Assembly: GCA_022508605.1 (NCBI GenBank)
Contig: JAFLUX010000022.1
Span: forward strand, 1 to 34,898
From: Bacteroidales bacterium
GTDB lineage: Bacteria > Bacteroidota > Bacteroidia > Bacteroidales > UBA932
Direction: 5' to 3'
DNA: 34,898 nucleotides
Each line of letters begins with the position of its first letter. The first letter of the stretch is position 1. The notes under the pieces were generated by a model, which saw nothing but the letters and a program-made list of their open reading frames with translations, was not told the origin of the DNA and did not search any database. Both the position numbers and the translations under genes were made by a program. Below, one piece after another: positions 1-34,898 of this stretch.

Positions 1-188
1 ACTGGGACTACAAGAACACTATCGACTTTGCCCACGACAAGGGCTTTGAGGAAGGGCTGGCTGCTGGTGAAGCAAAGCTGGCCGAAGAGCAGCGTGCCAT
101 AGCAAAGAGGTTATTGGTCGCGGGAGTGTCTGTTGAACTCGTTGCCGAGGGAACCGGCCTGACGCTTGAACAGGTAAAAGAGTTATAG
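1..188 (+). CDS. Rpn family recombination-promoting nuclease/putative transposase, C-terminal end (partial)
   Basis: The reading frame is open from the window edge (first full codon at position 3) to TAG at 186-188, giving about 61 residues. The visible tail has a charged, Gly/Glu/Ala-rich helix (FEEGLAAGEAKLAEEQ), then a small helix-turn-helix-like end (AGVSVELVAEGTGLTLEQVKEL). That combination is the usual C-terminus of the Rpn/PD-(D/E)XK 'transposase' proteins that are common and variable in Bacteroidales. The catalytic nuclease domain would lie left of the window and cannot be checked. In that family the tail is a linker plus a 'does the cell step to the next residue' type motif; no function is claimed for this copy. 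It ends about 210 bp from the 3' end of a tRNA gene on the other strand. Family call is from the tail only. Confidence 0.6.
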   Translation, partial: WDYKNTIDFAHDKGFEEGLAAGEAKLAEEQRAIAKRLLVAGVSVELVAEGTGLTLEQVKEL

Positions 189-350
189 GAAAGCTGAGAA
201 AGTATTCTTACGGTTTTGTCTTTTATTTCGGTTGAAGGGCAGGGTACAGAATTGGAATCTAAACGGGACTGACTGGCGAGGTACAGCGTTTCGCGTTCTG
301 ACCAACTGAAAAATGTCCATTATACCCTTATACCTTGTTTCCAACATTAC

Positions 351-394
351 CAAAAAAGAAAACGGACAAACCGCCGATTTCAGCAATTTGTCCG
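351..394 (-). terminator. Intrinsic terminator of tRNA-Asn
   Basis: Read on the minus strand, arms CGGACAAA (387-394) and TTTGTCCG (363-370 on the plus strand) form a perfect 8-bp stem with a 16-base loop. It is followed at once by a T-rich run (TTTTCTTTTTT, plus-strand 351-362). The hairpin begins 4 bases after the CCA end of the tRNA, which is the expected place for its terminator. Confidence 0.8.
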
Positions 395-397
395 CTT

Positions 398-474
398 TGG
401 CTCCCCCTCGGGGACTTGAACCCAGGACCCCCTGATTAACAGTCAGGTGCTCTAACCAACTGAGCTAAGGAGGA
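398..474 (-). tRNA. tRNA-Asn (anticodon GTT), CCA encoded
   Basis: On the minus strand the sequence folds as a standard tRNA. The acceptor stem TCCTCCT (468-474) pairs with AGGGGGA (402-408) with one T-G wobble. A D-arm with AGCTCAGTTGG and a T-arm with GGTTCAAGTCC are present. The anticodon loop CTGTTAA puts GTT at plus-strand 438-440. The discriminator base is G, and the CCA end (398-400) is encoded in the DNA. It reads AAC/AAT asparagine codons. Its own promoter lies at 504-534 and its terminator at 351-394, so it looks like a single-gene transcription unit. Confidence 0.95.
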
Positions 475-503
475 ATATTTCAACCGCCATTTGAACGGGA
501 TTG

Positions 504-534
504 CAAAGTTACTGCGTTTTTTCGGAAATGCAAA
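504..534 (-). promoter_or_regulatory. Bacteroidota-type promoter for tRNA-Asn
   Basis: On the minus strand a -33 TTTG (plus 531-534) is followed after exactly 19 bp by TAACTTTG (plus 504-511), matching the Bacteroidota consensus TTTG-N19-21-TAnnTTTG. Transcription would start about 20-30 bases before the tRNA 5' end. Confidence 0.75.
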
Positions 535-587
535 TTTTTTCATGATTTTTTTATCCCGCACTATCGGGGAGCCGCGGGGCAAGTTGT

Positions 588-619
588 TTTGCGCAAGTCG
601 AGGATTATTGCTATTTTTG
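588..619 (+). promoter_or_regulatory. Bacteroidota-type promoter for the HU-like gene
   Basis: TTTG at 588-591, 20 bp, then TATTTTTG at 612-619 matches the -33/-7 consensus. The -7 box ends only 8 bases before the ATG at 627, so the mRNA would have almost no leader. If the true start were the in-frame ATG at 651, the leader would be about 25 bases. Confidence 0.65.
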
Positions 620-626
620 CCTTGTT

Positions 627-1847
627 ATGGATGCGGTTTTTTTGTCTCGTATGGTCCGGGAATTGGTCCGGGAGCATGATTCCTTGTCTTTGCCGGGCTT
701 GGGCACCTTCGAAGTCGAGGACGTGCCGGCCGCGTTTTCCGACAGGGGCTATACGGTCAATCCTCCATACCGCAGCCTTTCTTTCTCGGGAAAGAAAACG
801 GATGACGGACTGCTTGCCGGTCTATATGCGCGTGATAACGAGTCTGTTAGCATTTCCGATGCGGACGGGATAATAAGAAATTTCGTGGCAGGGCTTGCGG
901 ATACGCTCCGCGCGGACAAGTACGTGGAACTTCCAGGTCTCGGCAGACTGCGCGCAACGAAGGAAAACGTGCCGTTCTTCGTTCCCGATGACGGTCTGGA
1001 CATATCGCCTGAATCCTGCGGACTGCCGCAGGTGTCGCTTCGTACGCGCCGCAGCGCGGATTTGCCCCCGCTTCCGTTCGTTTCTGATGGGGCCTCCCCG
1101 GAGCGGGCATCTTCCGCGATCCTTCCGGCAGACGTGCCCATTGCTGCTGCACAAGTTGTAGCTGCGCCCGATGCTGCGGAGTCCATTGCCGCTGTGCCAG
1201 TTGTTGCTGCACCTATTGCTGCTGCCGCTGATGCGGCTGCATCCGAAGCCTTGAAACCTATTGCTGCCGCCGAGGCGGTTGCGCCTATTGCCGCGGAACC
1301 TGCTACTGCGGTCCTCGACACTGCTGTACCTGTTGCCCCCGATGTAGCTGCGCCCATCGCTGCCGTACAAGTTGCGGCAGTTCCCGATGTAGCTGCACCT
1401 GTTTCCGCAGAACCTGTTGCCGCCGCACATGATGCGGTTGCGCCGAATGTGGCTGTGCCGGCGGCCGTTGCTTCCGATGCAGTCGCCGCCGATTCGCAGG
1501 AGCATGCGTCGGCATCTTCCGTCCATGCGGCCGCTGTGGACGGTTTATCGGTCGGTGCGGATTCCGCCTCGGAAAGCGTCCTTGAGGATGCGGCCTCCGA
1601 ACCTGTGGCATCTTCGCGTGATGAGTCTCCGGAAGATTCGACGGAAAAAGTCTCCTCCGCCTCGGGCAGCGGCATGCATCCGTTGCTGAGGACGGTGCTC
1701 TTGCTGATTGCCGCCGCACTCGTGATTTTGGCCGTTTTTACCGCAGTTTCCCGTATATTCCCCGGTTCTACCGACTTCCTTCTGTACAGTCCGGAAGAAT
1801 TGGAAATACTGAATTACCCAGAGAATGGAATTGGTCTACCCGGTTAG
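627..1847 (+). CDS. HU-like (CCDC81-type) domain protein with Ala-rich linker and C-terminal membrane anchor
   Basis: A 406-residue protein. Residues 1 to about 125 carry two HU-like halves typed by two 'PGLG' turns: SLPGLGTFEVE near residue 25 and ELPGLGRLRA near residue 108. This is the pattern of the Bacteroidota HU-CCDC81 family. From about residue 165 to 290 the chain is a low-complexity Ala/Pro/Val stretch made of degenerate AAP-IAA-type units, followed by a Ser/Glu-rich part. A single hydrophobic segment (TVLLLIAAALVILAVFTAV) lies near residues 355-373, with a short tail after it. Relatives often end in a peptidoglycan-binding SPOR domain outside the membrane; none is seen here. If the domain assignment holds, the HU part is cytoplasmic and the tail periplasmic. 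An alternative start is the ATG at 651. The stop is 1 base before the next likely start. Confidence 0.75.
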   Translation: MDAVFLSRMVRELVREHDSLSLPGLGTFEVEDVPAAFSDRGYTVNPPYRSLSFSGKKTDDGLLAGLYARDNESVSISDADGIIRNFVAGLADTLRADKYVELPGLGRLRATKENVPFFVPDDGLDISPESCGLPQVSLRTRRSADLPPLPFVSDGASPERASSAILPADVPIAAAQVVAAPDAAESIAAVPVVAAPIAAAADAAASEALKPIAAAEAVAPIAAEPATAVLDTAVPVAPDVAAPIAAVQVAAVPDVAAPVSAEPVAAAHDAVAPNVAVPAAVASDAVAADSQEHASASSVHAAAVDGLSVGADSASESVLEDAASEPVASSRDESPEDSTEKVSSASGSGMHPLLRTVLLLIAAALVILAVFTAVSRIFPGSTDFLLYSPEELEILNYPENGIGLPG

Positions 1848-1848
1848 T

Positions 1849-2385
1849 ATGGCTCCGCTTCTGCAAGGCGGAAAGGCGGAGAAGGAAATGCTTCCTGTCG
1901 TGGATGCCACCGGCGCTGTAGTGGCCCGGGCGCCGCGCTCCGTGTGCCATGACGGCAGCAAGCCGCTTCACCCCGTCGTGCATCTTCATATCCTCGACCG
2001 TTACGGGCGTCTGTATCTTCAGAAGCGCGCCGCGACGAAGGACCTGTATCCCCTTTACTGGGATACGGCGGTCGGCGGTCATGTGGAATACGGGGAGTAT
2101 CTGAGCGAAGCCCTTTTCCGCGAGGCCTCCGAAGAGCTCGGTTTCTATGACTTCAATCCCATACCCCTGCGTTCCTACGTATTCGAGTCCCCGGTTGAAA
2201 GGGAACTTGTGAACGTGTTCGGGGCCGTGGGCAATTTCAATCTGCACCCGGACGGGGAAGAGGTTGCAGAGGGGCGCTGGTGGGAGCCCGATGACCTTGA
2301 ATCCGCTTTCGGGAAAAATGTGCTCACTCCCAACTTCGAGCAGGAGTTTCCCATGATTAAACACGGCCTTCTGGCGCTTTTGTAA
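1849..2385 (+). CDS. NUDIX hydrolase
   Basis: A 178-residue protein. It carries a full Nudix box at about residues 80-102 (GHVEYGE, then REASEELGF), which fits GX5EX7REUXEEXGU, the Mg2+-binding site for cleaving nucleoside diphosphates linked to another group. The N-terminal part (HPVVHLHILDRYGRLYLQKR) resembles the isopentenyl-diphosphate-isomerase-like/YfcD branch of the family, but the substrate cannot be read from sequence. The start at 1849 is preferred because it follows the previous stop directly; an in-frame ATG at 1825 would overlap the upstream gene by 23 bp. The stop TAA overlaps the next ATG (TAATG at 2383-2387), so it is probably translated together with the DUF4922-SpoIID gene. 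Confidence 0.85.
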   Translation: MAPLLQGGKAEKEMLPVVDATGAVVARAPRSVCHDGSKPLHPVVHLHILDRYGRLYLQKRAATKDLYPLYWDTAVGGHVEYGEYLSEALFREASEELGFYDFNPIPLRSYVFESPVERELVNVFGAVGNFNLHPDGEEVAEGRWWEPDDLESAFGKNVLTPNFEQEFPMIKHGLLALL

Positions 2386-4481
2386 TGGACCGGATAGGCA
2401 AATTCATACAGGACCAGCTTTCGGTCTGGCCTTTGGCTGCGGCAAATTTCCGCGCTCTGAAATTCATGCAGACGCGGCCTGTGATGCTTGGAGGACTGGA
2501 GGTGCGTATCCAGCACAATCCGTCGCGCATATTGTCCAGCACCGCAATGACTGACGAGTCGTCCATAGCCGCAAGGCCATGTTTTCTGTGCGAGGCGAAC
2601 CGTCCTGCGGAACAGTTCCATCTGAAGTTCGAGGGCCGCAAGGGGCGAAGCTACAACATCCAGGTCAATCCGTATCCTATTTTCAGCAAGCACCTTGTGA
2701 TTGCCCGCAAGGAGCACGTCCCACAGGCGATATGGCATCATCTGCCCGATATGCTCGACTTCGCCTGCACTTACCAGGACTTCACGGTTTACTACAATGG
2801 CCCGAAGAGCGGCGCCTCGGCCCCGGATCACTTGCATTTTCAGGCGGTGCCGCGAAATTCCCTGCCGCTCGAAACGGCCGTAGACGCCTTTCTGAATGCT
2901 CCTGGGAAGGCGCTGGCGAGCGTGAAGGACGCGACCCTGTATCATTATCACGGCTTCACCCGCGGCGTGTACTGCATCAAGGCGGAAACCACGAAATCTT
3001 TGGCCAAACTGTTCTACCGCTTCCTCGACTGCTGTCCGGCGGAGGACGAAGGCCTGGAGCCCCGTTTCAACCTGTATGCCTGGTTCGATGCCACGCTCAT
3101 GGAATACCGTGCGCTGGTGGTGCTTCGCTCCAAGCAGCGTTCCCACCACTACTATTCGGAGGGTGCCGACCGCCTTACGATAGGCCCGGGCGCCGCCGAG
3201 ATGGCGGGGGTGTTTGTCGTCCCCAAGGAGGAAGACTACCAGAAGGTGGATTCCGGGCAGCTTGCCGAGATGTTGGATGAGGTGAGCATAGGCCCGGAGG
3301 ATGAAAAGATGATAGATTCCCGCCTCACAAGGCGTCAGCCGCTGCTGGAAGTCGGAATAATGTCGGCGCCCAGCATCAGGTTCGAGATTGTCTCCGACGG
3401 GGCCGGCCCGCAGTGCGTGAGTGCGGAAGGCGGCCGTATCAATTACAACGGGGTGCTGTATGATGAGCTGTATTTCGACTCCGTCACACGTTCCACCCTG
3501 TTCGCCGAGGCTTCTTTCATACTCTACGATGTGCCGATAGGCATAGATTTCCATTGGCAGCGAACGCAGGACCAGAGTTTTGCCGGTTCGTTGGTTTTCA
3601 TAGCGGAGGGCGACAGAGTCACGGCCATCAACCGGGTGGGCTTGGAAGACTACCTGCTCAGCGTAATATCTTCGGAAATGAGTGCCGGCGCTTCGCTGGA
3701 GTTCCTGAAAGCCCACGCGGTAATATCCCGCAGCTGGGTAGCAGCAAGGATGCGCGACCGCTCGGACCCCTCGCAGGCTGAATCTGAAGTGCCGCACGGA
3801 CGCTATGACGTATGTGCCGATGATCACTGTCAGCGCTATCAGGGACTTACCCTGGCAGTGGGGGAGACGGTGCGCAAGGCAATAGACCAGACATGGGGGC
3901 AGCTGCTTGTCTACGAAGGACGTATATGCGATGCCCGTTTCTCAAAATGCTGCGGAGGACGCACCGAGCTGTTCAGCACCTGCTGGGAGGACAGGGATTA
4001 TCCGTACTTGCAGAGCGTCGAAGATCCGTGGTGCGACTGCAAGGATGAGTCAGTGCTCTCCTCGGTGCTGAACGACTACGATCTGGAGACTACGGATTTT
4101 CACGACTGGGAGCAGCGGTACGGCATAGACGAGCTTTCCGAGCTCGTGCGCAGGCGCACCGGCACCGATTACGGAACCATCACGGGACTCGAACCGCTTG
4201 AGCGCGGTGCATCGGGAAGAATAAAGTATCTGCGAATCACGGGCACGGCCGGAAGCGGGGTCATAGGAAAGGAACTTGCGATACGCCGGGCATTGAGCGG
4301 CTCGCACCTGAAGAGTTCGGATTTCGAAGCGGTGTTCGACGGAGACACCGTGCTGCTAAAGGGGCGCGGATGGGGCCACGGGGTTGGCCTGTGCCAGATA
4401 GGCGCCGCCGTGATGGCTGCGGAAGGATTTACATACAGGGAAATACTAAACCATTACTACAAAGGTGCGGAAATCGTTTGA
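2385..4481 (+). CDS. DUF4922 (HIT/GalT-like) domain fused to SpoIID/LytB domain
   Basis: A 698-residue, two-part protein. Residues 1 to about 310 are DUF4922-like: a CxxC pair (Cys66, Cys69) and the motif DHLHFQ with His149, His151 and Gln153. This recalls the His-x-His-x-Gln active site of GalT and Ap4A-phosphorylase-like HIT enzymes. From about residue 327 to the end is a SpoIID/LytB domain: EDYLLSVISSEM with the likely catalytic Glu431, the SKCCGGRTE region, and the closing GWGHGVGLCQIGA near residues 662-675. SpoIID proteins are lytic transglycosylases or amidase enhancers that act on peptidoglycan glycan strands. No signal peptide or membrane segment is visible, which is odd for a wall enzyme and suggests action on imported fragments in the cytoplasm. 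It overlaps NUDIX by 1 bp and the AmpG-like gene by 17 bp. Confidence 0.8.
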   Translation: MDRIGKFIQDQLSVWPLAAANFRALKFMQTRPVMLGGLEVRIQHNPSRILSSTAMTDESSIAARPCFLCEANRPAEQFHLKFEGRKGRSYNIQVNPYPIFSKHLVIARKEHVPQAIWHHLPDMLDFACTYQDFTVYYNGPKSGASAPDHLHFQAVPRNSLPLETAVDAFLNAPGKALASVKDATLYHYHGFTRGVYCIKAETTKSLAKLFYRFLDCCPAEDEGLEPRFNLYAWFDATLMEYRALVVLRSKQRSHHYYSEGADRLTIGPGAAEMAGVFVVPKEEDYQKVDSGQLAEMLDEVSIGPEDEKMIDSRLTRRQPLLEVGIMSAPSIRFEIVSDGAGPQCVSAEGGRINYNGVLYDELYFDSVTRSTLFAEASFILYDVPIGIDFHWQRTQDQSFAGSLVFIAEGDRVTAINRVGLEDYLLSVISSEMSAGASLEFLKAHAVISRSWVAARMRDRSDPSQAESEVPHGRYDVCADDHCQRYQGLTLAVGETVRKAIDQTWGQLLVYEGRICDARFSKCCGGRTELFSTCWEDRDYPYLQSVEDPWCDCKDESVLSSVLNDYDLETTDFHDWEQRYGIDELSELVRRRTGTDYGTITGLEPLERGASGRIKYLRITGTAGSGVIGKELAIRRALSGSHLKSSDFEAVFDGDTVLLKGRGWGHGVGLCQIGAAVMAAEGFTYREILNHYYKGAEIV

Positions 4482-5730
4482 CAAATCACCATGGGCCTGG
4501 GTCCCCACGCTTTATTTCGTCGAGGGCCTGCCGTATTTCATCGTGAATACCATATCGCTGATAATGTTCAAAGATATGGGCATGGACAACGGCACTCTGA
4601 CCCTGCTCACCAGCCTTATAAGCATACCGTGGGTAATCAAGCCGCTGTGGAGTCCTTTCGTCGACATTTTCAAGAGTAAACGCTGGTGGATACTCTCCAT
4701 GCAGTTCATCATGCTCGCGGCGATAGCCCTGATAGCGGCTTCTGTGCAGTTCTCGACTTTCAGCATAACGATAATCCTGTTCGTGGTGGCGGCATTCGCA
4801 TCCGCCACGCACGACATAGCAGCCGACGGTTTCTACATGCTCGCCCTCGACAGCCGCCGTCAGTCGGCATTCGTGGGCATAAGGAGCACGTTCTACCGCG
4901 TGGCGTCCGTATTCGGGCAGGGAGTGCTCGTGGTAATGGCAGGGGTCCTTGAAAAAAAGATGGGCGACATCCCTGCGGCATGGTCGGCAACGATGATAGT
5001 GTCATCCGGCATACTCGCAGCCTCGGCATTGTACCATGCGTTCGCACTGCCGATCCCGGCGGATGACCGCCCCTCCGGGAATCTGCGCTCGGCTCCGGAT
5101 GTCGCGAGGGAGTTCGCCGGGGCCTTCGTTTCCTTCTTCAAAAAGAAAGGCGTGTGGCTCGCGATAGCATTCATGCTGCTGTACCGTCTTCCGGAGGCTT
5201 TCTCGGTGAAACTGCTCTTTCCGTTTTTCCGCGATCCGGTTTCCGAAGGAGGACTTGGGTTCAGCACCGACATGTACGGAATCGTGTTCGGAACATTCGG
5301 CGTGGCGGCACTGCTTGCCGGCGGTATACTCGGAGGGCTTGTCGCAGCCCGTCATGGCCTCCGCAAATGTCTGTGGCCTATGGCATTGTCGCTTGCCCTG
5401 CCATGTGCCGTATACCTGTACATGAGCATAGCAAGGCCGGAGAGCATCTGGGTTGCCGGCGCATGCGTCGTCTTCGACCAGTTCGGCTACGGTTTCGGCT
5501 TTTCCGCCTATATGCTCTATATGATGCATTTCTCGCAGGGCCCGCTGAAAACCTCCCACTACGCCATTTGTACTGCATTCATGGCTCTCTCCATGCTGCT
5601 CCCCGGACTCGTGGCAGGCTACCTGCAGGAGGCCCTCGGATATATTGGATTTTTTATACTCGTGATGATATGTTGTCTCGCCACTTTTTCAGTTACATTC
5701 TTTGTGCGGCGGCGCTTGCCGTCGGAATAA
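4465..5730 (+). CDS. AmpG-like muropeptide permease (MFS transporter)
   Basis: A 421-residue integral membrane protein with about 12 hydrophobic segments. The start of the chain (WVPTLYFVEGLPYFIVNTIS) and the loop ATHDIAADGFYM are typical of the AmpG branch of the major facilitator family. AmpG imports GlcNAc-anhydroMurNAc (muro)peptides from the periplasm in proton symport, the entry step of cell-wall recycling. The start is GTG at 4465, inside the end of the upstream gene; the next Met is far into the first membrane helix. The 3' end overlaps the NamZ-like gene by 61 bp. Neighbours that act on peptidoglycan support the muropeptide role over a generic sugar role. The exact substrate (disaccharide, MurNAc or peptide-linked) is not visible. 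Confidence 0.8.
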   Translation: MRKSFDKSPWAWVPTLYFVEGLPYFIVNTISLIMFKDMGMDNGTLTLLTSLISIPWVIKPLWSPFVDIFKSKRWWILSMQFIMLAAIALIAASVQFSTFSITIILFVVAAFASATHDIAADGFYMLALDSRRQSAFVGIRSTFYRVASVFGQGVLVVMAGVLEKKMGDIPAAWSATMIVSSGILAASALYHAFALPIPADDRPSGNLRSAPDVAREFAGAFVSFFKKKGVWLAIAFMLLYRLPEAFSVKLLFPFFRDPVSEGGLGFSTDMYGIVFGTFGVAALLAGGILGGLVAARHGLRKCLWPMALSLALPCAVYLYMSIARPESIWVAGACVVFDQFGYGFGFSAYMLYMMHFSQGPLKTSHYAICTAFMALSMLLPGLVAGYLQEALGYIGFFILVMICCLATFSVTFFVRRRLPSE

Positions 5731-6923
5731 ATGTCCGCGCTCAGGTAAAGCCGGGAATAGAAGTGCTCCGCGACCGCGGTTTCGATGGACTGCGGGGCAA
5801 GCGCGTGGGCCTGTTGACCAACCCCAGCGGAGTCGACAGACAGCTCAAATCGACTATAGACATACTCAGGGAAAACGTCAATCTCGTGGCCCTTTATGCT
5901 CCTGAGCATGGCGTAAGGGGGGATGTGTGGGCCGGAGGCAAGGTGGAGTCTTCCATAGACGCCGCCACCGGACTGCCGGTGCATTCTCTGTACGGGGCCA
6001 CGCGCCAGGCCACGCCGGAAATGATGAAGGGCATCGACATAATGGTATACGACATTCAGGATGTCGGCACCCGCTCATATACGTTCATAAGCTGCCTGGG
6101 ACTGCTTATGCGCACCTGCGCCACACTCGGGATTCCGGTGATGGTGCTCGACCGCCCGAACCCCCTCGGAGGTCTCAAGGTGGAAGGCCCGCTTGTGCGC
6201 GACGGCTTTTATTCCTACGTAAGCCAATACCGCATCCCGTATGTCTACGGCCTTACTGTCGGCGAAGTGGCGATGCTGATTAACGAGGAGGGACTGAACC
6301 GCGGCCAGCAGGGAAAGGACCTTCCCCTGCGCTGCGACCTTACCGTCGTCCCCATGGAGGGGTGGGAGCGCTGGATGACCTATGAAAAGACCGGCCTGCC
6401 GTGGGTCATGCCATCCCCCAACATCCCTTATCCCCGCAGCGCCCTCTGCTACCCTTGTGCCGGCCTTACCGGGGAGTTCAACAACTACCTCAATATAGGC
6501 ATAGGGTATACCATACCTTTCGATGCTTTTGCCGCAGAGTGGATAGATGCGGACAAACTGAAAGAGAGGCTGGACAGCTACAGGGTTCCCGGTATCGCAT
6601 GGAGGACGGTGCACTATACTCCTTTCTACGGAAGCAGCGCCCGCAAGCTCATCCACGGGGTGCAGTACTATTTCGTGGACTACGAGGCCGCACCCATCAC
6701 GCTCATCCAGTTTTACGTTATGCAGGCGGTGCATGAGCTGTATGGGAAAAACCCTTTTGAGCTGTCCGCCGACCGATTGTCAATGTTCAATAAAGTTTGT
6801 GGAACGGATTTTGTCAGCAGGGAATTTGGCAAGCGTATGAAAGTCTCGGATATCATCACATATTGGACTGCCGATGCCGAGGCGTTCAAGGCGCTGTCGA
6901 AGAAATATTACCTGTACAATTAG
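5670..6923 (+). CDS. namZ: DUF1343 protein, NamZ/YbbC-type exo-beta-N-acetylmuramidase
   Basis: A 417-residue protein with a Sec signal peptide (MLSRHFFSYILCAAALAVGI...RA, cut before Gln25 or close to it). The mature chain shows the DUF1343 marks in order: LLTNPSGVD, YAPEHGVRGD, YDIQDVGTRSYT, and DRPNPLGG. Founding members (Bacillus subtilis NamZ/YbbC) remove MurNAc from the non-reducing end of peptidoglycan chains. Export to the periplasm fits a role of making products for the AmpG-like permease encoded just upstream. The frame is open much further upstream, but the start at 5670 is chosen because it gives a clean signal peptide and a family-normal length. That places the signal peptide inside a 61-bp overlap with the permease gene. 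Function is inferred from the family. Confidence 0.82.
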   Translation: MLSRHFFSYILCAAALAVGINVRAQVKPGIEVLRDRGFDGLRGKRVGLLTNPSGVDRQLKSTIDILRENVNLVALYAPEHGVRGDVWAGGKVESSIDAATGLPVHSLYGATRQATPEMMKGIDIMVYDIQDVGTRSYTFISCLGLLMRTCATLGIPVMVLDRPNPLGGLKVEGPLVRDGFYSYVSQYRIPYVYGLTVGEVAMLINEEGLNRGQQGKDLPLRCDLTVVPMEGWERWMTYEKTGLPWVMPSPNIPYPRSALCYPCAGLTGEFNNYLNIGIGYTIPFDAFAAEWIDADKLKERLDSYRVPGIAWRTVHYTPFYGSSARKLIHGVQYYFVDYEAAPITLIQFYVMQAVHELYGKNPFELSADRLSMFNKVCGTDFVSREFGKRMKVSDIITYWTADAEAFKALSKKYYLYN

Positions 6924-6948
6924 CGCAAGCTGCAAAAACCACTGACTT

Positions 6949-8427
6949 ATGAAACACTTGAAAAGATTCGCAGCGATGATGGCGGCAGCCGCCGTCCTTG
7001 CTCTTCCTCTCGGTGCACAGTCTCGTGGCCGTTCATCTTCGGGGCACAGTGCCGCTTCGGGCGGTGCTACCAGCTCTTCCCGCCATTCATCGGGCGGCTC
7101 CAATATGCAATCCGGTCATTCCGGCAGCGTCTCGCGTGCCTCAGGCAGCAGTTCGAGGCGCTCATCGGATGCGTCATCGTCTTCATCGGCAAAATCCTCT
7201 CCGTCGGGGAGCCTTTCCCGTTCTCCCGAGGGAGGAAAACATGGCGGCACCTCTGCATCATCATCGAGGCAGCGTCCTGCGGCGTCCGGGGCTGCGGCGT
7301 CCAGGCCGTCTGCCCGTCCCTCCCACGGCGCCCGTCCTGAATCTCCTGCACATTCGGCTTCGCGCCCCTCGCCGGGCCATTCTGCCGGAAGTCATGCATC
7401 CCGCCCCTCGCCGGGTTCTTCTGCCGGAAGCCACGCTTCCCGCCCCTCACCGGGTTCTTCTGCCGGAAGCCACGCATCGCGCCCCTCGCCGGGCCCTTCT
7501 GCCGGAAGCCATGCTTCCCGTCCCTCGCCGGGCTCTTCTGCCGGAAGCCACGCTTCGCGTCCCTCGCCGGGCAGTCAGGCTCATCGCCGGACCCCTCCGG
7601 TGCATGTCCCCGGGAACGTACATTCATCGTCCAGACCATCGCCCGGCTCCCGCCCTTATGCGGACGGAGGCCATAAACGCCCCGAGCCTTCGCGAGTGCA
7701 CGTGAATCCTCGTCCCGGCATGGCCCCGGTCCCTCCCGGCCGCGCACCTGTACGCCGTCCGGTGGTGCTCCGCTCCCGCCCCGCACCGTTCCTGCATCAC
7801 GGGGTGCATGGCTACGGACACTACATACACGCGCTTCCGGCGCATTATGAGGTCCGGCATTTCCACGGATGCGACTACTATTTCTGCAACAATATATGGT
7901 TCGTGCTGCGCGGCGGACGCTATTTCGTATGCAGACCGCCTTTCGGATATGTATTCACGCCTCTTGCCGATGCCGTTTTCACGGCTTGCAGTTTCGCATA
8001 TTTTTTCGACAGGATGTATTACTATGATACGGTCAACGACAATGCCCGTCTCATACAGGAGCAGAACAGCACCATCGCCGCCAACAATGCATTGATAGCG
8101 GCGCAGAACAGCACCATAGCGGCCAATGCCGGACTTGCCCTTGCAAGCAGTTCCCTCGCCAACTCCCTCGGGCTCGTCCAGAGCTTCGCCAACGCAGGCA
8201 CCGAGTATTTCTACAACGACGGGGTGTTCTATGTCAGGGCTGCCGATGGCCAGTACACCGTTATCGTTCCGCCGGCAGGGGCCCTTGTGGACAGCCTCCC
8301 GGAAGATTACGAACTCATAGAGCTTGGCGGGGCCACTTACTACAAAGTCGACAATACCGTTTACAGGACTACGGTTACTGAAAGCGGAAAGGCATGTTTC
8401 GAGGTTATAGGCCAGCTTACGGAATGA
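6949..8427 (+). CDS. Secreted Ser/Pro/His-rich repeat protein, DUF6515-like C-terminus
   Basis: A 492-residue protein. Residues 1-23 form a signal peptide (ALPLGA then QS). Residues about 24-270 are low complexity, rich in Ser, Arg, Pro, Gly and His, and include five full copies of the 13-residue unit SRPSPGxSAGSHA. Then come aromatic stretches (YYFCNNIWFVLRGGRYF), a 14-residue double-heptad repeat around QNSTIAAN (about residues 372-399), and a C-terminus with two 'Y-Y...G-V/T-Y-Y' units and VPPAGALVDSLPEDYE. The last part resembles DUF6515 proteins of Bacteroidota. Function is unknown. It is probably periplasmic or surface-attached. It lies 25 bp after the NamZ-like gene and 1 bp before murI, so it may be co-transcribed with both. 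Confidence 0.65.
   Translation: MKHLKRFAAMMAAAAVLALPLGAQSRGRSSSGHSAASGGATSSSRHSSGGSNMQSGHSGSVSRASGSSSRRSSDASSSSSAKSSPSGSLSRSPEGGKHGGTSASSSRQRPAASGAAASRPSARPSHGARPESPAHSASRPSPGHSAGSHASRPSPGSSAGSHASRPSPGSSAGSHASRPSPGPSAGSHASRPSPGSSAGSHASRPSPGSQAHRRTPPVHVPGNVHSSSRPSPGSRPYADGGHKRPEPSRVHVNPRPGMAPVPPGRAPVRRPVVLRSRPAPFLHHGVHGYGHYIHALPAHYEVRHFHGCDYYFCNNIWFVLRGGRYFVCRPPFGYVFTPLADAVFTACSFAYFFDRMYYYDTVNDNARLIQEQNSTIAANNALIAAQNSTIAANAGLALASSSLANSLGLVQSFANAGTEYFYNDGVFYVRAADGQYTVIVPPAGALVDSLPEDYELIELGGATYYKVDNTVYRTTVTESGKACFEVIGQLTE
7360..7578 (+). repeat. 39-bp tandem repeat (13-residue unit) inside the secreted protein gene
   Basis: Five full 39-bp units begin at 7360, 7399, 7438, 7477 and 7516, with a partial sixth from 7555. 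Each encodes SRPSPGxSAGSHA. Units differ mainly at third codon positions and at the x residue (H, S, S, P, S). Copy number may vary between strains. Confidence 0.9.
8062..8145 (+). repeat. 42-bp repeat encoding a double heptad
   Basis: Two units of 14 codons begin with CAG AAC AGC ACC at 8062 and 8104 (QNSTIAANNALIAA, then QNSTIAANAGLALA). The 14-residue period equals two heptads, which suggests a short coiled coil in the secreted protein. Confidence 0.7.
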
Positions 8428-8428
8428 C

Positions 8429-9175
8429 ATGGCTACTGTAGGGGTTTTCGACTCAGGCTCCGGCGGACTGTCGGTTCTCAGGGAGATTCGCAAACTTCTC
8501 CCTGATGACCGTTTCGTCTACTATTCCGACAACGCCAGCTGCCCCTACGGGGACAAAAGCCCCGAATTTGTGACGGCACGCAGCAGAGACATCACTGACT
8601 TCCTGATTTCCAGAGGCGCCCAGGCGGTGGTCGTGGCCTGCAATACGGCGACGGCTGCCGCCATCGGCACTCTGCGCTCGCTCTACGACATACCTTTCAT
8701 AGGGATGGAGCCTGCAATCAAGCCTGCCGTTTCGGCCTCGCGCAGCGGTGTGGTGGGCGTGCTTGCCACAGCTGGCACGCTGAAAGCGTCCAAGTATCTC
8801 GACACCAAGAGACGCTGCGGGACTTCGGTGCGCATAGTGGAAGGTGTGGGACGCGGCTTCGTTGAACTCGTGGAGTCCCTCGAACTCGACGGACCCCGGG
8901 CCGAAAGCATAGTAAGGGAGGCCGTGGGGCCTATGCTCTCTGCCGGTGCGGACATAATCGTGCTGGGATGCACGCATTATCCGTTTTTGCTGCCTCTGCT
9001 GCGGCGCATCGCTCCTCCGGAGGTGAGTTTCTACGACCCTGCCCCGGCAGTTGCCCGCCGTCTCAGGGTGGTTCTGCAGGAACGCGGGATGAGCCTCGGA
9101 GAACCGTATCCCCATACGGAACTGCATGCTTCGGGACCGGATGACACATTGAAAAAACTGTTCAGTATTATATGA
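8429..9175 (+). CDS. murI: Glutamate racemase
   Basis: A 248-residue protein that converts L-glutamate to D-glutamate for the peptidoglycan stem peptide. It begins with the family's GVFDSGSGGLSVL and carries both catalytic cysteines, in ACNTAT (Cys71) and GCTHYP (Cys181). Early acid residues (Asp and Ser of FDSGSGG) and the YYSDNASCPYG loop are also present. It acts in the cytoplasm. It starts 1 base after the upstream stop and ends in an ATGA overlap with the dipeptidyl-peptidase gene. Its place downstream of the AmpG/NamZ genes puts new wall precursor supply next to wall recycling. Confidence 0.95.
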   Translation: MATVGVFDSGSGGLSVLREIRKLLPDDRFVYYSDNASCPYGDKSPEFVTARSRDITDFLISRGAQAVVVACNTATAAAIGTLRSLYDIPFIGMEPAIKPAVSASRSGVVGVLATAGTLKASKYLDTKRRCGTSVRIVEGVGRGFVELVESLELDGPRAESIVREAVGPMLSAGADIIVLGCTHYPFLLPLLRRIAPPEVSFYDPAPAVARRLRVVLQERGMSLGEPYPHTELHASGPDDTLKKLFSII

Positions 9176-11154
9176 AAGCAAAATTTGTTATGACCGTTTC
9201 AGCGGTGCTGCTTTCGGCAGCATGCGGCCGCACGGAGGCCGGATTCAAGTATACCGTGGACCAGTTCGCGGATGTGAAGATAATAAGGTACAAGGTTCCC
9301 GGCTGGGAGTCGCTGAGCCTTCAGCAGAAAGAATACGCCTATCATCTGGCTGAGGCCGCAAAGTGGGGAAGGGATATACTGTGGGACCAGAACTGCCGCT
9401 ACAACCTGAGGCTGCGCCATGCGGTCGAGGACATTCTCACAAACTATTCCGGAGACCGCAAGTGCAGCGAGTTCGTGGCTTTCGAGGAGTATGCCAAGAG
9501 GCTTTTTTTCAGTAACGGCATACACCATCATTATGCGGAAGACAAGTTCTTTCCCGGATGCGACAGCGCATATTTCGAAAAACTTCTCGATGCGGTGGGG
9601 CGTTCGGAAGAGGCCGGATTCCTGATTTCCTATGTATACGACCCCCTCGTCTGTCCCCAGAGACGCAGCACTTCGCAGGATGGGGACATAGTCGAGCTGT
9701 CTTCGGTCAATTTCTACGAGGGAGTGAACCGCGAGGAGGTTGAGGCCTATTACGCGTCCATAGCCGACCCCTCCGACAAGACGCCGGTGTCCTATGGACT
9801 CAATACGAAAGTCGTGAAAGAAAACGGAGAGGTGGTAGAGAAACCCTGGAAGGTAGGCGGCATCTACGGCCCTGCGATAGAAAAAATATGCGCCGAACTG
9901 GAACTTGCCCGCAAAGTCGCGGAAAACGACACACAGAAATCGGCCCTCGGACTGCTGATAGAGTATTATCGCAGCGGCGATTTGCGCAAGTGGGATGAAT
10001 TCAATATCGAGTGGGTGAAAGATACGCTCGGCACCGTGGACTTCGTGAACGGATTCGTGGAAGACTACAATGATCCTCTCGGGCGCAAAGGCTCATGGGA
10101 GGGACATGTGAACATCAAGGACGCCAAGGCTTCCGAGCGCTCCTCCATTTTGAGCGCCAATGCCCAGTGGTTCGAAGACAACTCGCCTGTCGACCCACGA
10201 TTCCGCAAAGCCAAGGTTAAAGGCGTGAGTGCGAAGGTCATAAATGCTGTGTGCCTTGCCGGAGATGCGTATCCTGCCACCCCCATAGGCATAAATCTTC
10301 CCAATGCCGACTGGATACGCCGCGATCATGGCTCCAAGAGCGTCACCATAGCCAATATCTCCCATGCCTATGATTATTCCGCGGAGGAGGCCCCGGCGAG
10401 CGTGCTGACCGAATTTGCCTGGGATGATGCTGAAATAGCGCGGGCGAAAAAATACGGCTCGTATGCAAGCGAAATCCATACCGACCTGCACGAATGTCTG
10501 GGCCATGGCTCCGGCCAGTTGCTCAAGGGGGTGTCGAGTACGGCCATGGGAGAGTATTCGTCTGCCCTTGAAGAGTCCAGGGCCGATCTTTTCGGACTCT
10601 ATTACGCCGCTGACCCGAAGCTGGTGGAACTGGGAATAATGCCCGACGGAGAGGCCTACAAGGCGGAGTATGACAATTTCATACGCAACGGTCTCATGGT
10701 GCAGTTCAACAGGGTGGAGCCGGGCCGTCTCAATACGGAAGCCCATATGCAGGACCGCAAACTGATTGCGGAGTGGTGCTACCGGCAGGGCGAAGGCAAG
10801 GTCATCGCGCGCAAGGTGCGGGACGGCAAGACCTATTTCGTGGTGGAGGACTACGAGGCGCTGCGCGGCCTGTTCGGCAAGCTGCTCGCTGAAATCCAGC
10901 GCATAAAGTCAGAGGGCGACTACGAGGCCGGCAAGGCCCTTGTGGAAAACTATGCGGTGCATATCGATCCTGCCATTCACAGGGAAGTCCTCGAACGGTA
11001 TTCGGCGCTTAATCTGAAGCCGTACGGCGGTTTCATAAATCCTGAGATAGTTCCGGTGGAGAAGGGCGGAGTAATCACCGACTACGAAATCCGCTACACC
11101 GATGACTACCTCGGACAGATGCTCGAATACGGAACGAAATACCGCACGCTCTGA
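9172..11154 (+). CDS. Dipeptidyl-peptidase III-like lipoprotein (peptidase family M49)
   Basis: A 660-residue zinc peptidase. It has the M49 zinc motif HECLGH (His440, Glu441, His445) followed by GSGQLL, and the second metal motif EESRAD with Glu467/Glu468, 26 residues further. These are the DPP III signature; the family removes dipeptides from the N-terminus of oligopeptides. The N-terminus looks like a lipoprotein signal (LLSAAC, Cys19), so the enzyme is probably tethered in the periplasm, unlike the cytosolic eukaryotic enzyme. Homologues in Bacteroidota are sometimes mislabelled dihydrofolate reductase. It overlaps murI by 4 bp. Its 3' end converges on tilS with a gap of 17 bp, where only a short GGCGC/GCGCC hairpin (11155-11167) is seen. 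Confidence 0.88.
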   Translation: MKAKFVMTVSAVLLSAACGRTEAGFKYTVDQFADVKIIRYKVPGWESLSLQQKEYAYHLAEAAKWGRDILWDQNCRYNLRLRHAVEDILTNYSGDRKCSEFVAFEEYAKRLFFSNGIHHHYAEDKFFPGCDSAYFEKLLDAVGRSEEAGFLISYVYDPLVCPQRRSTSQDGDIVELSSVNFYEGVNREEVEAYYASIADPSDKTPVSYGLNTKVVKENGEVVEKPWKVGGIYGPAIEKICAELELARKVAENDTQKSALGLLIEYYRSGDLRKWDEFNIEWVKDTLGTVDFVNGFVEDYNDPLGRKGSWEGHVNIKDAKASERSSILSANAQWFEDNSPVDPRFRKAKVKGVSAKVINAVCLAGDAYPATPIGINLPNADWIRRDHGSKSVTIANISHAYDYSAEEAPASVLTEFAWDDAEIARAKKYGSYASEIHTDLHECLGHGSGQLLKGVSSTAMGEYSSALEESRADLFGLYYAADPKLVELGIMPDGEAYKAEYDNFIRNGLMVQFNRVEPGRLNTEAHMQDRKLIAEWCYRQGEGKVIARKVRDGKTYFVVEDYEALRGLFGKLLAEIQRIKSEGDYEAGKALVENYAVHIDPAIHREVLERYSALNLKPYGGFINPEIVPVEKGGVITDYEIRYTDDYLGQMLEYGTKYRTL

Positions 11155-11171
11155 GGCGCGGGGCGCCGGGT

Positions 11172-12095
11172 TCAGCTCTCTCGCTTTTTGACTAGTAGGA
11201 TTCTCCTTCGTGCCTCTATGATGTGCGAAGGAGATTCGAATTTTTTCCCGCTCAGGGTGACGGTGCCCGGCTTCTGCGTCCTGTATTTTTCGAGCAGTAT
11301 GCACAGCTTCCCGAATGTGGGGGCGCTGAACGAGCATCCCTCGATTATGCGCCACAGGACGTAACGCCAGTGTTTGAGGGCGAGAAGCCCCATGACTTTG
11401 ATTTCCACCGCGCCGTCGCCCCCGGACACGATTTGCGATGCCGCGCTGCGGTAATACTCATCAGCGATGTCATCGGTCTGGCGTATCCTCTCCATGTCTT
11501 CTTCGAGGGTGCGTATGAAAGACGGATTGATGTCTGCGAACAGCGGGAAGACGAGGTTGCGTATCTTGTTGCGCTTGAAATCGCTTTCGGCGTTGGTGCT
11601 GTCTTCCCGCCAGCCCAAGCCTTTTTCCTGCATCCATTGCAGGATTTCATCCCGTTCGGTGCCGAGCAGGGGCCTTACTATGTTTCCTGATGCGGCAGGG
11701 ATACCCCGCATGCCTTTGGTGCCTGTGCCTCTGAGCAGATTGAGTATCAGGGTCTCGGCGTTGTCGCAGGCATTGTGTGCCGTTGCTATTTTGTCCGCCC
11801 CGGTCTCGACCCGCAGTTTTTCAAACCACCCGTAGCGCAGCTCCCTTGCGGCCATCTCCACCGAGATGCCCTTTTCGGAGGCATGTCCGAGGGTGTCGAA
11901 ACGCTGTACGAAACAGGGGATTCCCGAACGCCCGCACTCCCTGACGACGAAGGCCTCGTCGGCATCGGACTCCTCTCCGCGCAGGCGGAAATTGCAGTGA
12001 GCGACGGCGAAAGAAGCCCCCGGGAACAACTCGGGGGCTCTGTGCAGCATGTACATGGAGTCTATGCCGCCGCTTACGGCAAGGAGCACCTTCAT
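11172..12095 (-). CDS. tilS: tRNA(Ile)-lysidine synthetase, compact form
   Basis: A 307-residue PP-loop ATPase that changes C34 of the tRNA-Ile(CAU) anticodon to lysidine so that it reads AUA. Residues 1-13 hold the PP-loop (VSGGIDS), and HCNFRLRGEESDADE and ATAHNACDNAETLILNLLRGTG are the family's next motifs. Most relatives in the order are well above 400 residues with a C-terminal TilS_C domain; here the chain ends soon after GTVTLSGKKF...RRRILLVKK, about where that domain should begin. Short forms exist in other bacteria (Aquifex). The start ATG overlaps the stop of the DUF3078 gene (TGATG). A GC-rich inverted repeat lies in its first 80 bases. The genome uses AUA very heavily, so this enzyme should be essential. 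Confidence 0.9.
   Translation of the reverse strand: MKVLLAVSGGIDSMYMLHRAPELFPGASFAVAHCNFRLRGEESDADEAFVVRECGRSGIPCFVQRFDTLGHASEKGISVEMAARELRYGWFEKLRVETGADKIATAHNACDNAETLILNLLRGTGTKGMRGIPAASGNIVRPLLGTERDEILQWMQEKGLGWREDSTNAESDFKRNKIRNLVFPLFADINPSFIRTLEEDMERIRQTDDIADEYYRSAASQIVSGGDGAVEIKVMGLLALKHWRYVLWRIIEGCSFSAPTFGKLCILLEKYRTQKPGTVTLSGKKFESPSHIIEARRRILLVKKRES
12015..12039 (-). repeat. 8-bp GC-rich inverted repeat in the 5' part of tilS
   Basis: Arms AGCCCCCG (12015-12022) and CGGGGGCT (12032-12039) are perfectly complementary with a 9-base loop. In the minus-strand mRNA the hairpin lies 56-80 bases after the tilS start and is followed by TCTTTC, a weak U-tract. It may slow or partly end transcription after the DUF3078 gene; this is not shown. 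Confidence 0.45.
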
Positions 12096-13087
12096 CACTT
12101 CTTCCCGAACGTGTAGGTGAAGTTGAAGGCCAGGAAGTCCTTGAACTGCACCTTGCTCTTCACGCCGTCGATTTCCACGATAGGGTCGTAGATGAGCCAG
12201 GTGTTGAAGCCTATCTTGAAGAACTTGGCCACCTGCCAGGTGATTTTGTTGTCCCAGTTCACGCGGTTTTCCGTCAGCGGTTTGTGCAGGTAGTTGGTGA
12301 ACACCACCAGCTGCGTCTCGAAGTTGAACACGTCGTTGATGGCAAACTTGGCGTTGGTCTTGATCTGGGCACCGAACTGGAACAGGGCGCTGCGGTATGC
12401 CGATTCGGGATTGTCCGCATCTATGAGGGCCATACCGTACTGCTTGCGCAGGTCCGGGTTGGTGACGATGGTGAAGCCTCCGGTCAGCGGGGCTATGTTG
12501 ATGTTGAACCAGTCGGACGGCTTCCACTCCATACCGAACGCCACATTGGTGTAGGCGGGGGAGAACAAACCCGACTTGAGATTGATGGGCGTCCACTTGC
12601 CGTCTTCCTTCTTCTCGTATGCTCCGAACGTGTCGGAGAACTGTGAGCGGAAATCGAAGCTGGCGGTATAGTTCCACTTGCTCTCCTTGCCGGTCTTGTA
12701 GGCGAACTTGCTTTCGAGATACATGAGGTCGTTGTTCTTCTGGAGAACGTTCGCCTTGTCTTCCGACCAGATGAATCCGTATTGAAGCTGCAAACGGTTG
12801 TTCCAGCTGAGGAGGTCTTTGGTGTAATTGGCCTTGCCGTCTATGCCTGCGCTGAAAGTGACGGTCTTGAATCCTCCGGCCGCCCAGTTGGTGAGGGATG
12901 TCTGGTTGAGTCCCAGGTCGAACACTACCGAGTTGACCCAATACCTGGGCTTTACCGGGGCGGCCTCTTCCTTGGGTGCGCCCACAAGGGCGGCGGCGGC
13001 TTCGGCCGCTGCTTTCTGGGCATCGTCCTGTGCATATGCGCCGGCGCAGACGATCAATGCGGCGGCAATGGTGGCAAACTTTTTCAT
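12095..13087 (-). CDS. DUF3078 domain-containing secreted protein
   Basis: A 330-residue protein with a signal peptide (MKKFATIAAALIVCAGAYA, cut before QDD). After a short Ala/Glu/Pro-rich linker, the chain has many alternating aromatic/polar strands (for example LGLNQTSLTNWAAGG, WNYTASFDFRSQF, FKIGFNTWLIYD) and ends FNFTYTFGKK. This is the pattern of DUF3078, a Bacteroidota family with an outer-membrane beta-barrel look; LNQTSLTNWAAGG is its N-terminal mark. Its role is unknown. The frame opens 6 codons earlier, but the start at 13087 gives a clean signal peptide and follows the proS stop after 1 base. It is followed by tilS with overlapping stop and start. Confidence 0.8.
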   Translation of the reverse strand: MKKFATIAAALIVCAGAYAQDDAQKAAAEAAAALVGAPKEEAAPVKPRYWVNSVVFDLGLNQTSLTNWAAGGFKTVTFSAGIDGKANYTKDLLSWNNRLQLQYGFIWSEDKANVLQKNNDLMYLESKFAYKTGKESKWNYTASFDFRSQFSDTFGAYEKKEDGKWTPINLKSGLFSPAYTNVAFGMEWKPSDWFNINIAPLTGGFTIVTNPDLRKQYGMALIDADNPESAYRSALFQFGAQIKTNAKFAINDVFNFETQLVVFTNYLHKPLTENRVNWDNKITWQVAKFFKIGFNTWLIYDPIVEIDGVKSKVQFKDFLAFNFTYTFGKK

Positions 13088-13088
13088 A

Positions 13089-14567
13089 TCAATAGGAAAT
13101 AGCAAAAATTACTCTTCTGTGCGACGGTTTTCCGGAGAAAATGTCCCGGCCTTCTTCCTCGCATACGTAGCTGTCCACGGGTATGCAGCGTATGGTGGCC
13201 TTCGTGGCCTCCTTGATGGCCTGCTCGGTCTCCACGGTGCCGTCCCAATGGCAAAGCAGGAATTTGCCCTGCTGGATGCGCACCTTGAAGTCTTCCCAGT
13301 CGTCGCATTTTTCCACATTTGCGTCACGGAATGCGAGGGCCTTGGCGTAGATGTTGCGCTGGATGTCGTCAAGCAGCTGCCTGATGTGCTCTGCGATGCC
13401 CTCCAGCGGTATGGTCTCCTTGGCCAGAGTGTCGCGGCGTGCCACTTCCACCGTACCCGAGGCAAGGTCGCGGGCACCCATGGCCAGTCGCACGGGTACT
13501 CCCTTCAGCTCCCATTCGGCAAATTTGAATCCCGGTCTCAGAGTGTCCCTGGAATCTATCTTCACGCTTACGCCGAGGGCCTCGAGAGAGGTTTTCACGG
13601 CCTCGAATTCCGCGAGGACCGCATTCATCTCGTCTTCCGTGCGGTAAATGGGCACCATCACCACCTGTATCGGGGCGAGTGCGGGGGGAAGCACCAGTCC
13701 GTTGTCGTCGCCATGGGCCATGATTAGGGCTCCCATGAGCCTGGTGCTCACGCCCCATGATGTGGCCCAGACATATTCCTGGGCGCCTTCCTTGTTCGTG
13801 AACTGCACGTCGAAGCTCTTTGCGAAGTTCTGCCCGAGGAAGTGGGAGGTGCCGGCCTGAAGAGCCTTCCCGTCCTGCATCATGGCCTCGATGCTGAGGG
13901 TGTCTATGGCGCCGGCGAAACGCTCTCCTGGGCTCTTGTGTCCTATGATTACGGGCATGGCCATCACGTTGCGGGCGAAATCGGCGTAGACGTTCACCAT
14001 CTCCTCAGCCTTGGCCAGCGCCTCTTCGGCAGTGGCGTGTGCCGTGTGCCCCTCCTGCCAAAGGAACTCCGCAGTGCGCAGGAACAGGCGTGTGCGCATC
14101 TCCCAGCGCACGACATTGCACCACTGGTTGCAGAGTATGGGGAGGTCGCGCCAGGACGTAATCCAGTTCTTGTAGGTGTTCCATATTATGGTCTCCGACG
14201 TGGGGCGGACAATCAGTTCTTCCTCCAGCTTTGCGGACGGGTCCACCACCACTCCGCCTCCGTCGGGGTCATTCATCAGGCGGTGGTGCGTCACCACGGC
14301 GCACTCCTTGGCGAATCCGGCGACGTGCTCGGCCTCGCGGCTGAAGAAAGACTTGGGTATGAACAGGGGAAAATAGGCATTCTGCACTCCGGTTTTTTTG
14401 AACATCCCGTCGAGGATGGACTGCATTTTTTCCCAAATAGCGTATCCGTAAGGTTTTATGACCATGCATCCGCGGACGGCGGACTGTTCCGCAAGGTCGG
14501 CTTTCAGCGCCAGATCGTTGTACCAGCGGGAATAATTTTCCTCTCGTTTAGTTACCTCTTTTGCCAT
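13089..14567 (-). CDS. proS: Prolyl-tRNA synthetase, archaeal/eukaryotic-like type
   Basis: A 492-residue class II synthetase that charges tRNA-Pro with proline. It shows motif 2 ([13 protein letters not shown] and the following [26 protein letters not shown]) and motif 3 ([19 protein letters not shown]). The anticodon-binding domain follows, and then the C-terminal extension of the shorter type, which ends in Tyr (VIFAISY) and holds Cys residues. It lacks the large editing insertion of the usual bacterial form, as is common in Bacteroidota. It is the first gene of a minus-strand run proS-DUF3078-tilS. A possible promoter lies at 14635-14669. Confidence 0.95.
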
Positions 14568-14634
14568 ATTTCATTTTTTTTGCCAAATTTGCAATCGTCC
14601 GGGGCCTGTGCCGCAGGCATGGATGTTGCGGACA

Positions 14635-14669
14635 CAAATATACAAACTTTTATCAAAGGAGGTAACAAA
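14635..14669 (-). promoter_or_regulatory. Possible promoter for the proS operon
   Basis: On the minus strand TATATTTG (plus 14635-14642) matches the -7 box. A TTTG lies 23 bp upstream (plus 14666-14669), which is at the long end of the allowed spacing. The leader to proS would be about 60 bases. No matching box for the divergent plus-strand lipoprotein gene was found in this gap. Confidence 0.4.
14655..14663 (+). promoter_or_regulatory. Perfect Shine-Dalgarno sequence (AAAGGAGGT)
   Basis: AAAGGAGGT lies 5 bases before the ATG at 14669. It is a full match to the anti-Shine-Dalgarno. Other starts in this window lack one, and Bacteroidota ribosomes are known to use such sites little, so this one stands out. 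Confidence 0.75.
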
Positions 14670-15520
14670 TGAAACGTAGCCTGTTGTTTTTATTGCCTGC
14701 ACTGCTGGCGCTGGCATCCTGTGGAACTACCGCTCAGTATGCCTCGAATCAGCAGTTTCCCGACGGCATCTACTACCGTCCGGAACCGGTCGTGGAACCT
14801 TATTCCGAAGAAGATTTCGCCAAGCTCGCTGCAAGGAATATAGCGGCAAAGTCCGCCGACACGCTGCAGATTGCTGACGATATGTCATCCTATTATTTTT
14901 ACAGCCCTTACCATTCGCCGTTCTACAGTCCTTTCTACAGCCCGTACTGGGGCTTCCACAGGGGACCTTACTGGGGACCTTATTGGGGGGCGTCATGGGG
15001 ACTGGCGTGGGGCTCCTCATTGTATTGGTACGGCGGCTGGTGGGATCCGTTCTGGGACCCCTTCTGGGATCCGTTCTGGCATCCCGGATGGTACGGCCCG
15101 GGCCATCACTATGGTCCGCATTATCCCGGGTTCTGGCCTGGCCGTCCCTCGCACGGATTTGCCGGAGGCGGATATGCGAATCCGGGCAACTATCTGACGG
15201 GAGGCAACAACTACCGGCGTTCCCCTGTAGTCGGCAATGGCGGCGGGCAGAACTATAAACGCTCATCGTCCGCTACGCAGGGCGGCACCGTAAGGAATGC
15301 TCCCGCATCCAATTACAGGCGCTCAGGCTCCGACTACAACAACCGCGGCGCCGCAAGCTCTTCTTACGACGCGGGACGCAGTTCCGGCACCAACTATTCG
15401 CGCAGCTCCGGCAGCAGTTACTCCGGAGGCGGCTACTCCGGAGGCGGAGGCTATTCCGGCGGAAGCGCGGGCCGGTCATCAGGCGGCAGCAGCGGCGGCG
15501 GTGGCGGACGCAGGCATTGA
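14669..15520 (+). CDS. Aromatic and Gly/Ser-rich lipoprotein of unknown function
   Basis: A 283-residue protein with a standard lipobox (LALASC, Cys19), so probably anchored to the inner or outer membrane. Residues about 70-165 are packed with Tyr, Trp, Pro and Phe: repeated SPF-Y units, PYWGPYW, and three WDPF units from 15041 to 15076. The last 110 residues are Gly/Ser/Arg/Tyr-rich (NYRRS, SGGGYSGGGG). Such proteins are common in Bacteroidota and have no known role; adhesive or matrix-forming behaviour would be a guess. It has the only perfect Shine-Dalgarno seen in the window. It is divergent from proS (101-bp gap) and lies 36 bp before the FadL-type gene. Confidence 0.7.
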   Translation: MKRSLLFLLPALLALASCGTTAQYASNQQFPDGIYYRPEPVVEPYSEEDFAKLAARNIAAKSADTLQIADDMSSYYFYSPYHSPFYSPFYSPYWGFHRGPYWGPYWGASWGLAWGSSLYWYGGWWDPFWDPFWDPFWHPGWYGPGHHYGPHYPGFWPGRPSHGFAGGGYANPGNYLTGGNNYRRSPVVGNGGGQNYKRSSSATQGGTVRNAPASNYRRSGSDYNNRGAASSSYDAGRSSGTNYSRSSGSSYSGGGYSGGGGYSGGSAGRSSGGSSGGGGGRRH

Positions 15521-15556
15521 CGGAGCGTTTTTGAAATACTGTAAAACTTAAGCATC

Positions 15557-17248
15557 ATGAGACGAATATTCATATCTGCTGCACTCGGGCTTCTCGCATT
15601 GTCCGCGGGAGCCCAGGATACTTACTTCGCGGAACTTCTGAGCCGCAACAATTACTACGGAACCGCCCGTTCCATAGGATTGGGCAATGCCGTGACAGCG
15701 CTCGGAGGGGATCTCGGCTCGGTAGGCATCAATCCTGCCGGTTCGGCTGTGAACAGCTTCGGGCAGTTCACATTCACTCCGGCAATACTTTTCCAGAACA
15801 CCGGAGTTTCCGCGGCCGCGGACGGGGTGAATTTCTCCTCCCCCTCCAACACGTCGCACAATAAATTCAATCTCCCCAACGTCGGGGGTACCATAGTGTG
15901 CCCGACCGGCAACAATTACGGGTTGAAACGCGTCACGTTCGGCGTCATCTGCAATGTCACCGACACCTACCTCAACTACACGGGCGCAAGAATGTCGAAT
16001 GCTTCGACTTCGTTTCTGGCGAACCTTGCCGCAGCGGCCGAAGGTCTCACCCCCTCTGACATGCCGGACGACCTGTATGCCGCATACTGCGCGAACCAGT
16101 TCGGTGCCTACGGCCCCGGAAACAGCTACGCAGGTGCGAACCAGCGCTGGAACGTGCCTTCGGACGGAGACAGGCCCCAGTGGGACAATGCCTATGCCTA
16201 TGTCCCGGGAGCCGTGGACCAGGTTTCGGAGTATAATACCTACGGCACCAAGATGGACTTCATCATCAATCTCGGCTTCGATATTTCCGACAGCTTCTAT
16301 TTCGGATTCAATATAGGACTGCCTGCCGTGGAATACCGGAGGTCCGAGCGTTTCAGCGAATATGCCGGGTCTTCCGTCGTTTTCCCAAATGAGTTTTACG
16401 ACCAGGACGGCAATCCGGCCGGCGTGACCAACTGGGTGTCTTCCGTCAATGCGTACAAACTCAATACGGATGCCAGCGGCATATATGCCAAATTCGGCTT
16501 AATCTGGCTCCCCACCAAGAGCCTGCGCATAGGCGCGGCCATCCAGACCCCGACATCCCTGAACATAGAAGACACGTGGCAGTACGGCGCATCCTCCTCC
16601 TATGAGGACAGCAAGTTCAACGGGAACGCCTATTCCGACATCCGCAGCTACAACTACAGGCTGCGCACGCCTTACGTGGCGAATGCCGGCGTCGCCTACA
16701 CGATTCCAGGTCTCGGCCTTGTCAGCGTGGATTATGAACTTACCGATTACAGCGTGATGAAGTTCAGCGACACGGACTCTTATTTCGATGGCGGCACATG
16801 GGATGCGACCAACGAGGCAAACAGCCTGTTCTGCGGACTTTCCCATTCGCTTAGGGCAGGAGTGGAAGTGACGCCGTTCGGGGGCTTCTCCCTCCGTGCC
16901 GGATACAGTTTCGTGAGCGATCCCGAACGCTATGCGCTCGATGCCTACGGCTCGAAGATTACGGCTGAGACATGGGAAGGCCCGCGTCAGATGCTCGGCG
17001 AACTGCACTACTTCAAGAATGCCACGCACGGCTTCTCCTTCGGTGCCGGTTATTCTTCCGCCTCCTCTTTCTTCTGCGATGCCGCATTCAGGCTGACCAA
17101 GTATCCGACGGTATATTACTCGCCGTACTATTACGGCAACTATGCGGTCTATGACAAGGATCGCAATCTCCTCGGCATGGACATGCCGCTCGAACGCTTC
17201 GGCAGGAGCATATTCGACGTCGTTCTCACACTTGGCTGGAGGTTCTGA
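15557..17248 (+). CDS. OmpP1/FadL/TodX-type outer-membrane transport protein
   Basis: A 563-residue protein. A signal peptide ([19 protein letters not shown], cut before QD) is followed by the family's N-terminal mark: [34 protein letters not shown]. Here the GGDL-S-INPAG motif corresponds to the hatch of FadL-type barrels. Many amphipathic strands follow, and the chain ends in Phe (VVLTLGWRF), the outer-membrane assembly signal. FadL-type channels carry hydrophobic molecules such as long-chain fatty acids into the cell; the substrate here is not known. It lies 1 base upstream of lpxD, and a fatty-aldehyde-type SDR-ALDH pair lies beyond that, so a hydrophobic substrate is an attractive but unproven idea. 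Confidence 0.82.
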
Positions 17249-17249
17249 T

Positions 17250-18236
17250 ATGGAAATGACGGCTAAAGAACTCGCGGAGGCGCTCGGAGGAACAGTCGAG
17301 GGGGACGAGGGAGCGCGTGTGACCGGTTTTTCTCGGATCGAGCACGGCAAACCCGGCAGGCTCAGCTTTTATGCCAATCCGAAGTACGAGCAGTATGTCT
17401 ATACCTGCAAGTCTTCCGTGCTGCTTGTAAACAACGATTTCGTGCCCTCCAGGCCCGTGGAGACCACTCTCGTGAGGGTGCCCGATGCATACGCGGCCGT
17501 TGCCTCACTGCTGAATATAGTCGCGGAGCGGAACAGGAAGTATCGCAGGCACAGGGGACGCTGCCGCATAGCATGGAGCGCGAAGCTCGGAAAACGCGTG
17601 TGGGTGGGGGATTTCGTCACGATAGGTAAAAATTGCCGTATCGGAGACCGCACCAGGATATGCGACAATGTGACCATAGGCGCCGGGACCGTAATAGGGA
17701 AGGACTGCATCATCTATCCGGGAGTGCATATATTCCCTGGGATGGTGATAGGCGACAGGGTGATATTGCATGCCGGATGCATCATAGGCGACGACGGCTT
17801 CGGCAATGCGCCCCGGCCTGACGGCTCATGGAAGAAGATAGAGCACCTCGGCAATGTGATCATAGGCAACGATGTGGAGATAGGCTCGAACACCACTGTG
17901 GACCGTGCCCTCATGGAGTCGACCATCATCGAAGACGGAGTGCGCATAGACAATCTGTGCCAGATTGCCCATAACGTGGTGGTAGGCAGGAATACTGCGA
18001 TGGCCGCCCAATGCGGAGTGGCCGGGTCTACCAAAATCGGAGAGGGATGCATATTCGGCGGACAGACAGGAATCAATGGGCATATCACCATAGCCGACCG
18101 TACTACCCTTTGCGCGAAGACGGCGGTAGTGGGCAGCATCAAGGAGTCGGGAAATGTCTACTACGGCAACCCGGCAATACTGCACAAGACATACCTGAGA
18201 GCCTATACGAAGTTCAAGTGGGCCGGAGAGGAATGA
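17250..18236 (+). CDS. lpxD: UDP-3-O-acylglucosamine N-acyltransferase
   Basis: A 328-residue enzyme of lipid A synthesis (third step): it adds a 3-hydroxyacyl chain from ACP to the amino group of UDP-3-O-acyl-glucosamine in the cytoplasm. Residues 1-95 form the uridine-binding domain ([16 protein letters not shown]). From about residue 105 a left-handed beta-helix of hexapeptide repeats follows ([20 protein letters not shown]). The catalytic His is in QIAHNVVVG (His241). The end is a short helix ([10 protein letters not shown]). The frame opens further upstream, but the ATG at 17250 starts the family's N-terminus and follows the previous stop by 1 base. In related genomes lpxD is usually followed directly by lpxC; here an SDR-ALDH pair lies between. 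Confidence 0.95.
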
Positions 18237-18250
18237 CATCTGCCTGAAAA

Positions 18251-18290
18251 TGTGGTGAAATGCCTCTGTTTGTGGCGAAATGACTTTGTT
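18251..18290 (+). repeat. Two 20-bp direct repeats upstream of the SDR promoter
   Basis: The unit 18251-18270 and the unit 18271-18290 match at 17 of 20 bases, head to tail with no spacer (TGTGG-GAAATG-CT-TGTT core). The second copy contains the -33 TTTG (18285-18288). Twenty bases is about two helical turns, so a regulator could bind both on the same face. Likely an operator; the protein is unknown. Confidence 0.55.
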
Positions 18291-18333
18291 TTTACGCGTG
18301 CGGAAAGTACTTTTGCGAGTGTAAAAACAAAGT
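18283..18333. repeat. Perfect 13-bp inverted repeat around the SDR-ALDH promoter
   Basis: ACTTTGTTTTTAC (18283-18295) is the exact reverse complement of GTAAAAACAAAGT (18321-18333), with a 25-bp spacer. The left arm covers the -33 element; the right arm covers the expected start of the transcript; the -7 box lies between. Since transcription should begin at or near the right arm, the pair works as DNA sites (operator or loop), not as an RNA hairpin. Confidence 0.7.
18285..18315 (+). promoter_or_regulatory. Bacteroidota-type promoter for the SDR-ALDH pair
   Basis: TTTG (18285-18288), exactly 19 bp, then TACTTTTG (18308-18315) is a perfect fit to TTTG-N19-TAnnTTTG. The ATG is 25 bases past the -7 box. 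It gives the pair its own transcription, apart from the lpx genes on each side. Confidence 0.8.
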
Positions 18334-18340
18334 TTTCGTT

Positions 18341-19162
18341 ATGAAGATTGCATCCAACAGCGTTCTTGTAACCGGAGGATGTTCCGGGATAGGCAAGATT
18401 ATGGGGCGCATGGCCCTTGAAAGAGGCGCGAGCCAGTTGATAATATGGGACATAAACGAAGAAGCGATAGAGGCGACTGTAAAGGAACTGCAGCATTTGG
18501 GCAAGGTTACCGGCTTCCGTGCCGACATATCTTCGCCTGAGTCCGTGGACGCTGCATACAAGGCGACGAAGGCTGCCTGCGGAGATGTCGACATACTGAT
18601 TAACAATGCGGGCATCATTACCAACAACAAACTTTTCTGCGAACAGACCGATGCGGATATCGACCGCACCTTCGACATCAACACGAAGGGGGCGATGTTC
18701 GTGACCCTGCGCTTCATCAACGAGATGAAGGCGCGCGGCAAGGGGCATATCTGCAACATCACTTCTTCGGCCGGAATGCTGGCCCTGCCCAAGATGGCCC
18801 TGTATACCTCCAGCAAGTGGGCCGCCACGGGGTGGTCCGAGTCGCTGCGAATAGAACTCCAGAGGGAGAAAAGCCCCCTGCATGTGACTACTGTCGCACC
18901 CTATTTCATCAGCACAGGCATGTTCGACGGCATCAAGTCGTTCTTCAGGATACAGAAGCCGGAAGTGGTGGCGAAAAAGGCCCTCGATGCGGTGGAGAAG
19001 AACAAGATTTACAAGGGCATACCCTTCTCTTTCCATTTTATCAGACTGATGCAGGGGCTGATACCTCTCGCTATATTCGACCCGCTGTTCGGAGATTTCT
19101 GCGGACTTTATACGGTAATGGACAGTTTCACCGGAAGACAGAAGAAAGATGGCAATCAATAA
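18341..19162 (+). CDS. Short-chain dehydrogenase/reductase (SDR16C/retinol-dehydrogenase-like)
   Basis: A 273-residue NAD(P)-dependent oxidoreductase. It has the Rossmann glycine motif TGGCSGIGK (residues 11-19), NNAG, and the catalytic set Ser142, Tyr155 and Lys159 (YTSSK). Asp in IIWDINEE after the second strand favours NAD(H) over NADP(H). The C-terminal part, with a hydrophobic stretch (IRLMQGLIPLAIFDPLFG) and MDSFTGR at the end, resembles the SDR16C group, which handles retinol and other long-chain alcohols at membranes. It overlaps the aldehyde dehydrogenase gene by 14 bp. The pair could turn a long-chain alcohol into an aldehyde and then into an acid, or the reverse for the first step. 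The natural substrate is not known. Confidence 0.85.
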   Translation: MKIASNSVLVTGGCSGIGKIMGRMALERGASQLIIWDINEEAIEATVKELQHLGKVTGFRADISSPESVDAAYKATKAACGDVDILINNAGIITNNKLFCEQTDADIDRTFDINTKGAMFVTLRFINEMKARGKGHICNITSSAGMLALPKMALYTSSKWAATGWSESLRIELQREKSPLHVTTVAPYFISTGMFDGIKSFFRIQKPEVVAKKALDAVEKNKIYKGIPFSFHFIRLMQGLIPLAIFDPLFGDFCGLYTVMDSFTGRQKKDGNQ

Positions 19163-20537
19163 TACAGACGCTGCGAGAATCGATGCCCTCGTCGCGGCGC
19201 AGAGGGATTTTTACGCAAGCGGGGCCACCCGCGACCTGCAATTCCGCAAGCGTATGCTGAAAACCCTGCAGGAAGCCCTGCAGAAATGGGAAAAACCTCT
19301 CAGCGATGCGCTCTGGCATGATTTGCACAAGTCTTACGAGGAGTCTTTCATGACGGAAATCGGCCTTGTGTTCGGCGAGATTTCCGATGCGCTGAAGCAC
19401 CTGCGCAAATGGGCGGGCCGGCGCAGGCGTCCGACACCTGTCACCGGACTTCCTTCATCGAGCTATATAGTCCGTGAGCCTCTCGGATGCACCCTTATAG
19501 TGTCTCCGTGGAACTATCCCGTGCAGTTGCTGCTCAATCCGCTGGTCGGGGCGATTGCGGCCGGATGCACCGCCATCCTGAAACCTTCTCCCTATGTGCC
19601 GGAGGTGTCCTCGGTTGTCGAAAAGATGATTCTGGATGCATTCCCGGAGGAGTATGTCGCGGTGGTTCAGGGAGACAGGACAGTAAATGCCAGGCTGCTC
19701 GAAAAGCGCTATGACATGGTGTTCTTCACCGGAAGTCCCGCACTCGGCAAGCTCGTCATGGAGGCGCAGGCGAAATATCTCACGCCCCTGGTGCTCGAAC
19801 TCGGAGGCAAGAGCCCGTGCATCGTGGACAAGGACGCGAAGCTGGACATTGCCGCAAGGCGAATCGCATGGGGCAAGTGCCTGAACAGCGGGCAGACCTG
19901 CATAGCCCCCGACTACCTTTTCCTGCACGAAGACATAAAGGATGCTTTCATCGCCGAGTTCAAGAAACAGCTCGACATCCTCTACCCGTCCGGCACCATG
20001 GATTCCGGCCAGTATGTGCACATAGTGCGCGATTCGGCATTCGCGCGCCTGAAAGGATATCTCGCCGACGGAGAGGTCGTGGCCGGAGGCAGGCACGATG
20101 CGGCGACGCGCTGGTTCGAACCCACCCTTCTCGACGGGGTGAGTCCGCAGGCCCCTGTCATGCAGGAGGAAATCTTCGGCCCCATCTTCCCGATAATGAC
20201 CTTCAGAGACCGCTCGGAGGTGGTGTCGTTCGTCAACTCCAGGGAGAAGCCGCTGGCGTTCTATTACTTCGGGAAAGAGGCGGACGGCTGGGACATCATA
20301 TCGCGCACGACGTCGGGCGGGGCATGTATCAACGACACCATAATGCATATCGCAAACAGCAATGTCCCCTTCGGCGGCGTCGGCAATTCCGGTATGGGAA
20401 GTTATCACAGCGAACGCAGTTTCCTGGCGTTTTCCCATGAGCGTTCGGTCATAAGCACGCCCACCTGGATTGATTTGAAGTTGCGGTACATGCCGTACAA
20501 GATGTTCAAACTGGTTAAAAAGATGCTGCTGATATAG
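19149..20537 (+). CDS. Aldehyde dehydrogenase, class 3/fatty-aldehyde type
   Basis: A 462-residue NAD(P)+-dependent enzyme that oxidises aldehydes to acids. Motifs in order: SPWNYPVQL and KPSPY (cofactor site), FFTGSPALGK, LELGGKSP with Glu217, NSGQTCIAPDY with the nucleophile Cys251, EEIFGPIFP, and PFGGVGNSGMGSYH. The short length and the hydrophobic/basic C-terminal tail (MPYKMFKLVKKMLLI) are those of ALDH3-type fatty aldehyde dehydrogenases, which often sit on membranes. It overlaps the SDR gene, so the two are translated together under the promoter at 18285-18315. Codon choice looks like that of the neighbours, so recent foreign origin is not suggested. Confidence 0.9.
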   Translation: MAINNTDAARIDALVAAQRDFYASGATRDLQFRKRMLKTLQEALQKWEKPLSDALWHDLHKSYEESFMTEIGLVFGEISDALKHLRKWAGRRRRPTPVTGLPSSSYIVREPLGCTLIVSPWNYPVQLLLNPLVGAIAAGCTAILKPSPYVPEVSSVVEKMILDAFPEEYVAVVQGDRTVNARLLEKRYDMVFFTGSPALGKLVMEAQAKYLTPLVLELGGKSPCIVDKDAKLDIAARRIAWGKCLNSGQTCIAPDYLFLHEDIKDAFIAEFKKQLDILYPSGTMDSGQYVHIVRDSAFARLKGYLADGEVVAGGRHDAATRWFEPTLLDGVSPQAPVMQEEIFGPIFPIMTFRDRSEVVSFVNSREKPLAFYYFGKEADGWDIISRTTSGGACINDTIMHIANSNVPFGGVGNSGMGSYHSERSFLAFSHERSVISTPTWIDLKLRYMPYKMFKLVKKMLLI

Positions 20538-20557
20538 GACGGATTGGGAATAATTCC

Positions 20558-20565
20558 TATCTTTG
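20558..20565 (+). promoter_or_regulatory. -7 box of a possible lpxC promoter
   Basis: TATCTTTG (20558-20565) matches TAnnTTTG and ends 9 bases before the lpxC ATG, so a transcript from it would be almost leaderless. No clear TTTG was found 19-21 bp upstream, so this is half a promoter. Confidence 0.4.
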
Positions 20566-20573
20566 CAGCGTCT

Positions 20574-21467
20574 ATGAATCAGCATACACTGAACAAGACA
20601 TATAGTTTCGAAGGCAGAGGACTGCATACCGGCAAATATGTCCGCATCAGCGTAAAGCCAGCTCCCGCGAATACGGGAGTGGTTTTTGTGCGCACCGATC
20701 TCGGAAATGCACGTATAGAGGCCCGGGCACGGAATGTCGACATGACAAGACGCAGCACCCGCCTCGGAGACGGGAAAGCCTCCGTGCGCACGGTGGAACA
20801 TCTGTTGTCGGCGCTTACCGGATTTGGCGTGGACAATGCCACGGTAGAGGTGGACGGCCCGGAACTCCCTATACTCGACGGCAGCGCGGGGCCTTATGCG
20901 CTTGCCTTTTCCGGCGACTCGCTTGTGGAACAGGAGGCGGAACGCGCGCTCCTGAGGCCTGTGAGGGAGTTTACGGTGCGCAACAAGTACGGGGGCTGGA
21001 TAAAGGTCACCCCGGCAGAGGAGTTCTCGATAGATCTCACCATAGACTTCAACTCCAAGGTTCTCGGCAGGCAGACGGTGCACTATGACGAATCCATGGA
21101 TTATGCCTCCCAGATAGCGCCGTGCCGGACTTTCTGCTTCCTGCATGAAATCTTCCCCCAGCTCATGCTCGGTATGATTAGGGGCGGAGACCTGGACAAT
21201 GCGCTGATTGCGGTCGAAAGGCCTGTTTCCGCCTTCAGGCTCAAACTCATGTCCAAGTGCCTGGGGCGCCCGGGGCTCGAAGTGTCTCCCGAAGGGTATA
21301 TAGGACGCCCTCTGATTTTCAGTGACGAATGCGGCCGCCACAAGATGCTCGACCTGATAGGGGACCTGCGCCTTGCGGGGGGATTCGTAGCTGCGCACGT
21401 CGAGGCATTCAAGCCGGGGCATGCGCTCAACACTCTTGCTGCAAAAGAACTTATGAACAACCTATAA
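20574..21467 (+). CDS. lpxC: UDP-3-O-acyl-N-acetylglucosamine deacetylase (stand-alone)
   Basis: A 297-residue zinc enzyme, the committed step of lipid A synthesis. Metal and catalytic residues are all in place: TVEHLLSALTGFGVDN (His76), HKMLDLIGDL (His256, Asp260) and KPGHALNT (His283). Its sequence, for example MIRGGDLDNALI and DECGRHK, is closest to the LpxC half of the Bacteroidota LpxC-FabZ fusion. Yet the chain stops 14 residues after the last motif, and lpxA starts 2 bases later, so the FabZ dehydratase half is missing. The ATG at 20574 is chosen because LNKTYSFEGRGLHTG is the family's start; an in-frame Met 10 codons earlier adds nothing known. FabZ must be encoded elsewhere. Confidence 0.93.
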   Translation: MNQHTLNKTYSFEGRGLHTGKYVRISVKPAPANTGVVFVRTDLGNARIEARARNVDMTRRSTRLGDGKASVRTVEHLLSALTGFGVDNATVEVDGPELPILDGSAGPYALAFSGDSLVEQEAERALLRPVREFTVRNKYGGWIKVTPAEEFSIDLTIDFNSKVLGRQTVHYDESMDYASQIAPCRTFCFLHEIFPQLMLGMIRGGDLDNALIAVERPVSAFRLKLMSKCLGRPGLEVSPEGYIGRPLIFSDECGRHKMLDLIGDLRLAGGFVAAHVEAFKPGHALNTLAAKELMNNL

Positions 21468-21469
21468 TT

Positions 21470-22282
21470 ATGGCAATAATACATCCTCTTGCAACCGTAC
21501 ACCCCGGGGCCAGACTTGCCGAAACGGTCGAAGTCGGTCCCTATGCCTATATCGACGACAATGTGGAGATAGGAGAAGGCACGAAAATACTGCCCCATGC
21601 CACGATTTTCCCCTACGTGAAGATGGGGCGTGACTGCAATGTTTTTCCCGGAGCCGTGGTCGGCGCCATCCCCCAGGACCTGAAGTTCGACGGGGAAGTG
21701 ACCAGCGTGGAGATAGGAGACCGCGTCACCATACGCGAATGCGCCACGATAAACCGCGGGACCAGGGCCAGCGGGAAAGGCATCACCAGCATAGGAAACG
21801 ACACCCTGATTATGTCCTACGTGCATGTGGCTCATGACTGCCGTGTGGGCAACCACTGCATACTCGTGAGTTACGTCGGCATCGCCGGAGAGACGGATGT
21901 CGATGACTGGGCCATCATAGGCGGGGGCACGAAGGTGCATCAGTTCTCCAAGATAGGCACCCACGCCATGGTGGGCGGCGGCACAGCGGTCAACAAGGAC
22001 ATACCTCCTTATTCAATCTGCGGCCGCGTGCCCATATGCTATGCCGGAGTGAATCTCGTGGGGCTTCGCCGCCGCGGCTTCGATTCGGATTCCGTGCGCA
22101 CCATAAAGGATATTTACGATGTCCTTTATTTCCAGGGATACAATTTCTCGGATGCAATCGCCCGCGTGGAGGCCGGTTTCCCTCCGTCCGTCGAACGCGA
22201 TACGATACTCGACTTCATACGTTCCTCCAAGCGTGGAATTGTCCGCGGCGGAGACGTGCATGACAAAAGCGCCGTAGAGTAG
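21470..22282 (+). CDS. lpxA: Acyl-ACP-UDP-N-acetylglucosamine O-acyltransferase
   Basis: A 270-residue enzyme that starts lipid A synthesis by moving a 3-hydroxyacyl chain from ACP to the 3-OH of UDP-GlcNAc. It opens with IIHPLATVHPGARLAETVEVGPYA and runs through hexapeptide repeats of a left-handed beta-helix to about residue 190. The catalytic His is in VAHDCRVGNH (His122). A helical C-terminal domain (GLRRRGFDSDSVRTIKDIY) follows. It acts as a cytoplasmic trimer. The start is the ATG 2 bases after the lpxC stop. The TAG stop shares one base with the GTG of the WbqC-like gene. Confidence 0.95.
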   Translation: MAIIHPLATVHPGARLAETVEVGPYAYIDDNVEIGEGTKILPHATIFPYVKMGRDCNVFPGAVVGAIPQDLKFDGEVTSVEIGDRVTIRECATINRGTRASGKGITSIGNDTLIMSYVHVAHDCRVGNHCILVSYVGIAGETDVDDWAIIGGGTKVHQFSKIGTHAMVGGGTAVNKDIPPYSICGRVPICYAGVNLVGLRRRGFDSDSVRTIKDIYDVLYFQGYNFSDAIARVEAGFPPSVERDTILDFIRSSKRGIVRGGDVHDKSAVE

Positions 22283-22908
22283 TGACGCTCTCCACGGCAT
22301 GGTTCCCTCCGACAGAGTTCTTCGCCCTCCTTGCGAAGAACTCTGTCGTATATATGGAGGCATGCGAGAGCTACCGCAAGCAGAGCTGGCGCAACCGCTG
22401 CCGCATACTAACCTCCAACGGCCCGATGGACCTGCGCGTGCCTGTGCTTCATGACGGCGAGAGGCTTGTCAGCAGGGTGCGTGTCGACTGGAGCACCGAC
22501 TGGCTGCGCCGCGTGTGCTATGCCATGGACACGGCCTATTACAGTTCTCCGTTCTTTGAATATTACAGGGATGAACTCTTTTCCGTTCTCGACAGGAGGC
22601 GCGAGACTTTGTGGGAGATGAATTCGGACATCATAAGTTTCTGCTGCCGCAAGATCGGCATTGCTCCGAAGATAGTCCCCACCGTGGATTATGTCGCATC
22701 CCTTCCTGACGACTGGAGGGAGGCCCTGCACCCGAAACGGCCTCCGGTGCTTGAGACCGGGCCCTATTGGCAGGTGTTCAGGGACAAGTTCGGCTTTACC
22801 GGGGGACTGTCCGTCGTGGACCTGCTCTTCAATGAGGGGCCGGAAAGCCTGTCTTATTTGCTCAGCTGCACCCAATTGCGCAACCCGTTCAGCGAGTTGA
22901 CCAGGTAG
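22282..22908 (+). CDS. WbqC-like family protein
   Basis: A 208-residue protein. The N-terminus STAWFPPTEFFALLAKN and the block ESYRKQSWRNRCRILTSNGPMDLRVPV are the marks of the WbqC-like family found beside envelope genes in Bacteroidota; the C-terminus SYLLSCTQLRNPF also fits. WbqC proteins occur in O-antigen clusters, but their reaction is not settled. No signal peptide or membrane segment is seen, so it is cytoplasmic. The start must be the GTG at 22282, because the conserved block begins at residue 4 and the next Met comes too late. A perfect 16-bp inverted repeat lies in codons 10-23. Its 3' end overlaps that of the pnuC-like gene on the other strand by 55 bp. Confidence 0.8.
   Translation: MTLSTAWFPPTEFFALLAKNSVVYMEACESYRKQSWRNRCRILTSNGPMDLRVPVLHDGERLVSRVRVDWSTDWLRRVCYAMDTAYYSSPFFEYYRDELFSVLDRRRETLWEMNSDIISFCCRKIGIAPKIVPTVDYVASLPDDWREALHPKRPPVLETGPYWQVFRDKFGFTGGLSVVDLLFNEGPESLSYLLSCTQLRNPFSELTR
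22310..22348 (+). repeat. Perfect 16-bp inverted repeat inside the start of the WbqC-like gene
   Basis: CGACAGAGTTCTTCGC (22310-22325) and GCGAAGAACTCTGTCG (22333-22348) are exact reverse complements with a 7-base loop (CCTCCTT). It begins 27 bases after the lpxA stop. No T-tract follows (TATATATGG), so it is not a classical terminator. Both arms code for conserved residues of the protein. Confidence 0.9.
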
Positions 22909-23591
22909 AAGCCGTATTTGATGACATATATCAGGGCGTAGGACGATGCCGGGTCGTTCCTTAGAGCCGTGCCCCACATCACGATGGAGGATATGTTCAC
23001 GCCGATCCAGAATATCCATTGCTCCATATAGGCGGTGCTCATGAGGAATTGCCCAATGATGTTGCAGGTGAAAGGCAGGACGTCGAGGATGACGGCCGTT
23101 TTTATGAAGCTGTCCGCGGCCGACCTGTCGAAGCGGGCTATCAGGAAGTAGGCCGCTATGCTCAGGACGAGGAAGGCTCCGGCGGCGATGCCTCTCTGGG
23201 ATGCTGTTAGCCGCCTTGCCTTGACATTGCCTTCGGGGTTGCTTCCCCGTCTTCTCCATTGTATGAAGCCCACGAACTGCATGGGTATGAAATAAGCGAA
23301 GTGCAGAAGGGCATTGCCCAGGCCTGAACTGCCGTTCAACCAGTTGACGAGGCACATCGCCCCGTAGATGGACACGTCGAGCAGCCCGAAGACGAATGTC
23401 ATGATGTATCCGTTAGCCGAGGATACGCATGATGCGACACCCATCAGGGAGCCGAATGCCGCGACAAGCAGCAGCATGCGGGCGTGAGGGTCGGCAGGAG
23501 AGAATTTCAGGGCGGTTGCGAGTCCCGTGGCCGCCGTCATGCCGGCGAGCACGAAAATCGAGACGGCCCGGTTGAGTTTCTTTGCATCCAT
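22854..23591 (-). CDS. PnuC-type nicotinamide riboside/vitamin transporter
   Basis: A 245-residue membrane protein with about seven hydrophobic segments. It shows the PnuC pattern: GSLMGVASCVSSANGYIMTFVFGLL in the first half, then YFIPMQFVGFIQWRR, CNIIGQFLMS, and QWIFWIGVNISSIVMW. Family members move vitamins by facilitated diffusion, with trapping by phosphorylation inside; nicotinamide riboside is the commonest substrate, but riboflavin and thiamine versions exist. No riboswitch fits in the short upstream gap, and no kinase gene is beside it, so the substrate stays open. It is a single gene between convergent and divergent neighbours. Confidence 0.85.
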   Translation of the reverse strand: MDAKKLNRAVSIFVLAGMTAATGLATALKFSPADPHARMLLLVAAFGSLMGVASCVSSANGYIMTFVFGLLDVSIYGAMCLVNWLNGSSGLGNALLHFAYFIPMQFVGFIQWRRRGSNPEGNVKARRLTASQRGIAAGAFLVLSIAAYFLIARFDRSAADSFIKTAVILDVLPFTCNIIGQFLMSTAYMEQWIFWIGVNISSIVMWGTALRNDPASSYALIYVIKYGFYLVNSLNGLRNWVQLSK

Positions 23592-23598
23592 TGCGTGG

Positions 23599-23606
23599 CA
23601 AAGATA
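23599..23606 (-). promoter_or_regulatory. -7 box of the pnuC-like gene
   Basis: On the minus strand TATCTTTG (plus 23599-23606) matches TAnnTTTG and ends 8 bases before the ATG at 23591. No clean -33 TTTG is present. The box lies only 11 bases from the -33 element of the divergent rimP promoter, so the two polymerase sites overlap. Confidence 0.45.
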
Positions 23607-23617
23607 ATCAATATATT

Positions 23618-23648
23618 TTTGAACTTCGGAATATTATTGGTACATTTG
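23618..23648 (+). promoter_or_regulatory. Bacteroidota-type promoter of the rimP-nusA-infB operon
   Basis: TTTG (23618-23621), exactly 19 bp, then TACATTTG (23641-23648) is a perfect match to the consensus. The transcript would start near 23652-23656 and have a leader of about 75 bases before rimP. Confidence 0.8.
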
Positions 23649-23659
23649 CAAATGTGATG

Positions 23660-23693
23660 AAGATAGAGGCCGCGGGGCTTCTATCTTTTGTTT
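23660..23693 (+). terminator. Terminator-like hairpin in the rimP leader (probable attenuator)
   Basis: AAGATAGAGGCC (23660-23671) pairs with GGCTTCTATCTT (23676-23687) as a 12-bp stem with one G-T pair and a GCGG loop. The run TTTTGTTTC follows, starting inside the stem. This has the form of an intrinsic terminator and lies about 10 bases after the expected transcript start, upstream of all genes of the operon. NusA, encoded in the operon, acts at such hairpins, so feedback control is plausible. Confidence 0.65.
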
Positions 23694-23729
23694 CACGGGA
23701 TACGCGTTTTGGTGTAGTATATAGACGTT

Positions 23730-24005
23730 ATGTATAGACACGAATTTGAAGAAGTAGTGCTTCGGGCTGCGCAGGAGCGCGGCTGCGGACTTGCCGGCGT
23801 CGTTTTCGATGATGACGACAACGTGTTTGAAGTGATTCTGGACAAAGACGGCGGGGAGCCTGTCTCCCTCGATGACTGCGAGTATGTCCACAGGGCCGTG
23901 CTTGCCGCATTCGACCGCGATGTCGAAGACTATGCCCTTACCGTCGGCTCGGCCGGCATCAGCGCCTCCGAGGCGGACGCCATATTGAAAACTATAGATG
24001 AATAA
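23730..24005 (+). CDS. rimP: Ribosome assembly cofactor RimP, N-terminal domain only
   Basis: A 91-residue protein, where the family is usually about 150. It matches the N-terminal alpha/beta domain: NVFEVILDKDGGEPVSLDDCEYVHRAV and DYALTVGSAGIS. The family normally continues from GSAGL into a second, SH3-like domain; here it ends after 13 more residues. The stop lies 4 bases before nusA, so there is no room for the missing part in any frame. RimP helps mature the 30S subunit. Its place before nusA and infB is the standard order and confirms the identity. It is the first gene after the operon promoter and leader hairpin. Whether the single domain still works is unknown. Confidence 0.8.
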   Translation: MYRHEFEEVVLRAAQERGCGLAGVVFDDDDNVFEVILDKDGGEPVSLDDCEYVHRAVLAAFDRDVEDYALTVGSAGISASEADAILKTIDE

Positions 24006-24009
24006 ATAA

Positions 24010-25275
24010 ATGGAAAAAGAAAAAGTAATCACGCTCATTGATGCCTTCAAGGATTTCAAGGAGGAGAAGAACATAGACCGCCCGACAATGATGGGCGTTC
24101 TCAAGGATGTGTTCCTGACACAGATAGCCAAGACATTCGGCAGTGCCGACAATTTCGACATCATCGTGAATGTCGACAAGGGGACATGCGAAATCTACCA
24201 GAATTTCGAAATAGTGGAGGAAGTGGAGAATCCGAATGCCGAAATGACTCTGGAACAGGTGCAGGAGCTCACCGGAGACGATGATTACGAAATAGGGGAT
24301 TCATACTCCAAGCTCTTCCCCCTCTCGTCTTTCGGGCGCCGCGGAATACTCAACATACGCCAGAATCTTCAGGGGCGCATCATGGACATCGAGAAAGCCA
24401 ATGTCTACAAGACATATTCCGAAAAGGTCGGGGAGCTTTTCGTCGGGGAAGTCTATCAGACCTGGAGCAAGGAGGTCCTGATTCTCGACGAGGACGGCAA
24501 CGAGCTCCATATTCCCAGGTCGGAGCAGATTCCCGGCGAACACTTCAAGAAAAGCGAATCCGTGCGCGCCATCATAAAGAGCGTAGAGATGCGCAACAAC
24601 ACGACTCCCTACATCACCCTGAGCCGTACCAGCGACGAGTTCCTTGAAAGGCTTTTCGAGCAGGAGGTCCCGGAAATCGCCGACGGACTCATCACCGTAA
24701 AGAAGGTAGTGCGCGTGCCAGGCGACCGCGCCAAGGTAGCCGTGGAGTCGTATGACGACCGCGTAGACCCCATAGGCGCCTGCATCGGTGTGAAGGGAAG
24801 CAGGATTCTGGGCATAGTCAGGGAACTTCGCAACGAGAACATAGACGTGATTCCCTGGTCTTCCAACCCCTCTCTCCTCATACAGAGGGCATTGTCTCCC
24901 GGCCTCGTGTCGAGCATAGACATGGGACAGAGCCCGGAGGACAAGGTGAAGGTGTACATGCTTCCGGACGAGGTCAAGAAAGGCATAGGGCGCAACGGCG
25001 TGAATGTCCTTCTCGCCGGCAAGCTGATAGGACGTGAGATAGAGGTATGGCGCGAACTCTCCAAGGCGGAGGCCGAAGAGGAGGAGGACGTGCTCCTCGA
25101 CGATTTCGCGAATGAAATTGACGCCTGGGTCATAGACAAGCTCAAAGGAATAGGCTGCGACACCGCCAAGAGCGTGCTTGCCATCGCTCCGGATGACATA
25201 GCGAAGCGGGCGGACCTTGATGATGAGACTGTGGAAGATGTACTCCGGATACTTAAAGCAGAATTTGAAGACTAA
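24010..25275 (+). CDS. nusA: Transcription termination/antitermination protein NusA
   Basis: A 421-residue RNA-polymerase-binding protein that tunes pausing, intrinsic termination and antitermination. The N-terminal domain (residues about 1-125) is followed by an S1 domain (about 130-200; [18 protein letters not shown]) and two KH domains, with [28 protein letters not shown] and [21 protein letters not shown] as their cores. A short acidic stretch ([13 protein letters not shown]) and a small helical end follow. By hand count, 19 of its 38 isoleucines are ATA codons. It lies 4 bases after rimP, and its stop overlaps the infB start (TAATG). Confidence 0.95.
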
Positions 25276-28130
25276 TGGCAGATATCAGAATAAGCAAACT
25301 TTTAAAACAGTTCAACATCGGCCTGAGCGACCTTGTGGACTTCCTCCGCAAGAAAGGGGTCGAGGTTGAGGAGAATCCCAACGCCAAGGTGTCGGACGAG
25401 TTCCTTCCCGATTTGCAGAAGCAGTTCGGAAAGGACAAGGAGGCTCTTGAACAGGCCGCGCTCGTGGACATCAAGGTAAAGGAGATTCTGGAGAAGACGA
25501 ACAAGAAACTGTCGAAGCAGGAAGAAGAGGACGAGGAGCAGGAAATCACCATACGCTCCAACACCTTCTTCAATGACCGCAAGCCTTCGAAGCCCAAGGA
25601 GGAGCCGAAGCCCGAGGTGCAGCCTGCAGCCGCCGCTCCGGAGAAAACGGAGGAACCTGCGCCTAAGGCGGAGGAGCCGGCGGAACAGCCTGTCCCTGAA
25701 AAGCCTGCGGAGGAAAAGGCGCCTAAGACGGAGCAGCCCTCGCAAACTCAGGCAGAACAGGCTGAAAAGGTGGAGGAAGTCCGCACGAAGGAAGAACCTG
25801 CCGAACAGCCGAAGCCGGAGAAAGCTGCCGAGGCCGCCGAGGCGGAAGCGGCTCCGACCCCTCAGCCGCAGCCTGAAAAGGAGGAGAAGCCCGCACCGGT
25901 GCAGACTCCTGCGGCGGAGGCCTCGCCTAAGGCTGAAACTGCGGAAGAACAGAAGCCAGCCGCGGACAGCAGCTCTCCGTTCAAGGTCGTGGGTAAAGTG
26001 GATTTGAGCCAGTTCGAACGCAAGCCCGTCAAGCGTGAGCGCATAGGAAAGGGCCCGCAGAAAGTGGATGTGGCCAAGGCCGGTGCCGGTCTCGACCGCA
26101 ATGCCGGCAAGAAGGATAAGTCCAAGAACGCCCAGCCCGCACCGGGACAGGGCAAGCGCAGACGCGACCGTGACCGTGACCGCCTGAAGCCTGCGATGAC
26201 GGAGGCCCAGCAGGAGGAAATGCAGAAGGAAATCCAGAAGCAGGTCAAGGAAACTTATGCCCGCATGAACGAGGGCAAGAAGAACAACTTCGGCGCCAAG
26301 TACCGCAAGGAGAAGCGCGAGGCGGCGGCACAGCGCACCCAGGAGGAGATGATAGAGGCGGCCGCCGAAAAGAAGGTCCTGAAAGTCACGGAATTCGTGA
26401 CGGTCAACGATCTCGCCACCCTGATGAACAACACGCCTGTCGTGAAGGTCATAGGCGCCTGCATGAGCCTGGGACTGATGGTGTCCATCAACCAGAGGCT
26501 CGATGCGGAGACGCTTGTGCTCGTCGCCGAAGAGTTCGGCTACAAGGTGGAATTTGTCACGGCGGAACTCACCAGCGAAATCAACTCCAACGAACAGCCT
26601 GAGAATCCGGAGGATATAGTGGAGCGCCAACCCATAGTTACTGTCATGGGACATGTCGACCACGGAAAAACCTCGCTTCTCGACTATATACGAAAGACCA
26701 ATGTGATCGCCGGAGAGGCCGGAGGCATTACGCAGCACATCGGAGCTTACAGCGTGAAGCTCGAGGACGGCAGGAAGATTACCTTCCTCGACACTCCGGG
26801 CCATGAGGCATTTACCGCCATGCGTGCCCGAGGCGCCCAGCTCACCGACCTCGCGATTATCATAGTGGCCGCCGATGACGCGGTCATGCCACAGACCGTG
26901 GAGGCTATCAACCATGCCCAGGCTGCCAACGTGCCGATGATTTTCGCCATCAACAAGATAGACAAGCCCGGCGCGGACTCGGAAAAGATACGCCGCCAGC
27001 TGTCTGAAATGAATATACTCGTGGAGGACTGGGGCGGAAAATACCAGTGTCAGGAGATTTCCGCCAAAAAGGGAATCAACGTGGACAAGCTCCTCGAAAA
27101 GGTGCTTCTTGAAACCGACCTCCTGGAACTCAAGGCGAATCCGAAGAAACTCGCCAGCGGCGCCGTCATAGAGTCTTCGCTTGACAAGGGACGCGGATAT
27201 CTTGCCACGGTGCTCGTGCAGGACGGTACGCTCCGCCAGGGCGACGTGGTGCTCTGCGGAAGTTTCTACGGACGCATAAAGAGCATGTTCAATGAGCGCG
27301 GCCAGAAGGTGCAGGAAGCCGGCCCTTCCACTCCGGTGTCCGTACTCGGCCTGAACGGCGCCCCTGCGGCCGGAGAGAAATTCAATGTGATGACCGATGA
27401 GAAGGAGGCGAAGAGCATAGCGGCCAGAAGGGAACAGCTCATACGCATACAGGGCATCAAGACCCAGAAGCATATGACTCTCGAAGAGATAGGACGCCGT
27501 ATAGCGATAGGAAACTTCAAGGAGCTCAACGTGATAGTGAAAGGCGACGTGGACGGCTCCGTGGAGGCCCTTTCCGACTCTCTCATCAAGCTCAGCACCG
27601 AGGAAGTGCGCGTGAACGTGATTCACAAGGCTGTCGGTGCCATATCTGAGTCCGATGTGCTGCTGGCCGAAGCGTCCGATGCCGTCATTATCGGCTTCCA
27701 GGTGCGTCCTTCGGTCGAGGCCCGCAGGAGCGCCGAGCGCGAAGGCATAGAAATACGCCTTTACTCTGTCATCTATGACTGCATCAACGATGTCAAGGAC
27801 GGTATAGAGGGCATGCTCGAACCTGAAAAGAAAGAAGAGCTCGTCTCGACTGCGGAGGTCAAGCAGATTTTCCGCATCAGCAAGGTCGGAACCATTGCCG
27901 GATGTATCGTGCGCGACGGAAAGATGCTTCAGAAGTCGAAGGTGCGCCTTATACGCGACGGCATAGTGATCTACACCGGCGAACTCGGCTCCCTGCAGAT
28001 AGGCAAGGATTCCGTCAAGGAGGTCCTGGCCGGCAAGGAGTGCGGTATGAGCATCGCAGGATACAATGATATCAAGGAAGGCGACGTAATCGAAGCATTC
28101 CAGATTGTGGAAGTAAAGAGGACCCTGTAA
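25275..28130 (+). CDS. infB: Translation initiation factor IF-2
   Basis: A 951-residue GTPase that brings initiator tRNA to the 30S subunit and joins the subunits. Residues 1-60 form the N-terminal IF2 domain ([24 protein letters not shown]). Residues about 105-240 are a Pro/Glu/Ala/Lys-rich linker. The G domain starts with GHVDHGKT (residues 459-466) and continues with [15 protein letters not shown] and NKIDKPGA. Domains II, III and the C-terminal tRNA-binding domain follow. The long charged linker is normal for Bacteroidota. It overlaps nusA by 1 bp; 10 bases after its stop an acyltransferase gene begins. Confidence 0.97.
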
Positions 28131-28140
28131 AGAGCCCGCC

Positions 28141-29310
28141 ATGATTGAAACTACCGATAAACGCGCAGTCTGGATCGACTGGCTGCGCGTTTTTGCCTGT
28201 TTCCTGGTTTTTGTCACGCACTGCTGCGAACCGTTCTACCTCGGGGGCGAAGGTTCGCTGATTCTGACGCGCTCCGATGCCCTTTGGGTGTCCGTGCTCA
28301 ATGTGATACCGCGTGCGTGCGTGGCCCTTTTCGTGGTGGCCTCCAGTTATCTGCAGTTTCCGCTTCACTATCCCGCATCCGTGTTCTTCAAAAAAAGGGC
28401 GGCGAGGATTCTTGTCCCCTTCATCGTGTGGAGCCTCGTGTACGCCTTGGTCTGGGGCAATCCTGTGCAGAATCTCAAGGACCTGGCCCTCAATTTCAAC
28501 TATGCTGCCGGGCACATGTGGTTCGTGTATATGCTGTGCGGGGTGTATCTGCTCATGCCCATGCTTTCTCCGTGGGCCGAAAAAGTGGGGAAAAAGGAGT
28601 TGCAGTTCTATCTTGCCCTCTGGCTTCTGTCCACTGCCGTGCCTTTTGTGCGCCAGTGGTTCGGAGGTGCCGCCCCCGTGATTTACGGCCCGTCCGGAAT
28701 CCCCAATGCCGCGAAGTATCCCCTTTGGGGAGAGGCGAGCTGGAATGCGTACGGCTTCTTTTATTACATCAGCGGCTTCGCGGGTTATCTTCTGCTCGGC
28801 CTGTACTTCCGCCGTTTTGTGGGAGAGCTTTCCTGGAAAAAGACACTTGCGCTGGCCCTGCCCTTGTTCGCAGCCGGATTCTCTATCTGTCACTTCGGCT
28901 TCCTGGGCCGTGTGTGGGCCGATTGCGACGGCACTTTCCCTGTCGGCGGCCCCGTAGGCATGGCTGCCCTGTGGGAGGGACCTTGGCTGAACGACACTGC
29001 GGGCGTGGCCCTCATGACCATATCGTGGATTCTGCTTTTCCGCAAGATAGGCTCCGGCGGCAGCTTCTACCGCTGCGTCGTACTGCCTGTGTCGAAAGCC
29101 GGATACGGCATGTATCTCAGCCACCTGCTGCTGCTCGGGGCAGTCTCAGGATGGCTGCGCAATCTCCTCGGACTCGGTGAAGACGGCGTGATGGGGGTCT
29201 GGACCACACCTTTCCAGATTCTTGCTTCATCCGTCATTTCCTTTGCCGCCGTGGCGCTTCTGTGCGTTGCGGTGCGTAAAATTCCAAAAATCGGTAAATG
29301 GATAATCTGA
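28141..29310 (+). CDS. Acyltransferase 3 family membrane protein
   Basis: A 389-residue membrane protein with about ten hydrophobic segments. The first helix carries the family mark RAVWIDWLRVFACFLVFVTH, with the Arg and His thought to take part in acyl transfer. A second mark is GHMWFVYMLCGVYLLMP, and a later one is SKAGYGMYLSHLLLL. Members add acetyl or other acyl groups to surface sugars such as O-antigen, capsule or peptidoglycan. The target here is unknown. It lies between infB and ettA in a run of plus-strand genes only 4-10 bases apart. A 10-bp inverted repeat plus T-run overlaps codons 7-18. Confidence 0.85.
   Translation: MIETTDKRAVWIDWLRVFACFLVFVTHCCEPFYLGGEGSLILTRSDALWVSVLNVIPRACVALFVVASSYLQFPLHYPASVFFKKRAARILVPFIVWSLVYALVWGNPVQNLKDLALNFNYAAGHMWFVYMLCGVYLLMPMLSPWAEKVGKKELQFYLALWLLSTAVPFVRQWFGGAAPVIYGPSGIPNAAKYPLWGEASWNAYGFFYYISGFAGYLLLGLYFRRFVGELSWKKTLALALPLFAAGFSICHFGFLGRVWADCDGTFPVGGPVGMAALWEGPWLNDTAGVALMTISWILLFRKIGSGGSFYRCVVLPVSKAGYGMYLSHLLLLGAVSGWLRNLLGLGEDGVMGVWTTPFQILASSVISFAAVALLCVAVRKIPKIGKWII
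28159..28194 (+). terminator. Terminator-like hairpin overlapping the start of the acyltransferase gene
   Basis: AAACGCGCAG (28159-28168) and CTGCGCGTTT (28183-28192) form a perfect 10-bp stem with a 14-base loop, ending in TTTTT (28190-28194). It starts 28 bases after the infB stop. It has the form of an intrinsic terminator for infB, but lies inside conserved codons of the next gene, so it would act as partial termination at most. Confidence 0.5.
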
Positions 29311-29314
29311 AATT

Positions 29315-30991
29315 ATGGCAGACGAAAAAATAATATTCTCCATGAACGGGGTGGGCAAGGTTCTTCCCCATAACAATAAAGTAATACTCAAGGATATATA
29401 TCTATCGTTCTTCTATGGGGCGAAGATAGGTATCATAGGACTTAACGGCTCCGGCAAATCGACGCTCCTGAAGATTATAGCCGGGGTGGAAAAATCGTAT
29501 CGCGGCGAAGTGGTGTGGGCTCCGGGCTACAGCGTGGGCTACCTCGAGCAGGAGCCTCAGATGGATCCGGAAAAGACCGTGCTCGAAGTGGTGCAGGAGG
29601 GCGTGCAGGAAGTCATGGACATGCTTGCCGAATACAATGAGATAGGCATGAAGTTCTCCGAACCCATGACTGATGATGAGATGAACGCGCTGATAGAGCG
29701 TCAGGGCGAGCTCACCGAGGCCATAGAGCATGCCGACGGCTGGGAGATAGACTCCAAGCTGGAACGGGCTATGGATGCCCTCCAGTGTCCGCCGCCGGAC
29801 GCCGTGATAGGCAATCTGTCCGGAGGGGAGCGCCGCCGCGTGGCCCTGTGCCGTCTTCTGCTGCGCCAGCCGGACGTGCTGCTTCTGGACGAGCCGACCA
29901 ACCACCTCGACACGGAGAGCATACAGTGGCTTGAAGCCCATCTCCAGCAGTACAAGGGCACGGTGATAGCCGTGACCCATGACCGCTACTTCCTCGACAA
30001 CGTGGCGGGCTGGATTCTGGAGCTCGACAGGGGAGAGGGCATACCCTGGAAAGGAAACTATTCCGGGTGGCTGGACCAAAAAAGCAAGCGTCTCGCCCTT
30101 GAGGAAAAACAGGAGAGCAAGCGCCGCAAGACACTTGAGCGAGAGCTGGAGTGGGTGCGCATGGCCCCTAAGGCGAGGCAGGCCAAACAGAAAGCCCGTC
30201 TTGGCGCCTATGAAAAGCTCGCCTCCGCGGATACGCGGGAGAAAGAGGCCAATCTGGAGATATATATCCCCAACGGCCCGCACCTCGGAAACAAGGTGAT
30301 AGAATTTCACGACGTAAGCAAGGCCTACGGTGACAAGCTGCTTTTCGAACACCTCGACTTTGTGCTGCCTCCTGCCGGAATAGTCGGTGTCATAGGTCCG
30401 AACGGGGCCGGCAAGACTACGCTGTTCCGTCTGATAATGGGCATAGAAAAACCCGACAGCGGCAGCATAGAGATAGGGGACACTGTGAAAATCGCCTATG
30501 TGGACCAGCAGCACCGCAGCATAGACCCGGACCTGACCGTATATGAGACCATAGCCGGAAATTCCGAATGGATACGCCTCGGAAGCCGGGAAATCAACGC
30601 CCGCAGCTGGGTCAGCCGCTTCAATTTCTCCGGCGCGGACCAGGAGAAGCTCTGCGGGGTGTTGTCGGGAGGCGAGCGCAACCGCCTGCATCTGGCCCTG
30701 ACGCTGAAAGATGAAGGCAATGTGCTGCTGCTGGACGAACCTACCAATGACGTGGACGTCAATACCATACGTGCTTTGGAAGAGGGCCTTGACGGATTTG
30801 CCGGCTGCGCCGTGGTCGTGAGCCACGACCGCTGGTTCCTCGACCGCATTGCGACCCATATCCTGGCTTTCGAAGGGGATTCGCAGGTGTATTTCTTCGA
30901 GGGCTCCTATTCGGAGTACGAGGAAAACAGGAAAATGCGTCTGGGCAGTGCGGAGCCGAAGCGTTTCAAGTACAAAAAGCTCATGGAATAG
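29315..30991 (+). CDS. ettA: ABC-F protein, energy-dependent translational throttle EttA
   Basis: A 558-residue protein with two ATP-binding cassettes and no membrane part. First cassette: Walker A GLNGSGKST (residues 42-50), signature LSGGERRR, Walker B VLLLDEPTNHLD. Second: Walker A GPNGAGKTT (361-369), signature LSGGERNR, VLLLDEPTNDVD. Between them lies the ABC-F linker, rich in Lys, Arg and Glu (KQESKRRKTLERELEWVRMAPKARQAK), which touches the ribosomal P-site tRNA. EttA gates entry of the ribosome into elongation according to ATP/ADP. Length and the DVDVNT end of the second Walker B favour EttA over other ABC-F types. It fits beside the IF-2 gene. Confidence 0.92.
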   Translation: MADEKIIFSMNGVGKVLPHNNKVILKDIYLSFFYGAKIGIIGLNGSGKSTLLKIIAGVEKSYRGEVVWAPGYSVGYLEQEPQMDPEKTVLEVVQEGVQEVMDMLAEYNEIGMKFSEPMTDDEMNALIERQGELTEAIEHADGWEIDSKLERAMDALQCPPPDAVIGNLSGGERRRVALCRLLLRQPDVLLLDEPTNHLDTESIQWLEAHLQQYKGTVIAVTHDRYFLDNVAGWILELDRGEGIPWKGNYSGWLDQKSKRLALEEKQESKRRKTLERELEWVRMAPKARQAKQKARLGAYEKLASADTREKEANLEIYIPNGPHLGNKVIEFHDVSKAYGDKLLFEHLDFVLPPAGIVGVIGPNGAGKTTLFRLIMGIEKPDSGSIEIGDTVKIAYVDQQHRSIDPDLTVYETIAGNSEWIRLGSREINARSWVSRFNFSGADQEKLCGVLSGGERNRLHLALTLKDEGNVLLLDEPTNDVDVNTIRALEEGLDGFAGCAVVVSHDRWFLDRIATHILAFEGDSQVYFFEGSYSEYEENRKMRLGSAEPKRFKYKKLME

Positions 30992-30998
30992 CATTGTT

Positions 30999-31718
30999 AT
31001 GAAGAATCTGGTGCTCATACCGACTTACAATGAAATCGAGAATGCGGAGAAGATAATCAGGGCCGTACTTGCCCTGAAGGAGGGTTTCGAGATACTCATA
31101 ATAGACGATGGCTCTCCCGACGGCACCGCAGGGGTAGTGAAAAACTTGCAGAGCGAGTTTGACGGACGCCTGCATCTGATGGAGCGCAGCGGCAAACAGG
31201 GACTCGGCACAGCTTATATCGCCGGTTTCAGATGGGCCCTTGAGCGGGATTACGACTATGTCTTTGAGATGGACGCCGACTTTTCCCATGACCCCTCCGA
31301 TTTGCCGAGGCTGCTTTCCGCCTGCTCGGGGGACGGGGCCGACATGGCGATAGGGTCGCGCTACTGCAACGGGGTCAGCGTCGTAAACTGGCCCATAGGA
31401 CGTATACTCATATCCTATTTCGCCTCGGTGTATGTGCGTACCGTACTGGGCTTCAGGATATACGACAGCACGGCCGGATTCGTGTGCTACAGCCGCAGGG
31501 TGCTCGAAAGCCTCGACCTCGACAATGTGCAGATGAAAGGCTACGGCTTCCAGATAGAGATGAAATATACCGCATACAAATGCGGATTCAGGATAACTGA
31601 AGTGCCCGTAATCTTCGTGAACCGCAAGGAGGGGACATCCAAGATGTCGGGCAGCATATTCGGCGAGGCTTTCTGGGGCGTGCTGAAACTCCGTTTCCGC
31701 AAATTTTCCGGAAAATGA
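30999..31718 (+). CDS. Polyprenol-phosphate mannosyltransferase-like glycosyltransferase (GT2)
   Basis: A 239-residue enzyme. It begins with LVLIPTYNEIENAEKI and has the nucleotide-binding DDGSPDGT (Asp36, Asp37), the metal motif DADFSH (Asp92, Asp94, His97) and the later AIGSRYCNG and NRKEGTSKM. These are the marks of dolichol-phosphate mannose synthase (DPM1) of the type without a C-terminal membrane anchor. It should move mannose (or another hexose) from a sugar nucleotide to a polyprenol phosphate at the inner face of the membrane, feeding surface or protein glycosylation. The frame opens further upstream inside ettA; the ATG at 30999 is the family's start. It overlaps tex by 4 bp (ATGA). 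Confidence 0.9.
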   Translation: MKNLVLIPTYNEIENAEKIIRAVLALKEGFEILIIDDGSPDGTAGVVKNLQSEFDGRLHLMERSGKQGLGTAYIAGFRWALERDYDYVFEMDADFSHDPSDLPRLLSACSGDGADMAIGSRYCNGVSVVNWPIGRILISYFASVYVRTVLGFRIYDSTAGFVCYSRRVLESLDLDNVQMKGYGFQIEMKYTAYKCGFRITEVPVIFVNRKEGTSKMSGSIFGEAFWGVLKLRFRKFSGK

Positions 31719-33847
31719 AAGAAATATACCTGAAAGAAATAGCCTCCAGGGTAGGGGCCAGGGTATGGCAGGTGGAGAATTGCGCGCTGATGTTCGCAGA
31801 TGGCGATACCATACCGTTCATCAGCCGCTACCGCAAGGAAAAGACAGGCGGGATGGATGATGCCTCGGTGGCAGAGGTCAAACACTGGCTCGACGTGTTT
31901 ACGGAAATGGAGAAGCGCAAGGCCACCATACTCGGCACGATAGGCGAGGCCGGGGCGCTCACGGACGAACTGCGCGACAAGATAGAGAAATGTACCGATG
32001 CGACGGAGCTTGAGGACATCTATTTGCCGTGGCGGCCGAAACGCCGTACCAGGGCGACGATAGCGAAAGAACTCGGGCTCGGGGACCTTGCCGACATGAT
32101 GTGGAATCTCCGGACAAGGGATCCGCAGGCCGCCGCGGCTCCTTTCGCCTCTCGGGCGGGCAGCGTCGAGGCCGCACTGTCCGGGGCGAGGGACATTATA
32201 GCCGAGCGCTTGAGCGAGACGGGCGCCATACGGCAGAACCTGCGTGCGGTATTCCGCAAAAGGTGTCTGGAAGCGAAACCCACGAAGGCAGCAAAAGACA
32301 ACCCTGATGCTGCGAAATACCGCAACTATTTCGACTTCCGCATGCCGCTCGACCGCATGCCCCCGCACAGCCTGCTTGCCGTGCTGAGGGCCGAGAAAGA
32401 GGGTTTCCTGACGATAGGGCTCGACACGGATGCCGTCAAGTGCGGCAACAAGGTATACTACGACTTCTGCCAGGCCAACGGATATCCCGCAGAGGAACTT
32501 GCCCGGCAGATACGCGAGGCGGTGGATGACAGTTTCAAGCGTTTGCTGGAACCGTCGATAAGCGGGGAGGTCATACGCGAGGCCAAGGAGCGCGCCGACG
32601 CGGAGTCGGTGAGAGTTTTCGGCGAGAACCTGCGCCAGCTTCTGCTGCAGGCCCCGGTAGGCTCCAAACGCACCATGGCGGTGGATCCGGGCTTCCGCAA
32701 CGGGTGCAAGATAGCATGTCTGGATGAGCAGGGCAACCTGATGCACCACACGATTATCTATCCCCATCCGCCGCAGAACGAAAAGATAAAGGCGCTCTCC
32801 TGTGTGCAGGATATGCTGGAGCGGTACGGCATAGAGGCCGTGGCGATAGGCAACGGCACCGCTTCACGCGAGACGGAAGAGTTCATGCGCAAGGTCAGGC
32901 TGCCTGACGGATGCCGCCTGTGGACGGTCAGCGAAGACGGGGCCTCCATATACAGCGCGTCGGAAACGGCCCGGGAGGAGTTCCCCGATGAGGATGTTAC
33001 CGTGCGCGGCGCCGTGAGCATAGGCAGGCGCCTCATGGACCCGCTCTCCGAGTTGGTGAAGATAGACCCGAAGAATCTCGGAATAGGGCAGTATCAGCAC
33101 GACGTGAACCAGACCCTGCTCAAAGAAAAGCTCGACAATACCGTGGAGTCCTGCGTAAACAGCGTCGGCGTCAATCTCAACACCGCTTCCCCTTACCTCC
33201 TGTCTTATGTGTCCGGAATAGGACCGGTGCTCGCCCGCAACATCGTTTCCTGGCGCACTGAGAACGGAGCCTTCACCAGCCGTGCCCAACTCCTCAAGGT
33301 GCCGCGCCTGGGGCAGAAGGCCTACGAACAGTGCGCGGGCTTCCTGCGCATACGCGGGGCTGCCAATCCTTTGGACAATTCTTCCGTGCATCCGGAATCG
33401 TACCATATCGTCGATGCCATGGCGAAGTCCATCGGGGTCTCGCTCAGTGAACTTGTAGGCAACGAGGAGCTTTGCTCGCGCATCAATGCCGGGGACTTCG
33501 TGGGCGGCGACGTGGGACTGCCCACAGTGAACGACATACTGAAAGAACTTGCCAAGCCCGGACTCGACCCCCGCGAAAAGGCCGTGGAATTTTCGTTTGC
33601 GGAGGATATCCATGAGATGGAGGATTTGCGCACAGGCATGGAACTGCCGGGGATAGTCACGAATATCACCGCGTTCGGTGCGTTCGTGGATATAGGCCTT
33701 CACAATAACGGACTCGTGCACGTGTCGCAGCTGGGGCCGCGGGGCACCGACCCTTCGCGCGTGCTCCGGCTTCACCAGCAGATAAGGGTGAGGGTGCTGG
33801 GCGTGGATTTGGAGCGGGGGAGGATATCCCTCAGCCTCGCGTCTTAG
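31715..33847 (+). CDS. tex: Tex family RNA-binding transcriptional accessory protein
   Basis: A 710-residue protein. The N-terminal helical part has DGDTIPFISRYRKEKTGG and LEDIYLPWRPKRRTRA; the YqgF-like nuclease fold holds VDPGFRNGCKIACLDEQG and AIGNGTASRETE; a helix-hairpin-helix pair follows (LNTASPYLLSYVSGIGPVLARNIV). A C-terminal S1 domain (about residues 640-708; GIVTNITAFGAFVDIGLHNNGLVHVS) ends the chain. This is the full standard Tex order. Tex binds nucleic acid and affects transcription and possibly ribosome rescue. It closes the plus-strand operon. Its stop overlaps by 4 bp the stop of the ClC gene on the other strand. Confidence 0.95.
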   Translation: MKEIYLKEIASRVGARVWQVENCALMFADGDTIPFISRYRKEKTGGMDDASVAEVKHWLDVFTEMEKRKATILGTIGEAGALTDELRDKIEKCTDATELEDIYLPWRPKRRTRATIAKELGLGDLADMMWNLRTRDPQAAAAPFASRAGSVEAALSGARDIIAERLSETGAIRQNLRAVFRKRCLEAKPTKAAKDNPDAAKYRNYFDFRMPLDRMPPHSLLAVLRAEKEGFLTIGLDTDAVKCGNKVYYDFCQANGYPAEELARQIREAVDDSFKRLLEPSISGEVIREAKERADAESVRVFGENLRQLLLQAPVGSKRTMAVDPGFRNGCKIACLDEQGNLMHHTIIYPHPPQNEKIKALSCVQDMLERYGIEAVAIGNGTASRETEEFMRKVRLPDGCRLWTVSEDGASIYSASETAREEFPDEDVTVRGAVSIGRRLMDPLSELVKIDPKNLGIGQYQHDVNQTLLKEKLDNTVESCVNSVGVNLNTASPYLLSYVSGIGPVLARNIVSWRTENGAFTSRAQLLKVPRLGQKAYEQCAGFLRIRGAANPLDNSSVHPESYHIVDAMAKSIGVSLSELVGNEELCSRINAGDFVGGDVGLPTVNDILKELAKPGLDPREKAVEFSFAEDIHEMEDLRTGMELPGIVTNITAFGAFVDIGLHNNGLVHVSQLGPRGTDPSRVLRLHQQIRVRVLGVDLERGRISLSLAS

Positions 33848-34898
33848 TCCGAGTTGGAGATTTCCTTGAGCTCGTCGCGATATGCTGTCAGCAGGCGCGA
33901 GCGCGATATGAAGCCTATATACCTGCGCTCGCTGTCGACGACAGGAAGTCGCCATGCCCCGGTGCCGTCGAACTTCTTCATGATGCTGTCCACCTTCTCG
34001 CTCTCGAGTATCAGCGCGGGAGGCGTTTCCATTATGTTCTCCACTTTCAGTTTGTCATAGAGGTCGGAACGCAGGAGATATTTTCTCACGTTCCCTATGT
34101 CCACGAAGCCCTGGAAACGTCCTTCATCGTCGAGTACGGCGATTACGGCCGCGGTGCTGTTGCGCACGGCCTTCACCACGTCGCGCAGCTTCTGCCCGAG
34201 CAGGATTCTCGGATACTTGTCCCTTATCAGAGACTTGGTGCTCATCAGGGTGAGCACCGCCTGATCATTGTCATGGGTGAGCAGGTCGCCGCTCTGGGCT
34301 ATTCGTTTCGAGTATATGGAATACTTCTCGAACAGGCGCACGGTACCGTAGGAAACAGTGGCGCACAGAATCAGCGGTATCAGCAAGGCATAGCCTCCGG
34401 ATATTTCGGCGATAAGGAAGATTGCGGTCATAGGGGCCTGCATGACTCCGGCCATGAGGGCGGCCATGCCCACGAGGACGAAATTCTGCTCAGGCACCCC
34501 CGCTCCGCAGAGATTCAGCACGCGCGCCACGACGAAGCCGGCGATGGCCCCGCAGAAAAGCGTGGGACCGAAAGTCCCGCCGTTTCCTCCGCCCGCATTG
34601 GTGGCGGTCATGCTCAGCACCTTCACGAAGAATATCAGGCTGAAGAAAAGCACGGCTCCCCAAGCCGAACGGGTCATGAAGGAAAGTATCGAACGACCCT
34701 CCTCGAATGCCTCCCTGCCGTTCAGCAAATCCGACAGTACTTCATAGCCCTCCCCGTACAATTGCGGGAAAAGGAAAATCATGAGTCCGAGAGAGACGGA
34801 GCATACCGCCCATTTCAGATATGGGCGGCGGAACTTCGAGAGCTTGTCTTCAAGCCACAGCGTGGTCTCGGTGAAATACAGGGAGCCGAATCCGAGTA
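33844..34898 (-). CDS. ClC-type chloride channel/antiporter with CBS pair (5' end missing)
   Basis: The frame is open on the minus strand to the window edge, giving the last 350 or so residues. The visible membrane part shows SLYFTETTLWLEDK, LIFLFPQLYGEGYE-type sequence (here GLMIFLFPQLYGEGYE) and the selectivity motif GGNGGTFGPTLF (GxFxP). After about eight visible hydrophobic stretches, two CBS domains follow (MSTKSLIRDKYPRIL to the end, with IMETPPALI between), which in this family sense nucleotides. ClC proteins carry chloride out or exchange it for protons. The N-terminal half, with the gating Glu region, lies right of the window. An internal Met at 34782 is not the real start, since family sequence continues before it. 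Confidence 0.9.
   Translation of the reverse strand, partial: LGFGSLYFTETTLWLEDKLSKFRRPYLKWAVCSVSLGLMIFLFPQLYGEGYEVLSDLLNGREAFEEGRSILSFMTRSAWGAVLFFSLIFFVKVLSMTATNAGGGNGGTFGPTLFCGAIAGFVVARVLNLCGAGVPEQNFVLVGMAALMAGVMQAPMTAIFLIAEISGGYALLIPLILCATVSYGTVRLFEKYSIYSKRIAQSGDLLTHDNDQAVLTLMSTKSLIRDKYPRILLGQKLRDVVKAVRNSTAAVIAVLDDEGRFQGFVDIGNVRKYLLRSDLYDKLKVENIMETPPALILESEKVDSIMKKFDGTGAWRLPVVDSERRYIGFISRSRLLTAYRDELKEISNSD

Follow-up and report, generated by a model that had tools for sequence, protein, structure and literature searches.

The window, that is the whole 34,898-nucleotide stretch of Bacteroidales DNA analysed here, carries a gene unit that we tentatively read as a peptidoglycan salvage unit, in which a NamZ-type exo-muramidase and an AmpG-like permease would feed a cytosolic fusion protein with an Apa2-type and a SpoIID-type half acting on (anhydro)muro-disaccharides. 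We give this reading a probability of roughly 0.4. The sequence-only reading had joined four of the genes, encoding NUDIX, DUF4922-SpoIID, AmpG-like permease and NamZ, into a salvage pathway. Their coordinates and domains were confirmed (Table 1), and the overlaps of 1 bp (NUDIX/fusion), 17 bp (fusion/AmpG) and 61 bp (AmpG/NamZ) are exactly as claimed, given the assigned start codons. As an account of the extent of the unit this was incomplete, as the same-strand run continues on both sides: the HU-CCDC81 gene lies ahead, at a 1-base gap from the NUDIX gene, and behind NamZ follow DUF6515 after 25 bp, murI after a further 1 bp and M49, which overlaps murI by 4 bp. The unit is longer than four genes. 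In positions 1-11400, neither promoter-like sites (6 versus a mean of 5.2 in shuffles) nor terminator-like sites (12 versus a mean of 11.1) were in excess.

Table 1. Genes of the same-strand run and features of the fusion protein (positions in the window)
Feature	Position	Strand	Evidence or remark
HU-CCDC81 domain protein	627..1847	+	PF18174/PF18175 just above cut-off; same-strand run starts here
NUDIX hydrolase, 178 aa	1849..2385	+	PF00293 51 bits, over Pfam cut-off
DUF4922-SpoIID fusion, 698 aa	2385..4481	+	PF16269 178.6 bits, PF08486 80.3 bits, over Pfam cut-offs
Apa2-type (HIT superfamily) nucleotide phosphorylase fold, residues 1-308 (predicted)	2385..3308	+	structure model
HxHxQ motif, residues 149-153	2829..2843	+	H149, H151, Q153 invariant in 26/26 aligned proteins
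SpoIID domain, residues 316-698	3330..4478	+	PF08486
E431 (C. difficile SpoIID catalytic E101)	3675..3677	+	alignment; invariant in 26/26
Zinc-site residues H471, C477, H481, C482 (C. difficile H134, C140, H145, C146)	3795..3830	+	alignment; invariant in 26/26
AmpG-like MFS permease, 421 aa, GTG start	4465..5730	+	PF07690 85 bits; TIGR00901
NamZ-type exo-beta-N-acetylmuramidase (predicted), 417 aa	5670..6923	+	PF07075 (NamZ_N) 266 bits, PF20732 (NamZ_C) 109.3 bits, over cut-offs
DUF6515 protein, downstream neighbour	6949..8427	+	PF20125
Glutamate racemase MurI, downstream neighbour	8429..9175	+	TIGR00067 193.3 bits, over cut-off
M49 family peptidase, closes the run	9172..11154	+	PF03571

The salvage reading is supported, and the unit has a gene order shared with the related mouth bacterium Tannerella forsythia. 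According to the operon description in PMC5388701, Tanf_08360 (lytB), 08365 (ampG) and 08370 (ybbC), followed by murTKQ, form one transcript as judged by RT-PCR, and the statement of the sequence-only reading that SpoIID/LytB-, AmpG- and YbbC-type genes lie near MurNAc catabolism genes in this organism matches that description. In the window, the SpoIID/LytB gene likewise stands directly before ampG and namZ directly after it. What the window has in common with Tanf_08345-08385 is the order lytB (SpoIID-type by name)-ampG-ybbC/namZ; the single transcript is that of T. forsythia. In T. forsythia the transcript runs on into murTKQ, and ahead of lytB stand two genes with a glycosyltransferase annotation, whereas in the window a NUDIX gene precedes, murQ and murK lie on another contig and DUF4922 is fused to SpoIID, T. 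forsythia being compared here by its operon description. T. forsythia AmpG is reported to import GlcNAc-(anh)MurNAc (PMC5388701, PMC7670621), and GlcNAc-anhMurNAc is used by this organism, although, according to PMC7670621, it is not predicted to have an AnmK and its route is left unexplained.

The permease scored 170.5 bits (E 4.6e-50) with TIGR00901, below the curated cut-off of 350, and is assignable from its sequence as AmpG-like and no further. NamZ matched the solved structure 4k05_A with an E-value of 4.6e-131, has both NamZ domains in common with this NamZ-type protein without notable difference and carries a signal-like N-terminus (hydrophobicity 2.4). With both domains and an export signal present, it is likely a periplasmic exo-muramidase.

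The structure model of the fusion protein (pLDDT 87.6) places the DUF4922 half on the Apa2 branch, with the fold and an HxHxQ, not HxHxH, motif as marks of that branch. With yeast Ap4A phosphorylase Apa2 (4i5t, 4i5v) it has in common the fold across 265 residues and the DHxHxQ motif, the window motif aligning with Apa2 DHKHLQ; it differs in its sequence (16% identity) and in its fusion to SpoIID. The Pfam models Ap4A_phos_N (22.3 bits, cut-off 23.1) and ATP_transf (17.9 bits, cut-off 23.5) came near with the window protein and stayed under threshold, and an NCBIfam search returned no model for DUF4922 and none for the MurK homologue treated below. The model and the motif suggest a nucleotide phosphorylase or transferase of the Apa2 type for the DUF4922 half, its reaction being predicted.

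By fold and domain score, the second half belongs to the SpoIID/LytB family. PMC6221140 describes E101 of C. difficile SpoIID as catalytic and H134, C140, H145 and C146 as its zinc site, and all five functional residues are conserved in the window protein. The SpoIID lytic transglycosylases of C. difficile and Bacillus (5i1t, 5txu, 4rwr) have the fold and the catalytic Glu in common with it, and the H/C/H/C zinc set is as in C. difficile. However, these are extracytoplasmic sporulation enzymes, whereas the window protein is fused to a nucleotide enzyme and shows no hydrophobic, signal-like N-terminus by our hydrophobicity rule, nor any sign of export to the wall by a rule applied to sequence and not by experiment. 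When unique, complete genes were counted (earlier totals of 59 SpoIIDs and 56 fusions included duplicates from overlapping loci), such an N-terminus was present in 0/42 separate SpoIIDs, 0/51 DUF4922-SpoIID fusions and 1/12 triple fusions (L064, barely above threshold), versus 56/67 NamZ proteins. Since no export signal is recognisable, the fusion is likely cytosolic, and the proposal that it acts on imported material is upheld as a prediction. A Waddlia SpoIID is described as a muramidase on denuded glycan (PMC6635528), an activity in which it can use water. A role as LytB amidase enhancer would have its basis in the T. forsythia annotation alone. Other genomes of the order contain a second, shorter SpoIID class; "long SpoIID" below denotes a Pfam match spanning at least 300 nt, a class set after viewing the table.

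Relatives were found by searching with the fusion protein, and with 7999 candidates scored under a ceiling of 8000 their number is a lower bound. The best 80 of 131 loci are referred to as fusion-selected; found with the fusion itself, they are biased towards it (DUF4922 part present in 70/79). Comparison of the gene order, as the sequence-only reading had proposed, showed that relatives in the window's clade retain fusion-AmpG-NamZ and that this arrangement is frequent in the order sample; for these three genes, the loss of order in relatives that was to refute the sequence-only reading was not seen. Under a strict rule, AmpG was in place in 39, NUDIX in 35, NamZ in 34 and all three in 30 of the 40 window-clade loci with enough flank, all retrieved with the fusion protein as query. 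Of the five loci counted as lacking NUDIX, four (L007, L039, L045, L046) do have the gene, which there overlaps the start that the longest ORF gives to the fusion. Conservation of the unit in this clade exceeds chance. NUDIX lies immediately upstream of the fusion in 42 of 70 fusion-selected loci and occurs in 1/42 order-sample loci (L116, from a genome of the same genus). It is a clade-specific member of the unit, found there chiefly in relatives from the window's clade, so its supposed part in salvage is weakly grounded. By eye, the protein has an intact Nudix box; its nearest NCBIfam models, IPP isomerase and YfcD, are both under cut-off.

DUF4922, SpoIID and the glycosyltransferase GT2 are one module across a bacterial phylum. 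Among 198 genomes of the order, DUF4922 occurs in 43, long SpoIID in 43 and both in 42; in the phylum sample (395 genomes) the figures are 57, 57 and 55, with G000, G059, G105 and G165 belonging to both samples. Order relatives have the trio clustered with AmpG, NamZ, MurT, MurK and MurQ, and 12/70 fusion-selected loci encode a triple GT2-DUF4922-SpoIID fusion, the three parts being on one chain in Prevotella. GT2 is absent from the unit in the window's clade (0/40 loci), with a copy elsewhere in this genome.

AnmK was found in 6/43 DUF4922-positive and 129/155 DUF4922-negative genomes of the order sample, 26/155 of the latter lacking AnmK as well. The Fisher test (p 4e-17) ignores kinship and is not taken at face value because the genomes are related. 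On an rpoB tree of 100/198 genomes (39/42 strong DUF4922-positives, G171 and a hand-picked set of 60 others), a model of dependent evolution was preferred (LR 15.7, p 0.0034). Contrasts between independent pairs ran in opposite ways mostly 3-4 times and in the same way 0-1 times (never more than 2), with a median p of 0.25, which is not significant. Much of the exclusion on this tree is one clade versus another. The 60 others comprise 12 AnmK-free genomes, not all of those listed, and a remainder taken mostly in listing order; two of the 60 come from families common to a DUF4922-positive or weak-match genome. For G000, G008 and G111 the rpoB matches listed gave no position, and G171, a weak DUF4922 match (2e-6), is in the 43/198 count and excluded from the tree labels. 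Outside the order, AnmK is also present in 21/51 strong DUF4922-positive genomes, so DUF4922 is not simply an AnmK substitute everywhere; six weak matches (E 4e-6 to 9e-4), all AnmK-bearing, were dropped from the phylum count; with them, 28/63 would bear AnmK. The association was weakened by the rpoB tree and further by the phylum sample: DUF4922 and AnmK are largely exclusive in the order and less so in the phylum.

In this genome (92.7% complete, 99 contigs), MurQ and a MurK homologue are adjacent to each other on contig C89, apart from the unit. An apparent absence of MurK, for which the PF01869 BadF profile found no match in this genome, was discarded because the homologue is clear against solved MurK-type kinases. 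The absence of both genes from the window had been used to argue for a new internal step; that argument is not supported, and the idea that the four genes are new because MurQ is missing is rejected. A new step is plausible because neither AnmK nor a cytosolic GH3 (NagZ-type) was found in this genome, the lone GH3 match having a signal-like N-terminus (2.5).

In the salvage route as we picture it, NamZ would trim MurNAc off wall chains outside the membrane, and the permease, by likeness to T. forsythia AmpG as reported, would import GlcNAc-MurNAc and GlcNAc-anhydroMurNAc. The SpoIID half, with E431 and a zinc-braced groove, could use lytic-transglycosylase chemistry with water as acceptor, opening the 1,6-anhydro ring and leaving an ordinary MurNAc sugar, which the MurK and MurQ homologues encoded elsewhere would take to GlcNAc-6-phosphate. 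The DUF4922 half and the two-domain GT2 may process the GlcNAc moiety by way of a nucleotide sugar. The fusion route would replace AnmK, and perhaps also NagZ; neither of the two was found in this genome. The AnmK route of E. coli and most DUF4922-negative genomes of the order meets the same problem, bringing imported anhydroMurNAc into a MurQ-usable form; it relies on another protein family, and the proposed route has no kinase step. A point against this picture is that ordinary SpoIID chemistry acts on a MurNAc-GlcNAc bond, which a GlcNAc-MurNAc disaccharide lacks. We consider quite improbable the more detailed version, a phylum-wide NagZ- and AnmK-free cytosolic route in which a SpoIID fold opens the ring and a reversed GT2 with the Apa2-type phosphorylase splits GlcNAc-MurNAc to give GlcNAc-1-phosphate and MurNAc, consuming nothing but phosphate because UDP is recycled.

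The trio could instead serve cytosolic glycan synthesis, turnover or signalling, GT2 using nucleotide sugars to build a soluble oligosaccharide of muro type, SpoIID cutting it and the Apa2-type domain recycling the nucleotide sugar, with salvage genes nearby because substrates are shared. We regard this as somewhat unlikely. GT2 is modelled as a double GT-A protein whose best Foldseek matches are chondroitin polymerases, with heparosan synthase lower down, and this polymerase-like dual fold speaks for synthesis and against salvage; the similarity to chondroitin polymerase amounts to a TM of 0.40 by query length, with a different domain arrangement. The LDSDD motif of its C-terminal domain is kept in 12/12 proteins, whereas in the N-terminal GT-A domain the expected DxD position is occupied by Y-S/A-D and then Y, H or C, so that this domain may be inactive. 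Outside the order, GT2 lies directly upstream of DUF4922 in 14/20 loci, ampG is near the trio in just 3/20, and many trio genomes carry AnmK; in Bacteroidales, by contrast, the trio clusters with catabolic genes, and the window's clade has lost GT2 from the unit, though this genome keeps its copy elsewhere.

It is improbable that the Apa2-type domain and NUDIX perform nucleotide housekeeping (removal of ApnA or similar) unlinked to wall sugars, while salvage follows the NamZ/AmpG/MurK/MurQ route known already, helped by some ordinary glucosaminidase that is hidden: housekeeping would not make DUF4922 track long SpoIID in 42/43 and 55/57 genomes, even where unlinked, and NUDIX was seen in just 1/42 order-sample loci. 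Very unlikely, finally, is an exported SpoIID half acting in the periplasm as a lytic transglycosylase of septation or wall turnover, as in Chlamydiales and Clostridium, the fusion being an accident of gene order. The retention of all five C. difficile residues and the extracytoplasmic site reported for characterised SpoIIDs (PMC6221140, PMC6635528) would suit it, but all 42 separate and all 51 doubly fused proteins are without a signal-like N-terminus, and the domain shares a single chain with an Apa2-type domain, or even with two partners in the triple fusions.

The question of how AnmK-free Bacteroidales use anhydroMurNAc has been posed for T. forsythia in PMC7670621. The salvage reading names candidate proteins for it, one known as DUF4922 only and one by a generic GT2 match only, and this candidate module opens the question to assays of purified enzymes. 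If the reading is true, a SpoIID-fold enzyme inside the cell would also place in a new setting a family that is described as extracytoplasmic in the accounts of PMC6221140 and PMC6635528.

The sequence-only reading had described a four-gene unit of NUDIX, DUF4922-SpoIID fusion, AmpG-like permease and NamZ genes, and this unit proved to be real and conserved: its successive overlaps are 1, 17 and 61 bp, and in 40 same-clade relatives with enough flank a strict rule found ampG in place in 39, NUDIX in 35 and namZ in 34. It belongs to a longer same-strand run that begins with an HU-CCDC81 gene (627) and ends with an M49 peptidase gene (11154). The run includes murI, the wall precursor gene for glutamate racemase, which starts one base past the gene for a DUF6515 protein whose first half contains a long low-complexity repeat rich in Ser, Pro and His. 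Among 70 loci retrieved with the fusion itself and biased towards it, murI occurs somewhere in 40, on the opposite strand in some. A 550-aa minus-strand open frame facing the NUDIX and fusion genes is very probably a side effect of GC-rich codon use.

Features of the salvage unit and of related loci (L, fetched loci; unprefixed positions, the window)
Feature	Position	Strand	Basis or remark
NUDIX	1849-2385	+	Pfam
DUF4922-SpoIID fusion	2385-4481	+	Pfam
AmpG-like permease	4465-5730	+	Pfam
NamZ	5670-6923	+	Pfam
DUF6515 protein	6949-8427		
murI	8429-9175		
550-aa open frame	2175-3827	-	
Second NamZ match, same genome (contig C25)	L115:7235-8287		orientation used
GT2 orthologue pieces, same genome	L166:3-1076 and end of L167		assembly break
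Dehydrogenase-like gene	L118:12343-15210		between NamZ and MurT
GT2, DUF4922, SpoIID	L068:7484-11484		Pirellulales-labelled contig
GT2 partner	L063:7500-8990		model m30e366806129

In relatives, DUF4922, SpoIID and a two-domain glycosyltransferase (GT2) are encoded as separate, doubly fused or triply fused genes. Triple fusions account for 12 of the 70 fusion-selected loci, nine of them Prevotella or Prevotellaceae records. Within 3.5 kb of DUF4922 at 42 other loci from 198 genomes of the order, GT2 was found, or was fused, in 34, AmpG in 30, SpoIID in 26 and NamZ in 12; of the fetched stretches, some of them truncated by contig ends, 20 carry MurK and 12 carry MurQ. Four loci (L118, L121, L133, L136) carry complete GT2-DUF4922-SpoIID-AmpG-NamZ-MurT-MurK-MurQ arrays, and the glycolate/D-2-hydroxyacid-dehydrogenase-like protein encoded in L118 would be consistent with consumption of lactate from the MurQ reaction. 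The three module genes are also consecutive on one contig labelled Pirellulales (L068), a lineage outside Bacteroidota. The modelled GT2 partner has a predicted double GT-A fold like that of chondroitin polymerase, and no membrane segment was found by hydrophobicity in 53 relatives. The firmest new result is the pairing, linked or not, of DUF4922 with the long SpoIID subtype (Pfam span at least 300 nt, a class defined after table inspection): each occurs in 43 of the 198 genomes and both in 42, and across 395 genomes of the phylum each occurs in 57 and both in 55.

Elsewhere in the window's genome, contig C89 encodes MurQ (PRK05441, 351 bits), directly followed by a 302-aa kinase that matches the solved MurK-type kinases 8oqw and 8ow9 (E about 1e-46) and is 32% identical to a relative's kinase located between MurT and MurQ. 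GH3 yielded a single match, a protein of 683 aa whose N-terminus is signal-like (hydrophobicity 2.5), and anhydroMurNAc kinase (AnmK) was not found in this genome. The GT2 orthologue lies apart from the salvage unit, split between the ends of contigs C56 and C18; ORFs resembling, by eye, an aromatic amino-acid pathway adjoin the C18 piece.

The sequence-only reading correctly placed SpoIID/LytB-, AmpG- and YbbC-type genes near MurNAc catabolism genes in Tannerella forsythia, an organism from which the basic arrangement was already known: the excerpted text of PMC5388701 gives Tanf_08345-08385 as xanthan lyase, gtf, gtf, lytB, ampG, ybbC, murT, murK and murQ, co-transcribed by RT-PCR. According to excerpts of PMC7670621, T. 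forsythia takes up GlcNAc-MurNAc and GlcNAc-anhMurNAc through AmpG, lacks a predicted AnmK, and handles anhMurNAc by a metabolic strategy that 'remains to be explored'; an excerpt of PMC5790795 states that T. forsythia MurK did not use anhMurNAc in vitro. Like T. forsythia, to which a paper's title attributes two NamZ enzymes, the window's genome has a second, shorter NamZ relative. Among the matches listed, one paper carries the locus tags Tanf_08350, 08355 and 08360, DUF4922 leads to two papers, both listed as being on plant GDP-L-galactose phosphorylase, and titles on SpoIID with AmpG/AnmK/Bacteroid or AnmK with Bacteroidetes/Bacteroides, drawn mostly from outside the subscription literature, assign no function to these proteins.

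An N-terminal hydrophobicity rule applied to unique, complete genes gave export-like N-termini in 0/42 separate SpoIID proteins of this type, 0/60 separate DUF4922 proteins, 0/51 double fusions and 1/12 triple fusions versus 56/67 NamZ proteins, and SpoIID, DUF4922 and their fusions are therefore predicted to be cytosolic.

In the order, AnmK occurs in 6/43 genomes with DUF4922 versus 129/155 without. When 100 of these 198 genomes are placed on an rpoB tree, each trait changes 12 times; independent contrasts were mostly 3-4 opposite versus 0-1 same-way (median p 0.25), and a Markov model with dependent traits gives the better fit (LR 15.7, p 0.0034), such tests being generous where changes are few. 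Exclusion is weaker in the phylum sample, with AnmK in 22/57 DUF4922-positive genomes (21/51 outside the order). Replacement of AnmK by the DUF4922 module is therefore plausible in Bacteroidales but is not a general rule.

We favor a reading in which AmpG-imported muro-disaccharides would be processed in the cytosol and the SpoIID half would open the anhydro ring, ring opening being the most likely single step. Waddlia SpoIID acts as a muramidase on denuded glycan (excerpt of PMC6635528), so the family can use water. This reading leaves unexplained the co-occurrence of AnmK and DUF4922 in many genomes outside the order as well as the roles of the Apa2-type and GT2 proteins; the main rival is that GT2, DUF4922 and SpoIID form a synthetic or signalling cycle. 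Cytosolic processing with ring opening would account for the lack of an export signal, for the genes that accompany the fusion in its operon, for how AnmK is distributed in the order and for the anhMurNAc puzzle of T. forsythia.
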